In this document: positions 1 through 64,000 of the stretch, piece by piece
Layout: each line of letters starts with the position of its first letter
How positions within the stretch are numbered: position 1 is the first letter of the stretch
The notes under the pieces: generated by a model
Database searches by the model: none
What the model was told of the DNA's origin: nothing
The model's input: only the letters and a program-made list of their open reading frames with translations
Assembly: GCF_000187245.1 (NCBI RefSeq)
Contig: NC_027862.1
Span: 1-64,000 of the forward strand
Reading direction: 5' to 3'
Source of the DNA: Ogataea parapolymorpha DL-1
Taxonomy: Eukaryota > Ascomycota > Pichiomycetes > Pichiales > Pichiaceae
Length of the DNA: 64,000 nt
Made by a program: the position numbers and the translations under genes

Positions 1-1104
1 CTTGCTCCTCTACACAGGAACATTAATCTCTGCCGTCGGTAACATCCTCTCAACCCGATACTTCGGTCTGCCAATAAACATTGTTCATTCAACCCGTGAC
101 TCTACGGCCACCCCATTTGATCCCACGCTCCTCTGGCAACATGAATGCGTCTGCAAGACCGACGGCCTGGTCCCCTCCCTCGGAGCTGCTTCTTCGGTTG
201 GGCAACGAACGCTTCGATACAGTCGACTTTCCGATTCATAGCTGCAAACCCAACGTCCCGCTCAGTTGAGGCACTTTTCGGCACATCACCGACTAAACAC
301 GGCTCTACTCACTATCCCAATACCAGAACCTCCCGCTATAACACCAAGACCACCACCCGACATTGGTTTCCCCTCGTTTGCTAGCTCGCAGTGTATGCTT
401 TCGAGTGAAAACCTACTTAAAAAGTGCTATCCAACCGACTGCTTCTGGTCCAATCACGTCTCAGCTGGTGGATAAGCCTTCCAGTACTGGCAGGCTCTTA
501 AAAGGTGACATGGGACTTGGCCATCACCTGGGAGCCATCAAGTCTCTAGTCAAGCTTTGTCTAGCACCGCAATTCAGCTGAGGAGGACCCCGGTTTGACC
601 CTGACACGGCTCGCGTTCGGCGATGCAATTTACGAGCTCGGGCATTGTGAGCGCGGTTTTTGAATGAGTTCCAGCCCACGGAAATAAGCAATTGTGCGCA
701 AAAAAACCGAATCGCTGCTTTTTTCGAAATCTTACTTTTACACAAATTTGACGTGATTTGAAGAAAAATAGCATATCCTGTTATGAGAGAGGTGCATTCA
801 AAAAATTGTTTCTACCCGAAACCCTGCATACAAAAGCAGAGAACCCAATAAGTTATAGAGGTTGCGGGATTTAACAGCCCGCACTGCTTTTAAGCTTGAT
901 TGATCAAAAGAGCCAATAGGTGGGGACTATGCACCTTGGAAAGCCATACTTCTACAAACAGCAATCTCAAAAACCGATTTGGGAATCCAAAGACATGGCC
1001 GAGAATGCTCATGTTCACGGACTTTTCGCAGATCAGGTTGCCAGGCATATATAATTGAACAAGAAATCCACTTGGTCTTCATCAATTCTTAGTTACAATT
1101 CAAA
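1..1104. other. Gene-free left end and promoter of the first wall-protein gene
   Basis: No ATG-initiated reading frame here has a recognisable protein; the short frames overlap on both strands and resemble nothing. A short inverted repeat (TGCGGG at 863-868, CCCGCA at 878-883) is visible but unexplained. The last ~60 bp carry the TATA box of the gene starting at 1105. No tRNA or transposon signature was seen. Confidence 0.6.
1048..1054 (+). promoter_or_regulatory. TATA box of the 1105 wall-protein gene
   Basis: TATATAA lies 51 bp before the ATG at 1105, a usual spacing for a strongly expressed yeast wall-protein gene. Inferred from position and consensus only. Confidence 0.5.
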
Positions 1105-1839
1105 ATGAGATTCCTTTCGCTTTCCTCTGCTCTGACTGCTCTTGCTTCCCTCGCTGCTGCTGCAGACCTTACCACTTTCTCTCTTGTTATCAACAGGGAT
1201 GGAGCAATTTTCACCAAAGTTTTAACCTCCACTATTGGAAACACTGATGCCGGATATGCCCAGCAATATGTTACCAACACCAACATCCACGTTTACACCG
1301 TCGGAGATGCTCAGGCTTCCTCGTCTTTCTGGGCATACATTAACGGTGCTACCTCCACTGAATCTTCCTCTACTGCTACCTCCACTGCCGTGACCACTTC
1401 CTCTACTGGGGTCACCTCTTCGGAAGTTACCTCTGCTCCTCAATCCACTGAGGCTACTGCCACTACCTCCAGTGCTGCTGAGCTGACTACTGAGAGTGTT
1501 GTTCTGTACAAGAACAACCACGTCTTCACCAAGGTCGTCACCAACACCGTTGGCATTATCAACCCTGGCAGAGCCGCTGCCTCTGGAAATACTAATGTCC
1601 TGGCTTACACTATTGGTGACGCCAGCGGTTCTGCTGCCTTCTACTCTGCTCTGTACGAGAAAACTGCTGCAGCTCAGTCTTCTCAGTACTCTAGCAGCCC
1701 TGCAGCTGTCTCTTCAAGAAGCTCTGCAGCTGCCTCTTCTAGTGCCAAAATTGCTACTTACGAGGGTGCTGCTGCCGAGAATGTTGCTAAGGTCGGCATG
1801 GGTGCTTTGCTGTCGGGAATGGCCGTTCTTCTTATGTAA
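1105..1839 (+). CDS. GPI-anchored cell-wall protein with two copies of a ~55-residue module
   Basis: A 244-aa secreted protein. Residues 1-20 form a signal peptide ending in an Ala run. Residues 22-80 and 127-185 are diverged copies of one module: both read LTT-x-S-[VL]-V near the start, then FTKVxTxTxG and Y-T-[VI]-GDA before S-x-x-F. A Ser/Thr-rich spacer separates them and a second one (about 186-215) follows. The C-terminus is hydrophobic after small residues, as in a GPI-attachment signal. The same module occurs once in the protein at 6214-6693. I do not recognise it as a named domain. The likely role is a structural or adhesive wall mannoprotein; no catalytic residues are evident. The ATG at 1105 gives the complete signal peptide. 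Confidence 0.8.
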   Translation: MRFLSLSSALTALASLAAAADLTTFSLVINRDGAIFTKVLTSTIGNTDAGYAQQYVTNTNIHVYTVGDAQASSSFWAYINGATSTESSSTATSTAVTTSSTGVTSSEVTSAPQSTEATATTSSAAELTTESVVLYKNNHVFTKVVTNTVGIINPGRAAASGNTNVLAYTIGDASGSAAFYSALYEKTAAAQSSQYSSSPAAVSSRSSAAASSSAKIATYEGAAAENVAKVGMGALLSGMAVLLM

Positions 1840-2009
1840 GTTGTGATGCGGTCTCTATAGCTTTCAAATACATCTTGCAAAGCTAGTTAATTCTTTGATA
1901 TCTCAACTCGCAATTACTGATTGACTTCAATAGTATGGCTAATATAATTACTTTTCAACTAAATCAGTAAATTATAGTTTGCTTTACCATATTAAAAAAT
2001 TAGTTGATT

Positions 2010-3104
2010 CTAATCAAAAGGATTGGTTCCAGTAGCCTCTGTTCTGAGCGATCTTCCATCATAGTTGTGGTCCTCATGTTTTCCACGAGGGAGCGACTCC
2101 ATAGGTAGATTCTCGTTAGCCAGCTTGTTCTGTTCCTTGACCTTTCTTCTGTTTCTGGCCATGAAAATGTACGCAGCGATTCCTCCAACTAGTCCAACAA
2201 CAACGACAGGAACCACCACTGCTGGAGCAATCACAGAGGCCTTACTTTTGTGGCTGGACGACTTTGACGTTGAGGTAGCGGTAGAAGTGGAGCTCGAAGT
2301 GGTAGAAGAACTGCTACTGCTGCTAGAACCGTTGTCTGATGGTACTCTCTCAATACTTCCCTGTGATGAGACAAGCTTCACAGCAGGTCCTTTGTAACTG
2401 CTGTATTTGCTTGAAAGGTCATCATTATCAAGGAAAGGAGTCAACACAATTTGCACCCAGCCATCATTTCCCTCGTCTATCCAATCCGAGTCTATAGTGA
2501 GTGCTATATAACCATCCGAATTGGGAGAGTAGTCAGTGGTGTAGAAGGCAGAAGAGTTTGTGTCTTCTGAATATGATCGCAGACGAAGTTGGACTTTGGA
2601 AATTCCGTCATCATCGTTATCTGGGTTCCAGTAGAGAGGATTCCAGGTAATCCAATACGTCTCGCCAGCGACAAAGCTGGTAGCGTTTGAGATACACAAC
2701 GGATTGCTGCTTGATGGAACACGCTCGTTCATACAGCGTAAAACCGGTGGAGCAGCTAGTGGAGTAGGGTACGCAGTGTTTGTAGGGGTCGGCGAAGCAG
2801 AAGTAGTGGAGCCATCAGACACAGTGGGGGTAATGGCATACGGAATACCAGAGCTGTCAAGAGACACCCAGGCAGTTGCCGATGAGGTGACAGGAGAAGC
2901 ATCCACCGTAACTCCATCAATAGCGTAAGGTGTAAACGTCGTAGTGGTGGTGCCCGTTGTAGTGGTCCACACAGAATCCGTGAGAGCAGTAGTTGTTGCA
3001 TCTCTTTTAGCTAGAGGCACCACTGCGGGTTTCCTCTTAAGAAGGGCGCCTTCAGTAGTTCTCAAGCATATTGCAAGAAGAGGTAAGGCCGTCGTAAATC
3101 TCAT
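2010..3104 (-). CDS. PSG1: PSG1-like type I membrane protein (Pma1 stabilisation in the Golgi)
   Basis: A 364-aa type I membrane protein. It has a signal peptide (about 1-19), two Lys-Arg sites at 23-24 and 33-34 that fit Kex2 cleavage, a Thr-rich stretch, a lumenal domain with paired cysteines (C124, C137) and the motif GETYWITW (148-155), a Ser-rich stalk, one membrane segment (about 290-315) and a basic cytosolic tail. The order of WVSL (79-82), the cysteine-flanked segment and the TYW-x-TW motif matches what I recall of S. cerevisiae Psg1 (YKL077W), which protects the plasma-membrane ATPase Pma1 in the Golgi and is processed by Kex2. The Ser-rich stalk is longer than I would expect. The name rests on motif order, not an alignment. 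Confidence 0.68.
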   Translation of the reverse strand: MRFTTALPLLAICLRTTEGALLKRKPAVVPLAKRDATTTALTDSVWTTTTGTTTTTFTPYAIDGVTVDASPVTSSATAWVSLDSSGIPYAITPTVSDGSTTSASPTPTNTAYPTPLAAPPVLRCMNERVPSSSNPLCISNATSFVAGETYWITWNPLYWNPDNDDDGISKVQLRLRSYSEDTNSSAFYTTDYSPNSDGYIALTIDSDWIDEGNDGWVQIVLTPFLDNDDLSSKYSSYKGPAVKLVSSQGSIERVPSDNGSSSSSSSSTTSSSTSTATSTSKSSSHKSKASVIAPAVVVPVVVVGLVGGIAAYIFMARNRRKVKEQNKLANENLPMESLPRGKHEDHNYDGRSLRTEATGTNPFD

Positions 3105-3691
3105 GATTGGTGAGTAAAAATTGAGGTTACCTGAATTTTTTCGAATCTGGCTTGCAAAAATCTCCTCAAATGTGGGCGGAAGGACTGATGGGAAAGATAT
3201 TTTTTACATCCTAAATCCGGAAAAGACTTCTTTGGTAAAAGGGTAAATATGACCACAGAACGTAAGATTTACTAATTACCAGGCCCACATAAGCACGGCA
3301 GATGGTTGCAGCTTGTGAGGGATTTTGAATCCTAGCCAATGAAGCGAGGGTGGCAGCCGGCAAACGGATCCCGGACCCTGCGTGCCAAGAAACAATAATG
3401 TCGGCATTTGTATTTTTTTTGGGCAATGCCAATTTTCTGGCTTTTTCCGGAAATCATTTTAAGTGACACAAGACCCTGAATAATAAAGCTGAGCTCAAAA
3501 GCACAATCCTGATTTGAAAGACGCAGATATCTAAATAAGGCAGGCGATATTTGCGATAAGTCCTTTCCTATTGGCTGCAGCTAGCAAACAACCCAGGTCT
3601 CGGTAACATTGTGGACCGACTACGGGTTGCACAAGGATCACCATAAGCAAAGAAAATTTTCACTGTCCTAGGTAGCTTCTTTTCTCTCAAA
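3105..3691. other. Divergent promoter region between the PSG1-like gene and the 3692 wall-protein gene
   Basis: 587 bp with no supportable gene; the short frames lack ATG starts or any similarity. It must contain both promoters. No clear TATA box or repeat stands out. Confidence 0.5.
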
Positions 3692-4432
3692 ATGCTTGCT
3701 AAGACACTTCTCCAAACGTCAGGACTTTTGCTCACTCAGCTGGGAGCCGCTTTCGCAGCTTCTTCTGAGTTTATTATGTATGGTGGTCTCCATTCATCTG
3801 ATTTTCCACCAGGATCCTCTGTTGTCCTTCAATATAACAAAGACAACATTGTGGGAGTCTTCCCTGACTGCTCGACCTGCTACAACTTCACCGGATTTAT
3901 CACCGACGAAGGCTATTACGAGATCACTCAGACCTCACAGGGCTACTTAGACAATCCACTCTATTGGACTATTAACGACGACACTGGTTTGGTGACTGTC
4001 AACACCACCGGTTCCACTGAGCCAATTGTGATCCAAACTCACTTTGTCTACTACAGCGGAACGATGCTTTACTCCTTTAAAGAAGTCGATTACAACTCGA
4101 CGTACTACTTGTACTTCCAAGGAATTGATGGTGGACTTTCCGACCTTGGCACTAACTACACTGCTACATTGGTGCCAAGATTTGCTAATGGATCTTACTA
4201 TATGTCCTACCAGCCAGACGAGGCAACAACAACTGATGAATTGTCTACCACCATGAGTCACATTCTTGGTAGCTCTACCTCATCCAGCTCCTCTAGCACA
4301 TCGAGCAGTTCTTCAACCTCTACTTCGTCCGCAAGCTCCACCTCGAGCTCCTCCTCATCCGCAGGAGCGGCAACACTGGCCGGTGTCTCTTTTGGAGGTG
4401 CTGCTTTGCTTCTGATGAGCCTTGTGTTCTGA
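3692..4432 (+). CDS. GPI-anchored cell-surface protein, family not recognised
   Basis: A 246-aa secreted protein: signal peptide about 1-22 (ending AAFAAS), a Tyr-rich, beta-type ectodomain (about 24-180) with several N-x-S/T sites and one close cysteine pair (CSTC), a dense Ser/Thr tract (about 190-225), then small residues and a hydrophobic tail typical of GPI attachment. It lies 25 bp from the stop of the convergent MFS gene. It lacks the module shared by the proteins at 1105 and 6214. The architecture suggests a wall mannoprotein or minor adhesin; I recognise no catalytic domain and give no function. Confidence 0.75.
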   Translation: MLAKTLLQTSGLLLTQLGAAFAASSEFIMYGGLHSSDFPPGSSVVLQYNKDNIVGVFPDCSTCYNFTGFITDEGYYEITQTSQGYLDNPLYWTINDDTGLVTVNTTGSTEPIVIQTHFVYYSGTMLYSFKEVDYNSTYYLYFQGIDGGLSDLGTNYTATLVPRFANGSYYMSYQPDEATTTDELSTTMSHILGSSTSSSSSSTSSSSSTSTSSASSTSSSSSSAGAATLAGVSFGGAALLLMSLVF

Positions 4433-4457
4433 TTACCTATATAGGTCAATATACTGT

Positions 4458-5960
4458 CTAGTTGGCAATCACGCGTGAATGTAGGAGCGTAAACAACGAA
4501 ATCAAGGCAAGAAGCCACCAGAAGATTGTTTGTAGTCCCAGATTATTGAACAGAGACCTCACCCAAGAAGTCAACATTGTTCCAAAATAACCCATTCCAG
4601 CATATGCTGCCATTGCAATTGCCGTTTGAATATTACGGTCTTCGGAAGAAACATGAATGTTCAGCAATGTAGCTGCAAGTGCGAGTCCAATAAAAAAGAA
4701 TGTGTTCTGTGCCAGGAGCAAAACATAAAGGAAGCCGTAGTAGGCGGATTGAGAAATTCCTGTCACGTCTGGAGCAACAAAGACAAAGAATGGCAGGAAA
4801 AAGAAGGCGAAAATGAAGCTGGCGAGACTGATGCGGTAGCCACCAAGAATAGCACCATATTTTGCGGCGAGAGGCACGGCTATAATGGTCACTATGATGG
4901 CAACCACCAGACATCTAATCACAATACTAGGTAAATCCACCCAGCTAATTCCACATCCTCCTTTGAACATGAAGGGAAACCCAATGGACTCTTTTTTCAA
5001 CGATTCTGTGAAGTAAGAGTCAGAAAGCTTTACAAACACTGCAGATAGATAACCAAACAAAGTATGCGAGATTATCATCTGAATCAGCTTTGGTCTGCTG
5101 TACGAGGAAAAAACAGGAGCAGAACTGTCTTCTGCGGAGCCCGTAGGGTCTTGAAGCTCGATGTCGTCCTCGCCATTCACGAGACCATCATTTGCCGTAT
5201 CAAACTTGCGGCTGTAAGTCCCTTTGGACGAAGAGAGACCAAGCTTCTCTCTAATGACGTTGCCAAAGGCAAGCCCCCTATCTGCCTGGTGGTCGAGATA
5301 TGGATGAGTTTCCTCGAAAAAGAGGAACGTTAAAAGTGCCGTAAAAAGCAGAATGATGGCCAGCACAATGTTAGGGAGTGCAAACGGAAAGACCTTGATG
5401 AACCGTCTGTCAGGCGGAGCATCAGCAGGAGGTGGTCCATTCCATGGAGTAATGAGATTATTGCCAATGAGGGGTCCAAGCCACGATCCCACGAAATAGG
5501 AGACCGGGATGGTTAAAAATGCCAAAGCTTGGTGGTTGAGTGATGGCGTCACCTCTCCTAAAGCAGTTCTCACCAGAGTGTGATTGGCATTGAGCAGACT
5601 AGCGGCAAATTTTGCTATCCAAATCAGATAGAATTTTCTTCCAAAGCCGTAGAGCAGCATAGCAAAGGCCAAAGAAATCAGGCCTATCAGCAGGATTGGC
5701 TTGCGGCCGTAACGTTCGGCCTGGAAGGCCCAGAAGATGTATGTAAGGACTTGTGGGGCACCGTCGGCAAAAGCAAGGTAGCCAATATATTTGAGCACTT
5801 CATCATGGGCTTTGGCCGTGTGGAAACTCTTGATAATATGCCAAATGTAGCATTCTGTTGAAAGCTCTGCTGTATACTGAGCGACTTGTATGAGCAGCAA
5901 GAAGCCGACTTGGAGCTTTGGAAAGCCAGACACCTGCTCTCTAAGGTCCACTCTTTTCAT
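4458..5960 (-). CDS. MFS transporter, YCR023C/ZIF-like family
   Basis: A 500-aa protein with about 12 membrane segments. The loop after the second segment reads ERYGRKPILL, a form of MFS motif A (DRxGRK). A long hydrophilic loop divides the two halves. The start at 5960 (MKRVDLRE) is chosen because the 20 codons upstream are not needed for the fold and begin with a weaker ATG. The nearest family I recall is vacuolar S. cerevisiae YCR023C and plant zinc-induced facilitator-like carriers; substrate unknown. It is clearly paralogous to the gene at 6950, sharing the middle-loop layout and the C-terminal FWW-[LM]-LAL segment. Confidence 0.8.
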   Translation of the reverse strand: MKRVDLREQVSGFPKLQVGFLLLIQVAQYTAELSTECYIWHIIKSFHTAKAHDEVLKYIGYLAFADGAPQVLTYIFWAFQAERYGRKPILLIGLISLAFAMLLYGFGRKFYLIWIAKFAASLLNANHTLVRTALGEVTPSLNHQALAFLTIPVSYFVGSWLGPLIGNNLITPWNGPPPADAPPDRRFIKVFPFALPNIVLAIILLFTALLTFLFFEETHPYLDHQADRGLAFGNVIREKLGLSSSKGTYSRKFDTANDGLVNGEDDIELQDPTGSAEDSSAPVFSSYSRPKLIQMIISHTLFGYLSAVFVKLSDSYFTESLKKESIGFPFMFKGGCGISWVDLPSIVIRCLVVAIIVTIIAVPLAAKYGAILGGYRISLASFIFAFFFLPFFVFVAPDVTGISQSAYYGFLYVLLLAQNTFFFIGLALAATLLNIHVSSEDRNIQTAIAMAAYAGMGYFGTMLTSWVRSLFNNLGLQTIFWWLLALISLFTLLHSRVIAN

Positions 5961-6213
5961 GTTGAATTGAAAAACACCTGATTGTAGGTGGAAATAAAAA
6001 GGGTAGCAAGAAACGGGCATTATAATTCCGCGTTACGCAGGTGCGTGCTAAGACTGTAAGTGCATGAAGTGCAAAGCCATCGGCAAGCCCTCCACGGCAT
6101 GCTCGGGAATGCAATCTTCTGCAATGACGTTGATCAACGTCGGGTGCACCAGCCTTTACGGAATTACTATTTTCAGGCATCCAGCCAAAATTAGATCAGG
6201 CTACTTGAATCTA

Positions 6214-6693
6214 TTATAGCAACATAAGACAGACAGATAGACCCATAGCAGCGGAAATTGTTCCCAGTTGCAAACCTGCTGCTCCGTTAGAGCTGCTGGT
6301 CGACGATGAGGACGACTCTGTGCTAGTTTCAGAGGCCGAGGTAGAAGTCTCCTTCTCAGAAGAGCTGGATTCTGTGGTAGTGGTGGCTGTGGCCTTTGCA
6401 CTAGCTGCCGAAGCAGACGACTCGGATGCCAGGACTGAAGCCCTGCTGTAGAAAGAAGCCGAACCAGATGAATCACCAATAGTATAAGCAAGGATGTTGC
6501 TGTCACTCACATACTGATTCACATAGTCGATAGACTGGCCAACGGTGGAAGTCATCACCTTGGTGAAAAATGCACCGTATCTGGAGATGACAAGGGAGTA
6601 TGTAGTGACAGCAGCAGAGGCGGTGTCTGTTGACGTAGCACCCATTGAAAGGCCAGAAAGGGCAAGGACGGAAGCAAGGTTTTGGAACTTCAT
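6214..6693 (-). CDS. Small GPI-anchored wall protein, single-module paralogue of the 1105 gene
   Basis: A 159-aa protein starting at 6693; the frame is open further upstream, but only this ATG places a signal peptide at the N-terminus. Residues 29-83 are one copy of the module seen twice in the protein at 1105 (TTYSLVIS, FFTKVMTSTVG, YTIGDSSGSASFYS). A Ser/Thr/Glu-rich stretch and a C-terminal hydrophobic GPI-type tail follow. It is divergent from the MFS gene at 6950 (256 bp between starts). It is likely a wall protein that arose by duplication and module loss, or is the ancestral single-module form. Confidence 0.78.
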   Translation of the reverse strand: MKFQNLASVLALSGLSMGATSTDTASAAVTTYSLVISRYGAFFTKVMTSTVGQSIDYVNQYVSDSNILAYTIGDSSGSASFYSRASVLASESSASAASAKATATTTTESSSSEKETSTSASETSTESSSSSTSSSNGAAGLQLGTISAAMGLSVCLMLL

Positions 6694-6949
6694 GTTGTAG
6701 ATGAAAATTGAAGATTGGGTGAAGTATAAGTTACGAATTTGTTCCACTTTTTTTCTGGAGTCCCTTTCGAGGGAGGGTCCAGCACCTTTCAAATGCGGAC
6801 TGCACGGACTCATCGGTGATTATTCTTTTTTCCTTGGATGCACGACGGCTTTCCTTTTTTCGCGCTCATGCAGCACCGAGTGGCACAGGGGCAGCCGGTA
6901 TTCCACAATTGAGGTGGAAAAGACCCCCAGTCAAGGTGGTTGGTTGACT

Positions 6950-8404
6950 ATGATTGAGATATTGGCTGACTTCCCACTGTTTCAGGTGGCGATCGTGTCC
7001 ATGGTGAGGCTGGTGGACTCCATTGGGGAAACGTCCACGTTTCCCTACATGTACCATCTAGTCAAGTATGTCACGGCCACTTCAGATGAGAGCGAAATCA
7101 CAGTGTACATCTCGTATCTGTCTGCAACTGGGAGTCTCTTCCATATCATCTTCAACCTTTTCTGGGGTTTCCAGGCAGACTATTGGGGCCGGAAAAACGT
7201 TCTGCTTATTAGTTTGGTTGGACAGGCTGCTTCGATGCTGATAATTGCAAACAGCACAAGCTTCACCGGCCTGCTTGTCTCAAGAATTGTTTTTGCTGTC
7301 ACAAACAACACTCTGTCGACAATTCGGACTATTCTCGGAGAAATTGCTCACGAAAAACGGCACCAATCGCTGGCGTTTTCAATTGTGCCGCTTTTCTACA
7401 ATCTTGGGTTCATGATTGGGCCTTTTCTGAGCTCTCAGCTGATTACCATACCCAGCAACACGGACGATTTTGGCGACCGTCCTTTTTTCACGGCCAACAT
7501 TGTGATAGCAGCTTTGATTTTCCTGGTTTGCGTTATAGCGTTCCTTTTCTTGCAAGAAACACACCAGCAAATAAAGCAAAAGTCTGACTTTGGCCTGGCT
7601 TTGGGAAATAGCATTCGCAGCAAGCTAGGTTTCAGCGAACGCATAATAAAGGAGGATCCGTTTGAAATAGAACTTGATGACGGCCTACTTAGCGAGCAAG
7701 AGACTGAGCCAGAGATTGAGCTTGCGGCCGATCCAACATCTGAACCAGCAACGAAACCCAAAAATAAATTTGGACTAAACTCAAAGATTATCCATATCAT
7801 AATCAGCCAGTGCTTCTTGATGTCGCACATTCTGATTTACTCTCATTTCCTCCCGGTTTTTCTGTCCGCTCCCTTCCAGCCTGAAAGCTTGCATTTCCCT
7901 CTTGGGTTAAAGGGCGGTCTGGGCATGTCATATAAACAGGTGGGAACCATGCTTTCCGTTGGAGGACTGGTAGGAATCATAATGGTCCTCTTCCTTTCCC
8001 CTATACTGGAACAAAAATTTGGCATATTGCGAGCATACCGTCTTGGCGTCTCTGTGTTCACAATAGCCTACTTTGTGCTCCCTCTTGCAGCATTCGGCGA
8101 GAGGAAAAATGACACCATTGTCTCTACTGTTCTGTCGTACATCAGCGTGTTGCTGAAGGAAATTGGAGGAGTCATATGTTTCCCATATATCTTCATTCTT
8201 CTCCATCGTGCTACGCCACCGGAAAGCGTTTCCTTCCTGAATGGTGTGGCGATGAGCGCAAGTGGTATCGCCTCGTTTGTGGCACCATTGATTGGTGCTA
8301 GAGTACTAGCGTGGTCAAATAGAAACAGCGTGGCCACCTTGTTCTGGTGGATGTTGGCTCTCTATGCTGCCTTTTCTCTTGCACACACGATCGCATTGAA
8401 ATAA
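6950..8404 (+). CDS. MFS transporter, paralogue of the 4458-5960 gene
   Basis: A 484-aa polytopic protein. The frame is open from 6701, but residues before the ATG at 6950 do not resemble a transporter, whereas MIEILADFPLFQ aligns with the N-terminus of the paralogue. Motif A appears as ADYWGRKNVLL, so the usual Arg-Tyr-Gly is partly altered. A central acidic loop rich in Glu and Pro joins the halves, and the last membrane segment carries FWWMLAL. Same YCR023C/ZIF-like family as the neighbour; substrate unknown. The two transporters and the two module-bearing wall proteins are interleaved, which suggests local duplication and inversion. Confidence 0.78.
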   Translation: MIEILADFPLFQVAIVSMVRLVDSIGETSTFPYMYHLVKYVTATSDESEITVYISYLSATGSLFHIIFNLFWGFQADYWGRKNVLLISLVGQAASMLIIANSTSFTGLLVSRIVFAVTNNTLSTIRTILGEIAHEKRHQSLAFSIVPLFYNLGFMIGPFLSSQLITIPSNTDDFGDRPFFTANIVIAALIFLVCVIAFLFLQETHQQIKQKSDFGLALGNSIRSKLGFSERIIKEDPFEIELDDGLLSEQETEPEIELAADPTSEPATKPKNKFGLNSKIIHIIISQCFLMSHILIYSHFLPVFLSAPFQPESLHFPLGLKGGLGMSYKQVGTMLSVGGLVGIIMVLFLSPILEQKFGILRAYRLGVSVFTIAYFVLPLAAFGERKNDTIVSTVLSYISVLLKEIGGVICFPYIFILLHRATPPESVSFLNGVAMSASGIASFVAPLIGARVLAWSNRNSVATLFWWMLALYAAFSLAHTIALK

Positions 8405-9067
8405 TATAGAGTATTTGCATTTGAGCGGCAACTGACATATCAATAGTGGTTAGGACTGTAGCATTAGAATAGAGTCATGTTAATGCGTTGTATGTTTACG
8501 TGTGTGATTTGAGTTCTCCATGAGATGGGTGGTGCAAATCCGCGGCCATCAAAGCCAAACATCAGGTCCTGGCCTAATATCACCATCAATCTGTTTATTC
8601 CAGAAGCTTTTGATGGGACAGAATACTGCCCCGCCGGTTGTTTGAATTTTCGTTCATTTGCCTTGAACGAATAGTTTTAAGTATACTATTTATCTGCCAT
8701 ATCATCTTAGATTCATCATCTAAACATAATTCTTAATAGAACGTCTTGCAATATCGCCGACATTCCAGCATACTGGCTGAAAATTAGAATAGACGACATT
8801 CTGATCTCTTGATTCTCGTAACTATGTCCTGTTTGTAGGAACATCGTAGACTTATGGTCCAGTGTTTTCAATGTGGAGACAAGAGGTAACGTTTCAAAGC
8901 TGGTCGTCAATTGGTTTCATCTGTTGACTAATGTTACAAATAACGTGTCATAACTTCAGCAAATCATTAGTTTTCATCTACTTCGGAAAGATTTATCTCG
9001 ATAAAAATAAAAATCGATCATAATAAAATCTGTTTTCTGCGAACTAAAACTTACACGTGATCAGATC
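8405..9067. other. AT-rich convergent spacer between the MFS gene and the permease gene
   Basis: 663 bp between two converging genes with no promoter requirement and no coding frame of note. It becomes increasingly AT-rich toward 9030. A reverse-strand box C-like sequence (8713-8719) has no partner box D at a normal distance. I see no feature I can support. Confidence 0.5.
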
Positions 9068-10789
9068 TTACATCTGACCCACGGATCTTGCACTCATGAC
9101 AACCTGTAGGTCGCTCTTGTGCTCGTAGCTTCCAGAAGCAACGTCTTTCTCAACTTCAACCACTGTTCCAGGGTAGCCCACACCGTTGATTGGCTCGTCG
9201 TCCTCGAAAAAGCCGTTGGTCTCGACCAAATACTCCCATGTTTTGGGAGTCTCGCTATACTCATCCGGGTATATTTTAGGCTTGAAGATCAACCCGAGAA
9301 CAGTGTAGGCGACAAATCCAATGATAAACGTGTACAACCAGCCACCGTAGAAAATGTTCGAGGCTGTCTGGGTCAACGCTTCGGGATGGTAGGATCTGTA
9401 AAGGCCAGGAATAGCGATAATCGGGGAAATGAGCCATGCCACTGCTGCCCATATGTTGAACCCCTTGTAGAAATAGTAGATTCCCTTTGGATTCTTCGTG
9501 TACAATGAGGGAACGTGGATGTTGCCTTTGCGGATGATGTAGAAGTCAGATAACAGACACCCGAGCAAAGGAGCGACGAAAATGGAGTAAGAACCAAGAA
9601 ATGAGACAAGTGTAGCTGCAGAGTTAATCATTTTCCATGGGACCATTCCCCATGCCAGAAGCCCGAGGAAGATCTGGCCGCGAACAATAGTGAAGTATTT
9701 TGGTAGCAGACCACACAGGTCAGCAGCAAATGGAATAGAGTTGCCAAAAATGTTTGTACCTGCTGCGCCGAGAGCAAATGAGACAGAGCATAAGAACACG
9801 GCACAGCGCGTGCCTGGGCCCCACTCGTTCTCAAGTATAGCAGACAGCAGGTCCCACATGCTCCAGTATGACTCTCCGTAAGCTCTGCGGATGGAAGCAT
9901 TAGAGGCCATGCCGATCAACAAAATTGCAAGCGTCGAGGGAATGTAACCAATTGATTGGGGCCAGATGGCACTGTGCTTCTTCTTTGCGTACCGAGCAAT
10001 GTCTGGCTGATTGATGATCATCGCAGACACCGATCCAATGATAGAGTTGATCATATGAATCCATTGGTTGCCGGTAGTAGTGACCTTTTCCACACTGACA
10101 CCAATATCGTAGTCTCCAGGACCACCTCCCTTGATCATACAAAAGATAAAAAGACCAAAAGCGGCAATAGGCATGATAATACCCTTAACGGTGAAGAACC
10201 AACGGATCTGTCTTGGATGCAAAAACATCAACGGGAACTGCACGATCCAGTATAGTAAAAATGCTACCATCAGCCGTGTCGTAATTTGTGCACTGTCAGG
10301 GAGGTAATTTGGAATGTCTGTCCATTTATGGCCAAACACACAGCGTAGGGCAATGTCGAAACATCTCGAGCCATAATAAGTCTGGACACCAAACCACAAG
10401 GCAGCAACAAACATACGCACAAACACAAAGAAGCTGGCAAGCCACACCCCAAAGACAGCCCTTGCAACCGCAGGGTACCCGATATGGTAATCGGCTCCCG
10501 ACCGGGCAGAAACAACCACCAGCAAACAGCAGAAGAAGGCAGTTATGATAGCACCCCCAATAACGTGTTTATATGGAAGCCCTGTAGCCTTCATAAGTGA
10601 TGATCCTGTATTCCACGAACTAACTCCGAACGCTGACTGGAACCAGACCACGATGTAATTGTACGTCTTCCACGTTCTCTCCTGTGGAGGGGTGGGTTTT
10701 AGGTCGCGGTTGGCTCTAAGCAAGTCATCGTCATCCTCAGTGTCGTCTCGCACAGACACGAAGTGGTCAAACCGTTTGAGAACGTTCAT
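9068..10789 (-). CDS. NCS1 (Fur/Dal4-type) permease, likely for hydantoins or related cyclic ureides
   Basis: A 573-aa, 12-segment transporter of the nucleobase-cation-symport-1 family, Fur branch (Fur4, Fui1, Dal4 and bacterial hydantoin carrier Mhp1). Residues 32-60 hold the family start (PTPPQERTW, then a YNYI segment). W132 and Q136 in WFGVQT correspond in position to the Trp/Gln pair that contacts ligand in Mhp1. NQPDIARYAK (260-269) and GAAGTNIFGNSIPFAADL (341-358) are the NCS1 signatures of the sixth and eighth segments. It lies 157 bp downstream of the amidohydrolase gene on the same strand, with its own GATAAG-TTGCCC site in that spacer. Context favours hydantoins or dihydropyrimidines, but allantoin or uracil cannot be excluded from sequence. 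Confidence 0.88.
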   Translation of the reverse strand: MNVLKRFDHFVSVRDDTEDDDDLLRANRDLKPTPPQERTWKTYNYIVVWFQSAFGVSSWNTGSSLMKATGLPYKHVIGGAIITAFFCCLLVVVSARSGADYHIGYPAVARAVFGVWLASFFVFVRMFVAALWFGVQTYYGSRCFDIALRCVFGHKWTDIPNYLPDSAQITTRLMVAFLLYWIVQFPLMFLHPRQIRWFFTVKGIIMPIAAFGLFIFCMIKGGGPGDYDIGVSVEKVTTTGNQWIHMINSIIGSVSAMIINQPDIARYAKKKHSAIWPQSIGYIPSTLAILLIGMASNASIRRAYGESYWSMWDLLSAILENEWGPGTRCAVFLCSVSFALGAAGTNIFGNSIPFAADLCGLLPKYFTIVRGQIFLGLLAWGMVPWKMINSAATLVSFLGSYSIFVAPLLGCLLSDFYIIRKGNIHVPSLYTKNPKGIYYFYKGFNIWAAVAWLISPIIAIPGLYRSYHPEALTQTASNIFYGGWLYTFIIGFVAYTVLGLIFKPKIYPDEYSETPKTWEYLVETNGFFEDDEPINGVGYPGTVVEVEKDVASGSYEHKSDLQVVMSARSVGQM

Positions 10790-10852
10790 TTTGATGAGGG
10801 TTTACTGATTTGAGCCTCGTTTTTATAGTTTCAAAAAGTCTGCCGAGACTCT

Positions 10853-10874
10853 GATAAGTTGCCCTATCGTGCAT
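10853..10874 (+). promoter_or_regulatory. Composite GATAAG-TTGCCC site, permease promoter
   Basis: GATAAGTTGCCC is followed by TATCGTGCAT. It lies 64 bp upstream of the permease ATG (10789, minus strand). Twenty of its 22 bases match the site at 12493-12514. A second GATAAG sits at 10911-10916. GATA factors drive nitrogen-catabolite-sensitive genes in yeasts; the TTGCCC part may bind the cluster regulator (inference). Confidence 0.6.
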
Positions 10875-10946
10875 GAAGAAATATCGCGAATCTGGAAATC
10901 AGAGATTGGAGATAAGAAAATTTTTTCGGATTGGGAAATACATCTG

Positions 10947-12452
10947 CTATTCAAAAATGTAGGACAACTTGCCCACGGGGCCCGGCATGCTGGATATTGC
11001 CCGTTTTACATACTGACCTGTACTTTTTGAGGCCAGAAGACCGTTGCTATCTCTATCCCAGACCACAGAACCCCTCAAAATTGTGTATCTTGGCCAATTT
11101 GTAAATTCCACTCCTTCAAAAGGTGAGTAGTCTATGCCGTGGTGGAGCATCGAGTTGGTCAAAGTGAATGGTGTCATTTTACCCTTTGGGTACCAGATAA
11201 CAAAGTCAGCATCCTTGCCCACAGCAATCGTTCCCTTCTGATCAAGGCCGTACAATTTTGCCGGGTTCGAGCAGCACAGCTCAACGTACCGTTGTGCAGT
11301 AATTTTGCCTGTCTCAACACCTTTACAGAACAATAACGGCATTCTTGTCTCAATTCCCGGCAGTCCATTTGGCACCTTTTTGTAGTGGGGAATTCCGTTC
11401 ACCAGTCCAGCTTTTTTCCCTAGCGGGTGGTCGTAAATAGTCGGAGCATGGTCGCTGCTGAACACAGTCACCGTTCCATTCTGAATGGCTCTCCAGACTC
11501 CATCGAGCTCACTCTGAGATTGTCTCAATGGCGGCGAACAAATGTACTTGGCTCCCTCAAAGGGGTCATCTTTGTGGACATGGTGCGAGCACTGGTGCTT
11601 CAAGTAGTCGGCCGTCAAAAATAAGTACTGTGGACAAGTCTCTGCAAAGATTGGCACCAGACTGTTCTGTGCCTCTCTGACGGTCGCCAATGCAGTTTCA
11701 GATGACATGTGCACAATCAAAATAGGAACATCTATCATTTTGGACAAAGAGATCACCCGATAAGTAGCCTCGTCCTCAGCTACTTTTGGACGGCTAACGG
11801 AGTGGTAAAAGGGATCTGTAAGTTTCTTCTCCTCCAGCTTTTTGCCTATGAAGTCAATGATATCCGCATTTTCAGCATGGATCATTGTTGTGATTCCCAA
11901 CTTGCGATTCGACAAGAGAATATCGAGAAGCTGCTCGTCGGAAAGACGATACCGAGGATAAGTGGTGTACACCTTGACTGAGGTGATTCCGTGCTGCTGT
12001 GCCAATAGGGGAAGCTGGGTCTTCAGGATCTCGTCATTGGGGTTGGAAATAATCACGTGAAACCCGTAGTCGCAGTAAGAGTTGTTCTTTGCTTGTGTGT
12101 GGTACTCTTCAACTGCAGAAACCAAGTCAAAGTCCTCTTTGGAGTTTTGGATTGCAAACGGGATCACCGTAGTAGTTCCTCCTGGTGGAGCAGAACGAGT
12201 TCCCGACTCAAAAGTGTCGCCAGCAGGAGTATTTTTCTGGGACAAGTGGACGTGCGAGTCGATGCCGCCTGGCATGATATAGCCTCCCTCGGCATCTATA
12301 ATTTTTTTCCCCGTGAGCGGTGTTGCTGAGATCTGTTCGATGATGCCGCCTTTGACACCAATGTATGTTGACGGTGGCATCACGTCGGAGCCTACCACGA
12401 CAAGCCCGTTGTGGATGACAAGATCGAATTGCCCTCTTTGATACGAAAACAT
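10947..12452 (-). CDS. Cyclic amidohydrolase: hydantoinase/dihydropyrimidinase
   Basis: A 501-aa binuclear-metal amidohydrolase. It opens cyclic ureides such as 5-substituted hydantoins or dihydropyrimidines to N-carbamoyl amino acids. Visible metal ligands are H67 and H69 (GGIDSHVH), the carboxylated Lys K160 (TSVKVY), H192 (IHAEN), H248 (VHMSS) and D334 (SSDHAP). Y165, five residues after the Lys, matches the substrate-gating Tyr of D-hydantoinases. Length is normal for the family. It is divergent from the racemase gene (102 bp between starts) and upstream of the permease on the same strand. A pyrimidine-degradation role (PYD2-like) is the main alternative; the adjacent racemase and D-carbamoylase-like genes favour hydantoins. 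Confidence 0.87.
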   Translation of the reverse strand: MFSYQRGQFDLVIHNGLVVVGSDVMPPSTYIGVKGGIIEQISATPLTGKKIIDAEGGYIMPGGIDSHVHLSQKNTPAGDTFESGTRSAPPGGTTTVIPFAIQNSKEDFDLVSAVEEYHTQAKNNSYCDYGFHVIISNPNDEILKTQLPLLAQQHGITSVKVYTTYPRYRLSDEQLLDILLSNRKLGITTMIHAENADIIDFIGKKLEEKKLTDPFYHSVSRPKVAEDEATYRVISLSKMIDVPILIVHMSSETALATVREAQNSLVPIFAETCPQYLFLTADYLKHQCSHHVHKDDPFEGAKYICSPPLRQSQSELDGVWRAIQNGTVTVFSSDHAPTIYDHPLGKKAGLVNGIPHYKKVPNGLPGIETRMPLLFCKGVETGKITAQRYVELCCSNPAKLYGLDQKGTIAVGKDADFVIWYPKGKMTPFTLTNSMLHHGIDYSPFEGVEFTNWPRYTILRGSVVWDRDSNGLLASKSTGQYVKRAISSMPGPVGKLSYIFE

Positions 12453-12492
12453 GCTATTTTCGATTAGGCCGAACCAAGTCCTTTTTATCGCA

Positions 12493-12514
12493 GATAAGTT
12501 GCCCGATCCTGCAT
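12493..12514 (+). promoter_or_regulatory. Composite GATAAG-TTGCCC site, amidohydrolase/racemase divergent promoter
   Basis: GATAAGTTGCCC followed by GATCCTGCAT, in the 102-bp spacer between the starts at 12452 (minus) and 12555 (plus), so it could serve both genes. It matches 10853-10874 at 20 of 22 positions; the shared core is TTGCCC-[GT]-ATC-[CG]-TGCAT. Confidence 0.62.
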
Positions 12515-12554
12515 ATTAAATAAAAAGGATAGCCAGCGCGACTTGATATTTTTC

Positions 12555-13349
12555 ATGTCTCTGCAATTGGAAGATCTTCCATCAGTTGGGGGTTTGGGAA
12601 CCTCCATCAAAGTTCTGTTTGTCAATCCCAATGCCACAGTCTCGATGACCGCGTCCTGTCTGAAAATAATCTCCAGCAGTCTTCCGCCGGACACCACAGT
12701 CTATGGGTATACGGGGCCAGCTGGTAAGACTTCAGTGACAATCGAAAGTCACTTAGATTCCGTCCTGTCTGCAGCAGAGAGTCTTAGAGATGCATACCCT
12801 CTCTTTTCTCAGGTCGATGCCGCTGTTGTTGGCTGTTTCTCCGACCATCCGCTGGTAAACTGTATTCGAGAAGAGTTTGACATCCCGTGCTGTGGAATAA
12901 TGGAGGCAGCTTTTTACACTGCTCGAATGCTTGGTGGAAAGTTTGGAGTTCTATGTACTGGGTACCGGTCACAGATCCGTCACCAGTACGCAGTGCAAGG
13001 CTACGGTCTGGAAAATTTTTGTGCAGGTCTTTTGTCGACAAAGCTCACGGTCAAGGAGCTGGAGACGAAACCAAGAAAGGAGGTTCTTTCATTAATGGCC
13101 AATTGTGCAAAGCAGTTGGTTGAACAGCAAGATGCAGACTGTATTGTTCTCGGCTGTGCGGGGATGGCAGATATGGCTTCTGCCGTGGAAGATGCACTGG
13201 AGGGACGCAGTGTGCAAGTTATTGATGGAGTGTGCTGTGCCGTTAATATTTTATCTGGGTTTGTGCGTATGGGGCTGAAAACATCCAAGAGAGGATTGTT
13301 CACATGGGCCAAGCCGGGAAGAGAATTAAGGGGACAGTCTTATTTGTAA
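12555..13349 (+). CDS. Asp/Glu/hydantoin racemase family protein (DCG1-like)
   Basis: A 264-aa protein of the aspartate/glutamate/hydantoin racemase superfamily. The first in-frame ATG is at 12555; the four codons before it follow a TTG. IKVLFVNPNAT (18-28) is the family start. Cysteines C94 (VVGCFSD) and C201 (VLGCAGM) are at the places of the two catalytic cysteines that exchange the alpha proton in hydantoin racemases. The S. cerevisiae relative Dcg1 lies in the DAL allantoin cluster, and its function was unassigned as far as I know. Here the gene is divergent from a cyclic amidohydrolase, which supports racemisation of 5-monosubstituted hydantoins. Its stop is 18 bp from that of the convergent GH3 gene. 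Confidence 0.85.
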   Translation: MSLQLEDLPSVGGLGTSIKVLFVNPNATVSMTASCLKIISSSLPPDTTVYGYTGPAGKTSVTIESHLDSVLSAAESLRDAYPLFSQVDAAVVGCFSDHPLVNCIREEFDIPCCGIMEAAFYTARMLGGKFGVLCTGYRSQIRHQYAVQGYGLENFCAGLLSTKLTVKELETKPRKEVLSLMANCAKQLVEQQDADCIVLGCAGMADMASAVEDALEGRSVQVIDGVCCAVNILSGFVRMGLKTSKRGLFTWAKPGRELRGQSYL

Positions 13350-13367
13350 AAAAATCCTAATTGTATT

Positions 13368-15904
13368 CTATACAAGTCTATCAAGCCATATCAGAGGCTG
13401 GGAAACGGTAAACTCTTGCTCCAAAAAATTTCCCTCGCTTGACGTTCCCACAAGAACAGTGTAGGTCCCGGCCTCCATAGTCCACTTATCACGAGCTTCG
13501 TTCCAGTAAGAAGTGGCAAACTTACCGTCGATCGATATACACACTTTCTGGGAGCTTCCTGCTTCCAGAAATATTTTGCTAAATCCTTTCAGCTCTTTGA
13601 ATGGCCGCCTAATTGCTGGGCGGTTGTGATGAATGTAGACCTGAACGACCTCTGCACCGGCACAGTCACCTGTATTTTTGACCAGAACTTCAACCTCGAG
13701 CATGCCATCGTATTGCACCTTTAAATCAGACAAAGCAAAAGAGGTGTAGCTCAGCCCGTGACCAAATGGAAACAGTGTAGAGACATCTTGTGTATCGTAA
13801 AAGCGGTAGCCAACGTAAACATCCTCACCATAGAGAACCCTGCCGTTTTCTGTTCCGAAATTAATATAGCCTGGACAATCTTCTAAACGTTTGGGGAAGG
13901 TAAGGGGCAGCTTCCCAGCAGGGTTGACGTTGCCGAAAACAACGTCTGCAATTCCGCTGCCTGTTTCGTTTCCGCCGTAAGAGGTGTACAATAAAGCCTT
14001 TGCTTTGCTCTCCCAAGGCATTTCGACTGGCGTCCCTGCCTGGATCACCACGACTGTGTTTGGATTTGCGTCCAAAACGGAGTCTATCAGACGGTCGTTA
14101 TGGCCGGGAAGCTTCATGTTCTTCCTGTCCGATCCTTCAGATTCCCATTCTTTATTAAGCCCCGTAACAAGAATAACCTGTGAGGCTTCGCGAGCTGCCT
14201 GTGCTGCCTTCTGAATCTCCTGCTCGTCGTTTATCCGCGGAGCACCACCAAACATCAGACCTCCAGCTCCGAAAAAGACAGGATTCGATTGGTGCAACAT
14301 GCTCGTTGGGGACGAGCCAAACTCGATACGCAATCTGTACCGTTTTCCGGCTTTGACGATATACGATCCTCGGACCTCCACTGTTCCTCTTCCGTAGAAC
14401 GACTCGCCAGGTTTCTGGTCGTGCAAATTGTCAATAATCAACTGGTCGTCCAAAAACAGCAGTGCAGTCCCGTAAGCACTGACACCAAAGTCAAATGCGC
14501 CGTCTGATTCGGGAATGAAGTTCGACGTGAGACAGCAATAAAATGTGCTTGACTTCAATTTCGGATTGACGTAGTCATTCATCCGGAAATAATTGATATC
14601 TCTTAGAGTCAGATCATCAACGGCAACTCTCTCCTTGACCTCAAATGGCTCGTTGTAAATTTGGAACCGCACTCCAGTACTTCCATTGTTCAGCTTCAAA
14701 TAGCGAGCGAGAGAAGGCATGTATCTGTGAGAATATGCTCCAATCCGAAACGACACATTCTCCGGGCCAATCTCCTTGCTGATAGCGTCAAATGGAGACA
14801 CAGTGTAGTATGGTGTTACTAATGCAGACCCTCCGCCAGAGTAGGCAGTGTAAATAGCATTTGGACCAATGACCAGAGTCTTTTCCTTTTTTAGTGGTAG
14901 CACACCATCCTTGTTTTTGAGAAGTACGACAGCCTCACCTGCTATTTTCCTCAAAAACGCTCTCGTTTCAGAAGTATCACGCTGCTCCTCTGCCTTATCA
15001 TCCTCAATGCCCGCATCTATGACGCTGTTTGCCAACTGAAGCACCTTACGAGCGCGCTCGTTCAATACCTCATCCGAGATTTTGCCAGCAACCAAGGCCC
15101 TACTAAGGTTAGCTCCTCTCCAAATTCCGGGGCCGGGCATCTCCAGATCAAGGCCAGCGAACAACGCTTCAGTAGTGGAGTAGGTGCCTGTCCAGTCTGA
15201 CATTATGAGGCCCTGATAGCCCCACTGGTGTTGGAGAATCTCTGAGAGCAGGTATTTATCCTCGCTCACATGGACCCCGTTGACTCGATTGTAGCTTGTC
15301 ATAATAGCTTTGGGCTTGGATTCCTTGATTGCAATCTCAAATGGACGGAGGTAAATCTCTCGCAAGGCACGCTGCGAAATCACCGAATTCGAACTGAAAC
15401 GCTCGTGCTCCTGGTCGTTGCCGACGTAGTGCTTCATGGTGGCAGCAAGACCTGACTTTTGAAACCCCTTAATATACGCAGCAGACAAGATTCCCGACAG
15501 ATACGGATCTTCCGAGAATGACTCAAAACCACGTCCGCCAAGAGGAACACGCTGGATGTTGGCTGTCGGGCCTAAGATCACGTGCACACCTTTAGCTCGG
15601 GCCTCCTTGTCCAGCAATTCGCCCACTTGGAACAAAAGATCGTGATCCCAAGTGGAAGCAAGGGCAGTTCCTGATGGGATACATGCGGTCGGAGTACTGT
15701 TGAAGTGGTTCTGGCCACGAATACCATTTGGGCCGTCCGAAGTACGAATTTTGGGAATTCCAAACTGTGGCAGACCAGTCGTATGCCAGTAGTCGGCGCC
15801 TGAGAATTAGAATCCGGGGGATGTGACGTACCTGCAGTGAGAGCAATTTTTTGAGCTTCAGTGAGCTGCTGGAGCACTTCCTCAACATCGAATCTCCGAG
15901 ACAT
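13368..15904 (-). CDS. GH3 beta-glucosidase with PA14 insert, two exons split by a 32-nt intron
   Basis: An 834-aa product after removing a 32-nt intron (15800-15831). Exon 1 (15832-15904) encodes 24 codons plus one base; exon 2 (13368-15799) encodes the rest. Splicing restores GADYWHTTGLPQFG and SDGPNGIRG, which are conserved in GH3 enzymes; neither uninterrupted frame contains both ends. D226 in MSDW is the catalytic nucleophile. A PA14 domain lies about 398-535, the acid/base region is EWESEG (575-580), and a fibronectin-III-like domain ends the protein, as in Kluyveromyces BglI. No signal peptide, so probably intracellular. The promoter carries the cluster GATAAG and TTGCCCGA elements, so co-regulation with the hydantoin genes is likely. 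It may release a glycosylated substrate or be a passenger. Confidence 0.85.
15800..15831 (-). other. 32-nt intron in the GH3 gene
   Basis: On the minus strand it begins GTACGT, has a branch-like TTCTAAT, and ends CAG seven bases after the presumed branch A. Its length is not a multiple of three, so retention breaks the frame, and its removal rebuilds conserved GH3 residues exactly. It has the same compact plan as the MED31 intron. Confidence 0.8.
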
Positions 15905-16521
15905 TTGTGTAGTTTAGGGTTTGAAAATACTTTATGTACCTTGAATTTTTTTAGCCTTCGGGCAACTTACATCAGGTGCGATAACGTTGTTATCAATATG
16001 ATAAGCCATTACGGCAGGCATCTGACAAAATAGAGAAAAAGGTCTGCATCTTATATTGACTGTAGATGGCTTGAGTAATGCCACTATTGCTTTGGATCTA
16101 GCATGATTTGAGCTTTTCAAGCCTTTTATCTTTTACAATAAACATTAACAGAAACAGGTTTTAAGGGAGTAGTTCGCAACTACGCACCGATACGTATGGA
16201 CAAGCACTAGCTTTGCCAAAGACGCCTTTTGCGTACCTTCTCTATTCGCCAGTATTTGGATTCATAATCTCATCTGTAGGTAGCATTGGCTTCAATTAGT
16301 CTTGCTTCTTACAACAGTAAAAGGGTTGTCAAATTTTTGATGGTTGCTTCCGCACGGTTAGTGTTCAGGCGGATTAACAGTCCCAAAAGGCTAAAAAAGA
16401 GCATTTCAGTATTCGCATTCTCCAACAGCCTGTGGAACTGCCAGACTCAGCATTTACTTCACATCTCAATTTTAATGTTATTAAGTGACACTTCTATACC
16501 TTTATTCTCTATTACTCCCCT
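15905..16521. other. Spacer and promoter of the GH3 gene
   Basis: 617 bp upstream of the GH3 ATG and downstream of the dehydrogenase stop. The first ~100 bp hold the regulatory elements listed separately. Further on there is a perfect small inverted repeat (GTAGTT-CGC-AACTAC, 16169-16183). No gene is supported. Confidence 0.5.
15957..16005. promoter_or_regulatory. TTGCCCGAA element and GATAAG site, GH3 promoter
   Basis: Read on the minus strand, AAGTTGCCCGAA spans 15957-15968, 53 bp upstream of the GH3 ATG. A GATAAG lies at 16000-16005 on the plus strand. The pairing is the same as in the other promoters of the cluster, although here the two parts are separated. Confidence 0.55.
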
Positions 16522-17559
16522 TCATGTGCCAATCTTGTTAACAGATTCTGGCTTTCCACTACCGTAGAAATATTCAACCAGATTAGCAACGCACTTTCTC
16601 TCAAAAGCCTTGAAACTGTCGATGGAGGTCACCCCCACATGCGGAAGCAATGTCACTTTGTAGTTCTCTAAAAGTTTTGGGTGAATTTTCGGCTCAAACT
16701 CGTGAACATCAAAACCTGCTCCTACCAGCTGGCCCCGTTCAAGAGCATCGATGACCGCTGCTTCCTCAACAATCGGTCCCCTGGCTATATTGACCAGTCG
16801 AACGTGATCCTTCATGTGCTTGAATCGTTCTCCATTTATCAGATGGTGTGTGGCAGGCGTGTGTGGGCAGGCAACAAACACACAGTCGGTAACGGCGAGC
16901 ATGTCGTTCAGATTTTTGAAGTATTTCAGATCCTCTAGTTTTCCCTCATACTCTGGTTTTGGTGTTCTATTATGGTATGCCACTTTCATTCCCAATGCTT
17001 TGCACGCCACTGCCACACGGAACCCTATGTTACCGAGTCCAATGATTCCTAGTGTTTTTCCAGACGGATTTTCACCCCACAGAGCTAGCGGTGCAGACTC
17101 ATAGTATCTGTTGGTCCGAACACAGTGCTCCGCATATGTAAGGTAGCGAAAAGATTGAAGAACAAGGGCAACACCGACATCTGCAGTTGCAATGGTACAA
17201 CAGTCAGGAGAGTTGCAAAAAAGCACACCTCTTTTTGTCAAGTAGTCGACGTCAACAATGTCGTAGCCATGCCCGGACTGGACAATTATCTTCACCGTGT
17301 CGGGCAATGCCTTAACTGGCTCCCCTCTGAATAGATAATGGTGCACATACGGCTGGCCTTTCAGCCAGGATGAGCGACAGATGGCCTCTATACCTGCGAA
17401 CTTTCCGTGTGGCTTCTGCACCTCGGCAATGTATTCTTCCTCTGATTTGCAGTCATAGGTGATGACCTCAAACTTCTGGTTCAGAGTCTTCCAGGCAGTC
17501 TCGTCGTGGATATTCTGGACGGAGGGTATGTACAGCACCTTCGGCTTGTGGTCAGTCAT
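16522..17559 (-). CDS. D-2-hydroxyacid dehydrogenase
   Basis: A 345-aa NAD(P)-dependent dehydrogenase of the D-isomer-specific 2-hydroxyacid family (as YPL113C or GOR1). It interconverts 2-oxo acids and D-2-hydroxy acids. The start at 17559 (MTDHKPKV) begins the family fold; the 17 residues before it are basic and unlike the family. The Rossmann motif GIIGLGNIG is visible, with catalytic Arg in NIARGPIV, Glu in FDVHEFEP and His in LPHVGVTS. In cluster context it could reduce a 2-oxo acid formed by deamination of the D-amino acid released by the carbamoylase; that step needs an oxidase or transaminase not found here. The promoter shares the GATAAG and TTGCCCGATC elements. Confidence 0.85.
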   Translation of the reverse strand: MTDHKPKVLYIPSVQNIHDETAWKTLNQKFEVITYDCKSEEEYIAEVQKPHGKFAGIEAICRSSWLKGQPYVHHYLFRGEPVKALPDTVKIIVQSGHGYDIVDVDYLTKRGVLFCNSPDCCTIATADVGVALVLQSFRYLTYAEHCVRTNRYYESAPLALWGENPSGKTLGIIGLGNIGFRVAVACKALGMKVAYHNRTPKPEYEGKLEDLKYFKNLNDMLAVTDCVFVACPHTPATHHLINGERFKHMKDHVRLVNIARGPIVEEAAVIDALERGQLVGAGFDVHEFEPKIHPKLLENYKVTLLPHVGVTSIDSFKAFERKCVANLVEYFYGSGKPESVNKIGT

Positions 17560-17600
17560 GATTGATTTCAGTTCTGATGGTAATTTTTTTTTATATCGCC

Positions 17601-17631
17601 GATCGGGCAACTCGCAGGAGCGGATCTTATC
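17601..17631 (-). promoter_or_regulatory. TTGCCCGATC element and GATAAG, dehydrogenase promoter
   Basis: On the minus strand GAGTTGCCCGATC occupies 17601-17613 and GATAAG 17626-17631, 42 and 67 bp upstream of the ATG at 17559. The element extends into CCGATCGG, a palindrome of CGG half-sites suited to a Zn2Cys6 factor. Confidence 0.6.
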
Positions 17632-17651
17632 TTAAACTAGATAGCGCGAAA

Positions 17652-19481
17652 TCAGTATTCAGGCACATTTAATATCCACATGGCAAGGCCCAGATGCCGA
17701 AACACCAACGACCTGCTCTGGAAAAAGAACCGGAGCTTGGCCATGTTCGCTTCAACAGCTTTAGACTGGCTTGGAGGACACAGTCGCGATACGAGGAGGA
17801 AAAAGTTGGCGATGGTTGCAAAGTTGAACCTCGACCAAGAGTACCAAAAAGACTCAAAGTGATGCGGCCTTAGTCTCCCGAGGATTTCCAGAACCTCTAC
17901 AGTAAGCTCCAAACATTCGTGCTCGACCTTAGTTCTGGAAACTTGGTCCTCCCCTGCCTCCGTTTCCATTAAACGGAGAAGAGAGCTGTAGATTAGCACC
18001 TTGGCCGTTAGAGCTGCAACAACCAGTGCTGCCGCACTTCTGCCGCCAGATAAGATCTGGTCCAGATTAAAAATATCTGAATTCTCGTTCCTCAGTGTGT
18101 CAATGCGCTGGAGAAAAGCCTTAGCTTTGTCATGAGCTGGACTCAGCAGAGAGCTGTTCAGCTCTCCTAAATCATCAATCACCATGGTCACACTCACTAC
18201 GAGACTGAAGATGCGCACTTCACATTCGTGCTGCTCCTGTGATCCCCATGAATCCGGGTAGAATGCAAAATCAGAGCCGTCAACCATCGACACGTTCCAT
18301 GCGTCTCTGGATATAAAACTTGCCCGTCCAAGAGATAAACTAAGCCATTTTTCCTGGACAAATAGTGTCCACCATAGCCGTCGTCGGACCCTCTTCTCCC
18401 AGTCAGGGATGTTCCAATGACGACACTCTACATTAATCCCCATAGACTGGCAAATTGTGAATGCAACGCTCAGCAAAGATAATTCTTGGGTCCCGTCAAG
18501 CTCAACATTTTCAAGTGTCAGTTTTTGGGACAACAGCAAGCACGATTGAAGGGTTCCGTAGCAGGGGTTTGACGTCTCAGAAAGTATTGTCGCCCGAGTA
18601 GCAGAGACCAAAGACTCCACTGTCGGACACTCCATCAAGCTCAACTCAGGATGCCTGTGCCACCAATCGACGGTGACAGCAAGCAGACTGCCAAAAAGCG
18701 CAGAAGGAAAGACCTTTGGGTCCTGCTTGGCGAAGGTATTAAAGCGGCCGCGCGAGAAAACGGGGAAGTATGAGTTCACATGTTTGAGAAATAGCACCAT
18801 GAGTTTGGGAATGTGCGGGCTGAAAAGCTGCTGTATAAGCGAATTAATACCAGGCACGTCGTAGTTTGTTGGTTTGCGCGAGAAGAGCACATACTCTGCG
18901 GCTCCAGCTTGGACCACTTTACGGATATGGCACTCTTTTGGTTCTGCACTTTCTAGATTTTTGGATAGATGCTGGACAACGGGATCAATGTAGCCAGATT
19001 TATAGAGATAAACGTTCTGGTACTTTTTGAAAGCATCAATGGAGGAGTGTTCCTCGTCGTCTCCAGTAGTCACAGGAGAGGTTATAGCAACATTGCTGTA
19101 CTGGTTTGAGCCAACGATCAGCCCAAAAAGCTCGTTCCAGATTTCTGCGTCTGGAATTAATTGATCTGCATGAACAACGTTCCTCCGTTCAAGAGTTTTA
19201 GAATCAAATGTTGTTTCTACGATGTCGTCTGTATATGTCAGGTCGGCAACTGGATCACTATACTCCAGCTCCGCAACAGGATTTATCTCAATTTCATGGT
19301 TTTTAGCCTGTTTGTGCCGATTCACAGGCGGTGCCTTATCTGTGAACTCACACCGGAGGTTGAATTTAGCACACAGCTGGCACGGCGGCTCTCCATCGAT
19401 GACACAACCGGATTTTCGTCTTCGACACCTGTCGCACGGCCGCACTCTTCTCGATCTGTAGGGCCGTAGAACGGGAGGCAT
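17652..19481 (-). CDS. Zn2Cys6 transcription factor, probable regulator of the hydantoin cluster
   Basis: A 609-aa binuclear-zinc-cluster activator. The start at 19481 (MPPVLRPYRSRR) is preferred over an upstream ATG-less extension. The DNA-binding cluster is C-DR-C, RRRKSG-C, then C-QL-C and a last Cys after AKFNLR, in the order C-x2-C-x6-C-x7-C-x2-C-x6-C near residues 17-43. The middle homology region includes RRRLWWTLFVQEKW and LGRASFISRDAW, which resemble Dal81/TamA-type nitrogen regulators; I am not certain of that subfamily. It is divergent from the carbamoylase gene (99 bp between starts), and that spacer contains two TTGCCC elements and a GATAAG, so autoregulation is plausible. It is a natural candidate to bind the shared element. 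Confidence 0.85.
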   Translation of the reverse strand: MPPVLRPYRSRRVRPCDRCRRRKSGCVIDGEPPCQLCAKFNLRCEFTDKAPPVNRHKQAKNHEIEINPVAELEYSDPVADLTYTDDIVETTFDSKTLERRNVVHADQLIPDAEIWNELFGLIVGSNQYSNVAITSPVTTGDDEEHSSIDAFKKYQNVYLYKSGYIDPVVQHLSKNLESAEPKECHIRKVVQAGAAEYVLFSRKPTNYDVPGINSLIQQLFSPHIPKLMVLFLKHVNSYFPVFSRGRFNTFAKQDPKVFPSALFGSLLAVTVDWWHRHPELSLMECPTVESLVSATRATILSETSNPCYGTLQSCLLLSQKLTLENVELDGTQELSLLSVAFTICQSMGINVECRHWNIPDWEKRVRRRLWWTLFVQEKWLSLSLGRASFISRDAWNVSMVDGSDFAFYPDSWGSQEQHECEVRIFSLVVSVTMVIDDLGELNSSLLSPAHDKAKAFLQRIDTLRNENSDIFNLDQILSGGRSAAALVVAALTAKVLIYSSLLRLMETEAGEDQVSRTKVEHECLELTVEVLEILGRLRPHHFESFWYSWSRFNFATIANFFLLVSRLCPPSQSKAVEANMAKLRFFFQSRSLVFRHLGLAMWILNVPEY

Positions 19482-19491
19482 AGTGGTTTGT

Positions 19492-19560
19492 GAGTTGCCC
19501 GAACTTAAATAGTTTTTTTCACATTGCCCGCGCATGCATATGAGATATATATATGATAAG
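19492..19560. promoter_or_regulatory. Two TTGCCC elements and GATAAG in the regulator/carbamoylase promoter
   Basis: GAGTTGCCCGAA begins at 19492. A second copy, TTGCCCGCGCATGCAT at 19524-19539, shares the TTGCCC and terminal TGCAT of the sites at 10853 and 12493. GATAAG lies at 19555-19560, 20 bp before the carbamoylase ATG. The whole divergent spacer is only 99 bp. Confidence 0.6.
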
Positions 19561-19580
19561 AAAATGGAGATCTCACTATC

Positions 19581-20585
19581 ATGACTAGATTGCTAAAGGT
19601 CGCAGCTGCCCAGGTTGGCAGAATCGACATTGACACTCCCTATGAGGATGTGGTTCAGCGTATGATTGCACTTCTGGACGAGGCGCACGAAAAAGGCGTC
19701 AAGCTCGTCAACTTCCCAGAACTCACCTTTACCACCTTCTTTCCTCGGTATATTATTCCGTTCGGCCCAGAACTCGACAAGTGGTACCAGAAAGGCGACG
19801 TTACCAAGTTTGATCCGTTCAAGCCATTTTTTGAGAAAGCCAAAGAGTATGGCATTGCCGTTTGTGTTGGCTATGCAGAGCTGACGGACAAAGATGAACA
19901 TTACAACACGTCCGTTTTTGTCGACCAGGCAGGAAATAACCTGAACAAGTACCGGAAAATGTTCTTACCTGGTGACAAAGAGCCGCTCGAGAATGTTCCG
20001 TGGCAGCATCTCGAGAAGAGATACTTTCTCGAAGGCAACTTGAACTGGAAAGCATTCAGATGGCCAGGAACGGGAACCGGCCATGGAGGACCTATTATTG
20101 GGCAACTGATCTGCAACGACAGGAGATGGCCCGAGTCATGGAAGATCCTGGGGCTTCAAGGAGCGGAAATTGTCTGTATTGGCTACAACACGCCAGTTTC
20201 CAACGTGGCAGAACCGGGCAAGGCCTCCCAAATGGTCAATTCCGACTCGTCTGAGGCAATGGCTACTTTCCACAACGAGTTGTGTCTGCAGTACAATTCT
20301 TACCACAACTGCTGCTACTCTTTGTGTTCTGCACGGACAGGCGCCGATGACGGCAAGTATTCCATGATTGCAGGATCGACGATAGTTGATCCCCAGGGCG
20401 TGATTATCGCCAAGTCGAAGACCAACGGTGACGAGCTTGTCTGGGCCGAGATTGATCTCGACAGCTGCTACCCGCCAAGAAATAGGGCTTTCAACTTTGC
20501 TCGGCATAGACGTCCGGAGGAGTACAAATTGATCGTGGAGCAGAAGGGGGTCAAGGAGCCTGCTCCGCTGGAGGATGAAATGTAG
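19581..20585 (+). CDS. N-carbamoyl-D-amino-acid amidohydrolase (D-carbamoylase)
   Basis: A 334-aa nitrilase-superfamily enzyme. It hydrolyses N-carbamoyl-D-amino acids to the amino acid, CO2 and ammonia, the step after hydantoinase. The catalytic triad is visible: E47 in FPELTFTTFFPR, K126 in YRKMFLPG and C178 in CNDRRWPE. The CNDRRWPE block, HLEKRYF (143-149) and GYNTP are hallmarks of bacterial D-carbamoylases such as the Agrobacterium enzyme and differ from eukaryotic beta-ureidopropionases. Length is somewhat above the ~304 aa usual for bacteria, with an insert near 160-172. The strong bacterial resemblance makes horizontal acquisition plausible. The substrate side chain cannot be read from sequence. 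Confidence 0.9.
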   Translation: MTRLLKVAAAQVGRIDIDTPYEDVVQRMIALLDEAHEKGVKLVNFPELTFTTFFPRYIIPFGPELDKWYQKGDVTKFDPFKPFFEKAKEYGIAVCVGYAELTDKDEHYNTSVFVDQAGNNLNKYRKMFLPGDKEPLENVPWQHLEKRYFLEGNLNWKAFRWPGTGTGHGGPIIGQLICNDRRWPESWKILGLQGAEIVCIGYNTPVSNVAEPGKASQMVNSDSSEAMATFHNELCLQYNSYHNCCYSLCSARTGADDGKYSMIAGSTIVDPQGVIIAKSKTNGDELVWAEIDLDSCYPPRNRAFNFARHRRPEEYKLIVEQKGVKEPAPLEDEM

Positions 20586-21529
20586 CTAGAAATACATGAA
20601 CACATGAGCTATTATAAGGCGACAGGTGACCCATCTGGGACTGTTTTATGGCTACAGATGCTGACAGTCCACAGCAGACTGTGTGATCGAGTAGAGCAGT
20701 GTATCTTGGTTGCCTAGTACTCATTATAAAAACCCGTACCTAATTCTAATTTTAATCGACGGGTCCTATCTTGGAGAAGTAGTGGCAGTCAAAACCTTTT
20801 CTCCTTTGCTGATGTTTTGAACGTCTTTCATTACTGAAGATGGAAAACAGTCACAAGCAATTCTACACAGAGCTTGAGACCACCATCTTATGAATGTCGT
20901 CGTTAGATTAACAATAGTCCTGTTGCCGAAAAAGTTTTATGGCACTGCAGTTATACCTTGAGATGCACCGGTGTTAACTTTCAAAGTGATTGCCTTTGAA
21001 GTTTGCATTACCTAGCAGACAAACCTCATGTAAGGACGCAGTTTGTATGCCCTGTAAACTGATTGTTGAATATCGAAGGCCACTTTTAAGCTGGCTAAAG
21101 GTAGCTGCAACCGCCTCCGAAGATTTACTCTTTCTAGGATTAATTTAGCTACCAGCCAGACAACTATACAAAGTTGAGCGCAGAACATCAAAGAATCCTG
21201 CAGCTGACTGCGTACTCTACCAATAGTTTCCATAGTGCTAGTCCATTAATTACACCATTTACTTTTATTTTGTTTTAGCACCATTCATCCAAAAATAAAC
21301 AATTCAAACGATTATCCAGCTGGCTCAGTACCGCCAATGTACACCAACTGCTTTTTTAACAGCTAGACTTCAGTTATAAGACAACCCGTCTGTAAGCCAA
21401 AAGTGAAAAGTGCTGATTTCGCAGGACGGCCAACTTCGGGTCCCCGAGCACTGAATCTCATGTGCTTCCAGAGTTTGCTTCACAATAAAATGCTTATTTA
21501 TCGCACTCATAAGTAGCCCTGTCAACGTT
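20586..21529. other. 944-bp convergent spacer without a recognised gene
   Basis: It lies between the stops of the carbamoylase and the alpha/beta hydrolase, so no promoter is required. No ATG frame looks coding. A partly AT-rich stretch includes a short inverted repeat (ACCCGT near 20733, ACGGGT near 20759). No box C/D pair, tRNA arm or snRNA motif was recognised. A non-coding RNA of low sequence conservation cannot be excluded. Confidence 0.45.
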
Positions 21530-22405
21530 CTACAATCTTGGAACCACAAAGTTGATAATAGCACCAGCAATCTCCTCTGCATGCGTTTCAAGAGCAAAGT
21601 GGCCGGTATCAAAGTAACGTATGTCCAAGTTCTCCGGCTTCACGTCTCTTCTGAACGCCTCTGCTCCTGCGAAGCTGAAAATGGCATCGTTCTTTCCCCA
21701 CGCAAGCAGGACAGGAACACCGGAGTTTCTGAAAAATTCTTGAAACTGCGGATACTGGCGAATGTTGTTCTGGTAGTCGAAGAACAAGCCAAGCTGGATA
21801 TCTGTCTGTCCTCCTCTACAAAGTAGAGCCCAGTCCAGCGTCGAGGGAGCCAAATCAATCGCTATCGTATCAGAAACACCGTCAAAATACTGGGAGTCGA
21901 CATTTCTCTTGTCCTCGATATACGCTCTCAGCGCAGATGTCAGCTCTGGGTCGTTTTTTCCTGCTGCCCAGTACTTTTTCAGTGGCCCCCAAAACCTGTC
22001 GTCGATTCCCTCATCATAGGCATTTCCGTTCTGCGAGATGATTGCCGTGATTCGAGACGGGTTTTTCAGTGCGAGACGGAAGCCAACTGGCGAGCCGTAG
22101 TCAAAAACGTAGATTGCAAATTTCGTCCAGCCAAGCTTCGTCACAAACTGGTCAATGGTCTCTGTAAGTGCCTCAAAATCAAATATATAGCCTGGTTTTG
22201 GCTCCGTAAAGCCAAATCCTGGAAGGTCGGGAGCAACGACATGTAAATGAGACGACAACAAAGGAATCAGGTTGCGGAACATGTACGACGACGTTGGGTA
22301 GCCGTGGAGCAGCAGCAGCTTCGGCTTGGACTCGGAGCCGGCTTCTCTGTAGAAGACATCTGTTCCTTGGACTATGGTGCGATGGATGTGCTCAATGTTG
22401 GACAT
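21530..22405 (-). CDS. Alpha/beta hydrolase, haloalkane dehalogenase/epoxide hydrolase type
   Basis: A 291-aa enzyme starting at 22405 (MSNIEHIHR); eight codons upstream of it are also open. The oxyanion segment HGYP is at 34-37, the presumed nucleophile D102 is in FDYGSPVGF where epoxide hydrolases and dehalogenases carry Asp, and the final His is in DTGHFALETH. WALLCRGGQ and the cap region fit the same class. The closest relatives I recall are bacterial and filamentous-fungal hydrolases of unknown physiological substrate. It is divergent from the zinc-finger gene (118 bp). It lacks the TTGCCC element, so there is no evidence that it belongs to the hydantoin regulon. Confidence 0.8.
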   Translation of the reverse strand: MSNIEHIHRTIVQGTDVFYREAGSESKPKLLLLHGYPTSSYMFRNLIPLLSSHLHVVAPDLPGFGFTEPKPGYIFDFEALTETIDQFVTKLGWTKFAIYVFDYGSPVGFRLALKNPSRITAIISQNGNAYDEGIDDRFWGPLKKYWAAGKNDPELTSALRAYIEDKRNVDSQYFDGVSDTIAIDLAPSTLDWALLCRGGQTDIQLGLFFDYQNNIRQYPQFQEFFRNSGVPVLLAWGKNDAIFSFAGAEAFRRDVKPENLDIRYFDTGHFALETHAEEIAGAIINFVVPRL

Positions 22406-22523
22406 TTTCTCTGATAATGGCAAACCCACCTACCCTGTCATATTTATATATAATATTAATAGTGGGATCTAATCAGGGATCTAATCATTTTAATTATTTC
22501 ACGTCTTTCATTTCATTATTTCC

Positions 22524-23108
22524 ATGTCCGCAAAAGAAAGGCTCCGGCCCAAGAAATACGTGTGCACGGAGCCACAATGCGGCAAGTCGTACACGCGGCC
22601 GTGTCTGCTGCGCCAGCACCAGCGCACCCACGCAAACATGAGACCGTTCCTGTGCCTGGTTCCTGACTGTGGCAAGGCGTTCTACAGACAGTCGCATCTG
22701 GAGGTCCATTCGTGGTCCCATTCCGCCATAAAACCGCTGAGTTGCGGTATCTGTCACAAGGGATTTGTCACGTCTCAACAGCTACTGAGACACAAAGACA
22801 AGCACCATGAGCGAGAACTCATTTGCCCGCACGGATGCGCCGACAAATTCCAGTCGCAGCAGGAACTGTGCGACCACATGTTGCTTACGCATCTTTTGAA
22901 CAATGTTGCCGATAGCCACAAGAACGATACGTGGGACGATCTGTTTTGCAAAGAAAATGAGTGCACCGGGTTTCCGCAGTACGACTCGTCTCTTAGTCTA
23001 TTTCGACACTACGACGATTTTCACGAGATGGTGCCAGAGTCTCTGTTTACGTATTTTGTGGAGTCTCCAAATAGGTGGCAGGCAGCTGAAGCGTCTGAGC
23101 CGTCATAG
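22524..23108 (+). CDS. C2H2 zinc-finger protein resembling a shortened TFIIIA (PZF1)
   Basis: A 194-aa protein with five C2H2-type fingers: C14-H36, C44-H66, C74-H95, C101-H123 and a last looser one at C142-H167. Finger spacing and wording ([35 protein letters not shown], then CPHGC) follow fingers 1-4 of S. cerevisiae TFIIIA, and the last finger with its following acidic tail resembles TFIIIA finger 9. Yeast TFIIIA has nine fingers and about 430 residues, so fingers 5-8 and the long insert are missing. It may be a paralogue or an unusually reduced 5S rRNA gene factor. No frameshift explains the shortness. Confidence 0.75.
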
Positions 23109-23533
23109 AATGGTAAGCAGCTTCTTGGGGACTAGCTTTGAACAGGCCCGTTTCACGTTGAAAACAGCATAAAAGAATTGAGGGCAATGACCATCTCAAG
23201 GTTGCAAATACAGTTGACTTTTGCAGCGGGACCATGTGGTATCTGTGCACTGTGCTCCCGCGATATGTTCAGGTAACATTTTGCGGCGCACAAGCAACCA
23301 CGGCTCTTTCCCAATAAATTTACCAATTAAGTTGTATGGGTCTCAGGATGAGCAAAAGTACATGATTTCGTTTGCAAATGGAGCAATAGCATAAACTAGT
23401 ATAATGACTACAACCACAGTACTTATTCTTTTGTGAATGCACCAGGACATGTCGCACACGAGCAAACAGTGCACAGATTAAGCAAAAGCTATTTTAAATT
23501 AACAAACCGAATACCATTCACGCGCCTACGTAA
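23109..23533. other. Convergent spacer, no feature recognised
   Basis: 425 bp between the stops of the zinc-finger gene and the JEN1-like gene. No coding frame, RNA motif or repeat is supported. Confidence 0.5.
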
Positions 23534-25033
23534 TCAGACCTGGTTCTCGTGGGCAACCTCCTGCTCCTCCTCCTCGATGTTATGTGTGAGGGACACCATC
23601 TTGTTCTCCGGGCCGACCAGCGTGATCAAAAACACGTATGCGAACACAGCTCCGACGAAAATAACCATCACGGTAGCATAGTCAAACACCTCCGAAGGGT
23701 CCTGGCCGTCGATTGGGAAATGCTCGCCCATCGTCGTCTCGATGGTCGAAGAGGCCGACGAGGCAAGGTTACCGAGCTGATAAGCGACACCGACAACGAA
23801 CGAACGGAAGTCTGGCGGAGCAAGCTCCGACAGATGGATTGGAATGACACCCCAGGCGCCCTGGACGCAAAATTGCAGGAAAAAGGCGCCCGCGTTGATT
23901 CCAGTGCCTTTGATGAACGCCCATGGGTACAGCAGCGCGGCACCGCAGACGCAGCAGATGAGGATCGACAGACGTCTGCCGATGAAGTTGGAAAAGTGGC
24001 CGACGATAATACCGCCCACGAAAGCGCCGATGTTGGCCACGCAGTTCGTCACAGTGGATCTGTCGTGCGAATAGTTGTACAGCTTCGTCAGCATCGTAGG
24101 ATACAGGTCCTGGGAGCCGTGCGACATGAAGTTGAAGCCGGCCATGAGCAGCACGAGATAGATGATCATGGCCCAATAGTTCTTGAGAGCGCCGATGGCC
24201 TTCTGCGAGAACGTTGGCTGCGGAATGCCGCATTCTCTGTTGTACTGCTCGATTTCTCTCTGGCGCACAAACGCCTTGGTGTCTGGCAGCGAGAGTCTGA
24301 AAGCGAACAGACACAGCGAAACCGAGCCACCAAGCAGAAACAGCGACTTCCAGCCCATTTCGACGTTGTCTGCGAGCACTCTGGTGAAGACCACGGCGAG
24401 AAGGTAGCCGAACGTGTAGCCCTGCTGCAACAGTCCGGAAATAAAGCCTCGGGCCTCGGATGGACAGTCATCGAGCGCGGTGGCAGCGGCGTTTCCGTAG
24501 ATTCCACCCAGCATGATGCCAAAGATGGCTCTCACGCCAAGGAATTGCTCGTAGGTGCTGACTCCGTAGGTGCCGAACTGGATGGCAGCCATGAGGAAGA
24601 TGTTGAGACAGAGCGGGTATTTTCTGCCGTATCTGTCGCCGAGGTAGCCAAACACAATACCACCCACGGATCTCAGCATGAGCACGAGCGTGATCCCCCA
24701 CGTAATCTGTTTCACGGTCTTATCAAAGTATGTGGCAAGGTTGGCAGCGTTCAACGAAACACAGAAAAAATCGTACGCGTCCCAGGTCCAGGCCAAAAAA
24801 GCAGATAAAAACATAACCCACTGTCTAGCAGGGATGAGTTTGAGACCCGGCAGCGGGTTCAAAAGGTGTTTGTTGGCCTTCATCATCGCCTTCGATGGGA
24901 CAAGGTCGGTGAATCTAGTCTTGGCATAGTGGGCAATGGATTTTGCCGAGAGGTCGAGAGGCTTCACCTCGTCGTCCACAGCCAGTCCCTTGTAGTTGTC
25001 TTCCTTAACAGAGAGCGATTCCAGATCACTCAT
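23534..25033 (-). CDS. JEN1: JEN-family monocarboxylate/dicarboxylate:proton symporter
   Basis: A 499-aa MFS carrier for lactate, pyruvate or dicarboxylates across the plasma membrane. The family signature N-x-x-S-H-x-S-Q-D-x-x-x-T is intact at 301-313 (NFMSHGSQDLYPT). Motif A reads GDRYGRKYP (132-140). The N-terminal cytosolic stretch of ~70 residues and short C-tail with acidic run match the family, which is regulated by endocytosis. Transport of mono- versus dicarboxylates (JEN1 versus JEN2) cannot be decided by eye. The 800-bp upstream spacer is large for this window, consistent with a carbon-regulated promoter. Confidence 0.9.
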   Translation of the reverse strand: MSDLESLSVKEDNYKGLAVDDEVKPLDLSAKSIAHYAKTRFTDLVPSKAMMKANKHLLNPLPGLKLIPARQWVMFLSAFLAWTWDAYDFFCVSLNAANLATYFDKTVKQITWGITLVLMLRSVGGIVFGYLGDRYGRKYPLCLNIFLMAAIQFGTYGVSTYEQFLGVRAIFGIMLGGIYGNAAATALDDCPSEARGFISGLLQQGYTFGYLLAVVFTRVLADNVEMGWKSLFLLGGSVSLCLFAFRLSLPDTKAFVRQREIEQYNRECGIPQPTFSQKAIGALKNYWAMIIYLVLLMAGFNFMSHGSQDLYPTMLTKLYNYSHDRSTVTNCVANIGAFVGGIIVGHFSNFIGRRLSILICCVCGAALLYPWAFIKGTGINAGAFFLQFCVQGAWGVIPIHLSELAPPDFRSFVVGVAYQLGNLASSASSTIETTMGEHFPIDGQDPSEVFDYATVMVIFVGAVFAYVFLITLVGPENKMVSLTHNIEEEEQEVAHENQV

Positions 25034-25837
25034 TATGAAATAAAAGTTGCGAAACTATTTTGCGAAACACTGGCTCTATATCTGCCCAGATGGCCAAGGA
25101 GGTATGACAAGTTGCCTGCTTGGGTTGCAGATTTCAATGGGACGTCTCCACAGCCTGATGCATGGTAAAGTCCGTTTTTGGCTCCGGGATTGTTTTTCGG
25201 CGATTGTAAAAAAAATTTGCTTATTGTCATTCCCCAGCAAGTATGTCTCGGAGTCGCGGCGGACTCAAAAGTGTGACCAACGGTGAAAAATTTGTCCGTC
25301 TGCGTACAGAGCCTGGAGGCGGGGCCACTTGCCTCGGGTAGTGGCCTGCCCAAAGATTTGTGATTGTCTACGATCCATCCAGTCGGAGATCCAATAAATC
25401 CAATGTCCTTTGAGCCTGAAGAGCTTCAAAGGAAACCATACTTCAAGAAAGGAAAATTCTTTATTTGCGCGCGCTCAGACGTCCGCCTATGCAACACGTC
25501 TCCTGATGCACAGCGCTTAGCTACACGTAGCGCTCGAAACGACTTTGTGGGGAGATCCGTCCATATATTGCCCACTCTGCCTCCGTTACCCCGCATTTTT
25601 CCCGAGTCCTCACGAGATTTTCCCTGAAATGTAAGGGGGACTAGAGGGGTCCCAAGACCCCCGCCGGAAAAAGACGCCTGCCAACTGTGGAGCTTGGCGA
25701 AGGTGTCGCTCAACATTTCTCCAGGCTCCGGGCCTTGACAGGGCTGCATGCACGTCGTTCTAAGTTACACCCTTACACCGCCATTGCTAAGATGCGTCTT
25801 ATCGCTTTTTTTATATTGTCAAGCTAAATATATCTCA
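25034..25837. other. Divergent promoter region of the JEN1-like and aldo-keto reductase genes
   Basis: 804 bp, the largest divergent spacer here. Near 25632-25657 there are AGGGG motifs (the stress-response-element core) beside a GC-rich stretch, which would suit a stress-induced reductase. The short frames in it lack ATG starts or similarity. Confidence 0.4.
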
Positions 25838-26704
25838 ATGGCCCCCGCACAATATCTTCTACTCAACACGGGACGCAGAATCCCCACCGTGGGTCTCGGG
25901 GTTTACAAGACTCCTGCTGAACAGTGTGTTTCACTTGTCCACGAGGCACTGAACGTCGGCTACCGCCACATCGACTCCGCCGCCCTCTACTACAACGAGG
26001 AGGAAGTTTGCGAGGGAATTTCCAATTGGCTTGCTGAGGACCCGTCGCGCAAACGTGAGGACGTCTTTTATACCACCAAGATTGGAGACGCGTTCCACGG
26101 CTACGAGAAGACGAAAAATGCCATCAAGGTGTCGCTGGAAAAGGCAAAAAAGATTCAGTACATTGACCTGATTCTGATCCACTCGCCACAGTCGGACGGC
26201 GAGAGAAGACACGGGTCCTGGAAGGCACTGGAGGAAGCGTACGAGGCAGGCACGGTGAAGAACATCGGGGTCTCGAACTATGGCATCAAGCATCTGAAGG
26301 AGCTTTTGGCGTATCCGGACCTCAAGGTGAAGCCTGCCATCAACCAGTTTGAGCTGCATCCATGGTTGCAACGGCCGGAATTGGTCGGGTTCTGTCGCCA
26401 GCACGACATCGCCGTTGAGGCGTATTCGCCGCTGGCCAGAGGCCAGAAAGTTGCCGATCCTGTGGTGGTGAAAATTGGTGAGAAGTACAAAAAAACCGCT
26501 GCTCAGATCCTCATCAGATGGTCTCTTGAGCAAGGTTTCATCACCCTGCCAAAGACCGCCACCAAGGCCCGGCTGGCCCCGAATCTCGACGTTTTCAGCT
26601 TTGATCTGGCCCCAGAAGACCTCGAAATTCTCAACGGCCTCGAGGAGAACTATATCAGCGGCTGGGACCCAACAACGTATCCATTGGACTCTGAAAAATC
26701 CTAG
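25838..26704 (+). CDS. Aldo-keto reductase, YJR096W-like
   Basis: A 288-aa NADPH-dependent reductase of aldehydes or pentoses. The start at 25838 (MAPAQYLL) begins the conserved barrel; the 30 upstream residues would be unlike the family. Motifs: TVGLGVYKT, the first signature GYRHIDSAALYYNEE with catalytic Asp and Tyr, Lys in TTKIG, His in LIHSP, GVSNYG, and the C-terminal LPKTATKARL for the cofactor phosphate. Length equals S. cerevisiae Yjr096w (xylose/arabinose reductase). The stop overlaps that of TEL2 on the other strand within CTAG (26701-26704). Confidence 0.85.
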   Translation: MAPAQYLLLNTGRRIPTVGLGVYKTPAEQCVSLVHEALNVGYRHIDSAALYYNEEEVCEGISNWLAEDPSRKREDVFYTTKIGDAFHGYEKTKNAIKVSLEKAKKIQYIDLILIHSPQSDGERRHGSWKALEEAYEAGTVKNIGVSNYGIKHLKELLAYPDLKVKPAINQFELHPWLQRPELVGFCRQHDIAVEAYSPLARGQKVADPVVVKIGEKYKKTAAQILIRWSLEQGFITLPKTATKARLAPNLDVFSFDLAPEDLEILNGLEENYISGWDPTTYPLDSEKS

Positions 26705-28989
26705 GCAAACGGAGATGCTATTCTGTTAATCTCTGATACTATATGGCCGCAGTTTTGTATGGTAGTTTCGTTTAAAACCCCATTTGCCAGTAATATCTCC
26801 AGATAGTCTCGCATAGCAATTAGTTCTGGACCGACGAGCTGGCGAAGCAGGCTGTTATCGCATTGCACCGCCGTCCTCAGCCCGGCAAGCACCGCCTCCA
26901 AAACAATCTCCTCGTACTGCACCACCAGCTGTTTCATGTGCTCCGCTAAAATTAGCACCAGCTCCCGCACCATGTCCAGCACCTGGATCGAGGACGGAAT
27001 TGCGCAGTCGAGTATCAGCGCGAGCGTCCTTAGAAAATGCGAGTTAAGGATCGGCGAATAGTGGCCAATCACAAACCCAGAGCCTGTTTTCGAGTTCACG
27101 TATTGCCAGGTCGAAACCAGCAGGAAATACATTTTTGGCAGCTCGTTGTTGATGAACCGCGTGTCTTTGGTTTTGGTCGGCTTTTTCTTGGTCAGTCGCG
27201 ACGAGATGCGCGTTACCGTGCCCGTCAGCTTCAGCGTGTCCATCTGCTCGGTGATACTTTTGAGCTCCGGTTTCTGCTGCTCTTCATACTGAATAAATTG
27301 TCTGTGTATATTTTCTGGTAGCCGCTGCGGTCCTAAACCGGGCACCGTCTCTTTACCAGCCACAAACTCATCATTGAGCCCTGCCTTCTCTCTGGCACTC
27401 AGACTCAAACAGCTCAAGATCAAAATTCGTCTATTTAGCGAAATGTCGCCAGAAAAAAAGCTCTTGATAAGGAACGCCGCTGCCTGCTCAAAATCGCCAA
27501 CGCATATGGCTATGCAGCACGATAGTCGCCACGACTCGAAGTCGGCAAGTTTGTACGAATTCGGAAGGCTCAATACCAAGTCCAGCAGCGCCTCGCTGTA
27601 GAAATGGAGCTCCTGGCTGTTTGCTTTCGTACGAACCAGCGGAGCAAGCACTTTGTACAGAATTTCGTGTTTTTCGTACGCAAGCTGGTCTTTCTGGGAG
27701 TCTGCCTGTAAATACGATATCACCTCTTTGAGGTAGACAGGCGTCGGAACAGTGCGTTTGCGCGGAACCGTCTCGTCGTCGGAATCCTCTGGGTCAGAGT
27801 CGATGACGACGGGAGCTGGTTTAATAATTTTCGTCTCTGTGAATTGTCTTTCTATGGTTTGTTCTTTGCTTCTGATGATGGAAAATGCTTCCTCAAGTGT
27901 GCAGTCGGGAATTGGTTTAGTAATTTTGTTCATAAATATTTCTCTCTCCCGATTGTGCTCCTCAATGTCAAACATTGGCTTTTTATTCAATCGTTCGTAA
28001 ATTAAATCGCCCACAACCATCCCGAAAAACCTCACCTTCGGCGAGTTCGACTCCAAATGGTTGCTGATGGCGTCCAGAAACTCGCCTTGCGTCGATATGT
28101 CCTTTATCTGTGTGTCATTCAGCTTCCGCAGCAACAAGAGCAAAAGCCGAGTCAAACGCTCGTGTTCGCTGAATGACGTCTGCTGAATATACGATTTCAA
28201 CGAGAACAGCGAAATGTACCTTTGAACAAGTGATTCATCCGCCTGCAAACGACCAACAACAACCTTCTGCAGTTCCAGAGGAGAGTTTACCACAAACGAG
28301 ACTGCTGTGGGCCAGTCGTGGATCTCGAGCTCGCCAATTAGTTTATTGTAGCCAGCAACGTTGCTGTCCTGAATAGCAGACTCTATAAGTCCTAAAAGCC
28401 GCTTTAGGAATGCCATGTCATTCTTGTCGTTAAACTTGGCCACCAAACGAGTGTAAACGGTCTTCTCAAAAGGATCCACTGCGTGCATCCTCAAACAACC
28501 GTTCACAAACCTCCAGTCAGCAACGCTTGAAGAAAGTGCCAGGTCAAGGAGACACTTTGGGTACCTATCTGCTGCTTCCCTCAATTCGTCACTGCGTAGC
28601 TCTGTGGCAGCCCTATTAAGCTCCTCATATACCCTAACAGTCAGCAAAGACCGTAATTCTGACAGTTCGCTATGCTGGACGTTTGTCAAAATCTGTTTGA
28701 ACCTGGGCGCACTGACAGTATCGGCCAGTGCCTGTGCAACATTCCCGTCCAATTTCCGTTTGCATTGCAACACCAATTGGCCCAGACCAACTCTGCAACA
28801 CAGAAGATCGCAGATCACCCGTCGCACTTCCTCGTCTGCTAGCTTGTATACGCTGAGGGTATGATTGATCAGCGTTGATGCTATTTGCAGTCGTTCGGCA
28901 TCTTTTTGGTACGCACCAAGGTAGCCGAGCAGCTCCAGAATATTTGCAGGGCCTTTCTTGAGTTCCTCCAAATAGACTTTTAGCTCCAT
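26701..28989 (-). CDS. TEL2: TEL2, subunit of the TTT complex for PIKK kinases
   Basis: A 762-aa helical-repeat protein. With Tti1 and Tti2, Tel2 helps mature Tel1, Mec1, Tor and related kinases and affects telomere length. Seen here: an N-terminal HEAT-like region, an acidic linker with the DSDPEDSDDE run (about 398-407) that in Tel2 proteins is a CK2 target, then PVYLKEVISYL and the C-terminal domain with LNRRILILSCLSLSARE, the best-conserved block of the family. It is convergent with the reductase gene and divergent from CAX4 with only 61 bp between start codons. Confidence 0.85.
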   Translation of the reverse strand: MELKVYLEELKKGPANILELLGYLGAYQKDAERLQIASTLINHTLSVYKLADEEVRRVICDLLCCRVGLGQLVLQCKRKLDGNVAQALADTVSAPRFKQILTNVQHSELSELRSLLTVRVYEELNRAATELRSDELREAADRYPKCLLDLALSSSVADWRFVNGCLRMHAVDPFEKTVYTRLVAKFNDKNDMAFLKRLLGLIESAIQDSNVAGYNKLIGELEIHDWPTAVSFVVNSPLELQKVVVGRLQADESLVQRYISLFSLKSYIQQTSFSEHERLTRLLLLLLRKLNDTQIKDISTQGEFLDAISNHLESNSPKVRFFGMVVGDLIYERLNKKPMFDIEEHNREREIFMNKITKPIPDCTLEEAFSIIRSKEQTIERQFTETKIIKPAPVVIDSDPEDSDDETVPRKRTVPTPVYLKEVISYLQADSQKDQLAYEKHEILYKVLAPLVRTKANSQELHFYSEALLDLVLSLPNSYKLADFESWRLSCCIAICVGDFEQAAAFLIKSFFSGDISLNRRILILSCLSLSAREKAGLNDEFVAGKETVPGLGPQRLPENIHRQFIQYEEQQKPELKSITEQMDTLKLTGTVTRISSRLTKKKPTKTKDTRFINNELPKMYFLLVSTWQYVNSKTGSGFVIGHYSPILNSHFLRTLALILDCAIPSSIQVLDMVRELVLILAEHMKQLVVQYEEIVLEAVLAGLRTAVQCDNSLLRQLVGPELIAMRDYLEILLANGVLNETTIQNCGHIVSEINRIASPFA

Positions 28990-29050
28990 GGGTTTTTTTT
29001 TGTTTTTTTGATTTTATTTTATTTTTCTGATTTATTTTATTTATTTTTTT
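28990..29050. promoter_or_regulatory. 61-bp T-rich divergent promoter of TEL2 and CAX4
   Basis: The whole spacer is nearly pure T on the plus strand, with runs of 5-9 T broken by single A or G. Such poly(dA:dT) tracts exclude nucleosomes and can act as bidirectional promoters in yeasts. No TATA box is present. Confidence 0.55.
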
Positions 29051-29707
29051 ATGAACCCCCTGGTGCCCTTTGACCACACCTACATCCTCTACGACGAGTC
29101 GAACATTCTCAGCTTTGCGGTGGCGCTGTTCTCTCTCCTCCCCATTCTGATTCTCGTGTTTCTCTTCTCCTGGTTTGTTGTGACACGCGAAGTCGAATGC
29201 TGTCTCATTGCAGTGGGACAAGTGCTAAACGATGTCATCAGCTGCACGCTGAAGAGGCTGGTCAAGCTGGAGAGACCGACAAAAGGACAAATCTTTAAGA
29301 AAGACGGCGGGCTCGTTTATGGAATGCCGTCGTCGCACGCCCAGTTCATTGCATTCTTCGTCACGTACATGTCGCTGCGGATGTTCCTGCAGTGGCCCAC
29401 CCCGGTGGAAAGGTCAACGAAAATAGGCCTGTTTCTGCTTCTTGTCGCCGCGCAGGTCCTTGTGTGCTACTCGAGACTCTACTTTGAATACCATAACCTT
29501 GCACAGATATGGGTGGGCACGCTTTTGGGCCAGGTTCTCGGGGGCCTGTGCTTTCTGGTTGTCGCGCTGCTACGAGACCTTGGAGTGGTCAATTGGGTGC
29601 TCGACTTGCAAATCTGTCAATCGCTATTCATGAAAGACTCGTTCTACTCCAAAAATTCCTACCGAACGCTGCGCGACGAGTGGCTTGAATGGAAGAAACA
29701 AGGCTAG
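29051..29707 (+). CDS. CAX4: CAX4, dolichyl pyrophosphate phosphatase
   Basis: A 218-aa ER membrane enzyme that removes a phosphate from dolichyl-PP on the lumenal side, recycling the lipid for N-glycosylation. The PAP2 active site is complete: K68-x6-R75-P76, PSSH at 93-96, and SRLYFEYH near 140-148. Four to five membrane segments are evident. Length is close to the yeast protein (239 aa). Its TAG stop overlaps the TAG stop of GRH1 inside CTAG (29704-29707). Confidence 0.9.
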   Translation: MNPLVPFDHTYILYDESNILSFAVALFSLLPILILVFLFSWFVVTREVECCLIAVGQVLNDVISCTLKRLVKLERPTKGQIFKKDGGLVYGMPSSHAQFIAFFVTYMSLRMFLQWPTPVERSTKIGLFLLLVAAQVLVCYSRLYFEYHNLAQIWVGTLLGQVLGGLCFLVVALLRDLGVVNWVLDLQICQSLFMKDSFYSKNSYRTLRDEWLEWKKQG

Positions 29708-30876
29708 CTCTGCTCCTTGGTAATTTTTGGAGGAGCAGGAACAGTTCCGTGGGTGGTCTTGCTCTCGCCGTCGATGAGTTTGGACTTGGCTGTCTCCTCC
29801 TCGAAATAGCTCGTGAGGTCGCTTTTCGGTGCAACGTACTTGGACGGTTTCTTTCTTCTCGCAACCGGTTCGGCAGGCGTGTCTGCAAACGAGGGAGCAC
29901 GAACTGCCGGCTGCAACACGTTATCTGATTGCGCGGGCACATCGGGCGCCCCTGGCTGTGCACTGAACATCACACCTCCGGGGGTCAGATCGACATCGGA
30001 GTCGTCGTCGTCCTTGTGGTATTTCCCCACCACCTCGGGGATTTTGTGGAGCAAGCCATATCCGATATCGCATCCCAGAAGCCCGCGGCCGCCCCACGTC
30101 TCGTTCGGATACACTGTCACGGGCCTCACGGCGTCGTAGTCGTGGTTGTAAACGTATAGCACGACCGAGCACGGCGTTGCGCCGGACGTAGCGCTCTGCT
30201 GCCATTTATTGTATACAGACTGGATCACTCTGCCCAGCAGATCTTCACCCCCTGTAGCCAGCAGTCCGCCCTCGCAGTTGATTATGTACTCGTCGGGCAT
30301 GATCCCCGCGTGGTACGCCGGCGAGTTCGGATGCACGCGCATCACGTGCCACACGTACCCGGCCGTGCTCAGGGGTGTCAATTGCAACGTAATTTGGAGT
30401 CGTTTGAATGCCGAGTTCTGCACAACGTTCCCGTCCTTTTTCGAGGGCGATATGCTGATGTCGTCTAGCTGCTCGTTATTATCCGCCGTGAACTCATGAT
30501 TTGGGATTGTGACGTCCCGTTCCACTGCTCCTTTTGCGCTCCACACACGGAACACGAGATCGGACTTGTTCGTGTTCACCTCGTAGGCCAAAAACTCTAG
30601 CAGCCGCGTATAGTCGGAGGATGGTTCCTGGCGCGCGTACGGATTGGAATCGTGCGATTCGCCGCTCTGCAAAAACGACACCACTGGGTACCCGTTGATG
30701 GCCATGATGAAATCGAACCAGCTTTCAAACCCATACTTTTCACCCAGCGAGTTTTTGTCGACAGCCAGGACACGCAGGCCCATGGAGTTTTCGGTACTGG
30801 CGTCTGACCCGGCACTGAGATAATTGGTTGCCTGGGTCTCCAGAGTCGACACTATTTTTTTGGCGAATCCAAACAT
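29704..30876 (-). CDS. GRH1: GRH1, GRASP-family Golgi protein
   Basis: A 390-aa peripheral protein of early Golgi and COPII sites, also linked to unconventional secretion. Two tandem PDZ-like GRASP halves are visible: GLRVLAVDKNS to SFLQSG in the first, and GYVWHVMRVHPNSPAYHAGI with GCDIGYGLLHKIP in the second (about 33-285). A Pro/Ser-rich acidic tail follows. The N-terminus MFGFAKK has no Gly2, so it cannot be myristoylated; yeast Grh1 instead uses an acetylated amphipathic helix, and the hydrophobic/basic start here fits that. Confidence 0.9.
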   Translation of the reverse strand: MFGFAKKIVSTLETQATNYLSAGSDASTENSMGLRVLAVDKNSLGEKYGFESWFDFIMAINGYPVVSFLQSGESHDSNPYARQEPSSDYTRLLEFLAYEVNTNKSDLVFRVWSAKGAVERDVTIPNHEFTADNNEQLDDISISPSKKDGNVVQNSAFKRLQITLQLTPLSTAGYVWHVMRVHPNSPAYHAGIMPDEYIINCEGGLLATGGEDLLGRVIQSVYNKWQQSATSGATPCSVVLYVYNHDYDAVRPVTVYPNETWGGRGLLGCDIGYGLLHKIPEVVGKYHKDDDDSDVDLTPGGVMFSAQPGAPDVPAQSDNVLQPAVRAPSFADTPAEPVARRKKPSKYVAPKSDLTSYFEEETAKSKLIDGESKTTHGTVPAPPKITKEQS

Positions 30877-31000
30877 GTGGTGAATAAAAATAAAAAATAA
30901 AAAATAAAATATAGAAAAATATTTTTAATTACTCATAATTTGGAGATTGACCGCACTAAGGCCAGCCCAGTTCCGGCGCCACTTTTCCTGCCTACCAGAC

Positions 31001-32143
31001 ATGTCGTCTACTCTTGAAACAAAAATTCTGCCGGTGAAGCCAGAGTCCATCTCCTTCGAAAATGCAGGAACAACCTTGACTATCACTGATCCAGAAACAA
31101 AGCAAAATTTAGAATACGCCGCAGACATTCTGCGGAACACACACCACGCCGTCGGATTCCCCTCGGAGACGGTCTACGGACTGGGGGCCTCGAGTCTGAG
31201 CTCTGAATCTGTCAAGTCCATATACGCTGCCAAAAACAGGCCGGCAGACAACCCTCTAATCTCGCACGTCTCGTCGATCGACCAGCTCAAACGGAAACTA
31301 ATGGTCCCGGGACAGGAGATCCCTGAGATATATGCACCCTTAATTGAAAAATTCTGGCCTGGTCCGCTCACAATCTTGCTGCCAATGCCTGAAAACGTCC
31401 ATGACTCGCCTATATCACAACTCGTTACGTCTGGACAGCCCACTTTTGCCGTCAGGATGCCCCAAAATCCGGTTGCGCGTGCCCTAATTTATATTTCTGA
31501 CCTTCCGCTTGCTGCACCGTCCGCAAATGCGTCGACAAGACCTTCTCCGACAACGGCCGCACACGTCTACCATGATCTTAAGGGACGCATTCCGCTTATT
31601 TTGGACGGCGGGCCGTCCGATGTTGGGCTTGAAAGTACGGTTGTCGACGGCCTGTGTGACCCGCCAATGCTTCTCAGGCCCGGCGGAATCTCGCTGGAGC
31701 AAATAAAACAGGCAGGCGGGCCCCGGTGGCAGAATATAGTGGTTGCAAAAAAAACAGCAGGAAAATTAGAACCTGTGCGGACACCGGGAATGAAATACCG
31801 CCACTACTCGCCGACGGCAAGGGTGGTTTTGTTCAATAATTGCGGGGATGGAAAGGAAAAAGTCAAAGCATATTTGGAACAGAACAATCTGCAAAATAAA
31901 AAGGTTGCTCTACTCAAGACCCGTCGCTTTGCCCCGGCAAATGATATCAGCCCTCTTATTTCCTACGACGGGACTCTTGGAACTTCAGGCGACGAGATCC
32001 AGCGGAATTTGTTTTCCGCTTTGAGAGCCCTGGACGCCGAGGAATACGATTACATACTGATTGAAGGCGTGGACGAGACTGCCGAGGGTCTTGCGATCAT
32101 GAATAGACTAAGTAAAGCAGCCAGCGAGACCATTAATGGATGA
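31001..32143 (+). CDS. SUA5: SUA5, threonylcarbamoyl-AMP synthase
   Basis: A 380-aa enzyme that makes threonylcarbamoyl-AMP from Thr, bicarbonate and ATP for the t6A base of ANN-decoding tRNAs. The YrdC domain is at about 25-230 (FPSETVYGLGA, KNRPADNPL, PSANAS, VESTVVD-like GLESTVVDGL), followed by the Sua5 domain with PGMKYRHYSP. The first ATG is at 31001. The frame stays open 24 codons upstream without an ATG and encodes a basic, aromatic stretch resembling a mitochondrial presequence. It is divergent from GRH1; 124 bp of A/T-rich DNA separate the ATGs. Confidence 0.92.
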   Translation: MSSTLETKILPVKPESISFENAGTTLTITDPETKQNLEYAADILRNTHHAVGFPSETVYGLGASSLSSESVKSIYAAKNRPADNPLISHVSSIDQLKRKLMVPGQEIPEIYAPLIEKFWPGPLTILLPMPENVHDSPISQLVTSGQPTFAVRMPQNPVARALIYISDLPLAAPSANASTRPSPTTAAHVYHDLKGRIPLILDGGPSDVGLESTVVDGLCDPPMLLRPGGISLEQIKQAGGPRWQNIVVAKKTAGKLEPVRTPGMKYRHYSPTARVVLFNNCGDGKEKVKAYLEQNNLQNKKVALLKTRRFAPANDISPLISYDGTLGTSGDEIQRNLFSALRALDAEEYDYILIEGVDETAEGLAIMNRLSKAASETING

Positions 32144-32177
32144 ACTTTTATTAAACACACATTTCTTCACAAACTCA

Positions 32178-33725
32178 TTACAACTCATCATGAGTACTGT
32201 CCTTAGTGTCGGACTCCGGTTTATCAGCTCCGCCGCTCTTAGCGTCTCTGATGGCCAAACCGTCAACACCAAAGGTACCCTTCTCTTGAATGAAAGAAGC
32301 TAGGGACTCCAAAGTTCTTTGTCCCTCGTAATTGACCGGACCAGAACCGTCAGCTGGATAAAGGAAAATGGTAGGGTATCCGGTGATCTCGACGCCCGCA
32401 ACATCGTTAGCGGTGTGGTCAATCTTGGCGATCACGACCTTGGCACTAGCAGCGGTGTCGTTCTTGTAGATAGCAGCCAGCTCCTCATATGTAGGGGCAA
32501 GTCTCTTGCAGTGACCACACCATGGAGCATAGTACTCGACCAGAACGTCCTTCTTTTGGTTGACGATCTTGTCGTGCTCGTAGCCGACCAAGTGGTAGAC
32601 AGCCTCCTCTTGAGTCTCTGGAATAGGCTCGCTCTTGACAATTGGCTTCAGCTTGCCCTTCTTGAAGTTTTCGACAAATTTAGGAATCTCAGAGAAGTCC
32701 AGATCCTTATCTTGTGGGATGCCGTACTTTAGGTCTCCTTGCAGATCGTGAATGGCAAACAGTGGGAACTTTTCTTGCATGTTGAGGTTTTTAGCGTGCA
32801 TTCCGTATTTCTTGGCCTCGAGTCCGGCGAAATTGATCTCGCCTCTATATTTCTTGGCCAACTTAGTGATTTCGTCTGCGACAGCAGCCTTCTGAGACTC
32901 CTCTTCATAGAAAAAGTATGCTAAAGGAAGTTTGGAGTCCATGTAGGCCTGGAACGTGGCACCGGTGACCTCGCCGAAAAGAGGCTTAGTCTCAACACTA
33001 ATGAATCTCTGCAATCCCTCTTCGTCTATAGTCTTGTTGGTGAGAACAGATGCGTCCTCAATCTTTTCACCCGGTCTGAAAACAACGTAGGTTGGAGTGG
33101 ACTTTTCCTTGACGTATTTCTCAACATACTCAGGGTTGGAGGTCGACACGAACCTGAAGTCGTTTCTAAGACGGTTGGCCAACGAATGGAACGTCTCGTT
33201 GCCGGAAGACTTCGAGTCAGGTGGCAGAACTTGCAAGATCATTGGTTCGCTCAGATCGGCCAGAGCGTCCAGCAGATCAGCCGTATCCTCAAGCAACGAC
33301 ACTGGAGGTAGGGCTTGCTTGATCATGTAGCTGACAATTGCATCTTGTTCTCTTTGGCCCTGGTACTCGGATGGCGTGTTGTTGCCTCTGAAGACCTTGA
33401 GAGATGGATATCCACGGATACCATAGTCCGCACATAGATCTCTCTCTTGGGTGCAATCAATCTGGGCAAGCTTGATGTCTTTCTCGACAAGCTTGTCGGC
33501 AGCAGCGCTAAACTCTGGTCCGAGACGCTTGCAGTGGCCACACCATGGCGCAAAGAACTCAGCCAAAACGAGCGGGTTCTCCTTGATAAACGACTCGAAG
33601 CTTTCTGCTGTCAACTTCACAACAGCGGAATCCGGCGACGCAATGGCGGCTTCGTCGGCGTCACCTTTGGCCACAGCCATCATGGCCAAAACAGAGGTCA
33701 GGATCGAGACATTAAACAACTTCAT
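32178..33725 (-). CDS. PDI1: PDI1, protein disulfide isomerase
   Basis: A 515-aa ER-lumen oxidoreductase and chaperone. It has a signal peptide (1 to about 21), an a domain with WCGHC (C62, C65), b and b' domains without cysteines, an a' domain with WCGHC (C403, C406), an acidic tail and the C-terminal ER-retention signal HDEL. Length is normal (yeast 522). The promoter contains two inverted ACGTGTC motifs that could mediate unfolded-protein or stress control. Convergent with SUA5 (34 bp). Confidence 0.97.
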   Translation of the reverse strand: MKLFNVSILTSVLAMMAVAKGDADEAAIASPDSAVVKLTAESFESFIKENPLVLAEFFAPWCGHCKRLGPEFSAAADKLVEKDIKLAQIDCTQERDLCADYGIRGYPSLKVFRGNNTPSEYQGQREQDAIVSYMIKQALPPVSLLEDTADLLDALADLSEPMILQVLPPDSKSSGNETFHSLANRLRNDFRFVSTSNPEYVEKYVKEKSTPTYVVFRPGEKIEDASVLTNKTIDEEGLQRFISVETKPLFGEVTGATFQAYMDSKLPLAYFFYEEESQKAAVADEITKLAKKYRGEINFAGLEAKKYGMHAKNLNMQEKFPLFAIHDLQGDLKYGIPQDKDLDFSEIPKFVENFKKGKLKPIVKSEPIPETQEEAVYHLVGYEHDKIVNQKKDVLVEYYAPWCGHCKRLAPTYEELAAIYKNDTAASAKVVIAKIDHTANDVAGVEITGYPTIFLYPADGSGPVNYEGQRTLESLASFIQEKGTFGVDGLAIRDAKSGGADKPESDTKDSTHDEL

Positions 33726-33763
33726 AATGACTCCGAAAAATAAATTGATTTAATTGTCTTTAT

Positions 33764-33804
33764 ACGTGTCGAAAATATTTGTTGCGTGGCAAAACAAGAC
33801 ACGT
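33764..33804. promoter_or_regulatory. Inverted ACGTGTC pair in the PDI1/GID7 promoter
   Basis: ACGTGTC at 33764-33770 and its reverse complement GACACGT at 33798-33804, the latter within a CACGTG E-box. Spacing to the PDI1 ATG is 38-79 bp. ACGTG-core elements bind bZIP factors such as Hac1, so an unfolded-protein response role is possible; this is by consensus only. Confidence 0.35.
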
Positions 33805-33963
33805 GAGGGTAAGTAAGTATGGGGAAGGCAAAAAAAAAAAGACAAGCCCGTCAAACTTACTAAGCTCTCTTCCTATTACCCGGCCGGGGTCTAAATTTAT
33901 AGGGATTATTTAGTGAGCCTCAAGATAAGATTCGAGCCGGGTTCTTTGTCTCACGTCGCTACC

Positions 33964-35697
33964 ATGTCCCCGAAAAGAAAAGGTTCAATTGCGGCAAATT
34001 CCGACAGTCTATCGGCAAATAACCACACAGGGATTCATTCGCTTCTCTCTGCTGCCATACCAGGTTTAGCCCCTGAAATGAGCTCGATTAAGAACGATCA
34101 GCTATTGCTACTGATTATACAGTATTTAACAGACTTAGGAGGGCCGTTCAAGGACATCGCCGACCACGTAAGCCAGACCACAGGCCTACAAGTCACAGAC
34201 AGCCAACTTAGAGAGTTCAGCGATTTTTTACGTGACACCAAAGTTGACCTAGAGGGGGCAAGTTCCTTAGAATTGATAAACAACAATATAGCCCAGCTTG
34301 TGGGGGATGACTCGCAATTGACAAGAATTCAACGAGATGTCCGTGTCCTGATCAAAAAGACACTGTTTTTAGAAAGTCTGATACTCCTTAGAAATAACAA
34401 CCGAGCATTGCGAACTCTCAGAACGCTCACAGCAGACTATCCTGACGATGAAAAGGTGGAAAGCTTGAGCAAAAAATTGAGCTCCTTGCTTGTCAGTTTT
34501 GGAGACCAAATCGAGCTTGTTGACTCCAGCACTAAGGCTTTACTCGAAGAGCTAGGATGGCAAATTGGAGGGGACCTTCGTGTTTCGAGAGAGAGCCTTG
34601 TCAACCAGGTATTAGCGCTGCTCCCCTCGGATAAAGTTGTACCGCCGAATAGACTAGCACAGCTGCTGCAACAGGCCTTGGCCTACCAGCAGCTAAACGA
34701 CCCTTACTACATTCCTACGACCACCTCGTCCCAGCCTCTGACCTTACTAAGAGACGCAAATACATACATGAAGGACAAGTTCCCAAAAAACCTGAAGGTG
34801 CGCCTTGAGCACCACGAAAATGAGTGCTGGTTTGTCAAATACTCCAACACGGGGAAATACCTGGCCAGTGCTTCGGTCGATAAAACGATTGCTATCTACG
34901 ATACCCAAACTTACCGATTGCACAAGCACCTCATTGGTCACGACAATACGATCATCTACTTGTCGTGGTCTCACGATGACTCCAAGCTCATCACCTCTTC
35001 TTTCGACCAGACCGTCAAAGTGTGGGATCTTGAATCGGGTAGCTGCATTGCCACCATCTCCGACCAGGACCTGTTCAACTCAAATGTCCGGATTCGGTCA
35101 GTGGAATTTTTCAAGAACAGTGACCAGTTCATCATCGGCTCACCGGACAAAAAGTTGTGCATCTTCAACTTGGACAAGGAGCTGGTATATGATTTCAAGA
35201 TCTCGCACCGAATAGAAGATCTGGCTCTGGTCAACGACGAAAAGTTACTTGTTGTGACGCATTCATGCCAACTGATGATTTACGACATCACTTCCTCCAG
35301 CTACGAGCTTTCTAGTATCATCAATATTGAAAAACAATTGACCTCCATAACCGTGTCGCCTGACGATCCCGATCATTGTCTGATAAACGTGAAGGCAGAC
35401 GAGTTACAACTCTGGAACATCTCCAAGACGTCCAGACCGTACCTCGTGAACAAATACTACGGACTGCAGCAGTCGGACTACATAATTAGGGGCTGCGTTA
35501 CAGATAAGAACCTTGTTCTTAGTGGTAGCGAGGACGGGCTGATTTACATTTGGAACAAAAAGTTTGGGAATCTCATAGAGTGTTTGAAAGGGCACAAGTC
35601 TCTCATCAACTGCATCGACTGGAAACCAACCGACAATGACGACTACGAATGGGCCAGCTGTGGCGACGACGGGGTGGTGAACATCTGGGGCATTTAA
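33964..35697 (+). CDS. GID7: GID7, WD40 subunit of the GID/CTLH ubiquitin ligase
   Basis: A 577-aa protein. An ATG in good context (ACCATG) at 33964 is the first in frame; earlier codons lack ATG. A LisH/CTLH-type helical region (about 40-190) precedes a WD40 propeller (about 275-577) with repeats such as SVDKTIAIYD, SFDQTVKVWD and DGVVNIW at the end. This is the Gid7/WDR26 arrangement. The GID ligase degrades gluconeogenic enzymes on return to glucose; in methylotrophic yeasts it also has roles in peroxisome and enzyme turnover. S. cerevisiae Gid7 is longer (745 aa). It ends four bases before the ATG22 stop on the other strand. Confidence 0.85.
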   Translation: MSPKRKGSIAANSDSLSANNHTGIHSLLSAAIPGLAPEMSSIKNDQLLLLIIQYLTDLGGPFKDIADHVSQTTGLQVTDSQLREFSDFLRDTKVDLEGASSLELINNNIAQLVGDDSQLTRIQRDVRVLIKKTLFLESLILLRNNNRALRTLRTLTADYPDDEKVESLSKKLSSLLVSFGDQIELVDSSTKALLEELGWQIGGDLRVSRESLVNQVLALLPSDKVVPPNRLAQLLQQALAYQQLNDPYYIPTTTSSQPLTLLRDANTYMKDKFPKNLKVRLEHHENECWFVKYSNTGKYLASASVDKTIAIYDTQTYRLHKHLIGHDNTIIYLSWSHDDSKLITSSFDQTVKVWDLESGSCIATISDQDLFNSNVRIRSVEFFKNSDQFIIGSPDKKLCIFNLDKELVYDFKISHRIEDLALVNDEKLLVVTHSCQLMIYDITSSSYELSSIINIEKQLTSITVSPDDPDHCLINVKADELQLWNISKTSRPYLVNKYYGLQQSDYIIRGCVTDKNLVLSGSEDGLIYIWNKKFGNLIECLKGHKSLINCIDWKPTDNDDYEWASCGDDGVVNIWGI

Positions 35698-35701
35698 GAG
35701 T

Positions 35702-37381
35702 CTATTCATCCTGTTCGTGTTCCAAGACGGTGGCTTCGTTGATCCCACGATCAACATCGATTCCGTACCAGAAGACAGGGACGGCAGCGATCAGCAACAG
35801 AAACAGCAACCAGAAACATTTGCGAATATCGTGTGTTTTGTCAATGATGAGGCCCACCAAAAATGGTCCAACAATAGAAGAACCTTTGTCTGTGATGCTA
35901 AACAGCGCGAAAAACACAGACTCCTGACCCGGTGGAATCAGCATCGAGTAGAGACTTCTTGAGATAGTTGCCACGCCTCCGAGAGAGAAGCCGTACCAGA
36001 TAGCCAGTACGTACATTTCCACGGCGTGGTGGAGACCCAATGACCGAATAAAAAAGCCCAGGATCCCGTATAGCGGGATTATGGATGCCCACACGATAAT
36101 GAGAATCATGGTTTGTTTGAGCCCGAGCTTGAAGTACGGTTGGATTACGTTTGGAAGCAGCACGGACCCAGCAATGGCGGAGACCATTGTGAGGACGCCG
36201 ATTTGAGACAGCTGCACCGTTGTCATTTGCAAATCTGACTTGGCAAACAAAATGGCCGTGGAGTTGATTGTCGTGAGCGAGTCGGATATGATGAACCAGC
36301 CCAACAGAAACGCCATGATGTCTTTTAGTTGCGACGCCGCTCTGGCAGCAGATAAAAGGGTTTTGTAACCATGCAAAATATACGCCCCGACCACGAGTAT
36401 TTTATATCTTATGCTGTTAATGGAGTAACCTGGTTCCGATGGGTCGGGAGGCTCAATGGAGACGTGCAATTCCTTGGAAAGCCGTGGTTTCAGCAAGATC
36501 TGTATAGGCAGCTGGAAAACAAACCACCACAGTCCTACCAAACCGATAACTAGCTTTAAAGGGTAGATGAGCGAGTCTATGTTTGGATTATTTCTCACAT
36601 GGAGAATGACAAGCATGGTGATGATTTGCATCAGAAGAGCCGAAATATAGCCGGAGGCAGCGCACATTCCGCTGATTTTGGACGAGATTTCACCCATTCT
36701 TGCCAATTTTGAAGATTTGGACAGGTTTATCTGTCGAACCGACGGATGATTATTCACCAAGAGCGACAGAAACGAGTTTCCGCAAACATTGACTCCTCCA
36801 AACGCGCTGTTGGCCAAAATCGCCAGCAGCGACGCCATATAGTAGTTCCTATCGTCCACCAGCCAGTAGCACATGGTGATGAGGCCCCCAGTGACTCCGA
36901 ACCCAACAAGCATCGATTTTCGGTGGGACCCTCGATCAGCAGCTCCAGACATGGATATCACAAGAACGGTCTGGATAAGGACTGAAATTGAGAATGTATA
37001 TAGCGCGTAGGAGGAAGTGTCAATATAAAAGCGGCCACCGAAGATAGGTAGCACGCAAGAGTCGTTCTGCGAAGCTAATGTTAGTGTGCTGTTGAGGAAA
37101 TCTCCGTCTTTGGGAGGCGAGGGGATCGGAATTGTAGGGTCATGGGGCTGGTTACAGGGCGTAATTTTGTCAATAAGTTTCACACCGTTGTCTCTTGCAA
37201 TTTGCTCAAGTAGCAGCGGCACGTATGTGCCCACGACGCTGACAATAAACGGCTCCGCAGCCCAAGAATAGAGACACCATCCAAATACCTCCGCACTGGT
37301 GGTAAACGGTTGGTTAATATTTTCGTGCAGAAGAAGAGACGACTCGTCGTCGGGCGAAGAGTCAAGCAAAGGGTCGGTCAT
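35702..37381 (-). CDS. ATG22: ATG22, vacuolar amino-acid effluxer
   Basis: A 559-aa MFS-like vacuolar membrane protein that exports amino acids after autophagic breakdown. The family start is clear: GWCLYSWAAEPF, then VGTYVPLLLEQIARDNG (34-66). About 12 membrane segments follow, with SRSLYSMLIPPGQESVFFALF and DKGSS in the C-terminal half as in other Atg22 proteins. A lumenal loop near 70-115 contains N-glycosylation sites. Divergent from RPN11 (142 bp). Confidence 0.9.
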   Translation of the reverse strand: MTDPLLDSSPDDESSLLLHENINQPFTTSAEVFGWCLYSWAAEPFIVSVVGTYVPLLLEQIARDNGVKLIDKITPCNQPHDPTIPIPSPPKDGDFLNSTLTLASQNDSCVLPIFGGRFYIDTSSYALYTFSISVLIQTVLVISMSGAADRGSHRKSMLVGFGVTGGLITMCYWLVDDRNYYMASLLAILANSAFGGVNVCGNSFLSLLVNNHPSVRQINLSKSSKLARMGEISSKISGMCAASGYISALLMQIITMLVILHVRNNPNIDSLIYPLKLVIGLVGLWWFVFQLPIQILLKPRLSKELHVSIEPPDPSEPGYSINSIRYKILVVGAYILHGYKTLLSAARAASQLKDIMAFLLGWFIISDSLTTINSTAILFAKSDLQMTTVQLSQIGVLTMVSAIAGSVLLPNVIQPYFKLGLKQTMILIIVWASIIPLYGILGFFIRSLGLHHAVEMYVLAIWYGFSLGGVATISRSLYSMLIPPGQESVFFALFSITDKGSSIVGPFLVGLIIDKTHDIRKCFWLLFLLLIAAVPVFWYGIDVDRGINEATVLEHEQDE

Positions 37382-37488
37382 ATCAAGACGGCAAAGGCAT
37401 CCAGTGCGCTTTCAAATGCTAGTATTTAATATCTAATATTTAATATATATCTGTCAATCGCAGCCGCGGGTATTGTTCAATTCAATAA

Positions 37489-37497
37489 AGTGGCAAA
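37489..37497 (+). promoter_or_regulatory. PACE-like element upstream of RPN11
   Basis: AGTGGCAAA matches the proteasome-associated control element GGTGGCAAA, the Rpn4 site, in 8 of 9 positions. It lies only 26 bp before the RPN11 ATG, unusually close, so transcription may start very near the ATG. Confidence 0.5.
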
Positions 37498-37523
37498 GAA
37501 AATAAAAAAACCTAAAATACAAC

Positions 37524-38456
37524 ATGGACAGACTGCAATCGTTATTAGGATCCAGAATGGGCGGCCTGGGAGGTGCCCAGCAAGGTGACCAGCCGGCGAT
37601 TGACAACGCCGAGACTGTGTATATCTCGTCGCTTGCTCTACTCAAGATGCTGAAGCACGGCCGTGCTGGTGTGCCGATGGAGGTGATGGGTTTAATGCTC
37701 GGCGATTTCATTGATGACTTCACCATCCACGTGGTCGACGTGTTTGCCATGCCCCAGTCTGGTACAGGTGTGTCTGTGGAGGCTGTGGACGATGTCTTTC
37801 AGACTAAGATGATGGACATGCTCAAACAAACCGGCAGAGATCAGATGGTGGTGGGATGGTACCACTCGCACCCTGGTTTTGGGTGCTGGCTCTCGTCCGT
37901 CGACGTCAACACACAGCAATCTTTCGAACAATTGAATCCTCGTTCCGTGGCCGTCGTGATAGATCCTATCCAGTCGGTGAAGGGCAAGGTGGTGATAGAT
38001 GCATTCAGATCGATCTCGTCGCAGACTTTGATGCTTGGACAGGAGCCTAGACAGACCACGTCGAATGTGGGTCTGCTCAACAAGCCAACCATTCAAGCAT
38101 TGATACACGGTCTCAACAGAAACTACTACTCGCTCAACATTGATTACAGAAAGACTTCCAAAGAAACAGACATGCTGTTGAATCTGCACAAGAAGGAGTG
38201 GACTGCGGGACTGAAGCTCCACGACTACAACGAGAAACAGTGCAACAATCTCGAGGCCTCAAAGAAGATGGTCAAGATCGCGAAACAGTACGTCGAAAGA
38301 GTGGTGGAGGAGAAAGAGCTGACCGAGGAACAGCTCAAGACTCGTTACGTGGGTAAGCAGGATCCTAAGAAGCATCTGGGCGAAACGGCAGAGACGCTCA
38401 TTGAGGAAAACACCGTCTCCATCATTACAGGAAACGTTAATAGATTAGCCATCTAA
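37524..38456 (+). CDS. RPN11: RPN11, deubiquitinase of the 26S proteasome lid
   Basis: A 310-aa JAMM metalloprotease that removes ubiquitin chains from substrates entering the proteasome. Metal and catalytic residues are E53 ([10 protein letters not shown]), H114 and H116 (HSHPGFGCW) and D127 (SSVD), the full E...HxH...S-x2-D pattern. Length and the C-terminal helix are normal. Leu4 is coded by CTG at a position that is Leu in other eukaryotes, which helps fix the genetic code of this organism. Confidence 0.97.
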
Positions 38457-38466
38457 TGCATTCTGT

Positions 38467-39744
38467 CTATGCTATCTTTTGCCAAAATTGCAAGTATGTC
38501 TGGTTGAGGAATAGGAGGTCTTTTTCGATCGGCTTCACTTTGAGATCATCGATCTCGAGCCACTCGTTGCGCACCTCATCTAGAACTTGTATTTTGTAGT
38601 GAGCCTGGTTCTCGCTCTCCAGGCTGTAATTTTCGTTCTGGCCGCTACTATACACCACGTTGGCTATGAGCTTATAGACATGGGTGTCAACTTTCAGTTG
38701 CAACGGATTGAATTTCACCACCGTTGGATTGATGTTGGATCCGTTCACGCCTGCGATTTTCTGTGTGTCGTCCTTTCTTTTAATGTACAGAGTCAGGAAC
38801 TGCGGTGCTTTGGCTATTTTATACTTTTTCGCCGCCAAGAGGTCTTCAAGCGCCACCTGGGGAATCTCTAGCTTGGCGCCATCTTTAAACAAAGTCACCG
38901 ATGGCAGTGTTAATGTGAGCATCCAAAATTTAGACTTTCCAGATGGAAGTTCCACTTTCCCCTGAAAAATCGACGAGATCAGATTATTTTGAAGTTCTGA
39001 AACCAATTCTTTGTGCATGCTGTTGAACAGCCACATGAGGAAGTCCTTGGGCTCGCTTTCGTGATGAAGGGAAAATCTCTTATTAGTCGACGAGGATACG
39101 TATTGCATTAGTTCATGGGCAGAAAGGTGAGATTTGAACAGGTTTGGAGAATACATCTTTCGCACTAGAAGGGAAAGCTTGCCCACCAGCTTGGTTTTGT
39201 GGAGTTTTTCAGGGTATAGCAGCAGATAGTCTCTCAATGGAGGAACGTGTGCCAGGACCTGCAAAATTACGTTCGAGTAGTCGTTTGCGCCAAAATTGCT
39301 CAGTCCAATGAACCCAGGACGGTACTCTCGGCCAGCAAGATCGCGTTTGAGTGACGTGTCGTGATATATGTCTTTTAGGTCCTTGTATGTCGGGTTGATT
39401 TGCTGTCGAATGTCGTCCAAAGAAGAAGCGGTCTGCTCGTCCAATTGGTAGTTCTCGGGCAGGATATGGAACGAGAGAGTGTCAAAATTGACAAAAACGT
39501 GGTGGTCGTCGTTTATCGAGTGTAGAAAGCATTCTGAGTCCATTGACCGACCTCTGAAGTATTTGTTGCACACCAGACAGCCGTAGATGTTGGTGCTGGA
39601 TAGCGAGATGCAACAGACTTTTTCATAGTCGAAATCGAGGATTTTCCTGTTGATTGTGTCCAAGTACAGCGACCTGTCTCGAGTCGAGATTTTCTTTCGC
39701 TCCGTATCCTCCACTGGACTATCTTGTATTTTTCGCTTGGACAT
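38467..39744 (-). CDS. SAD1: SAD1, catalytically inactive USP-like spliceosome factor
   Basis: A 425-aa protein of the Sad1/USP39 family needed for tri-snRNP addition in splicing. A UBP-type zinc finger is at about 43-105 (CLVCNKYF then H residues), followed by a USP fold. The usual catalytic box GLxNxGNTCY appears as GLSNFGANDYSN, so the nucleophilic Cys is Asp; loss of catalysis is normal for this family. Convergent with RPN11 (10 bp) and divergent from the peptidase gene with only 48 bp between ATGs. Confidence 0.9.
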   Translation of the reverse strand: MSKRKIQDSPVEDTERKKISTRDRSLYLDTINRKILDFDYEKVCCISLSSTNIYGCLVCNKYFRGRSMDSECFLHSINDDHHVFVNFDTLSFHILPENYQLDEQTASSLDDIRQQINPTYKDLKDIYHDTSLKRDLAGREYRPGFIGLSNFGANDYSNVILQVLAHVPPLRDYLLLYPEKLHKTKLVGKLSLLVRKMYSPNLFKSHLSAHELMQYVSSSTNKRFSLHHESEPKDFLMWLFNSMHKELVSELQNNLISSIFQGKVELPSGKSKFWMLTLTLPSVTLFKDGAKLEIPQVALEDLLAAKKYKIAKAPQFLTLYIKRKDDTQKIAGVNGSNINPTVVKFNPLQLKVDTHVYKLIANVVYSSGQNENYSLESENQAHYKIQVLDEVRNEWLEIDDLKVKPIEKDLLFLNQTYLQFWQKIA

Positions 39745-39792
39745 TTAAATTAGACAAGAAATTAAAAATAATTTAATCTTTATTTTGTTATC

Positions 39793-41181
39793 ATGTACCC
39801 AGCGAAAGCGCACGCCAGGAAAGTGAAAGACCACTTTTTGACCAAAAAGCCCAATGCCAATGCCGCGTTCTTCATCGCAGGTGCCTCGTTGAAGCTGTAC
39901 CCTTACTGCGACCAGACCGCTCCTTTAAGACAAAACAGATACTTTCACTACCTTACGGGTGTGAACCAAATCAGTGGCTGTTTTGTTTTGTACAACGTTT
40001 CCACCGACAGATTGACCCTTTTTCTGCCGGATGTCGACGTTGATGACATAATGTGGAGTGGCCTACCTCTATTTCCCGAAGAGGCTATCAAGAAGTTTGA
40101 TGTCGATGAGGTTCTCTACGCAGCCGTCGTGGACACAGTGTTGCAAGATCTACTGGCCAACGGAACCGAAATCTTCACCACTGACACGGAGGAATACTCA
40201 GGCCAGAAGTTTGCCAAATACGTCACTGCCGGTGACAAGGATTTCTTCTATGCGCTTGACGAGGCCCGGCTCATTAAGGACTCATTCGAGCTCGAGCTCA
40301 TGCGCAAGGCGGCCAAAATTACCGACAACTCTCACCTTGCCGTCATGTCGGCCCTGCCTATAGAGAACAACGAGGGCCATATCCACGCGGAGTTTGTCTA
40401 CCATTCGATTCGCCAGGGCTCCAAGTTCCAGGCGTACGATCCTATCTGCTGCTCTGGCCCATCGTGTGGCACATTGCACTACGTGAAAAACGACCAGGGT
40501 CTTGCTGGAAAGGACAGCGTCTTGATCGACGCCGGAGCCGAATGGGAGTGCTATGCGTCCGATGTGACCAGATGCTTCCCAATCAGCGGTGTGTGGACCA
40601 AAGAGCATTTGGAGATCTACAATGCTGTGCTGGAGATGCAGAACGAATGCATGAAGGAAATCAAGCCTGGCACACACTGGGACGATTTACAGCTGCTGGC
40701 GCACAAAGTGTTGATCAGAAACTTCCTCAAGCTCGGCTTGTTCAGGGGAAACGAGGAGGACATCTTCCGGTCCGGCGTGTCTGCCAGCTTCTTCCCTCAT
40801 GGACTTGGCCATCTTCTGGGCATGGACACCCATGACGTGGGCGGGAACCCCAACTACAATGACCCGAACCCAATGCTGCGGTATCTGCGGCTGCGCAGAA
40901 AGCTGGAGCCGGGCATGGTGGTGACGAACGAGCCAGGGATCTACTTTTCACCGTTCCTCATGGAGCCTGCGCTGAAAAACCCGGACACCAGCAAATATAT
41001 TTGCAAGGAAACAGTGGACAAATACATGTACATTGGGGGAGTGCGCATTGAGGACGACGTGGTGGTGACGGCGCACGGCCATGAGGTGCTGACGAAAATC
41101 ACGAGTGACCCGCACGAGATCGCCCAGATCGTCCAAAACGGGCTAGCCAAGGGCCGTTCCGGCTTCCATGTCGTAGTTTAA
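39793..41181 (+). CDS. Prolidase/Xaa-Pro aminopeptidase-like metallopeptidase (YFR006W type)
   Basis: A 462-aa M24B peptidase. The N-terminal aminopeptidase-P domain (about 1-160) is followed by the pita-bread fold with metal ligands in DAGAEWECYASDVTR (two Asp), HGLGHLLGMDTHD (His), TNEPGIYF (Glu) and GVRIEDDV (Glu). The absence of a presequence argues for cytosolic prolidase-like activity rather than mitochondrial Icp55. It ends nine bases from the MCM5 stop. Confidence 0.88.
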   Translation: MYPAKAHARKVKDHFLTKKPNANAAFFIAGASLKLYPYCDQTAPLRQNRYFHYLTGVNQISGCFVLYNVSTDRLTLFLPDVDVDDIMWSGLPLFPEEAIKKFDVDEVLYAAVVDTVLQDLLANGTEIFTTDTEEYSGQKFAKYVTAGDKDFFYALDEARLIKDSFELELMRKAAKITDNSHLAVMSALPIENNEGHIHAEFVYHSIRQGSKFQAYDPICCSGPSCGTLHYVKNDQGLAGKDSVLIDAGAEWECYASDVTRCFPISGVWTKEHLEIYNAVLEMQNECMKEIKPGTHWDDLQLLAHKVLIRNFLKLGLFRGNEEDIFRSGVSASFFPHGLGHLLGMDTHDVGGNPNYNDPNPMLRYLRLRRKLEPGMVVTNEPGIYFSPFLMEPALKNPDTSKYICKETVDKYMYIGGVRIEDDVVVTAHGHEVLTKITSDPHEIAQIVQNGLAKGRSGFHVVV

Positions 41182-41190
41182 TATAGCTAG

Positions 41191-43362
41191 CTATACACCG
41201 CATCTAAACACGTTAGACCGCTGGTGGCGGAGCTGGATGGTCTCCTTGCGCTCGAGAATGTTCAGAGCCTTTTCCAGCGCGGCCAGCGAGTAGCTGCCCT
41301 TCTCAACAAATTGTCTTCTGAGCGTCGCGTACGACGTGGACCAGCCAAGCGGAAGTCTGCGCTTGATCTCGCTCTCGATCTTGTGGATCTCCGACGTTAT
41401 CTGCGCGTTGTCGGAGTTTCCCTCGTGGACAGCGTCCATCGTGGACGCGTTGAACAGCCGAATCGCCTCCTCGACGTGTCTCTCTGTAGCGACAGGCGCC
41501 AGTTCCAACTTGGCCAGCGCCTCAGTGATCCGGATAATGGCCTCGAGCTGCCGGATGGTGATCGGGATAGACGACCGCTCGGTCGAGTGCGACTCCTTGT
41601 TTTTCACCTCTTTCCGGATCCCGACAAAGTGCGACGACAGCATCTCGCTCGCCTCGTACGACAGCCGCGGCGCGCACTTGACCTTGCAGTACTGGATGTA
41701 CCGCTTCATCTTGTCCAGCGGGATCTCGCCCTCGACCTGCGTCTCGGCAGACCCGCCGTTCGTGTGGATGTTCATCACGTGATGCGCAATGGCCTCGTCG
41801 CGCTGCTGGTTGTGCTCGTCCTTGACGATGAAGATCATGTCGAAACGCGACAGGATTGTCGTTTGAAAGTCAATGTTCTCACCCGGCGACTTCATGTCGT
41901 CATAACGGCCAAATATCGGGTTCGCCGCCGCCAGCACCGACGTCCTCGAGTTCAGCACCGTTGTGATACCCGCCTTGGCAATCGAGATCGTCTGCTGCTC
42001 CATGGCCTCGTGGATCGCCACACGGTCCTCGTCGCGCATCTTGTCGAACTCGTCAATGCACACCACACCCCCGTCCGCAAGCACCATCGCTCCTCCTTCC
42101 AGATAAAAGTCTCTAGTTGTTGGGTCCCGCTGCACCGACGCCGTCAGACCAGCCGCAGAGGATCCTTTACCGGACGTGTACAGTGAGATCGGCGAGACTT
42201 TCTCCACAAACTTGAGCAGCTGCGACTTGGCCGTGCCGGGATCTCCCAGCAGCAGCACATTGATGTCTCCTCTGAGACGCATGCCGTCCGGCAGGATCTT
42301 CTTCGAACCGCCCATCAACAGGCACACAATGGCCTTTTTTATGTCGGCGTTGCCGTAAATCGATGGCGCAATCGAGTTCGAAAACCGCTCGTACAGGTTT
42401 TCCGACCGAGCCAGCGACAGAAACTCTTCCTCCTCCTCTTCGGAGAACACAGAGCTCAGACCTCCCGTCTGTGCGTCGCGGTCCGTCTGGATGCCCAAAA
42501 CGTTCATGTACGGGTTTCTGATGGCGACGTTGTTGGAAGAAGGCCCGTTTCGGACCTTGGCCTGGTAGATCGAGTAGATTCCAACCACGTCGCACCGGGT
42601 GCCTGGAATGACCCGGTTGCACAGGTTTCGGTCGACGCTCAACAAAATGTGTCTGGGCATCTCTCCGATCGGCACCATGTCGGTGGTCTCCTGAAGCTTG
42701 AGCACCTGCTGGTCGATGAACACGGACTTGTCGTGGACAATGATGTATGGGTCAGGAGGACACTGATTTTTTTCTCCGTTAGGCTGCTGAGCGCTCTGAC
42801 ACGACTTGGGCGTCTGGATGGCGCCAAACGATGAGCCAACCTTCATTTTCATCGTGTGTCTGCACGAGCGACACATCAGAGTGACGTCGGTGGCTTTGGA
42901 GTGGAGCGTGGACGCGGAAATCACGATTCCCGAGATCTTGACGATTTTCGAGATATGTTCAGAGTCCAGGTTCCTGATCGAGAGCTTGTTGTCGTTGGAG
43001 AGCAGAATCAGCTGGCAGGTGGGGAAACTGGTGGGCGTTTCCTCGTGGGAAATGAAAATGATTCTTCTCGCAATTTCGGTGATGGCCCTTTCGAACAAGG
43101 GGACCATTTCCGACGGGTCGTCCATCAGTTTCTTGTTGAGTTCATCATTATAGCTAATTAAATGCTCGTTGTGCACCGTGAGCTGGTATTGTTTAACAAG
43201 GATATTTTCTCTGAGCTGATCTCTGTAGATGAATTGGTTGTCGACTCTAAACTCGAGAATAAACCGTTTAAATGCTTTGATGACCTCGCTGAACTGGTCT
43301 TCACTGGCAGCTTCACCAGGAAGCACGGAGGTACTGTAAATATCTGCCCGTTCAAAAGACAT
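41191..43362 (-). CDS. MCM5: MCM5 (CDC46), replicative helicase subunit
   Basis: A 723-aa AAA+ protein of the Mcm2-7 helicase. The start at 43362 ([10 protein letters not shown]) matches the family; four earlier codons begin with a non-ATG. It has a zinc-binding segment CRSCRH (with later Cys pair), Walker [10 protein letters not shown], Walker [10 protein letters not shown], the arginine finger in LSRFDMIF and a C-terminal winged helix. Length is close to yeast Mcm5 (775). An ACGCGT site lies 76 bp upstream in the spacer shared with TBF1. Confidence 0.96.
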
Positions 43363-43437
43363 GAGAAGAAACAAGGGGGTAGATTTTTTTCTTACACGTC
43401 CGGAACAAATTAATTATCCCTTTTCAGAAGTGTAATT

Positions 43438-43443
43438 ACGCGT
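43438..43443. promoter_or_regulatory. MCB element (ACGCGT) between MCM5 and TBF1
   Basis: The palindromic MluI cell-cycle box, site of the MBF factor, lies 76 bp upstream of MCM5 and 146 bp upstream of TBF1. G1/S control of a replication gene fits. One copy only. Confidence 0.45.
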
Positions 43444-43588
43444 AACAACCGTAAACCGGCTGGCGATGAATATCTTGAAATTTTTTTTTCAATTTAGATT
43501 TTTTTGCAAATGTAGAGATGTATTGATAAAATTTTAAACAGTTTTATTCATTGTTTATTGCTTGTTGTTTGTTTGAAACGCAATAAAA

Positions 43589-45763
43589 ATGGCGCCAGAT
43601 AAGCAAACATCGGGCACAGAGCCGTCGGCGGAGCCGAAGTCGCCGGTGATCGACCCGCAGATCACCAAGGAGCTCGACCACGAACATATAGACCAGCAAC
43701 AGCTGGAGCTGCTCACCTCTCAGCTTCCTGGGTTCAGATTTGATAACATCGAGCAGCTCAATGACGAGGAGCTGAATATACATTTCCAGAAAATAATCGG
43801 TGACCAGGAAGAGCACAAAGATGACAAAGACGGCAGCAAGTCGGAGGATATAAATAGCGAAAAGGAATCACAACAGCCAGAGGAAGAAACACAGCTCAAA
43901 TCGCATTCCGAAGCCGCAGCGGATAATAAAGAGAACAAGCCGGAGGACCGTAACTTGGACCCTACATTGTCAATGTTGTCTGGGGAAACCACGACGTTTA
44001 AAGGCCTGTCCATTCCTAATAACTCGGAGCTGGTGCGAGAAACCACAGAATCTCCAGCTTTGCGTGCTTATCGTGAGCTTGTTCAGAGCCAGCAAACCCA
44101 GACGGCCCCCGTCGACGTTGTCCATGCCCAGCTGGCAGCTCTTCCGCTGACGTTCACCGCCCCATCGAATCTCTCTTTCAACATCCAGCTACTGATTAAC
44201 ACATTGCCTGTGTTGGACAACTTGGCGACCCAGATATTACGAATTATCTCCCAAGGGCCGTACCAAAAGATCATGGAACTGGTTTCCAATCGCGAGTCTT
44301 TTGCTGGCATTGCGTTTGGAAATCTGATCGAGCTGTTTGAGACCACAAAACGGGTGTACAATTCCGAGGAAAGCCCGTTCTTCACAGTGGAAAACGTCAC
44401 TTTTGGCCTTTGGAAGTATGGCGAGGCTGCGCCCGAGTTTTTCCGTGGCAAGGAAGACACGATAGAAGGTACGTTGCGGAAGGTGAATCTCGCGACTTTC
44501 CTTCTTGCTACGCTGGGACTCATTGACTTGGGATTTTTCTTCCTGAACGAGGCGTTTCTCGACGTGTTCTGTCCGCCGCAGAACTTGGACCCAACGCGAT
44601 CGCTGTCCAACCTCAAGCAGGACAACACCCTGCAGTCCACCCTATTGAGCTCGTCGTACCCTTTCGCACAGAGCAGCAGAGCTCCGAACAATCAGACCAA
44701 GTTTCTCAAATCGCATGCTATTTTATTCTTAGAGCTAAAAACACAGGCTTTTATTTCTGCCATCGAGTTGGGCGATCGTTCTAAGGAGGAAATCCTCAAG
44801 GATCTGTTCCCGGATAATCTTGATGAAATCTTGTTGAAACGCAAGCAGCCCGACTTCGACACCTCGAAACATACCATTGTGCGCAACTCGACGCTTTTCA
44901 CGCCGGCAGAGCTGGACTTTCTGGCCAGATGCGACTCCAGAAAGGATAATCTCATGAACATGAAGGCGGACGACTCGCTCATGGAAAAGTACGAATGGAT
45001 AAAGTTCCTGAACGATCTCCTGGACTATGTGTCCAAAAACGTGGGTTTTTTGATTTGGGGGCCAAAGGGAAAGATCACAAAGGAGCTTACGAGATTGCGG
45101 CTCAGCACAGACTCTGCCGGGAGAAAACGACAGTTCGACGGTGACAACAAAGACCCAAGCGAGAGCACGTCTGAACCCGAGCAAAAGACTAAAAAAGCCA
45201 GAAGCTACCGACAAAACAGACCAACAACGTTCAGAAGGGTCTGGAGCCAGGAGGAAGAAGAGGCACTGAGGGACGGGCTGAAGCTCAAGGGAACGCAATG
45301 GACGGCCATTTTAGAGCTGTACGGGCCTGGTGGATCTATCAGCGAGGCGTTGAAGAACAGAACGACGTTACAACTCAAGGATAAGGCCAGGAACTGGAAG
45401 ATGTACTATTTGAAAAACGGACTGGAGCTTCCTGATTATTTGGTGAAAGTCACAGGAGAGCCAGACAGGAACTACTCGCACGACTCGAACAGGGCAGCTA
45501 CAAAGGTGGAAAGACCAAAGGCCGGGACTCGGCACGCAAATATTCAGACAACCGCTACTAGAATTCCGCAGACAGAAGCTGGAGCCAAAAAGCACGAGGA
45601 AGGAGGCGACCCCAGCTACGAGGACATCATCAACAACTTATTTGGGGCGAACGCCGAACGTGCAAAGGGCAACCAAAAGGGCTCGTCGACGTCGCGCACT
45701 GACAACCCTGAGGATGCCACGAACGAGCTCAAGGACCTGGTGGCCCAGGCGTTCGAGTCGTGA
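43589..45763 (+). CDS. TBF1: TBF1, TTAGGG-binding Myb/TRFH factor
   Basis: A 724-aa nuclear protein. After an acidic, charged N-terminus (1 to about 135) comes a TRF-homology-type dimerisation region (about 190-480), a basic linker with KKARSYRQNRP, and a telobox Myb domain (about 549-610): RRVWSQEEEEAL, LYGPGGSI, and LQLKDKARNWK. Tbf1 binds TTAGGG-type sites at subtelomeres and, in many non-Saccharomyces yeasts, at ribosomal-protein and snoRNA promoters. Both an RP gene and snoRNAs occur further along this window. Longer than the S. cerevisiae protein (562 aa). Confidence 0.88.
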   Translation: MAPDKQTSGTEPSAEPKSPVIDPQITKELDHEHIDQQQLELLTSQLPGFRFDNIEQLNDEELNIHFQKIIGDQEEHKDDKDGSKSEDINSEKESQQPEEETQLKSHSEAAADNKENKPEDRNLDPTLSMLSGETTTFKGLSIPNNSELVRETTESPALRAYRELVQSQQTQTAPVDVVHAQLAALPLTFTAPSNLSFNIQLLINTLPVLDNLATQILRIISQGPYQKIMELVSNRESFAGIAFGNLIELFETTKRVYNSEESPFFTVENVTFGLWKYGEAAPEFFRGKEDTIEGTLRKVNLATFLLATLGLIDLGFFFLNEAFLDVFCPPQNLDPTRSLSNLKQDNTLQSTLLSSSYPFAQSSRAPNNQTKFLKSHAILFLELKTQAFISAIELGDRSKEEILKDLFPDNLDEILLKRKQPDFDTSKHTIVRNSTLFTPAELDFLARCDSRKDNLMNMKADDSLMEKYEWIKFLNDLLDYVSKNVGFLIWGPKGKITKELTRLRLSTDSAGRKRQFDGDNKDPSESTSEPEQKTKKARSYRQNRPTTFRRVWSQEEEEALRDGLKLKGTQWTAILELYGPGGSISEALKNRTTLQLKDKARNWKMYYLKNGLELPDYLVKVTGEPDRNYSHDSNRAATKVERPKAGTRHANIQTTATRIPQTEAGAKKHEEGGDPSYEDIINNLFGANAERAKGNQKGSSTSRTDNPEDATNELKDLVAQAFES

Positions 45764-45766
45764 TTT

Positions 45767-45774
45767 TTCTAGAA
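45767..45774. promoter_or_regulatory. Heat-shock-element core upstream of MDJ1
   Basis: TTCTAGAA, an inverted TTC/GAA pair with a partial third unit (CTC), starts four bases after the TBF1 stop and 98 bp before the MDJ1 ATG. MDJ1 is heat-inducible in S. cerevisiae. Only two perfect units, so tentative. Confidence 0.35.
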
Positions 45775-45872
45775 GCCTCTGGTTATGTAACCCGGACACC
45801 CCATGTACTATTAGGTGAAAAAAATATCAAAAAAATATTAAGCACTTATAACAAGATAGCGTTGATTAATCT

Positions 45873-47303
45873 ATGAATAGCGTCTTGAAAGTCAGATTGT
45901 TGCCTCGTCGGCTGATCTGGAACGCCCAATCGCGGTATGTGAGACATGCCAGGCCGCTCATTTTCCACGGGATAAGAAGCGCGTGCAGAGAATTCCATAG
46001 TAGCAGGCCCACCCAGTTGGAAGATCCGTACAAGACGTTGGGAGTCAGTCAGAGCGCCTCTGCCTCTGACATCAAAAAGGCATACTATAAACTTGCAAAG
46101 AAGTACCATCCAGATGTCAATAAGGAGGAAGGAGCAGAAAAGAAGTTCCACCAGTTGCAAGAGGCATACGACATATTAAGCGATCCACAGAAAAAACAGC
46201 AGTACGACCAGTTTGGAGCCGCAGCGTTCGATCCAAATGCTGGCAGTGGAGCCGGCGGTTTTGGCGGAGCGCACGGCGGCAACCCATTTGCCGGTTTCCA
46301 GGGCGGGTTCCAAGGTGGCAATCCATTTGAAGGGTTTGGATTTAATTTTGAGGACCTCTTTGGAGGCATGGGTGGGGGCAGACAGCGTGGGGTTCAGCAT
46401 TTCCAGGGAGAGGATGTGGAGGTGTTGAAGACAATTTCGTTCCGCGAAGCCATTTTCGGAACCCGTACCTCGATCGATTACAGAGCGGTTTGTCAGTGTG
46501 ACGCATGTTCCGGCTCGGGCCTGAAGCGGAACCGTAAGAAGAGCACGTGCAGGAGCTGTGACGGAACGGGATCGCAGGTGTACCAATTGCAAGCCGGCTT
46601 CCAGATGGCGTCCACGTGCAAGGCCTGTGGAGGCAGTGGAGTATTTATTAATCCTTCGGATGCATGTTCGAGCTGTCACGGCGAGGGAGTTGTGGATCAG
46701 CACAGACAGACAGAGGTGAACCTGCCAAAGGGTATCAAGGACGGATCGAGGATCCGTGTGAGCGGCGCCGGCAACGCTCCTCATACTACAACGTCGAAGG
46801 GCACTGTTTTGAGCAACGGTGACCTGATTATCAGAATCAAGGTGGCTCCAGACCCAGAGTTTGTGAGGGACGGCGTAAATGTGATTTACAACTGCAAAAT
46901 TGCCATGACGACGGCGGCCCTGGGAGGAACCGTGGAAATCCCAACTCTCGAGGGCCAGAAGGTGAAGATCAAGATTCCTGCGGGATCGGAGCACGGAAAG
47001 GTAATCACGATTCCGGAACGGGGTGTTCCGTACGCGGGCAACAGAAGAGGCGACCTGCGGGTGGTGCTGAACGTTGTTCCGTTGAAACCGCAGAATGCTA
47101 CGCAGACGGCGCTGTTGGAGGCCCTGGCAGACGCATTTGGCGATAACACGGCGAACAGAATGGATCCTAGCTGGAAGCCGCTGGAGAGCGTTGACAAGGA
47201 GTCCTCAGCGGGTGCCAACTGCGAGCATCCGTCGAACCTGAGGCGGATCGAGTCCTTCTTGAGCAATGCGTTCAAGAAGATCCTGAACAAAGACGATAAA
47301 TAA
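45873..47303 (+). CDS. MDJ1: MDJ1, mitochondrial DnaJ co-chaperone
   Basis: A 476-aa class I J-protein of the mitochondrial matrix, partner of Ssc1 in protein folding and mtDNA maintenance. It has an Arg-rich presequence (1 to about 47, ending near CREFHSS), J domain with HPD (KKYHPDVNK), Gly/Phe-rich region, four CxxCxGxG-type zinc repeats ([32 protein letters not shown]) and the C-terminal substrate domain. The upstream spacer has a possible heat-shock element. Confidence 0.95.
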
Positions 47304-47533
47304 TGACTAACGTGTACATACTGCAAGCAATCCCCACGTAGACGTTCTGGCCAGAGGACAATAGGATTGTTCCTTACGCAGCCAAGCCCCTACATTCTCA
47401 AACACGTCTCTGCGACACGCTTCTGCTGCACCGCCTGGTTATATTTAGTAGTTTCCATATTTGGAAGGAGGTAAAGAAATCACCGCATCGTATAATTTCA
47501 CGAATTTCACGAATTTCATCTCTTGCTGCCTCC

Positions 47534-49288
47534 ATGTTTCCTCCTTCACTCCTGGAGGTGATCCAAGAGTCTTTTGAGGATGTGCCGCTGGATGGGACTT
47601 TGTCGCGGTCCAGCACGGCGCGCTCTTTGCCCCGAAAGCGAGCCGTTCAAGGCCCCAGCACCGCAGAGAGCAGCTCGCAAGAAGCCGTGTTGATTACGCC
47701 GTCCCAGCGGCTACGATTGAGCCACAAGAAGCGAGCCATGGCCGCCGAGATGATGAAGCGATCCTCTGTGCTCGATACCACCGACTTTCTGTCGGACGAT
47801 GAGCTACCCGACGACCTCATAGTGTACAACGTGCCGTACACGCGGCCACTCCGGTCACTGGCGCAGCGCGAGCAGGCATACCGGCCATCGCCGCTGCGGC
47901 CGCTGCGGAAATACGGCTCCGTTTCGAGTTTTTCGAGCTTTGGCTCGCCCAAGACGCGCGCGTCCTCGATCTTCAGTGCTTCTTCCGATTTATCGGAGCT
48001 GAGTCTGCTGGAGGACGACTCAAAGTTCAGTGACGACGCGTGCATGCTCACTTTGAGCGAGGACCCGCTTGTGAACGAGTCGCTCGAGCGCATTGCGATG
48101 CTCAACAGCTACAAGCATCTTTCTGCGCCAACAACGTCCAAGGAGAAGCTAAACTACCTAACAGTAACGAGACAGACCAATCTGCCGCCAAAAGACCCAC
48201 GTGAGGCTTCTAAGCATACCAGAGACTACCAGCAGCTGCTGCAGACGCAGATCGACCAGGAACAGAAAAAACTGGCCGAGAGGAAGAGACAGCTCGAGGA
48301 GCAGGCCAAACAGACGGAAAAAGATCGTGCCGCGTGGCGGGCCGTGCTGCGCAACTACGACAGCCTCGTGTGCCTGGCCGAGACACGGGAGCTGTGGTGG
48401 CGTGGTGTGCCGGCAGACTTGCGCGTCAACGTGTGGATTAGACAGATGGGCAGGACGGAACTGACCGACTGTCAGATCGTGCGATATCTGAACGACGCAG
48501 ATGATATTATCAACAAAGCGTGCGATTTCAAGGTTCAACGGCCCGATCCAAAGGAATTTGCCGCGCAGAACAGCAAAAACATCCAGCTAATCAAGAGCGT
48601 GCAAAACTACTCCGACCTGATCCAACAGGCGTTTCCGAACCTGCTAATATTCCAATACGGACAGGCGTTCGACTCGATTCTCAAGGTGATGCTCGCGTTC
48701 AACTTGCACCAGCGCGAGTCGACCAGCCGGCAGTTCCAGCAGATCCAGCTCACAAACCTGGTAAATCTTATCTGCGTGCTCTACTACAATTTGCGCGACG
48801 AAAAACTGACGCTGCGCATGTTTGTGAATTTGGTGTCGAAAAAACTCATCTTCCATCTTCTAGTGGACACAAACAGCGAGTACTTAGAGGACATTGCGGG
48901 CCAGTTCGACAAGTTCCTTGCGAAAACAAGCCCTGCCATCCACTCACATTTCAAAGCCGTCGGCTTGCAACCACTAACGGTCATCGCCAACACCGTGCCC
49001 AGTCTCTTCTCCAAATGTCTCAACATGGACGTGTGCAGCCGGCTCGTCGACATCTACATCTTCGAGGGCGACACGTTCCCGCTGCGCGTGCTGCTCGCGC
49101 TGATCCGCAAAATTCAGTATAAATTATTGGGCTCCAAAGAAGAGATCTGCAACGTGCTGGGCCACGAGTGTCTGGCGCATCTAAACAGGTCCGAAAAATA
49201 TGCATACAGGTATTTGGACGTCGGCGACGCTATAGAGTTCATCACAGATGTCCGCACGGTGCTGCGTCGCCAAAGCGTACCACAATGA
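47534..49288 (+). CDS. TBC-fold protein with degenerate Rab-GAP motifs
   Basis: A 584-aa protein. The N-terminal third is Ser-rich and basic, with LPDDLIVYNVPYTRP (about 91-105), a motif I associate with fungal TBC proteins and Sbe2/Sbe22. A charged coiled coil (about 232-275) precedes a TBC-like domain beginning ELWWRGVPADLRVNVW (about 292). The arginine-finger motif I-x-x-D-x-x-R and the glutamine-finger motif Y-x-Q are not recognisable, so classic GAP activity is doubtful. Sbe2/Sbe22 (Golgi-to-wall transport during budding) are possible counterparts; the assignment is weak beyond the TBC-like fold. Confidence 0.65.
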   Translation: MFPPSLLEVIQESFEDVPLDGTLSRSSTARSLPRKRAVQGPSTAESSSQEAVLITPSQRLRLSHKKRAMAAEMMKRSSVLDTTDFLSDDELPDDLIVYNVPYTRPLRSLAQREQAYRPSPLRPLRKYGSVSSFSSFGSPKTRASSIFSASSDLSELSLLEDDSKFSDDACMLTLSEDPLVNESLERIAMLNSYKHLSAPTTSKEKLNYLTVTRQTNLPPKDPREASKHTRDYQQLLQTQIDQEQKKLAERKRQLEEQAKQTEKDRAAWRAVLRNYDSLVCLAETRELWWRGVPADLRVNVWIRQMGRTELTDCQIVRYLNDADDIINKACDFKVQRPDPKEFAAQNSKNIQLIKSVQNYSDLIQQAFPNLLIFQYGQAFDSILKVMLAFNLHQRESTSRQFQQIQLTNLVNLICVLYYNLRDEKLTLRMFVNLVSKKLIFHLLVDTNSEYLEDIAGQFDKFLAKTSPAIHSHFKAVGLQPLTVIANTVPSLFSKCLNMDVCSRLVDIYIFEGDTFPLRVLLALIRKIQYKLLGSKEEICNVLGHECLAHLNRSEKYAYRYLDVGDAIEFITDVRTVLRRQSVPQ

Positions 49289-49331
49289 TACCTTCCTATA
49301 TTATGTAATATACGTACATATTCTACAAACG

Positions 49332-51050
49332 TCACTGGCAGCTTTGCACTTTTTCGAGCAGATTCTTGCCGTCGTCGGCCGTCTTGACGCGCGCGATATA
49401 CGTCTCGAGCTTACCGTCGGGCGAGAACGTAGGGATCCGCATGGAATTGCCCTTACCGATCAGCTCGTACTTGACGTCCTTCAAAATAGCCACGTTCAGC
49501 AGCACGTTCATGCTGCCCTCGGACCGCACCAGAATCCGCGACTTGCCCGTCTCTGTGTTCTTGAGCACCTTGAGCTCGCCCAGCCCGATCGACTTGTACG
49601 GATCCGACTTGTCAGCCGCGTCGAACTTGAGCACCTTGGATTTTTTCGTGTACAAAACCGTCTCGTTTTCCTCGCCGGTTTTCGTGTCCACCTTCTGTGT
49701 TAGCTTGACAACGGCAAAGTCACCCTTAACGTCTTCATTCTGCACCTCGTCGTCGTCGTTGGCAGCGTCGTCCTTGTTCTCTTCTGGTTTTGGCGCAGAA
49801 AAGTTGAAGTTGAACGTCGAGGCAGCAGGAGCAGTGTCCTGTGACTTGGATGCAAAATTGAACGGATTGGACACGGCAGGCTTTTGTGCGGGCTGCGACG
49901 AGAAGTTGAACCCGTTAGAAGGGGCGGAGAACGAGAAAGCTGGTTTGGCCGGCTCAGAGTCGGCTGGCTTGGTCTCGGAGGGCTTGGTGAAGGAGAAGGC
50001 AGAAGAGCCAAACGAAAATGCAGGTTTTTGCTCCGACTTCTGCTCCGACTTCTGCTCCGGCTTTTGCTCCGGCTTCTGCTCTTCTTTTGTCTCCTTTGGA
50101 ACGTTGAACGAGAATGCTGGTTTGTCCGAAAACGAGAATGCTGGTGTTTCTGCTGGTGTTTTTGACTTTTCCTGCTTTTCTTGCTTTTCAGCCGGCTCGG
50201 GCTGGCTGCCAAACGAGAAGGCCGGGGCGGGCGTCTGACCGAACGAAAACTTAGGAGTCTCTTTGGTCTCTGTCTGGCCAAACGTAAATGCTGGCTTATC
50301 CTCCTTTTTCTCCTTCTCCTCTTTCTTTGGCAGCTTAAACACATCATCTTTGATCTGTGTGCCGCCAGCGAGCTGGAACTTTGGGCCTTCTATCTTGACG
50401 TCGTCATCCGAGTCCGAGTCCGGAGGCGGGGCCTGGCCGAACTTGAACCCGTAATTCTTTGATTTAGGCAGCGTATCCAGCTTGAACGCTGGTCCTTTTA
50501 TTTCCACCGGTTTTTCCTCCTCTTCCTCGGATTCTGCAGGCTTGCTATCACCAAACTTGAACTGGGGGTTCTTCACCTCGGCCACCTTCACATCTACCTT
50601 CGGCACCTCTGCCTTTTTCACGGCAATTTTATTATTCACCACCTTGTCGTAATACTCATTGTACTTGGATAAAATGGGACGCAAGTCTGCAATAGGGTTC
50701 TTCTGAATAGCGTTGTTGACGGCCTCCAAAAACAGAGCATTCAAGGATTTTAACTGTGTAGGCTGGTCGTTGATGACCTCCTCTGTGGACTTTGAGAATG
50801 CAAACGGATTGGCTGGTTTACTAGATTGTTCCGTGGCGGAGGCCCCGAGGAACCCAAAAGCTCCGCCAACTTTGGGCTCCGGCTTGGAGCCGTTCACAGC
50901 CTTGAGCCGCGGCTTCAACTTGGCAATGGGCCGCGAGGCCATCACGTCCGCAGAAGCACGCTTGGCTCCCTCGAACACTTCCTCGTCGCTGTCGTAGTCT
51001 TCGGCAAGAGCTGCGTCTGCCGTGAGCTGAGATTTGCTTCTTTTAGCCAT
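49332..51050 (-). CDS. NUP2: NUP2, FxFG nucleoporin with Ran-binding domain
   Basis: A 572-aa mobile nuclear-basket protein involved in importin-alpha recycling. The start at 51050 (MAKRSKSQ) gives the conserved Nup50/Nup2 N-terminus with RPIAKLKPRLKAVNG. The centre holds many F-x-F-G or F-S-F repeats in Lys/Glu/Pro-rich spacers, with a short run of EQKP/EQKS repeats near 325-345. The C-terminus (about 450-572) is a Ran-binding domain (AVVKLTQKVDTKTGEENE, LYTKKSKVLKFD, RILVRSEGSMNVLLN). Length is shorter than S. cerevisiae Nup2 (720), mainly through fewer repeats. Confidence 0.92.
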   Translation of the reverse strand: MAKRSKSQLTADAALAEDYDSDEEVFEGAKRASADVMASRPIAKLKPRLKAVNGSKPEPKVGGAFGFLGASATEQSSKPANPFAFSKSTEEVINDQPTQLKSLNALFLEAVNNAIQKNPIADLRPILSKYNEYYDKVVNNKIAVKKAEVPKVDVKVAEVKNPQFKFGDSKPAESEEEEEKPVEIKGPAFKLDTLPKSKNYGFKFGQAPPPDSDSDDDVKIEGPKFQLAGGTQIKDDVFKLPKKEEKEKKEDKPAFTFGQTETKETPKFSFGQTPAPAFSFGSQPEPAEKQEKQEKSKTPAETPAFSFSDKPAFSFNVPKETKEEQKPEQKPEQKSEQKSEQKPAFSFGSSAFSFTKPSETKPADSEPAKPAFSFSAPSNGFNFSSQPAQKPAVSNPFNFASKSQDTAPAASTFNFNFSAPKPEENKDDAANDDDEVQNEDVKGDFAVVKLTQKVDTKTGEENETVLYTKKSKVLKFDAADKSDPYKSIGLGELKVLKNTETGKSRILVRSEGSMNVLLNVAILKDVKYELIGKGNSMRIPTFSPDGKLETYIARVKTADDGKNLLEKVQSCQ

Positions 51051-51352
51051 GGTGATTCCACAAAACACGAAGCAGTTGACCTGTACACAAACACGAGGCT
51101 CTAGCGCGTTTTAAGTAGGGTATTAGTTTCAACTGCGAAACAAGTTTGGAGCAGACGGGCTGGCTGGTGTAGGGAGGTGCGCGATCCGGCTGGAAATTTG
51201 GACTCACGAAAGTGTCACCTGACTTGCACGCGGGCTGGATATTTCTGCTTATCTAAGCTAGGTTAAAATTTTCAAAACCGTCTAAATTATTTGGATAGCC
51301 AACATATAACACAAGGTAGGTGGATTATCGACGTTCGCCGCTAACACGCTAG
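51051..51352. other. NUP2/RPS25 divergent promoter with a possible 37-nt leader intron
   Basis: A 302-bp spacer. TAGGGTATTAG at 51117-51127 contains part of a Tbf1-type site. Just before the RPS25 ATG, 51316-51352 reads as a candidate intron: GTAGGT at the 5' end, GCTAAC as branch site and TAG directly abutting the ATG. Without transcript data this is only a suggestion. Confidence 0.35.
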
Positions 51353-51676
51353 ATGCCTCCAAAAGTTCAACAATCCAAGGCAGCCAAGGCCGCTGCCGCT
51401 CTTGCTGGTGGTAAGAAGTCTAAGAAGAAGTGGTCCAAGGGAAAGGTTAAGGACAAGGCCCAGCACGTTGTTGTGTTGGACCAGGAGAAGTACGACAGAA
51501 TCATGAAGGAGGTGCCAACTTACAGATTTGTGTCTGTTTCCATCTTGGTCGACAGATTGAAGGTTGGTGGATCCGTCGCCAGAGTTGCTCTCAAGCAGCT
51601 TGAGGAGGATGGTGTGATCAAGCCAGTGCTCAAGCACTCCAAGCAATACATCTACACTCGTGCTACGGCTGAGTAG
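51353..51676 (+). CDS. RPS25: RPS25, 40S ribosomal protein eS25
   Basis: A 107-aa ribosomal protein of the small-subunit head, implicated in IRES and selective initiation. It has the Lys/Ala-rich N-terminus ([19 protein letters not shown]) and the winged-helix core ([20 protein letters not shown], then [14 protein letters not shown]). Length matches yeast Rps25 (108). Codon use is strongly biased, as expected. The ATG at 51353 directly follows a TAG that may be a 3' splice site. Confidence 0.97.
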
Positions 51677-51904
51677 ATTAGTATAATACATGATGCAGAA
51701 TTGTTGTAGTACGATCACAGAGATCTCACAACTTGTAGAGCTTCAATTCAGGGCGACTACATCCAGCGTCGTCTTGGAGGCGCTCAGCTGCTAACCTGCG
51801 TTTCTATTGGCCGCTGTTGTCCCATTGCCAATACGGTCTCTCACAACTTCAAATAATTCACATAAATGCCCATGCGAAAATTTTTACCTCAAAACTTTAT
51901 TGTA

Positions 51905-52000
51905 AGTACTGATGATGATTGTTCCCCAGAACACTTCGTTGGCGAATAATCTCCGATTCAATGAGCCGTGAAAACATGCATCACCATCTGAAACAGTACT
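51905..52000 (+). ncRNA. snR55: Box C/D snoRNA, snR55-like (18S rRNA U1269 guide)
   Basis: Box C ATGATGA is at 51912-51918 and box D CTGA at 51988-51991; AGTACT at 51905-51910 and 51995-52000 pair as a six-base terminal stem. The 13 bases before box D (CATGCATCACCAT, 51975-51987) pair with the conserved 18S sequence GTGGTGGTGCATG with two G-U wobbles. The fifth base from box D meets the U that is methylated as U1269 in S. cerevisiae under snR55. The rRNA target sequence is recalled from S. cerevisiae. About 230 bp downstream of RPS25 on the same strand. Confidence 0.78.
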
Positions 52001-52014
52001 GACCTCCAGGTTTG

Positions 52015-52042
52015 GTTGACGTGTTTAGGAGAACACCTCAAT
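52015..52042 (+). other. RNase III (Rnt1)-type hairpin with AGGA tetraloop
   Basis: GTGTTT (52021-52026) pairs with GAACAC (52031-52036) around an AGGA loop. After one C-C mismatch the stem continues with GTTGA (52015-52019) against TCAAT (52038-52042). AGNN tetraloops are the recognition feature of Rnt1, which cuts polycistronic snoRNA precursors. It lies exactly between the two snoRNAs. Confidence 0.65.
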
Positions 52043-52054
52043 GAGACAGTCACA

Positions 52055-52145
52055 GGCATTCTATGATGAATACTACTTCAGTTCTGCTTCTGAACAAGTC
52101 TGAAGACAACACAGTTTACCAAAGCTCAAGTTTCTGACGAATGCC
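52055..52145 (+). ncRNA. snR61: Box C/D snoRNA, snR61-like (25S rRNA A1133 guide)
   Basis: A perfect seven-base terminal stem (GGCATTC 52055-52061, GAATGCC 52139-52145) flanks box C ATGATGA (52063-52069) and box D CTGA (52134-52137). Internal CTGA at 52090-52093 acts as D'. The 11 bases before it (CAGTTCTGCTT) are perfectly complementary to 25S AAGCAGAACTG, placing methylation on the A known as A1133, the snR61 target in S. cerevisiae. snR55 and snR61 are also adjacent there, in the snR57-snR55-snR61 cluster. I found no snR57 guide in this spacer. Confidence 0.83.
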
Positions 52146-52175
52146 TTGCGTCTCATTGTATGTAGTTACATGTAG

Positions 52176-52928
52176 TTATACGGCCAAGTACTGGGACTCG
52201 AACTTGCTCTGTTTGACGCTCAGGAATTTCTTCACCTCGTCCCAGGCCTCCAAGATTCTCGGGTTTTTCTGCTTCGACATGAACGTGTCCAGTTTGCTGA
52301 TCACTGAGTAGACAAAAAATCTGTTATCCTCGCTGTGCAGCAGTCTGAGCCAGTAGAACATGGCGTAGCTGACGAGCCCAAAGCCGGAGTTTCCTTTCAT
52401 ACGCAGCGTGTCGAAGGTGAGCAGCACAAACAGGAACAGTTCGTTGTAAATGATGGTTTTCTTAAAAACCGGCTCCAATTTGAGCAATGGCTTGATCTGG
52501 AAGCGGTTGGAAAGCTGCAGCGTCGCAATCAGAAGATATGGCAGCAGCTTGAAGAAAGACGACCATCCGAAGAACCAGTGCACCGACAGAACGAGGTACT
52601 GGAAGTTTTCTGTGGTCATGAGAGTGAAATAGGACGGAAGCGCTTTCCTATTGAAATGAGACGTGATGGCCACGCTGTAGCTGATCCAGACACCTACCCA
52701 CGCAAGCCTGTAGCCGACAAAGGCCACCCACGACTTGTGCGACTTATGGACGATATAGTAGCTGAGGTAGATAAACCCGAAAAGCAACGTGCTGACATGT
52801 CCAGCCAGCCACGCGTATTTCAGAATTGGCTGTGGTTGGGCAGCCTTTTTGCGCAGTTTCCTATTCTTCTTGCTCGAGAGCGGCATCTCAGGCTTGGCCG
52901 TGCCGTTAGGCAGGGATTGAGAAGACAT
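52176..52928 (-). CDS. POM33: POM33/PER33 (TMEM33 family) ER and nuclear-pore membrane protein
   Basis: A 250-aa protein starting at 52928 (MSSQSLPNG); upstream codons are open but unlike the family. A short basic N-terminus (KKNRKLRKKAA) precedes four membrane segments and a C-terminal amphipathic, Lys-rich region. HFNRKALPSYFTLMTTENFQYL and the FFGWSSFFKLLPYLL region match TMEM33/Pom33. These proteins shape tubular ER and help distribute nuclear pores. S. cerevisiae has two paralogues, so the symbol could equally be PER33. Confidence 0.8.
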   Translation of the reverse strand: MSSQSLPNGTAKPEMPLSSKKNRKLRKKAAQPQPILKYAWLAGHVSTLLFGFIYLSYYIVHKSHKSWVAFVGYRLAWVGVWISYSVAITSHFNRKALPSYFTLMTTENFQYLVLSVHWFFGWSSFFKLLPYLLIATLQLSNRFQIKPLLKLEPVFKKTIIYNELFLFVLLTFDTLRMKGNSGFGLVSYAMFYWLRLLHSEDNRFFVYSVISKLDTFMSKQKNPRILEAWDEVKKFLSVKQSKFESQYLAV

Positions 52929-53572
52929 GGTGTTAGCAATAACAACTGAAATTTGAGGCAGGTACAATTTCGGTCTAGGGTGTAGTAGTACTTCGCCATG
53001 AATATGGTGCTCTTCAGCTTTTTTTAGAACGAAACCAATAAATAAAGGATCGGTGATGTTGGAGTGTGTGCGCAGCACACTACATGGGAGACAGTGGCTG
53101 ACAAAAGACTGCTGTCTTTAGAATCAATTTTGATACTGCAAATACTACCAGTCTCGCAAAGACGACTTCGTGGTAGCATCTGGCGAAGCTACCAAGACAG
53201 CTGATGGGGAATTGCTGCAATGGGCTATGACAAATTACCCTGACATTGCATTGTCAACAGCCATACGCTAGTGCTCCTCTACACGGCAGTTTCTGGCCTT
53301 ATAAAATCCCTTCACAAGGCAGAGCTACTTACTTGGTCAATACAGTATTGACCAATTACACGAAATTCGCCGCACAAGTGCCGTCCTGAATTGCCTCGAT
53401 GTATATCCAACGGCTTGCACCCTCCCCCACATTTCCCATTTTTGAGCAAATATCTCACCATGGTGGTTCGAGGAGGGTGAAATATCGGCCCAAATGGTCT
53501 CAGATATTCGTATAAATGGCGTTGTTTCGTGCGATTTGAACATTGACAATCCTATTTCTGACAGATATCTAA
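52929..53572. other. Divergent promoter region between POM33 and the flavoprotein gene, with perfect hairpins
   Basis: 644 bp without a gene. TGGTAGC (53171-53177) and GCTACCA (53188-53194) form a perfect seven-base inverted repeat with a 10-base spacer. A second inverted repeat (AGTGTG/CACACT) lies near 53063-53081. They could be operator sites or RNA hairpins; I cannot complete an H/ACA snoRNA from them. Confidence 0.4.
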
Positions 53573-54538
53573 ATGACACAGTACGACGTGATTGTCATTG
53601 GCGGATCAGCATCTGGCTTGCAAGCCTGTTTGACTTTTGGCAGGGCTTACTTTAACGTCCTGTGTATTGATTCTGGTTACCCTTGCAACAGGTACGCCAA
53701 AGAGTCGCACAATCTTCTTACGCATGACGGATCGTCGCCAGGCCAGATCCTAGCCAAGGCCAAAGAACAGCTGGAGAAGTATCCTACCATCCAGTTGGTG
53801 GAGGGCACGGTGACGAACGTGTGCAAGGATGTTTCTGTGGAGGCCGTTAAATACTCATTTCGAGTCGAGATAGACTCTCCTGAAGATGGCTCATCCAGCT
53901 CGTTTGTGGCTGCACGTGTCTTGTTTGCCTCTGGATTGAACGACAACATTGGCAGGATCCCGATTGAGAACATTGACAAATTCTGGGGAAACTCCATTAT
54001 CCACTGTCCTTTCTGCCATGGAGCCGAGTTTAGGAAGGGCAAGACGGGAATCTACTACACGAACGCATCACATCTCAGATTCATGCTGCCAACGTTGTAC
54101 AACTGGAGTCACGATCTCACTGTGATCTGTCCAGACGATGTTTATGGCTCTTTGGAAGTAGATCTTTTGTTTGCTATGCAGCAGAAAAGTATCGCTTTAC
54201 ACAAGGGCAGTGTTGTCAAGGTAGAGACACGAAGCAGTGAGGATGGACGACTGTCCAGGGCGATTCTTGACGACGGCACTGCAATCGAGCTCGATGTGCT
54301 CTATCTGGTTCCACCTTCGACCATCAACAATAAGGAGATTATTACCAAGCTGGGCGTCGAATTGGACGAGCTGGGACTTATCAAAGTGAGTCCCCAGCAG
54401 AAGACGAACGTGGAGGGCGTTTTTGCGTGCGGCGACAACACTACCCGCATGAGAGGACTGGCTTTTGTAATTGGCCAGGGCATGGTTGCAGCAGCTTCCA
54501 TATGTCATGAAATCCTACGCGAGCGCTGGACCGCATGA
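53573..54538 (+). CDS. Thioredoxin-reductase-like FAD dithiol oxidoreductase
   Basis: A 321-aa flavoprotein. An N-terminal FAD motif (VIGGSASGLQA, 8-18), a redox CxxC (C145, C148 in HCPFCHG) and a C-terminal FAD motif (GVFACGDNTTRMRGLAF) give the class II thioredoxin-reductase fold. The NADPH motif GGGxxA expected after the CxxC is absent (KTGIYYTNAS), so it is not an ordinary TRR1. The closest type I recall is the fungal group of FAD-dependent thiol oxidases around GliT, which use oxygen. Substrate unknown. Large upstream spacer with inverted repeats suggests regulated expression. Confidence 0.8.
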   Translation: MTQYDVIVIGGSASGLQACLTFGRAYFNVLCIDSGYPCNRYAKESHNLLTHDGSSPGQILAKAKEQLEKYPTIQLVEGTVTNVCKDVSVEAVKYSFRVEIDSPEDGSSSSFVAARVLFASGLNDNIGRIPIENIDKFWGNSIIHCPFCHGAEFRKGKTGIYYTNASHLRFMLPTLYNWSHDLTVICPDDVYGSLEVDLLFAMQQKSIALHKGSVVKVETRSSEDGRLSRAILDDGTAIELDVLYLVPPSTINNKEIITKLGVELDELGLIKVSPQQKTNVEGVFACGDNTTRMRGLAFVIGQGMVAAASICHEILRERWTA

Positions 54539-54920
54539 ACTAGTGATCTCTCTTGTGTTACTTGAGCTTTTGATGATTTCTAGGGGGAGGGGGCCTATCA
54601 AGTCATCAGAATAAGATTTTCCAGTGTCTATTTTAGCTTTAATTTTTCTCGTTATTTAATTGTCGTTCATCAAGCTACAGTTACCAAGCAAATAAAAATG
54701 TCCCTCCTTATATAATGCTCCCGTCAGCACCCAAAGCGGAGAGGAAGCTCTCAGCCTTGTGGCCTGATTTTTGGGAAAAATGGCGCCCCCGTTGTTCTAT
54801 GTCTCTCGCTGATAGTATCCCCTCTTAGCACCCCACCTTGTGCCCCACAGTTTCTACTTGGACCAAAATGCATTTTAATATGCAGAGTCAAATTAATTTA
54901 ATTAATTTTATTTTTCTACC
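54539..54920. other. ADE13 promoter region
   Basis: 382 bp with no gene. GAGTCA (54885-54890), the reverse complement of the Gcn4/Bas1 core TGACTC, lies 31 bp before the ADE13 ATG; ADE genes of yeast are commonly driven by Bas1 through this core. CCCCT stress-element cores occur at about 54700 and 54823. Confidence 0.45.
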
Positions 54921-56366
54921 ATGTCCAACGACACCTATGCCACCCCGCTGTCGTCGCGGTACGCGTCCAAGGAGATGTCGCAGATCTTCTCTCTGCGCAA
55001 CAGGTTCTCCACGTGGAGAAAGCTGTGGTACAACTTGGCAATTGCCGAGAAATCGCTCGGGCTTTCTGTCGTCACCGACGAAGCTATCGAGCAGATGTCC
55101 AAACACCTCGAAATCACCGACGAGGAGATTGAGGCCGCCAAAAAGGAAGAGGCCATTGTCAGACACGACGTGATGGCCCACGTCCACGTTTTCGGCGAAA
55201 CGTGTCCTGCCGCCGCCGGAATCATCCATTTGGGAGCCACGTCGTGCTACGTTACAGACAACGCGGATCTGATTTTTCTCAGGGACGCGTACGACGTTCT
55301 AATCCCCAAGCTTGTGAACGTTATCAACAGACTGGCCAAGTTTGCTCTGGAGTACAAAGACCTGCCAGTGCTTGGTTGGACCCATTTCCAGCCCGCTCAG
55401 CTGACGACTGTCGGGAAAAGAGCAACTCTGTGGCTACAAGAGCTGCTCTGGGACCTCAGAAACATGCAGCGTGCCAGAGACGACATCGGACTGCGTGGAG
55501 TCAAGGGAACCACCGGTACACAGGCCTCTTTCCTGTCTCTTTTCCACGGAGACCATGACAAGGTCGAGGCCTTGGACGAAAAGGTGGTGGAGCTACTAGG
55601 ATTCGAGTACGCGTACCCTTGCACGGGGCAGACCTACTCACGTAAAATCGACATCGACGCCTTGCACCCACTGTCGTCTTTGGGCGCCTCGTGCCACAAG
55701 ATGGCCACCGATATAAGATTGCTGGCCAACCTCAAAGAGATGGAAGAGCCGTTTGAAAAAAGCCAGATCGGGTCGTCTGCCATGGCCTACAAACGGAATC
55801 CAATGAGATGCGAGCGTGTGTGTTCGCTGTCGCGTCACTTGGGTTCTTTGTACCAGGACGCGTTCCAGACGGCGTCCGTGCAGTGGTTTGAGAGAACGCT
55901 GGACGACTCTGCCATCAGAAGAATCTCAATTCCAGAGGCTTTCTTGACGGCAGACATTTTGCTTTCGACGCTGCTGAATATTACTTCCGGCCTGGTGGTG
56001 TACCCGAAAGTGATTGAGCGCCGTATCAAGGCAGAGCTGCCGTTCATGGCGACCGAGAACATCATCATGGCGATGGTGGAGCAGGGTGCTTCGCGGCAGG
56101 AGTGCCACGAGGAGATCCGTGTGCTGTCGCACCAGGCGTCGGCGGTGGTCAAGCAGGAGGGCGGCGACAACGACCTGATTGAGAGAATTAAGAGCACAGA
56201 CTACTTCAAGCCTATTTGGTCGCAATTGGACAAATTACTCGACCCGTCCACTTTTGTTGGTCGTGCCCCACAACAAACTGAAAAATTCGTGAACGTCACT
56301 GTTGCAAACGCACTGGAACCATACCGGTCGCTTATCAACGAGGAGCACGTTCAATTGGCTGTCTAG
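54921..56366 (+). CDS. ADE13: ADE13, adenylosuccinate lyase
   Basis: A 481-aa homotetrameric cytosolic enzyme that releases fumarate from SAICAR and from adenylosuccinate, steps in purine and AMP synthesis. The fumarase/aspartase superfamily signature [10 protein letters not shown] is present, plus [19 protein letters not shown] and the catalytic-His region [11 protein letters not shown]. Length equals yeast Ade13 (482). Confidence 0.97.
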
Positions 56367-56628
56367 AATGGAAAAAGACTTAAGGGTGACTGCTGCAAAG
56401 GGTCGGAGTCATCGAAATTCTATTGTTTAGGTGCAAGAAACAATACGGAGTTCACTCCGTGCTCAAATTTCTCTGTAAATTTTTTTACTCATGACTAAAA
56501 AAAAAAATCGCTGCCCCCTCGTCATTGGCGGCACGTCATCTGCCCCCATTTACTACTGCAGACATTTTTATTAGCATCAAATTCCCTTTTTTCCTAATCA
56601 TCTTTTATCATCTTTTATACTAACTTCG

Positions 56629-59600
56629 ATGGCCCAGGTCGAGGACTATTCGTCGCTGCACAGATTGCGGAAGAATTCCGAGATTCTGTCCAATGCAAAC
56701 AAGATCCTGGTGGCCAATAGAGGCGAGATTCCCATTAGAATCTTCAGATCTGCCCACGAGCTCTCCATGCAGACAGTCGCCATCTACTCCCACGAAGACA
56801 GACTGTCGATGCACAGATTGAAGGCCGACGAGGCTTACGTCATTGGAGCTAGAGGCCAGTACTCCCCTGTCCAGGCGTACTTGCAGATTGACGAGATTAT
56901 CAACATCGCCCTTGAACACGACGTCTCCATGATTCATCCCGGTTACGGCTTCTTGTCTGAAAACTCAGAATTTGCCCGGAAAGTGGAGGACAGTGGCATG
57001 ATTTGGATTGGCCCACCCCACAACGTCATTGACGCCGTTGGAGACAAGGTCAGTGCCAGAAGCCTGGCGGGCAAGTGCAACGTTCCTGTGGTCCCTGGAA
57101 CAGACGGTCCAATTGACAGCGTTGAGCAGGCCCAGGAGTTTGTGGACAAGTATGGCTATCCAGTGATTATCAAGGCCGCTTTTGGTGGAGGTGGACGTGG
57201 TATGAGAGTGGTTCGCGAGGGCGAGAGCATTGCAGACGCTTTCCAAAGAGCCACCTCCGAGGCCAAGACCGCTTTTGGCAACGGTACCTGTTTCATTGAG
57301 CGGTTTTTGGACAAGCCAAAGCACATTGAGGTGCAATTGCTAGCCGACAACTACGGCAACGTTATCCACCTCTTTGAAAGAGACTGTTCCGTGCAGAGAA
57401 GACACCAGAAGGTGGTTGAGATTGCCCCAGCCAAGACTCTTCCTGTCGAGGTCAGAGACGCCATTCTGACTGACGCCGTGAAACTGGCTAAGGCTGCCAA
57501 CTACAGAAACGCCGGTACTGCAGAGTTCCTTGTTGACAACCAAAACAGACATTATTTCATCGAGATCAACCCTAGAATCCAGGTCGAGCACACCATCACC
57601 GAGGAGGTCACTGGAGTCGACATTGTTGCTGCTCAGATTCAGATCGCTGCCGGTGCTTCATTGCAGCAACTGGGCCTGTTGCAGGACAAAATCACCACCA
57701 GGGGATTTGCCATTCAGTGCAGAATCACCACCGAAGACCCTGCCAAGAACTTCCAGCCAGACACGGGAAAAATCGAAGTGTACAGGTCGTCGGGTGGAAA
57801 TGGTGTGAGACTGGACGGTGGTAATGGATTTGCAGGCGCCATCATTTCTCCGCACTACGACTCCATGCTGGTCAAGTGCTCCACCTCTGGCTCAAACTAC
57901 GAGATTGCCAGAAGAAAGATGATCAGGGCTCTGGTTGAGTTCAGAATTAGAGGTGTCAAGACGAACATTCCTTTCCTGCTGGCTCTTTTGACCCATCCAA
58001 CGTTTGTTTCTGGCGACTGTTGGACCACGTTCATCGACGACACTCCTTCGTTGTTCGAGATGGTGCAGTCCAAGAACAGAGCTCAGAAGTTGCTCTCGTA
58101 CCTTGCTGACCTCTGTGTCAACGGATCGTCGATCAAGGGCCAGATCGGTCTGCCAAAGCTGACCAGAGACGCTGACATCCCGGTGATCCACGACATCAAC
58201 GGCTGGGATATCGACATCAAGAACACTGCTCCTCCAGACTCTTTCAGACAATACCTTTTGGACTACGGTCCCGAGCAATTCGCCAACCAAATTAGGGCTT
58301 TCGATGGTTGCTTGATCATGGACACTACTTGGAGAGACGCTCACCAGTCGCTTCTGGCAACCAGAGTTAGAACCATAGACTTGTTGAACATTGCTCCGGC
58401 CACAGCCCATGCCTTTAGATACGCCTTTGCCTTGGAATGTTGGGGAGGTGCCACTTTCGACGTTGCTATGCGTTTCTTGCACGAGGATCCTTGGGATAGA
58501 CTGAGAAAGCTGAGAAAAGCTGTGCCAAACATCCCATTCCAGATGCTTCTGAGAGGAGCCAACGGTGTGGCGTACTCGTCGCTGCCTGACAATGCCATCG
58601 ACCACTTTGTGAAGCAGGCCAAGGACGCCGGAGTGGACATTTTTAGAGTCTTCGACGCTCTGAACGACTTGGAGCAACTGAAGGTCGGTGTCGACGCCGT
58701 CAAGAAAGCCGGCGGTGTGGTCGAGGCCACTGTTTGCTACTCCGGAGACATGCTTAAGCCAGGCAAGAAGTACAATCTCAAGTACTACCTCGAGACCGTC
58801 GACAAGATTATGGAGATGGGCACCCATTTGCTTGGTATCAAGGACATGGCCGGTACTTTGAAGCCAGCCGCGGCCAAGCTGCTGATCGGCAGTATCAGAA
58901 AGAAGTATCCTTCTGTTCCTATCCACGTCCACACCCACGACTCGGCCGGTACCGGTGTGATTACCTATGTTGCTTGTGCACTTGCTGGTGCGGACGTTGT
59001 CGATTGTGCTGTCAACTCGATGTCGGGCCTGACATCTCAGCCTTCCATGAGCGCTTTCATTGCTGCCTTGGACAACGAGATCAACACCGGAGTTACCGAG
59101 CAGAATGCCAGGGAGATTGACGCGTACTGGTCTGAGATGAGACTGCTGTACTCATGCTTCGAGGCTGACCTCAAGGGTCCAGACCCAGAAGTGTACAACC
59201 ACGAGATTCCAGGAGGCCAGTTGACAAACCTGTTGTTCCAGGCCCAGCAGGTCGGTCTGGGTGAGCAGTGGCTTGAAACCAAGAGAGCCTACGAGGAGGC
59301 CAACATGCTTTTGGGCGATATCGTCAAGGTCACTCCAACTTCCAAGGTTGTTGGTGATCTGGCCCAGTTCATGGTCTCCAACAAGCTTTCTCCAAAGGAC
59401 GTGGAGAGGCTGGCTTCTGAGCTGGACTTCCCAGACTCCGTTCTGGACTTCTTTGAAGGTTTGATGGGTACGCCATACGGCGGCTTCCCGGAGCCTTTGA
59501 GAACGAATATTCTTGCCGGAAAGAGAAGAAAGCTGACTCGCAGGCCGGGATTGGAGCTCGAGCCGTTCGACCTCAAGAAGATCAAGGAGGAACTCCAGTC

Positions 59601-60156
59601 GAGGTTCGGCAACTCCATCACCGAGTGCGACGTGGCCTCGTACAACATGTATCCAAAGGTGTTTGAGTCGTTCAAGAAGATCCAGGAGAAGTACGGCGAT
59701 CTTTCTGTGCTACCTACGAGATTCTTCCTTGCTCCTCCAAAGCTGAACGAAGAGATCTCTGTGGAAATCGAGCAGGGTAAGACCTTTGTCATCAAGGTGA
59801 TGGCCATTGGAGACCTGTCGCCGCAAACGGGTACCAGAGAGGTGTACTTTGAGTTCAACGGTGAAATGAGAAAGGTCACTGTCGAGGACAAGCTTGCCGC
59901 TGTGGAGACAATCACGCGTCCTAAGGCCGATGCGCACAACCCTAACGAGGTGGGGGCTCCTATGGCCGGTGTGGTTATCGAGGTGCGCGTCCATTCTGGA
60001 GTCGAGGTCAAGAAGGGCGACCCATTGTGTGTTCTGAGTGCGATGAAGATGGAGATGGTGATCAGCTCGCCTGTTTCCGGAAGAGTTGGCGAGGTGACTG
60101 TGCACGAGAACGACAGCGTCGACGCGGGCGACCTGATCTGCAAGATCACGAAATAA
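56629..60156 (+). CDS. PYC1: PYC1, pyruvate carboxylase
   Basis: A 1175-aa anaplerotic enzyme converting pyruvate to oxaloacetate with ATP and bicarbonate. Domains in order: biotin carboxylase (about 20-480, with the Gly-rich ATP loop AAFGGGGRGMR), carboxyltransferase (about 560-840, DTTWRDAHQSLLATR), the allosteric/tetramerisation region, and the biotin carrier domain with K1140 in AMKMEM. Length is normal (yeast 1178-1180). In Hansenula polymorpha the Pyc1 protein also assists FAD loading and peroxisomal import of alcohol oxidase, independently of its enzyme activity. Only one PYC gene is seen here. Confidence 0.97.
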   Translation: MAQVEDYSSLHRLRKNSEILSNANKILVANRGEIPIRIFRSAHELSMQTVAIYSHEDRLSMHRLKADEAYVIGARGQYSPVQAYLQIDEIINIALEHDVSMIHPGYGFLSENSEFARKVEDSGMIWIGPPHNVIDAVGDKVSARSLAGKCNVPVVPGTDGPIDSVEQAQEFVDKYGYPVIIKAAFGGGGRGMRVVREGESIADAFQRATSEAKTAFGNGTCFIERFLDKPKHIEVQLLADNYGNVIHLFERDCSVQRRHQKVVEIAPAKTLPVEVRDAILTDAVKLAKAANYRNAGTAEFLVDNQNRHYFIEINPRIQVEHTITEEVTGVDIVAAQIQIAAGASLQQLGLLQDKITTRGFAIQCRITTEDPAKNFQPDTGKIEVYRSSGGNGVRLDGGNGFAGAIISPHYDSMLVKCSTSGSNYEIARRKMIRALVEFRIRGVKTNIPFLLALLTHPTFVSGDCWTTFIDDTPSLFEMVQSKNRAQKLLSYLADLCVNGSSIKGQIGLPKLTRDADIPVIHDINGWDIDIKNTAPPDSFRQYLLDYGPEQFANQIRAFDGCLIMDTTWRDAHQSLLATRVRTIDLLNIAPATAHAFRYAFALECWGGATFDVAMRFLHEDPWDRLRKLRKAVPNIPFQMLLRGANGVAYSSLPDNAIDHFVKQAKDAGVDIFRVFDALNDLEQLKVGVDAVKKAGGVVEATVCYSGDMLKPGKKYNLKYYLETVDKIMEMGTHLLGIKDMAGTLKPAAAKLLIGSIRKKYPSVPIHVHTHDSAGTGVITYVACALAGADVVDCAVNSMSGLTSQPSMSAFIAALDNEINTGVTEQNAREIDAYWSEMRLLYSCFEADLKGPDPEVYNHEIPGGQLTNLLFQAQQVGLGEQWLETKRAYEEANMLLGDIVKVTPTSKVVGDLAQFMVSNKLSPKDVERLASELDFPDSVLDFFEGLMGTPYGGFPEPLRTNILAGKRRKLTRRPGLELEPFDLKKIKEELQSRFGNSITECDVASYNMYPKVFESFKKIQEKYGDLSVLPTRFFLAPPKLNEEISVEIEQGKTFVIKVMAIGDLSPQTGTREVYFEFNGEMRKVTVEDKLAAVETITRPKADAHNPNEVGAPMAGVVIEVRVHSGVEVKKGDPLCVLSAMKMEMVISSPVSGRVGEVTVHENDSVDAGDLICKITK

Positions 60157-60193
60157 TATGTAAGAAATCTTTAAACGTTTATATTATACAGCA

Positions 60194-60613
60194 CTATTTT
60201 CGTCTCGCTCTGCGTTTTTCGTCGCTCTTCTTCTCCTCCACGAGCTGTTCGTACCGCGCGGCCAGCTCCTCGTACTCAGCCATTTTGTCCTGCACTTTTT
60301 CGTCCTCGTGGCTGGCTCCCTGCCACACGTTGTGCGGGTCGGCTAGCAACTCCGCGGTGTGCTTATTTTGCGACAGAATCTTGCCCCAGATGTGAATGAG
60401 CTCGTTGGCCTTGATGGTGCTCTCTTTGATTCGCTTGATGTAGTTTGTGGACTCCTGAATAGAGATGCGGCTCTGCTCGATGGCGCCGTTGATCTTTTGC
60501 AGTTTCTCCAGTTCTGCGCGGATGGCCGTCTCGCGGTCTTTTTCGTGCGACCGCGGCGGCGACGTGATCACCTCCTCCAGACTGTTGAGTGCTGGTGTTA
60601 TTTCTTGCGACAT
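60194..60613 (-). CDS. DUO1: DUO1, DASH/Dam1 complex subunit
   Basis: A 139-aa coiled-coil protein of the outer-kinetochore ring that couples chromosomes to microtubules. The central ANELIHIWGKILSQNKHT and the following LLADPHNVWQGAS match the conserved Duo1 block. Flanking heptads and a basic C-terminal tail fit. S. cerevisiae Duo1 is longer (247 aa), mostly in its C-terminal extension. The ATG lies 23 bp from that of the plus-strand orphan gene, with an MCB site between them. Confidence 0.85.
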   Translation of the reverse strand: MSQEITPALNSLEEVITSPPRSHEKDRETAIRAELEKLQKINGAIEQSRISIQESTNYIKRIKESTIKANELIHIWGKILSQNKHTAELLADPHNVWQGASHEDEKVQDKMAEYEELAARYEQLVEEKKSDEKRRARRK

Positions 60614-60614
60614 T

Positions 60615-60620
60615 ACGCGT
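60615..60620. promoter_or_regulatory. MCB element (ACGCGT) in the 23-bp DUO1/orphan spacer
   Basis: The G1/S box begins two bases from the DUO1 ATG, so if functional it must act on the plus-strand gene or lie within a DUO1 leader; chance occurrence cannot be excluded. Confidence 0.3.
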
Positions 60621-60636
60621 ACAAAAAAGTTTTTTT

Positions 60637-60939
60637 ATGTCTTTAGGGTTCGATTTCAAGGTGGTGTTGCTCACCGAGGACGGCGACAAAAACGAGGACG
60701 GAAGCATCAACGCTACAGAGATGCAGGAGTACGTGCTCAAGGGGATCGACTCGATGGAGAAGATGAACGAGTGGTTTGACAGGTTCGACGAGCAGGTCGC
60801 GTACCCGAACGAGGGAAATATCAAGTACGATGTTGGCTCAGACGGCATGGTGGTGGTGATTGTGAAGACACAGGAGGTGCGCAGCCAGGTGGAGGATTTT
60901 ATCACGCAAACAAATAACACAAATAGAAGTAATGTGTAG
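60637..60939 (+). CDS. Conserved-looking 100-aa protein of unknown function with an EF-hand-like loop
   Basis: The first ATG is at 60637; the frame is open upstream but overlaps DUO1 and has no ATG. The 100-aa product begins MSLGFDFKVVLL and contains DKNEDGSINATE, which fits all ligand positions of a canonical EF-hand loop (D-x-N-x-D-G-x-I-x3-E). The preceding segment looks like a beta strand rather than an EF helix, so calcium binding is uncertain. Acidic overall, with no signal or membrane segment. Codon use looks like that of real genes, and the frame ends 47 bp before the next gene on the same strand. I do not recognise it. Confidence 0.6.
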   Translation: MSLGFDFKVVLLTEDGDKNEDGSINATEMQEYVLKGIDSMEKMNEWFDRFDEQVAYPNEGNIKYDVGSDGMVVVIVKTQEVRSQVEDFITQTNNTNRSNV

Positions 60940-60986
60940 GTATATATTAGTATTTATTTGGCACTATTTACATATTTTTTTCTTTC

Positions 60987-62732
60987 ATGAGTGAATCGCC
61001 CGACGTCTTGCCCATCTTTTCCAACTCGCTGAAACGGCACGACGATTCCAACTCCACCTCGCCGCGCATCCATGGGGACACGCACGCGGCGATGGCCGAT
61101 AGACTGCTCCCCTACGAGAACGCGCGACAAAGGTCCAGCACAACACAGAAAAACCTGCCTCGCCAGGACCGGCCGCGGTTTTTCCTCCTGGTGCTGCTGT
61201 ACCTCATCCAGGGCGTGCCAATAGGACTGGCATTTGGGTCGGTGCCGTTTTTGCTCAAATCGGCGCAATTGAGCTACACTCAGGTCGGTTTTTTCTCGCT
61301 GGCGTCGTACCCGTACTCGTTGAAACTGCTATGGTCGCCCATTGTCGACTCGTGCTACCTGAAAAGACTCGGCCGAAGACGCTCCTGGATCATCCCCGTC
61401 CAGGCGGTTTCCGGACTCACGCTGCTGTTCCTGGGAACAGTGATCGACTCCCTCATGCGCAACCTGCAGAAAAACCTCTACACCCTCACATACACCTTTT
61501 TCTTCCTCATCCTGCTCTGTGCGACACAGGACATCGCCGTTGACGGCTGGGCCCTCACGATCCTGTCCAAGGACGCACTGAGCTATGCATCCACGGCGCA
61601 GACGATCGGCCTCAACACCGGCTATTTCCTCAGTTTCACCGTTTTCCTCGCGTTTAACTCTGCAGACTTTGCCAACTCGTACCTCAGGAAAACGCCGAGC
61701 TCAGACAGCTTTTTGACGCTCGGCCAGTACATGTGGTTTTGGGGGTGGATGTACCTGGCCGTGACGGTGGTAATCCTGATTTTCGTGCCGGAAGACCCAC
61801 TTTCGCGCCGGAAACAGGCCTCTTCCAAAGATATCGAGCTGGAGGAGCTGCAGAGAGACGAGCTGTCAGGGGTTAACGTGGTGCAAGCGCACACCGCATA
61901 CAACGAGCCGGCGGGCCGGAACACGCTGTTTGGCGTCTACCACAAGATGTGGAACGTCGTCAAGCTGAAAAACGTCAAGCTTTTCATCTTGGTGCATCTC
62001 GTGTCGAAAATCGCTTTCCAGGCCAATGAGGGAGCCACCAACCTGAAGTTGCTGGACAAGGGCTTTTCGCGCGAGGACCTGGCCATCACCGTGCTAATTG
62101 ACTTCCCGTTGGAGATCGTCTTTGGCTACTATTCTGCCCGGTGGTCTACGGGAGACGAGCCTTTGAAACCGTGGATGTACGCGTATCTGGGCCGCATAGC
62201 CGCAGCTGCGCTGGGACAAGTGCTGGTCTGGTGCTTCCCAAAAGACGGCCACGTGACTACGGCGTATTTCCTGTTTGTGATTTTCCAGCACCTGCTGAGC
62301 TCGTTCATGTCGACGATCCAGTTTGTGTCGATCTGTGCTTTCCACACGCAAATAGCCGACCCACTGATTGGCGGCACGTACATGACCACACTGAACACAC
62401 TGTCGAACTTGGGCGGGCAGTGGCCTAAAATCATTGTGCTCAGTCTGATCGACAAGCTCACCACGGCCAGATGCGTGCCTCCCACGCCGATGGCTACAAA
62501 TCCGTTCGAGGAGACCCCTTTCTTCAACTGCTACGGCTCGTCAGCCAAGAGCGACTGTCTGGGCCATGGTGGAGTGTGCAACACCATTGCAGATGGCTAC
62601 TACAACACTAATCTGCTGTGCATAATTATTGGATTGGTATTGTACTATGGATGGATCAGAAAAACGGTGGTCCATCTTCAGGGTCTTCCGATCAGCGCAT
62701 GGCGAGTGGGCAAATCCACGCTGCCTATCTGA
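60987..62732 (+). CDS. Acetyl-CoA transporter-like MFS protein (SLC33A1/YBR220C family)
   Basis: A 581-aa polytopic protein. The hydrophilic N-terminus (1 to about 60) precedes family blocks LIQGVPIGLAFGSVPFLLK, LLWSPIVDS, GRRRSWIIPVQ and ATQDIAVDGWALT, which are diagnostic of the acetyl-CoA transporter family in ER and Golgi. Near the end, conserved cysteines (CYG, CLGHGGVC) match the lumenal loop of SLC33A1. S. cerevisiae YBR220C is the presumed orthologue; its substrate has not been proven as far as I know. The stop overlaps the FIT2 gene by eight bases. Confidence 0.88.
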   Translation: MSESPDVLPIFSNSLKRHDDSNSTSPRIHGDTHAAMADRLLPYENARQRSSTTQKNLPRQDRPRFFLLVLLYLIQGVPIGLAFGSVPFLLKSAQLSYTQVGFFSLASYPYSLKLLWSPIVDSCYLKRLGRRRSWIIPVQAVSGLTLLFLGTVIDSLMRNLQKNLYTLTYTFFFLILLCATQDIAVDGWALTILSKDALSYASTAQTIGLNTGYFLSFTVFLAFNSADFANSYLRKTPSSDSFLTLGQYMWFWGWMYLAVTVVILIFVPEDPLSRRKQASSKDIELEELQRDELSGVNVVQAHTAYNEPAGRNTLFGVYHKMWNVVKLKNVKLFILVHLVSKIAFQANEGATNLKLLDKGFSREDLAITVLIDFPLEIVFGYYSARWSTGDEPLKPWMYAYLGRIAAAALGQVLVWCFPKDGHVTTAYFLFVIFQHLLSSFMSTIQFVSICAFHTQIADPLIGGTYMTTLNTLSNLGGQWPKIIVLSLIDKLTTARCVPPTPMATNPFEETPFFNCYGSSAKSDCLGHGGVCNTIADGYYNTNLLCIIIGLVLYYGWIRKTVVHLQGLPISAWRVGKSTLPI

Positions 62733-63621
62733 ACAGTCGGATCGACGCATAGATGCTCAGGTAACTGAAGACGAGGCCTGCTATGTTTTCTAACAGGGTG
62801 TGGAAATGGACAGAGGTGACAAAAATCATCCAGAACCAGAGCCACAGCAGAAGCGAGATAAACACCAAGGGATAGTCCTTGAGCAAGCGGCGGAGGCTTG
62901 CAATATCTCTAGTGGACCAAAACACTCGCCATTCATTGTTGAAATTGCGTATCTCGGTGGCCAGGTCATCAAGCGTGTAGAACCGAGCACACTCGAGAAT
63001 CAAAAACATAGAGCTCAGAGACAAGATGAACATGTGGCCGGACGGATCGTGGCCGCCGGTCCACCTGCCCTTGATGGCGCGGCACTGCGATGAGGTCAGT
63101 GAGCTAGAATAATAGAGGTCAAGGTTGGAGGAGTCCATCAGTCTGAACTTTAGCGGGTCGGTGGCAAGCGATTGCGGGATGTTATCGCATGAGCCGCCGG
63201 TGAGAACGAAGATCTTGTCCATGATAGGCAGGCCAAAAAACCACTGCGAATAGAAGAACCAGCACAGAGTCACGCATGCAAACTGTTTCAGAGAGCCCGC
63301 CAGCGAGTCCGCACTAAAATAGCGCGACGTGCTGGGCACTCTGAGCAGCAGCAGAAGGTACACAATAGACGTCCAGAGCCATCCCTTTTTAACGAAAAGG
63401 ACGTTGAAGATGTTTCTTTTCGAGGTAAAGTAATTGTGTGTTCTTTCCCGAGGCGAAGCAAGCCAGACCAGTTGGCCAAGCAGAATCACTATCGGGTACA
63501 GCAAAGCGATGAGGACCTGAAACTTGGTCAATTTTGTTGCTTTGGCCACAACGTCCAGCTTGGCGTCCAACAGCTGCAGATGTCGACCGACGGGGTGGTT
63601 TTGGCGGACGGGCTGGGACAT
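62725..63621 (-). CDS. FIT2-family ER protein (SCS3/YFT2)
   Basis: A 298-aa ER membrane protein; the ATG at 63621 (MSQPVRQN) is chosen because the upstream extension is only the translation of an A/T-rich repeat. About six membrane segments. The two catalytic-type histidines of FIT proteins are present in GHDPSGHMF and SVHFHTLLEN. FIT proteins cleave acyl-CoA and support lipid-droplet emergence and phospholipid homeostasis. S. cerevisiae has Scs3 and Yft2; I cannot tell which this is. Confidence 0.88.
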   Translation of the reverse strand: MSQPVRQNHPVGRHLQLLDAKLDVVAKATKLTKFQVLIALLYPIVILLGQLVWLASPRERTHNYFTSKRNIFNVLFVKKGWLWTSIVYLLLLLRVPSTSRYFSADSLAGSLKQFACVTLCWFFYSQWFFGLPIMDKIFVLTGGSCDNIPQSLATDPLKFRLMDSSNLDLYYSSSLTSSQCRAIKGRWTGGHDPSGHMFILSLSSMFLILECARFYTLDDLATEIRNFNNEWRVFWSTRDIASLRRLLKDYPLVFISLLLWLWFWMIFVTSVHFHTLLENIAGLVFSYLSIYASIRLFR

Positions 63622-63694
63622 AAAAGGGCGAAATAATAAAAAATAAAATAAAAAATAAAATAAATAAAATAAATAAAACAAAATCCATTTTCAT
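63622..63694. promoter_or_regulatory. 73-bp A-rich divergent promoter of the FIT2 and MED31 genes
   Basis: Nearly all of it is repeats of three to six A followed by a single T (units such as AAAAT and AAAAAAT). Same composition as the TEL2/CAX4 and GRH1/SUA5 spacers. It probably acts as a nucleosome-excluding bidirectional promoter. Confidence 0.55.
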
Positions 63695-64000
63695 ATGGCG
63701 GAGGTTGCCGACGAGGACCTACCCACCAGATGGGAGATCGAGCTGGAGGTAAGTACCAATTGTTGGCTGCTAACGTATCAGTTTGTGCAGTCGCTCGCTA
63801 ATATGCAGTATCTCACGTACTTAGCCCAGACGGGGTTCCTGGAGGACGAGAAGTTCCTTAACTATCTTGAATATCTGGAATACTGGCGACGTCCCGAATA
63901 TGCAAAACAGCTAGTCTACCCAAATTGTCTGCATGTGCTCACCATGCTGAAAAGCCCGCAGTTCCGCAAGGACATCGCCAAGGCAGAGCTGAGCTCTGTG
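63695..64000 (+). CDS. MED31: MED31 (SOH1), Mediator middle-module subunit; 5' part, with a 33-nt intron
   Basis: The gene runs off the window. Exon 1 (63695-63748) encodes 18 residues ending RWEIELE; exon 2 starts at 63782 with [16 protein letters not shown]. Joined, EIELEFVQSLAN is the diagnostic Med31 motif, and [12 protein letters not shown] and [10 protein letters not shown] follow as in all orthologues. Med31 is a small, highly conserved Mediator subunit contacting Med7. The intron is in frame and without a stop, so an unspliced product would carry 11 extra residues inside the conserved core. Divergent from the FIT2 gene. Confidence 0.93.
63749..63781 (+). other. 33-nt intron in MED31
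   Basis: Begins GTAAGT, has the branch site GCTAAC and ends CAG eight bases after the branch A. Removal restores EIELE-FVQSLAN exactly. It is nearly the same size and plan as the GH3 intron at 15800-15831. Confidence 0.88.

What the first reader, a model, noticed from the sequence alone, without database searches (positions are those of the whole stretch)
9068..20585. A complete hydantoin-utilisation gene cluster in a yeast
Seen: an NCS1 permease with the Mhp1-type Trp/Gln pair, a binuclear cyclic amidohydrolase with all ligands, a two-cysteine hydantoin-racemase-type protein and a nitrilase with the D-carbamoylase hallmark CNDRRWPE, all within 11.5 kb with a Zn2Cys6 regulator and a 2-hydroxyacid dehydrogenase. 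In bacteria the same four activities (HyuP, HyuH, HyuA and the D-carbamoylase) form the hydantoinase pathway that turns racemic 5-substituted hydantoins into D-amino acids. I know of no described eukaryotic counterpart. Inference: this yeast imports and uses hydantoins as nitrogen source, possibly with carbon leaving as a 2-hydroxy acid.
Basis: partly seen in the sequence, partly recalled or inferred. Interest (0 to 1): 0.9.

Follow-up and report, generated by a model that had tools for sequence, protein, structure and literature searches.

The report
Yeast hydantoin-to-D-amino-acid gene cluster
Near one chromosome end of a methylotrophic yeast lies a set of neighbouring, apparently jointly regulated genes that look able to import hydantoins, open the ring and free D-amino acids as a nitrogen source, a route best known from bacteria; the function is predicted from sequence and not yet tested.

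Summary
In detail: NCS1 permease, cyclic amidohydrolase, two-cysteine racemase and D-carbamoylase-type nitrilase lie at the stated coordinates with catalytic residues intact, beside a Zn2Cys6 regulator and a 2-hydroxyacid dehydrogenase. A GH3 glycosidase gene with a broken frame lies inside. Contig sizes identify Ogataea parapolymorpha (Hansenula polymorpha) DL-1, chromosome 5, subtelomeric. New evidence for one regulon: AGTTGCCC occurs six times in the 64-kb window, five of them 45-81 bp before cluster genes, one in each of the five upstream regions; GATAAG is enriched there. The regulator's only close paralogue in the genome lies on chromosome 7 beside a D-amino-acid oxidase gene whose upstream DNA carries three copies of the core TTGCCCG. 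This ties the cluster to D-amino-acid oxidation, as a D-selective hydantoinase pathway predicts. Against the simplest reading: the amidohydrolase is sister to yeast dihydropyrimidinase PYD2, a PYD3-like enzyme exists elsewhere in the genome, the racemase falls nearer allantoin-type racemases, and the permease's Trp/Gln pair is not specific. Substrate and conservation in sister yeasts are untested. Best reading: a eukaryotic assembly that works like bacterial hyu systems, built at least partly from yeast ureide enzymes.

The parts
9068..10789 (-). NCS1 (Fur-type by my reading) permease, candidate importer of the hydantoin
   Evidence: PF02133 273.7 bits; Mhp1 is the only solved relative found, 60 bits; W132, Q136, W243, N346, N350
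10947..12452 (-). Cyclic amidohydrolase of the D-hydantoinase/dihydropyrimidinase family, PYD2 lineage
   Evidence: TIGR02033 422.6 over cut-off 393.25; ligands complete; sister to PYD2 structure 2fty at 99/99
12555..13349 (+). Asp/Glu/hydantoin racemase-family protein with both catalytic cysteines (C94, C201)
   Evidence: PF01177 177.8 bits; solved relatives named hydantoin or allantoin racemase
13368..15904 (-). GH3 beta-glucosidase-type gene, reading frame broken near 15806-15830
   Evidence: Pfam GH3 N, GH3 C, PA14, Fn3-like; two frames; AGTTGCCC 56 bp before its ATG
16522..17559 (-). D-2-hydroxyacid dehydrogenase, nearest solved relative D-mandelate dehydrogenase
   Evidence: PF02826/PF00389; 2w2k 187 bits
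17652..19535 (-). Zn2Cys6 regulator; may start at its second Met (19481)
   Evidence: PF00172, PF04082; close paralogue beside a D-amino-acid oxidase gene on chromosome 7
19581..20585 (+). Nitrilase-family N-carbamoyl-D-amino-acid hydrolase type
   Evidence: 11 solved D-carbamoylase sequences at 217-237 bits, next 47 bits; E47-K126-C178, CNDRRWPE
10853..10874 (+). GATAAGTTGCCCTATCGTGCAT, permease promoter (AGTTGCCC 68 bp before the ATG)
12493..12514 (+). GATAAGTTGCCCGATCCTGCAT, divergent hydantoinase/racemase promoter (about 45-51 bp from each ATG)
15960..15967 (-). AGTTGCCC before the GH3 gene
17605..17612 (-). AGTTGCCC before the dehydrogenase (46 bp from the ATG)
19493..19530 (+). AGTTGCCC at 19493 and a second TTGCCCG at 19524, 81 bp before the nitrilase ATG; inside the regulator's ORF if its first ATG is used, 12 bp before it if the second Met is the start

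Best explanation
The block is a catabolic regulon that works like a bacterial D-selective hydantoinase system. The permease imports a 5-substituted hydantoin (inferred). The racemase equilibrates its enantiomers (inferred from family and cysteines). The PYD2-lineage amidohydrolase opens the ring to an N-carbamoyl-D-amino acid (active site shown, substrate inferred). The D-carbamoylase-type nitrilase releases D-amino acid, ammonia and CO2 (family and active site shown, activity inferred). A D-amino-acid oxidase encoded on chromosome 7 beside a paralogue of the cluster regulator deaminates it (regulatory link shown at sequence level, flux inferred). The 2-hydroxyacid dehydrogenase may reduce the resulting 2-oxo acid (inferred). 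The Zn2Cys6 protein probably controls the set through AGTTGCCC/TTGCCCG, together with GATA-type nitrogen control (sites shown, binding inferred).
For: Gene content and intact active sites. Solved D-carbamoylases at 217-237 bits against 47 for N-carbamoylputrescine amidase, 36 for a chain also named beta-ureidopropionase and 27 for CG3027. AGTTGCCC: 5 in 1064 bp of cluster upstream regions, 0 in 6042 bp of other intergenic DNA, the only 8-mer in 5 of 5 regions, 0 of 300 shuffles reach five. GATAAG 6 against 3. Regulator paralogue beside a D-amino-acid oxidase gene with three TTGCCCG upstream; of 7 tandem TTGCCCG pairs in the whole genome one is at the regulator/nitrilase promoter and one at that oxidase, and one of 2 everted pairs is at that oxidase. 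Five D-amino-acid oxidases of this strain were cloned by others (PMC9844085 passages). In bacteria D-carbamoylase, hydantoinase and racemase do lie side by side, e.g. Thioclava L048 and Maritimibacter L055, the latter holding the best-scoring bacterial match.
Against: No assay, growth or expression data. Amidohydrolase sister to PYD2 and a PYD3-like enzyme in the genome. Racemase nearer to allantoin-type racemases than to most carbamoylase-linked ones. Permease residues not specific; no NCS1 match in 69 bacterial D-carbamoylase loci. A close bacterial hydantoinase relative (Klebsiella L137) adjoins allantoinase PuuE and ureidoglycolate lyase. The GH3 gene has no place in the pathway. The oxidase locus is on another chromosome.
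Confidence: 0.62

Rival explanations
1. Dihydropyrimidine catabolism: the amidohydrolase is this yeast's PYD2 dihydropyrimidinase feeding the PYD3-like enzyme on chromosome 2; racemase and nitrilase serve other ureides and the neighbourhood is a general ureide cluster.
For: Amidohydrolase sister to PYD2 at 99/99 with a shared C-HH insertion; it is the only enzyme of its kind found in the genome; an M20 enzyme at C2:965.5 kb matches solved beta-alanine synthase 1r3n at 412 bits and lies near the 57% permease paralogue.
Against: PYD3-like gene is on another chromosome and its 400 bp upstream hold no TTGCCCG; the block instead holds a D-carbamoylase type and a racemase, and dihydrouracil is not chiral (established chemistry); link to a D-amino-acid oxidase.
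Confidence: 0.2
2. A second allantoin/ureide route: racemase and permease handle allantoin or a relative, the amidohydrolase opens such a ring.
For: Racemase groups with allantoin racemases HpxA and 5lfd; permease kin include allantoin permeases; a close bacterial hydantoinase relative adjoins allantoinase PuuE.
Against: A separate allantoinase (TIGR03178 469 bits, cut-off 358), a DCG1-like racemase and allantoicase exist elsewhere, none with TTGCCCG or GATAAG in 400 bp upstream; allantoinase models score the cluster enzyme far below cut-off.
Confidence: 0.1
3. No common pathway: a chance or decaying collection of subtelomeric metabolic genes.
For: Permeases and metabolic genes are over-represented near chromosome ends of this strain (PMC3866509 passages); the GH3 frame is broken.
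Against: Shared upstream element confined, in intergenic DNA of the window, to this block; copy numbers; the other frames are intact.
Confidence: 0.05

Closest known systems
Bacterial hydantoinase (hyu) systems with D-carbamoylase
   Same: Hydantoinase, racemase, D-carbamoylase and an NCS1 permease linked; bacterial examples with carbamoylase-hydantoinase-racemase in a row seen.
   Different: Eukaryotic host, monocistronic divergent genes, Zn2Cys6 and GATA-type sites; amidohydrolase of PYD2 lineage; racemase nearer the allantoin type; no bacterial sequence sampled above 48% identity.
PYD2/PYD3 dihydropyrimidine route of Lachancea kluyveri (organism recalled; structures 2fty and 1r3n)
   Same: Amidohydrolase is sister to PYD2; a PYD3-like enzyme is in the genome.
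   Different: PYD2 relative is clustered with a racemase and a D-carbamoylase type, not with the PYD3-like gene.
DAL allantoin cluster of Saccharomyces cerevisiae (recalled: DAL1, DAL4, DCG1 and others)
   Same: Same three kinds of protein: cyclic amidohydrolase, NCS1 permease, Asp/Glu racemase family.
   Different: Here the kinds differ (hydantoinase type, added D-carbamoylase), and the allantoin genes of this yeast lie elsewhere.
D-amino-acid oxidases OpaDAAO1-5 of O. parapolymorpha DL-1 (PMC9844085)
   Same: Same strain; one oxidase gene shares the regulatory core and a paralogous regulator.
   Different: The passages seen describe enzymes, not a hydantoin link; which OpaDAAO this is was not determined.

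Membership tests
N-carbamoyl-D-amino-acid hydrolase | Glu-Lys-Cys triad and CNDRR.. carboxylate-binding arginines (role of arginines recalled) | tested here: met
   E47, K126, C178, R181, R182, invariant in 7 of 7 aligned
N-carbamoyl-D-amino-acid hydrolase | Closer to this family than to other nitrilase branches | tested here: met
   217-237 bits against 47 or less
N-carbamoyl-D-amino-acid hydrolase | Hydrolyses N-carbamoyl-D- not L-amino acids | not testable with these tools
   needs assay
D-hydantoinase/dihydropyrimidinase (EC 3.5.2.2) | Binuclear metal ligands incl. carbamylated Lys; model TIGR02033 over cut-off | tested here: met
D-hydantoinase as opposed to dihydropyrimidinase | Substrate preference for 5-substituted hydantoins | tested here: inconclusive
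   family spans both; tree puts it with PYD2
Hydantoin racemase | Two catalytic cysteines | tested here: met
   C94, C201
Hydantoin racemase as opposed to allantoin racemase | Groups with hydantoin racemases | tested here: inconclusive
   groups with HpxA and 5lfd, support not starred; no characterised HyuA/HyuE row was at hand
Mhp1/HyuP hydantoin permease | Diagnostic binding residues | tested here: inconclusive
   W132, Q136, W243, N346, N350 present, but W/Q are common to most own NCS1
Bacterial hyu-type system | Hydantoinase, D-carbamoylase and racemase linked | tested here: met
Bacterial hyu-type system | Growth on hydantoins; joint induction | not testable with these tools
   no expression or growth data
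Bacterial hyu-type system | Linkage kept in related species | not testable with these tools
   no fungal genome collection on hand; own genome has no relatives held

The most novel reading that the evidence does not exclude
A eukaryotic D-hydantoinase regulon split over two subtelomeres: import, racemisation, ring opening and decarbamoylation on chromosome 5 and D-amino-acid oxidation on chromosome 7, under duplicated Zn2Cys6 regulators that read the same TTGCCCG element. It was assembled from yeast PYD2- and DCG1-like enzymes plus a D-carbamoylase, helps to explain why this strain keeps five D-amino-acid oxidases, and its natural substrate may arrive as a beta-glucoside (a GH3 gene shares the element, and a second GH3-permease pair adjoins the PYD3-like gene on chromosome 2).
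Probability: 0.4. Interest if true: 0.85.

Novelty: new variant of a known kind. Interest (0 to 1): 0.72.

Why it matters
If true, it would be a eukaryotic hydantoinase/D-carbamoylase pathway of which my searches found no description (open-access PMC text only, and mostly listings seen). It would give a natural role to at least one of the many D-amino-acid oxidases of this strain, a long-standing puzzle of what D-amino acids such yeasts meet, and point to a yeast that carries the steps of an industrial D-amino-acid process. It is directly testable in an easily handled laboratory yeast.

Tried and rejected
First guess at the organism, a Wickerhamiella/Starmerella yeast rich in bacterial genes, was dropped: contig sizes match H. 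polymorpha DL1. A recent bacterial transfer of the whole block was considered: best bacterial identities are 46-48%, the amidohydrolase groups with yeast PYD2, and GC is unremarkable, so no recent donor is visible; an old transfer of the D-carbamoylase cannot be tested without fungal sequences. The Trp/Gln pair as a hydantoin signature was rejected. Racemases next to hydA in two Azospirillum plasmids are not matched by the yeast racemase at E 1. Of 8 plasmid hydantoinase loci read, 4 have an annotated racemase-family gene within the flanks. Of 86 bacterial D-carbamoylase loci held, 69 are at least 15 kb; among these a hydantoinase-type match occurs in 20 (12 at 38% identity or more), a racemase match in 31, NCS1 in 0; 80 of the 86 are the best of at least 588 genome hits and many are close Bradyrhizobium kin, so they are not independent.

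Motif results against or neutral: a looser 12-mer with up to 2 mismatches is not enriched in the window (18 found, 24.3 expected); AGTTGCCC reached 6 in 2 of 100 whole-window shuffles, so it is the placement rather than the number that is striking; genome-wide AGTTGCCCKA gives 44 against 33 for the reversed control, five of the 44 in this block; at word length 7, 1 of 300 shuffles reached five regions; 1 of 16 control sets of other intergenic regions also shared an 8-mer five ways, the A/T-rich AAAATAAA. The other five tandem pairs and the other everted pair were not examined. Structure prediction was not run; it would not settle the substrate. Rows dropped: racemase tree 35 of 47 rows, carbamoylase tree 34 of 79 (thinned at 80% identity).
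Full report
OBSERVATION. Catalytic residues are intact: amidohydrolase H67, H69, K160, H192, H248, D334; racemase C94 and C201; nitrilase E47, K126, C178 in CNDRRWPE. The nitrilase matches 11 solved sequences named N-carbamoyl-D-amino-acid hydrolase at 217-237 bits, then N-carbamoylputrescine amidohydrolase at 47, a chain named nitrilase or beta-ureidopropionase at 36 and CG3027 (recalled as insect beta-alanine synthase) at 27. The 2-hydroxyacid dehydrogenase is nearest to D-mandelate dehydrogenase, 187 bits.

ORGANISM AND PLACE. The window is the first 64 kb of contig 5 of a 7-contig, 8,874,589-base genome. Contig lengths 990,963, 1,514,933 and 1,515,570 equal those of chromosomes 2, 6 and 7 of Hansenula polymorpha (Ogataea parapolymorpha) DL1 in Table 1 of PMC3866509 (passages). 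The cluster is thus 9-21 kb from the assembled left end of chromosome 5, within the 50 kb which that paper calls subtelomeric.

COPY NUMBERS IN THE OWN GENOME. The nitrilase has no second match. The hydantoinase-type enzyme's only other matches are two pieces of one allantoinase gene on chromosome 1 (TIGR03178 469 bits over its cut-off 358). The racemase has one distant relative at C5:794 kb, read as DCG1. NCS1 permeases gave seven places including this one, the nearest 57% identical at C2:961 kb. Allantoicase is at C2:409 kb. So allantoin genes lie apart from this block.

REGULATION. The five upstream regions of the block (permease; hydantoinase/racemase, divergent, 102 bp; GH3; dehydrogenase; regulator/nitrilase, divergent) each hold AGTTGCCC, 45 to 81 bp before a start codon. 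It occurs six times in the window; the sixth is inside the nitrilase gene. The regulator/nitrilase site lies inside the regulator's frame if its first ATG (19535) is used and 12 bp upstream if its second Met (19481) is the start; in either case it is 81 bp before the nitrilase ATG. AGTTGCCC is the only 8-mer found in all five regions; 0 of 300 dinucleotide shuffles shared any 8-mer five ways. One of 16 control sets did, with the A/T-rich word AAAATAAA. Counts: 5 in 1064 bp of cluster upstream DNA, 0 in 6042 bp of other intergenic DNA (Fisher p 7e-5); GATAAG 6 against 3 (p 6e-4). Permease and hydantoinase/racemase promoters share a 22-base stretch, GATAAGTTGCCCKATCSTGCAT, not found elsewhere in the window at up to three mismatches. 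The motif was noticed by eye in these promoters before it was tested, so the word test and the chromosome-7 result are the fairer measures.

LINK TO D-AMINO-ACID OXIDATION. The regulator has one close paralogue in the genome, C7:8088-10004 (41%); the other two matches at E 1e-10 are partial at 24% and 26% (pairwise 38% over 649 columns). It lies directly beside a gene whose nearest solved relative is D-amino-acid oxidase 1c0i, 170 bits. That gene has three TTGCCCG within 80 bp before its first ATG. Of 25 own-genome genes checked (13 of the DAO superfamily, 3 allantoin-type genes, 6 other NCS1, 3 M20), it alone has more than one in 400 bp; two have one and 22 none. A Poisson estimate from 81 kb of background gives 5e-7 for three. 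In the whole genome only seven tandem pairs TTGCCCG-N6..36-TTGCCCG exist, among them the regulator/nitrilase region and this oxidase, and two everted pairs, one at this oxidase; the reversed-pattern controls gave none. PMC9844085 (passages) reports five D-amino-acid oxidases and one D-aspartate oxidase cloned from this strain; which of them this gene is was not determined.

ANCESTRY. In a 30-row tree the amidohydrolase is sister to the PYD2 structure 2fty (99/99), among bacterial hydantoinases; both are long branches, the PYD2 row has odd composition, and no other fungal rows were available. The two share a C-HH insertion absent from the 11 other rows aligned and are 41% identical; bacterial proteins reach 47-48%. 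The nitrilase is a long branch with no supported place among sampled bacterial D-carbamoylases, at most 46-48% identical; the best-scoring one, from Maritimibacter, lies next to hydantoinase- and racemase-type genes. The racemase is nearest to plasmid racemases, two of which adjoin NCS1 permeases, and to allantoin racemases (not starred). An M20 enzyme matching beta-alanine synthase 1r3n at 412 bits, and TIGR01879 over cut-off, lies at C2:965.5 kb near the permease paralogue, an SMP-30 gene and another GH3 gene.

CONCLUSION. Gene content, shared upstream element and the oxidase link together favour a D-selective hydantoin pathway (0.62). PYD2 kinship and the PYD3-like gene keep a dihydropyrimidine role open (0.2); an allantoin-type role is less likely (0.1). 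Substrate, transport and binding are inferred.

PRIOR ART. No paper in the searched library holds both Ogataea and hydantoin. The other searches were seen as listings, most of them capped. PMC5169069 (12 of 17 passages) treats horizontal transfer of racemases of this family into fungi; the passages seen mention no such cluster. PMC13376923 (outline, section 7 and passages) and PMC8742932 (passages) concern other yeasts.

Noticed in passing
13368-15904 (-): GH3 beta-glucosidase-type gene in the block: its N-terminal part is in another frame, break near 15806-15830; mutation, intron or sequencing error not resolved. It shares the AGTTGCCC element.
   Followed up: partly
L050 and L051 (own genome C2:955000-974999): A second subtelomeric group: GH3, NCS1 paralogue (57%), SMP-30, PYD3-like M20, class II aldolase-type and an MFS transporter gene.
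   Followed up: partly
L053 2077-5140 (own genome C7:8-11 kb): D-amino-acid oxidase gene beside a paralogue of the cluster regulator, with three TTGCCCG upstream.
   Followed up: yes
1105-1839 (+) and 6214-6813 (-): Two Ser/Thr/Ala-rich small proteins with a similar start and shared 'SLVI.R.GA.FTKV' stretch, no Pfam match; probably secreted or wall proteins (inference).
   Followed up: no
23534-25033 (-): MFS transporter scoring best with the 2A0112 sialate/lactate-type model, close to the block but without AGTTGCCC in its upstream DNA.
   Followed up: no
L048 8941-11956: Thioclava plasmid with D-carbamoylase, hydantoinase and racemase genes in a row.
   Followed up: partly
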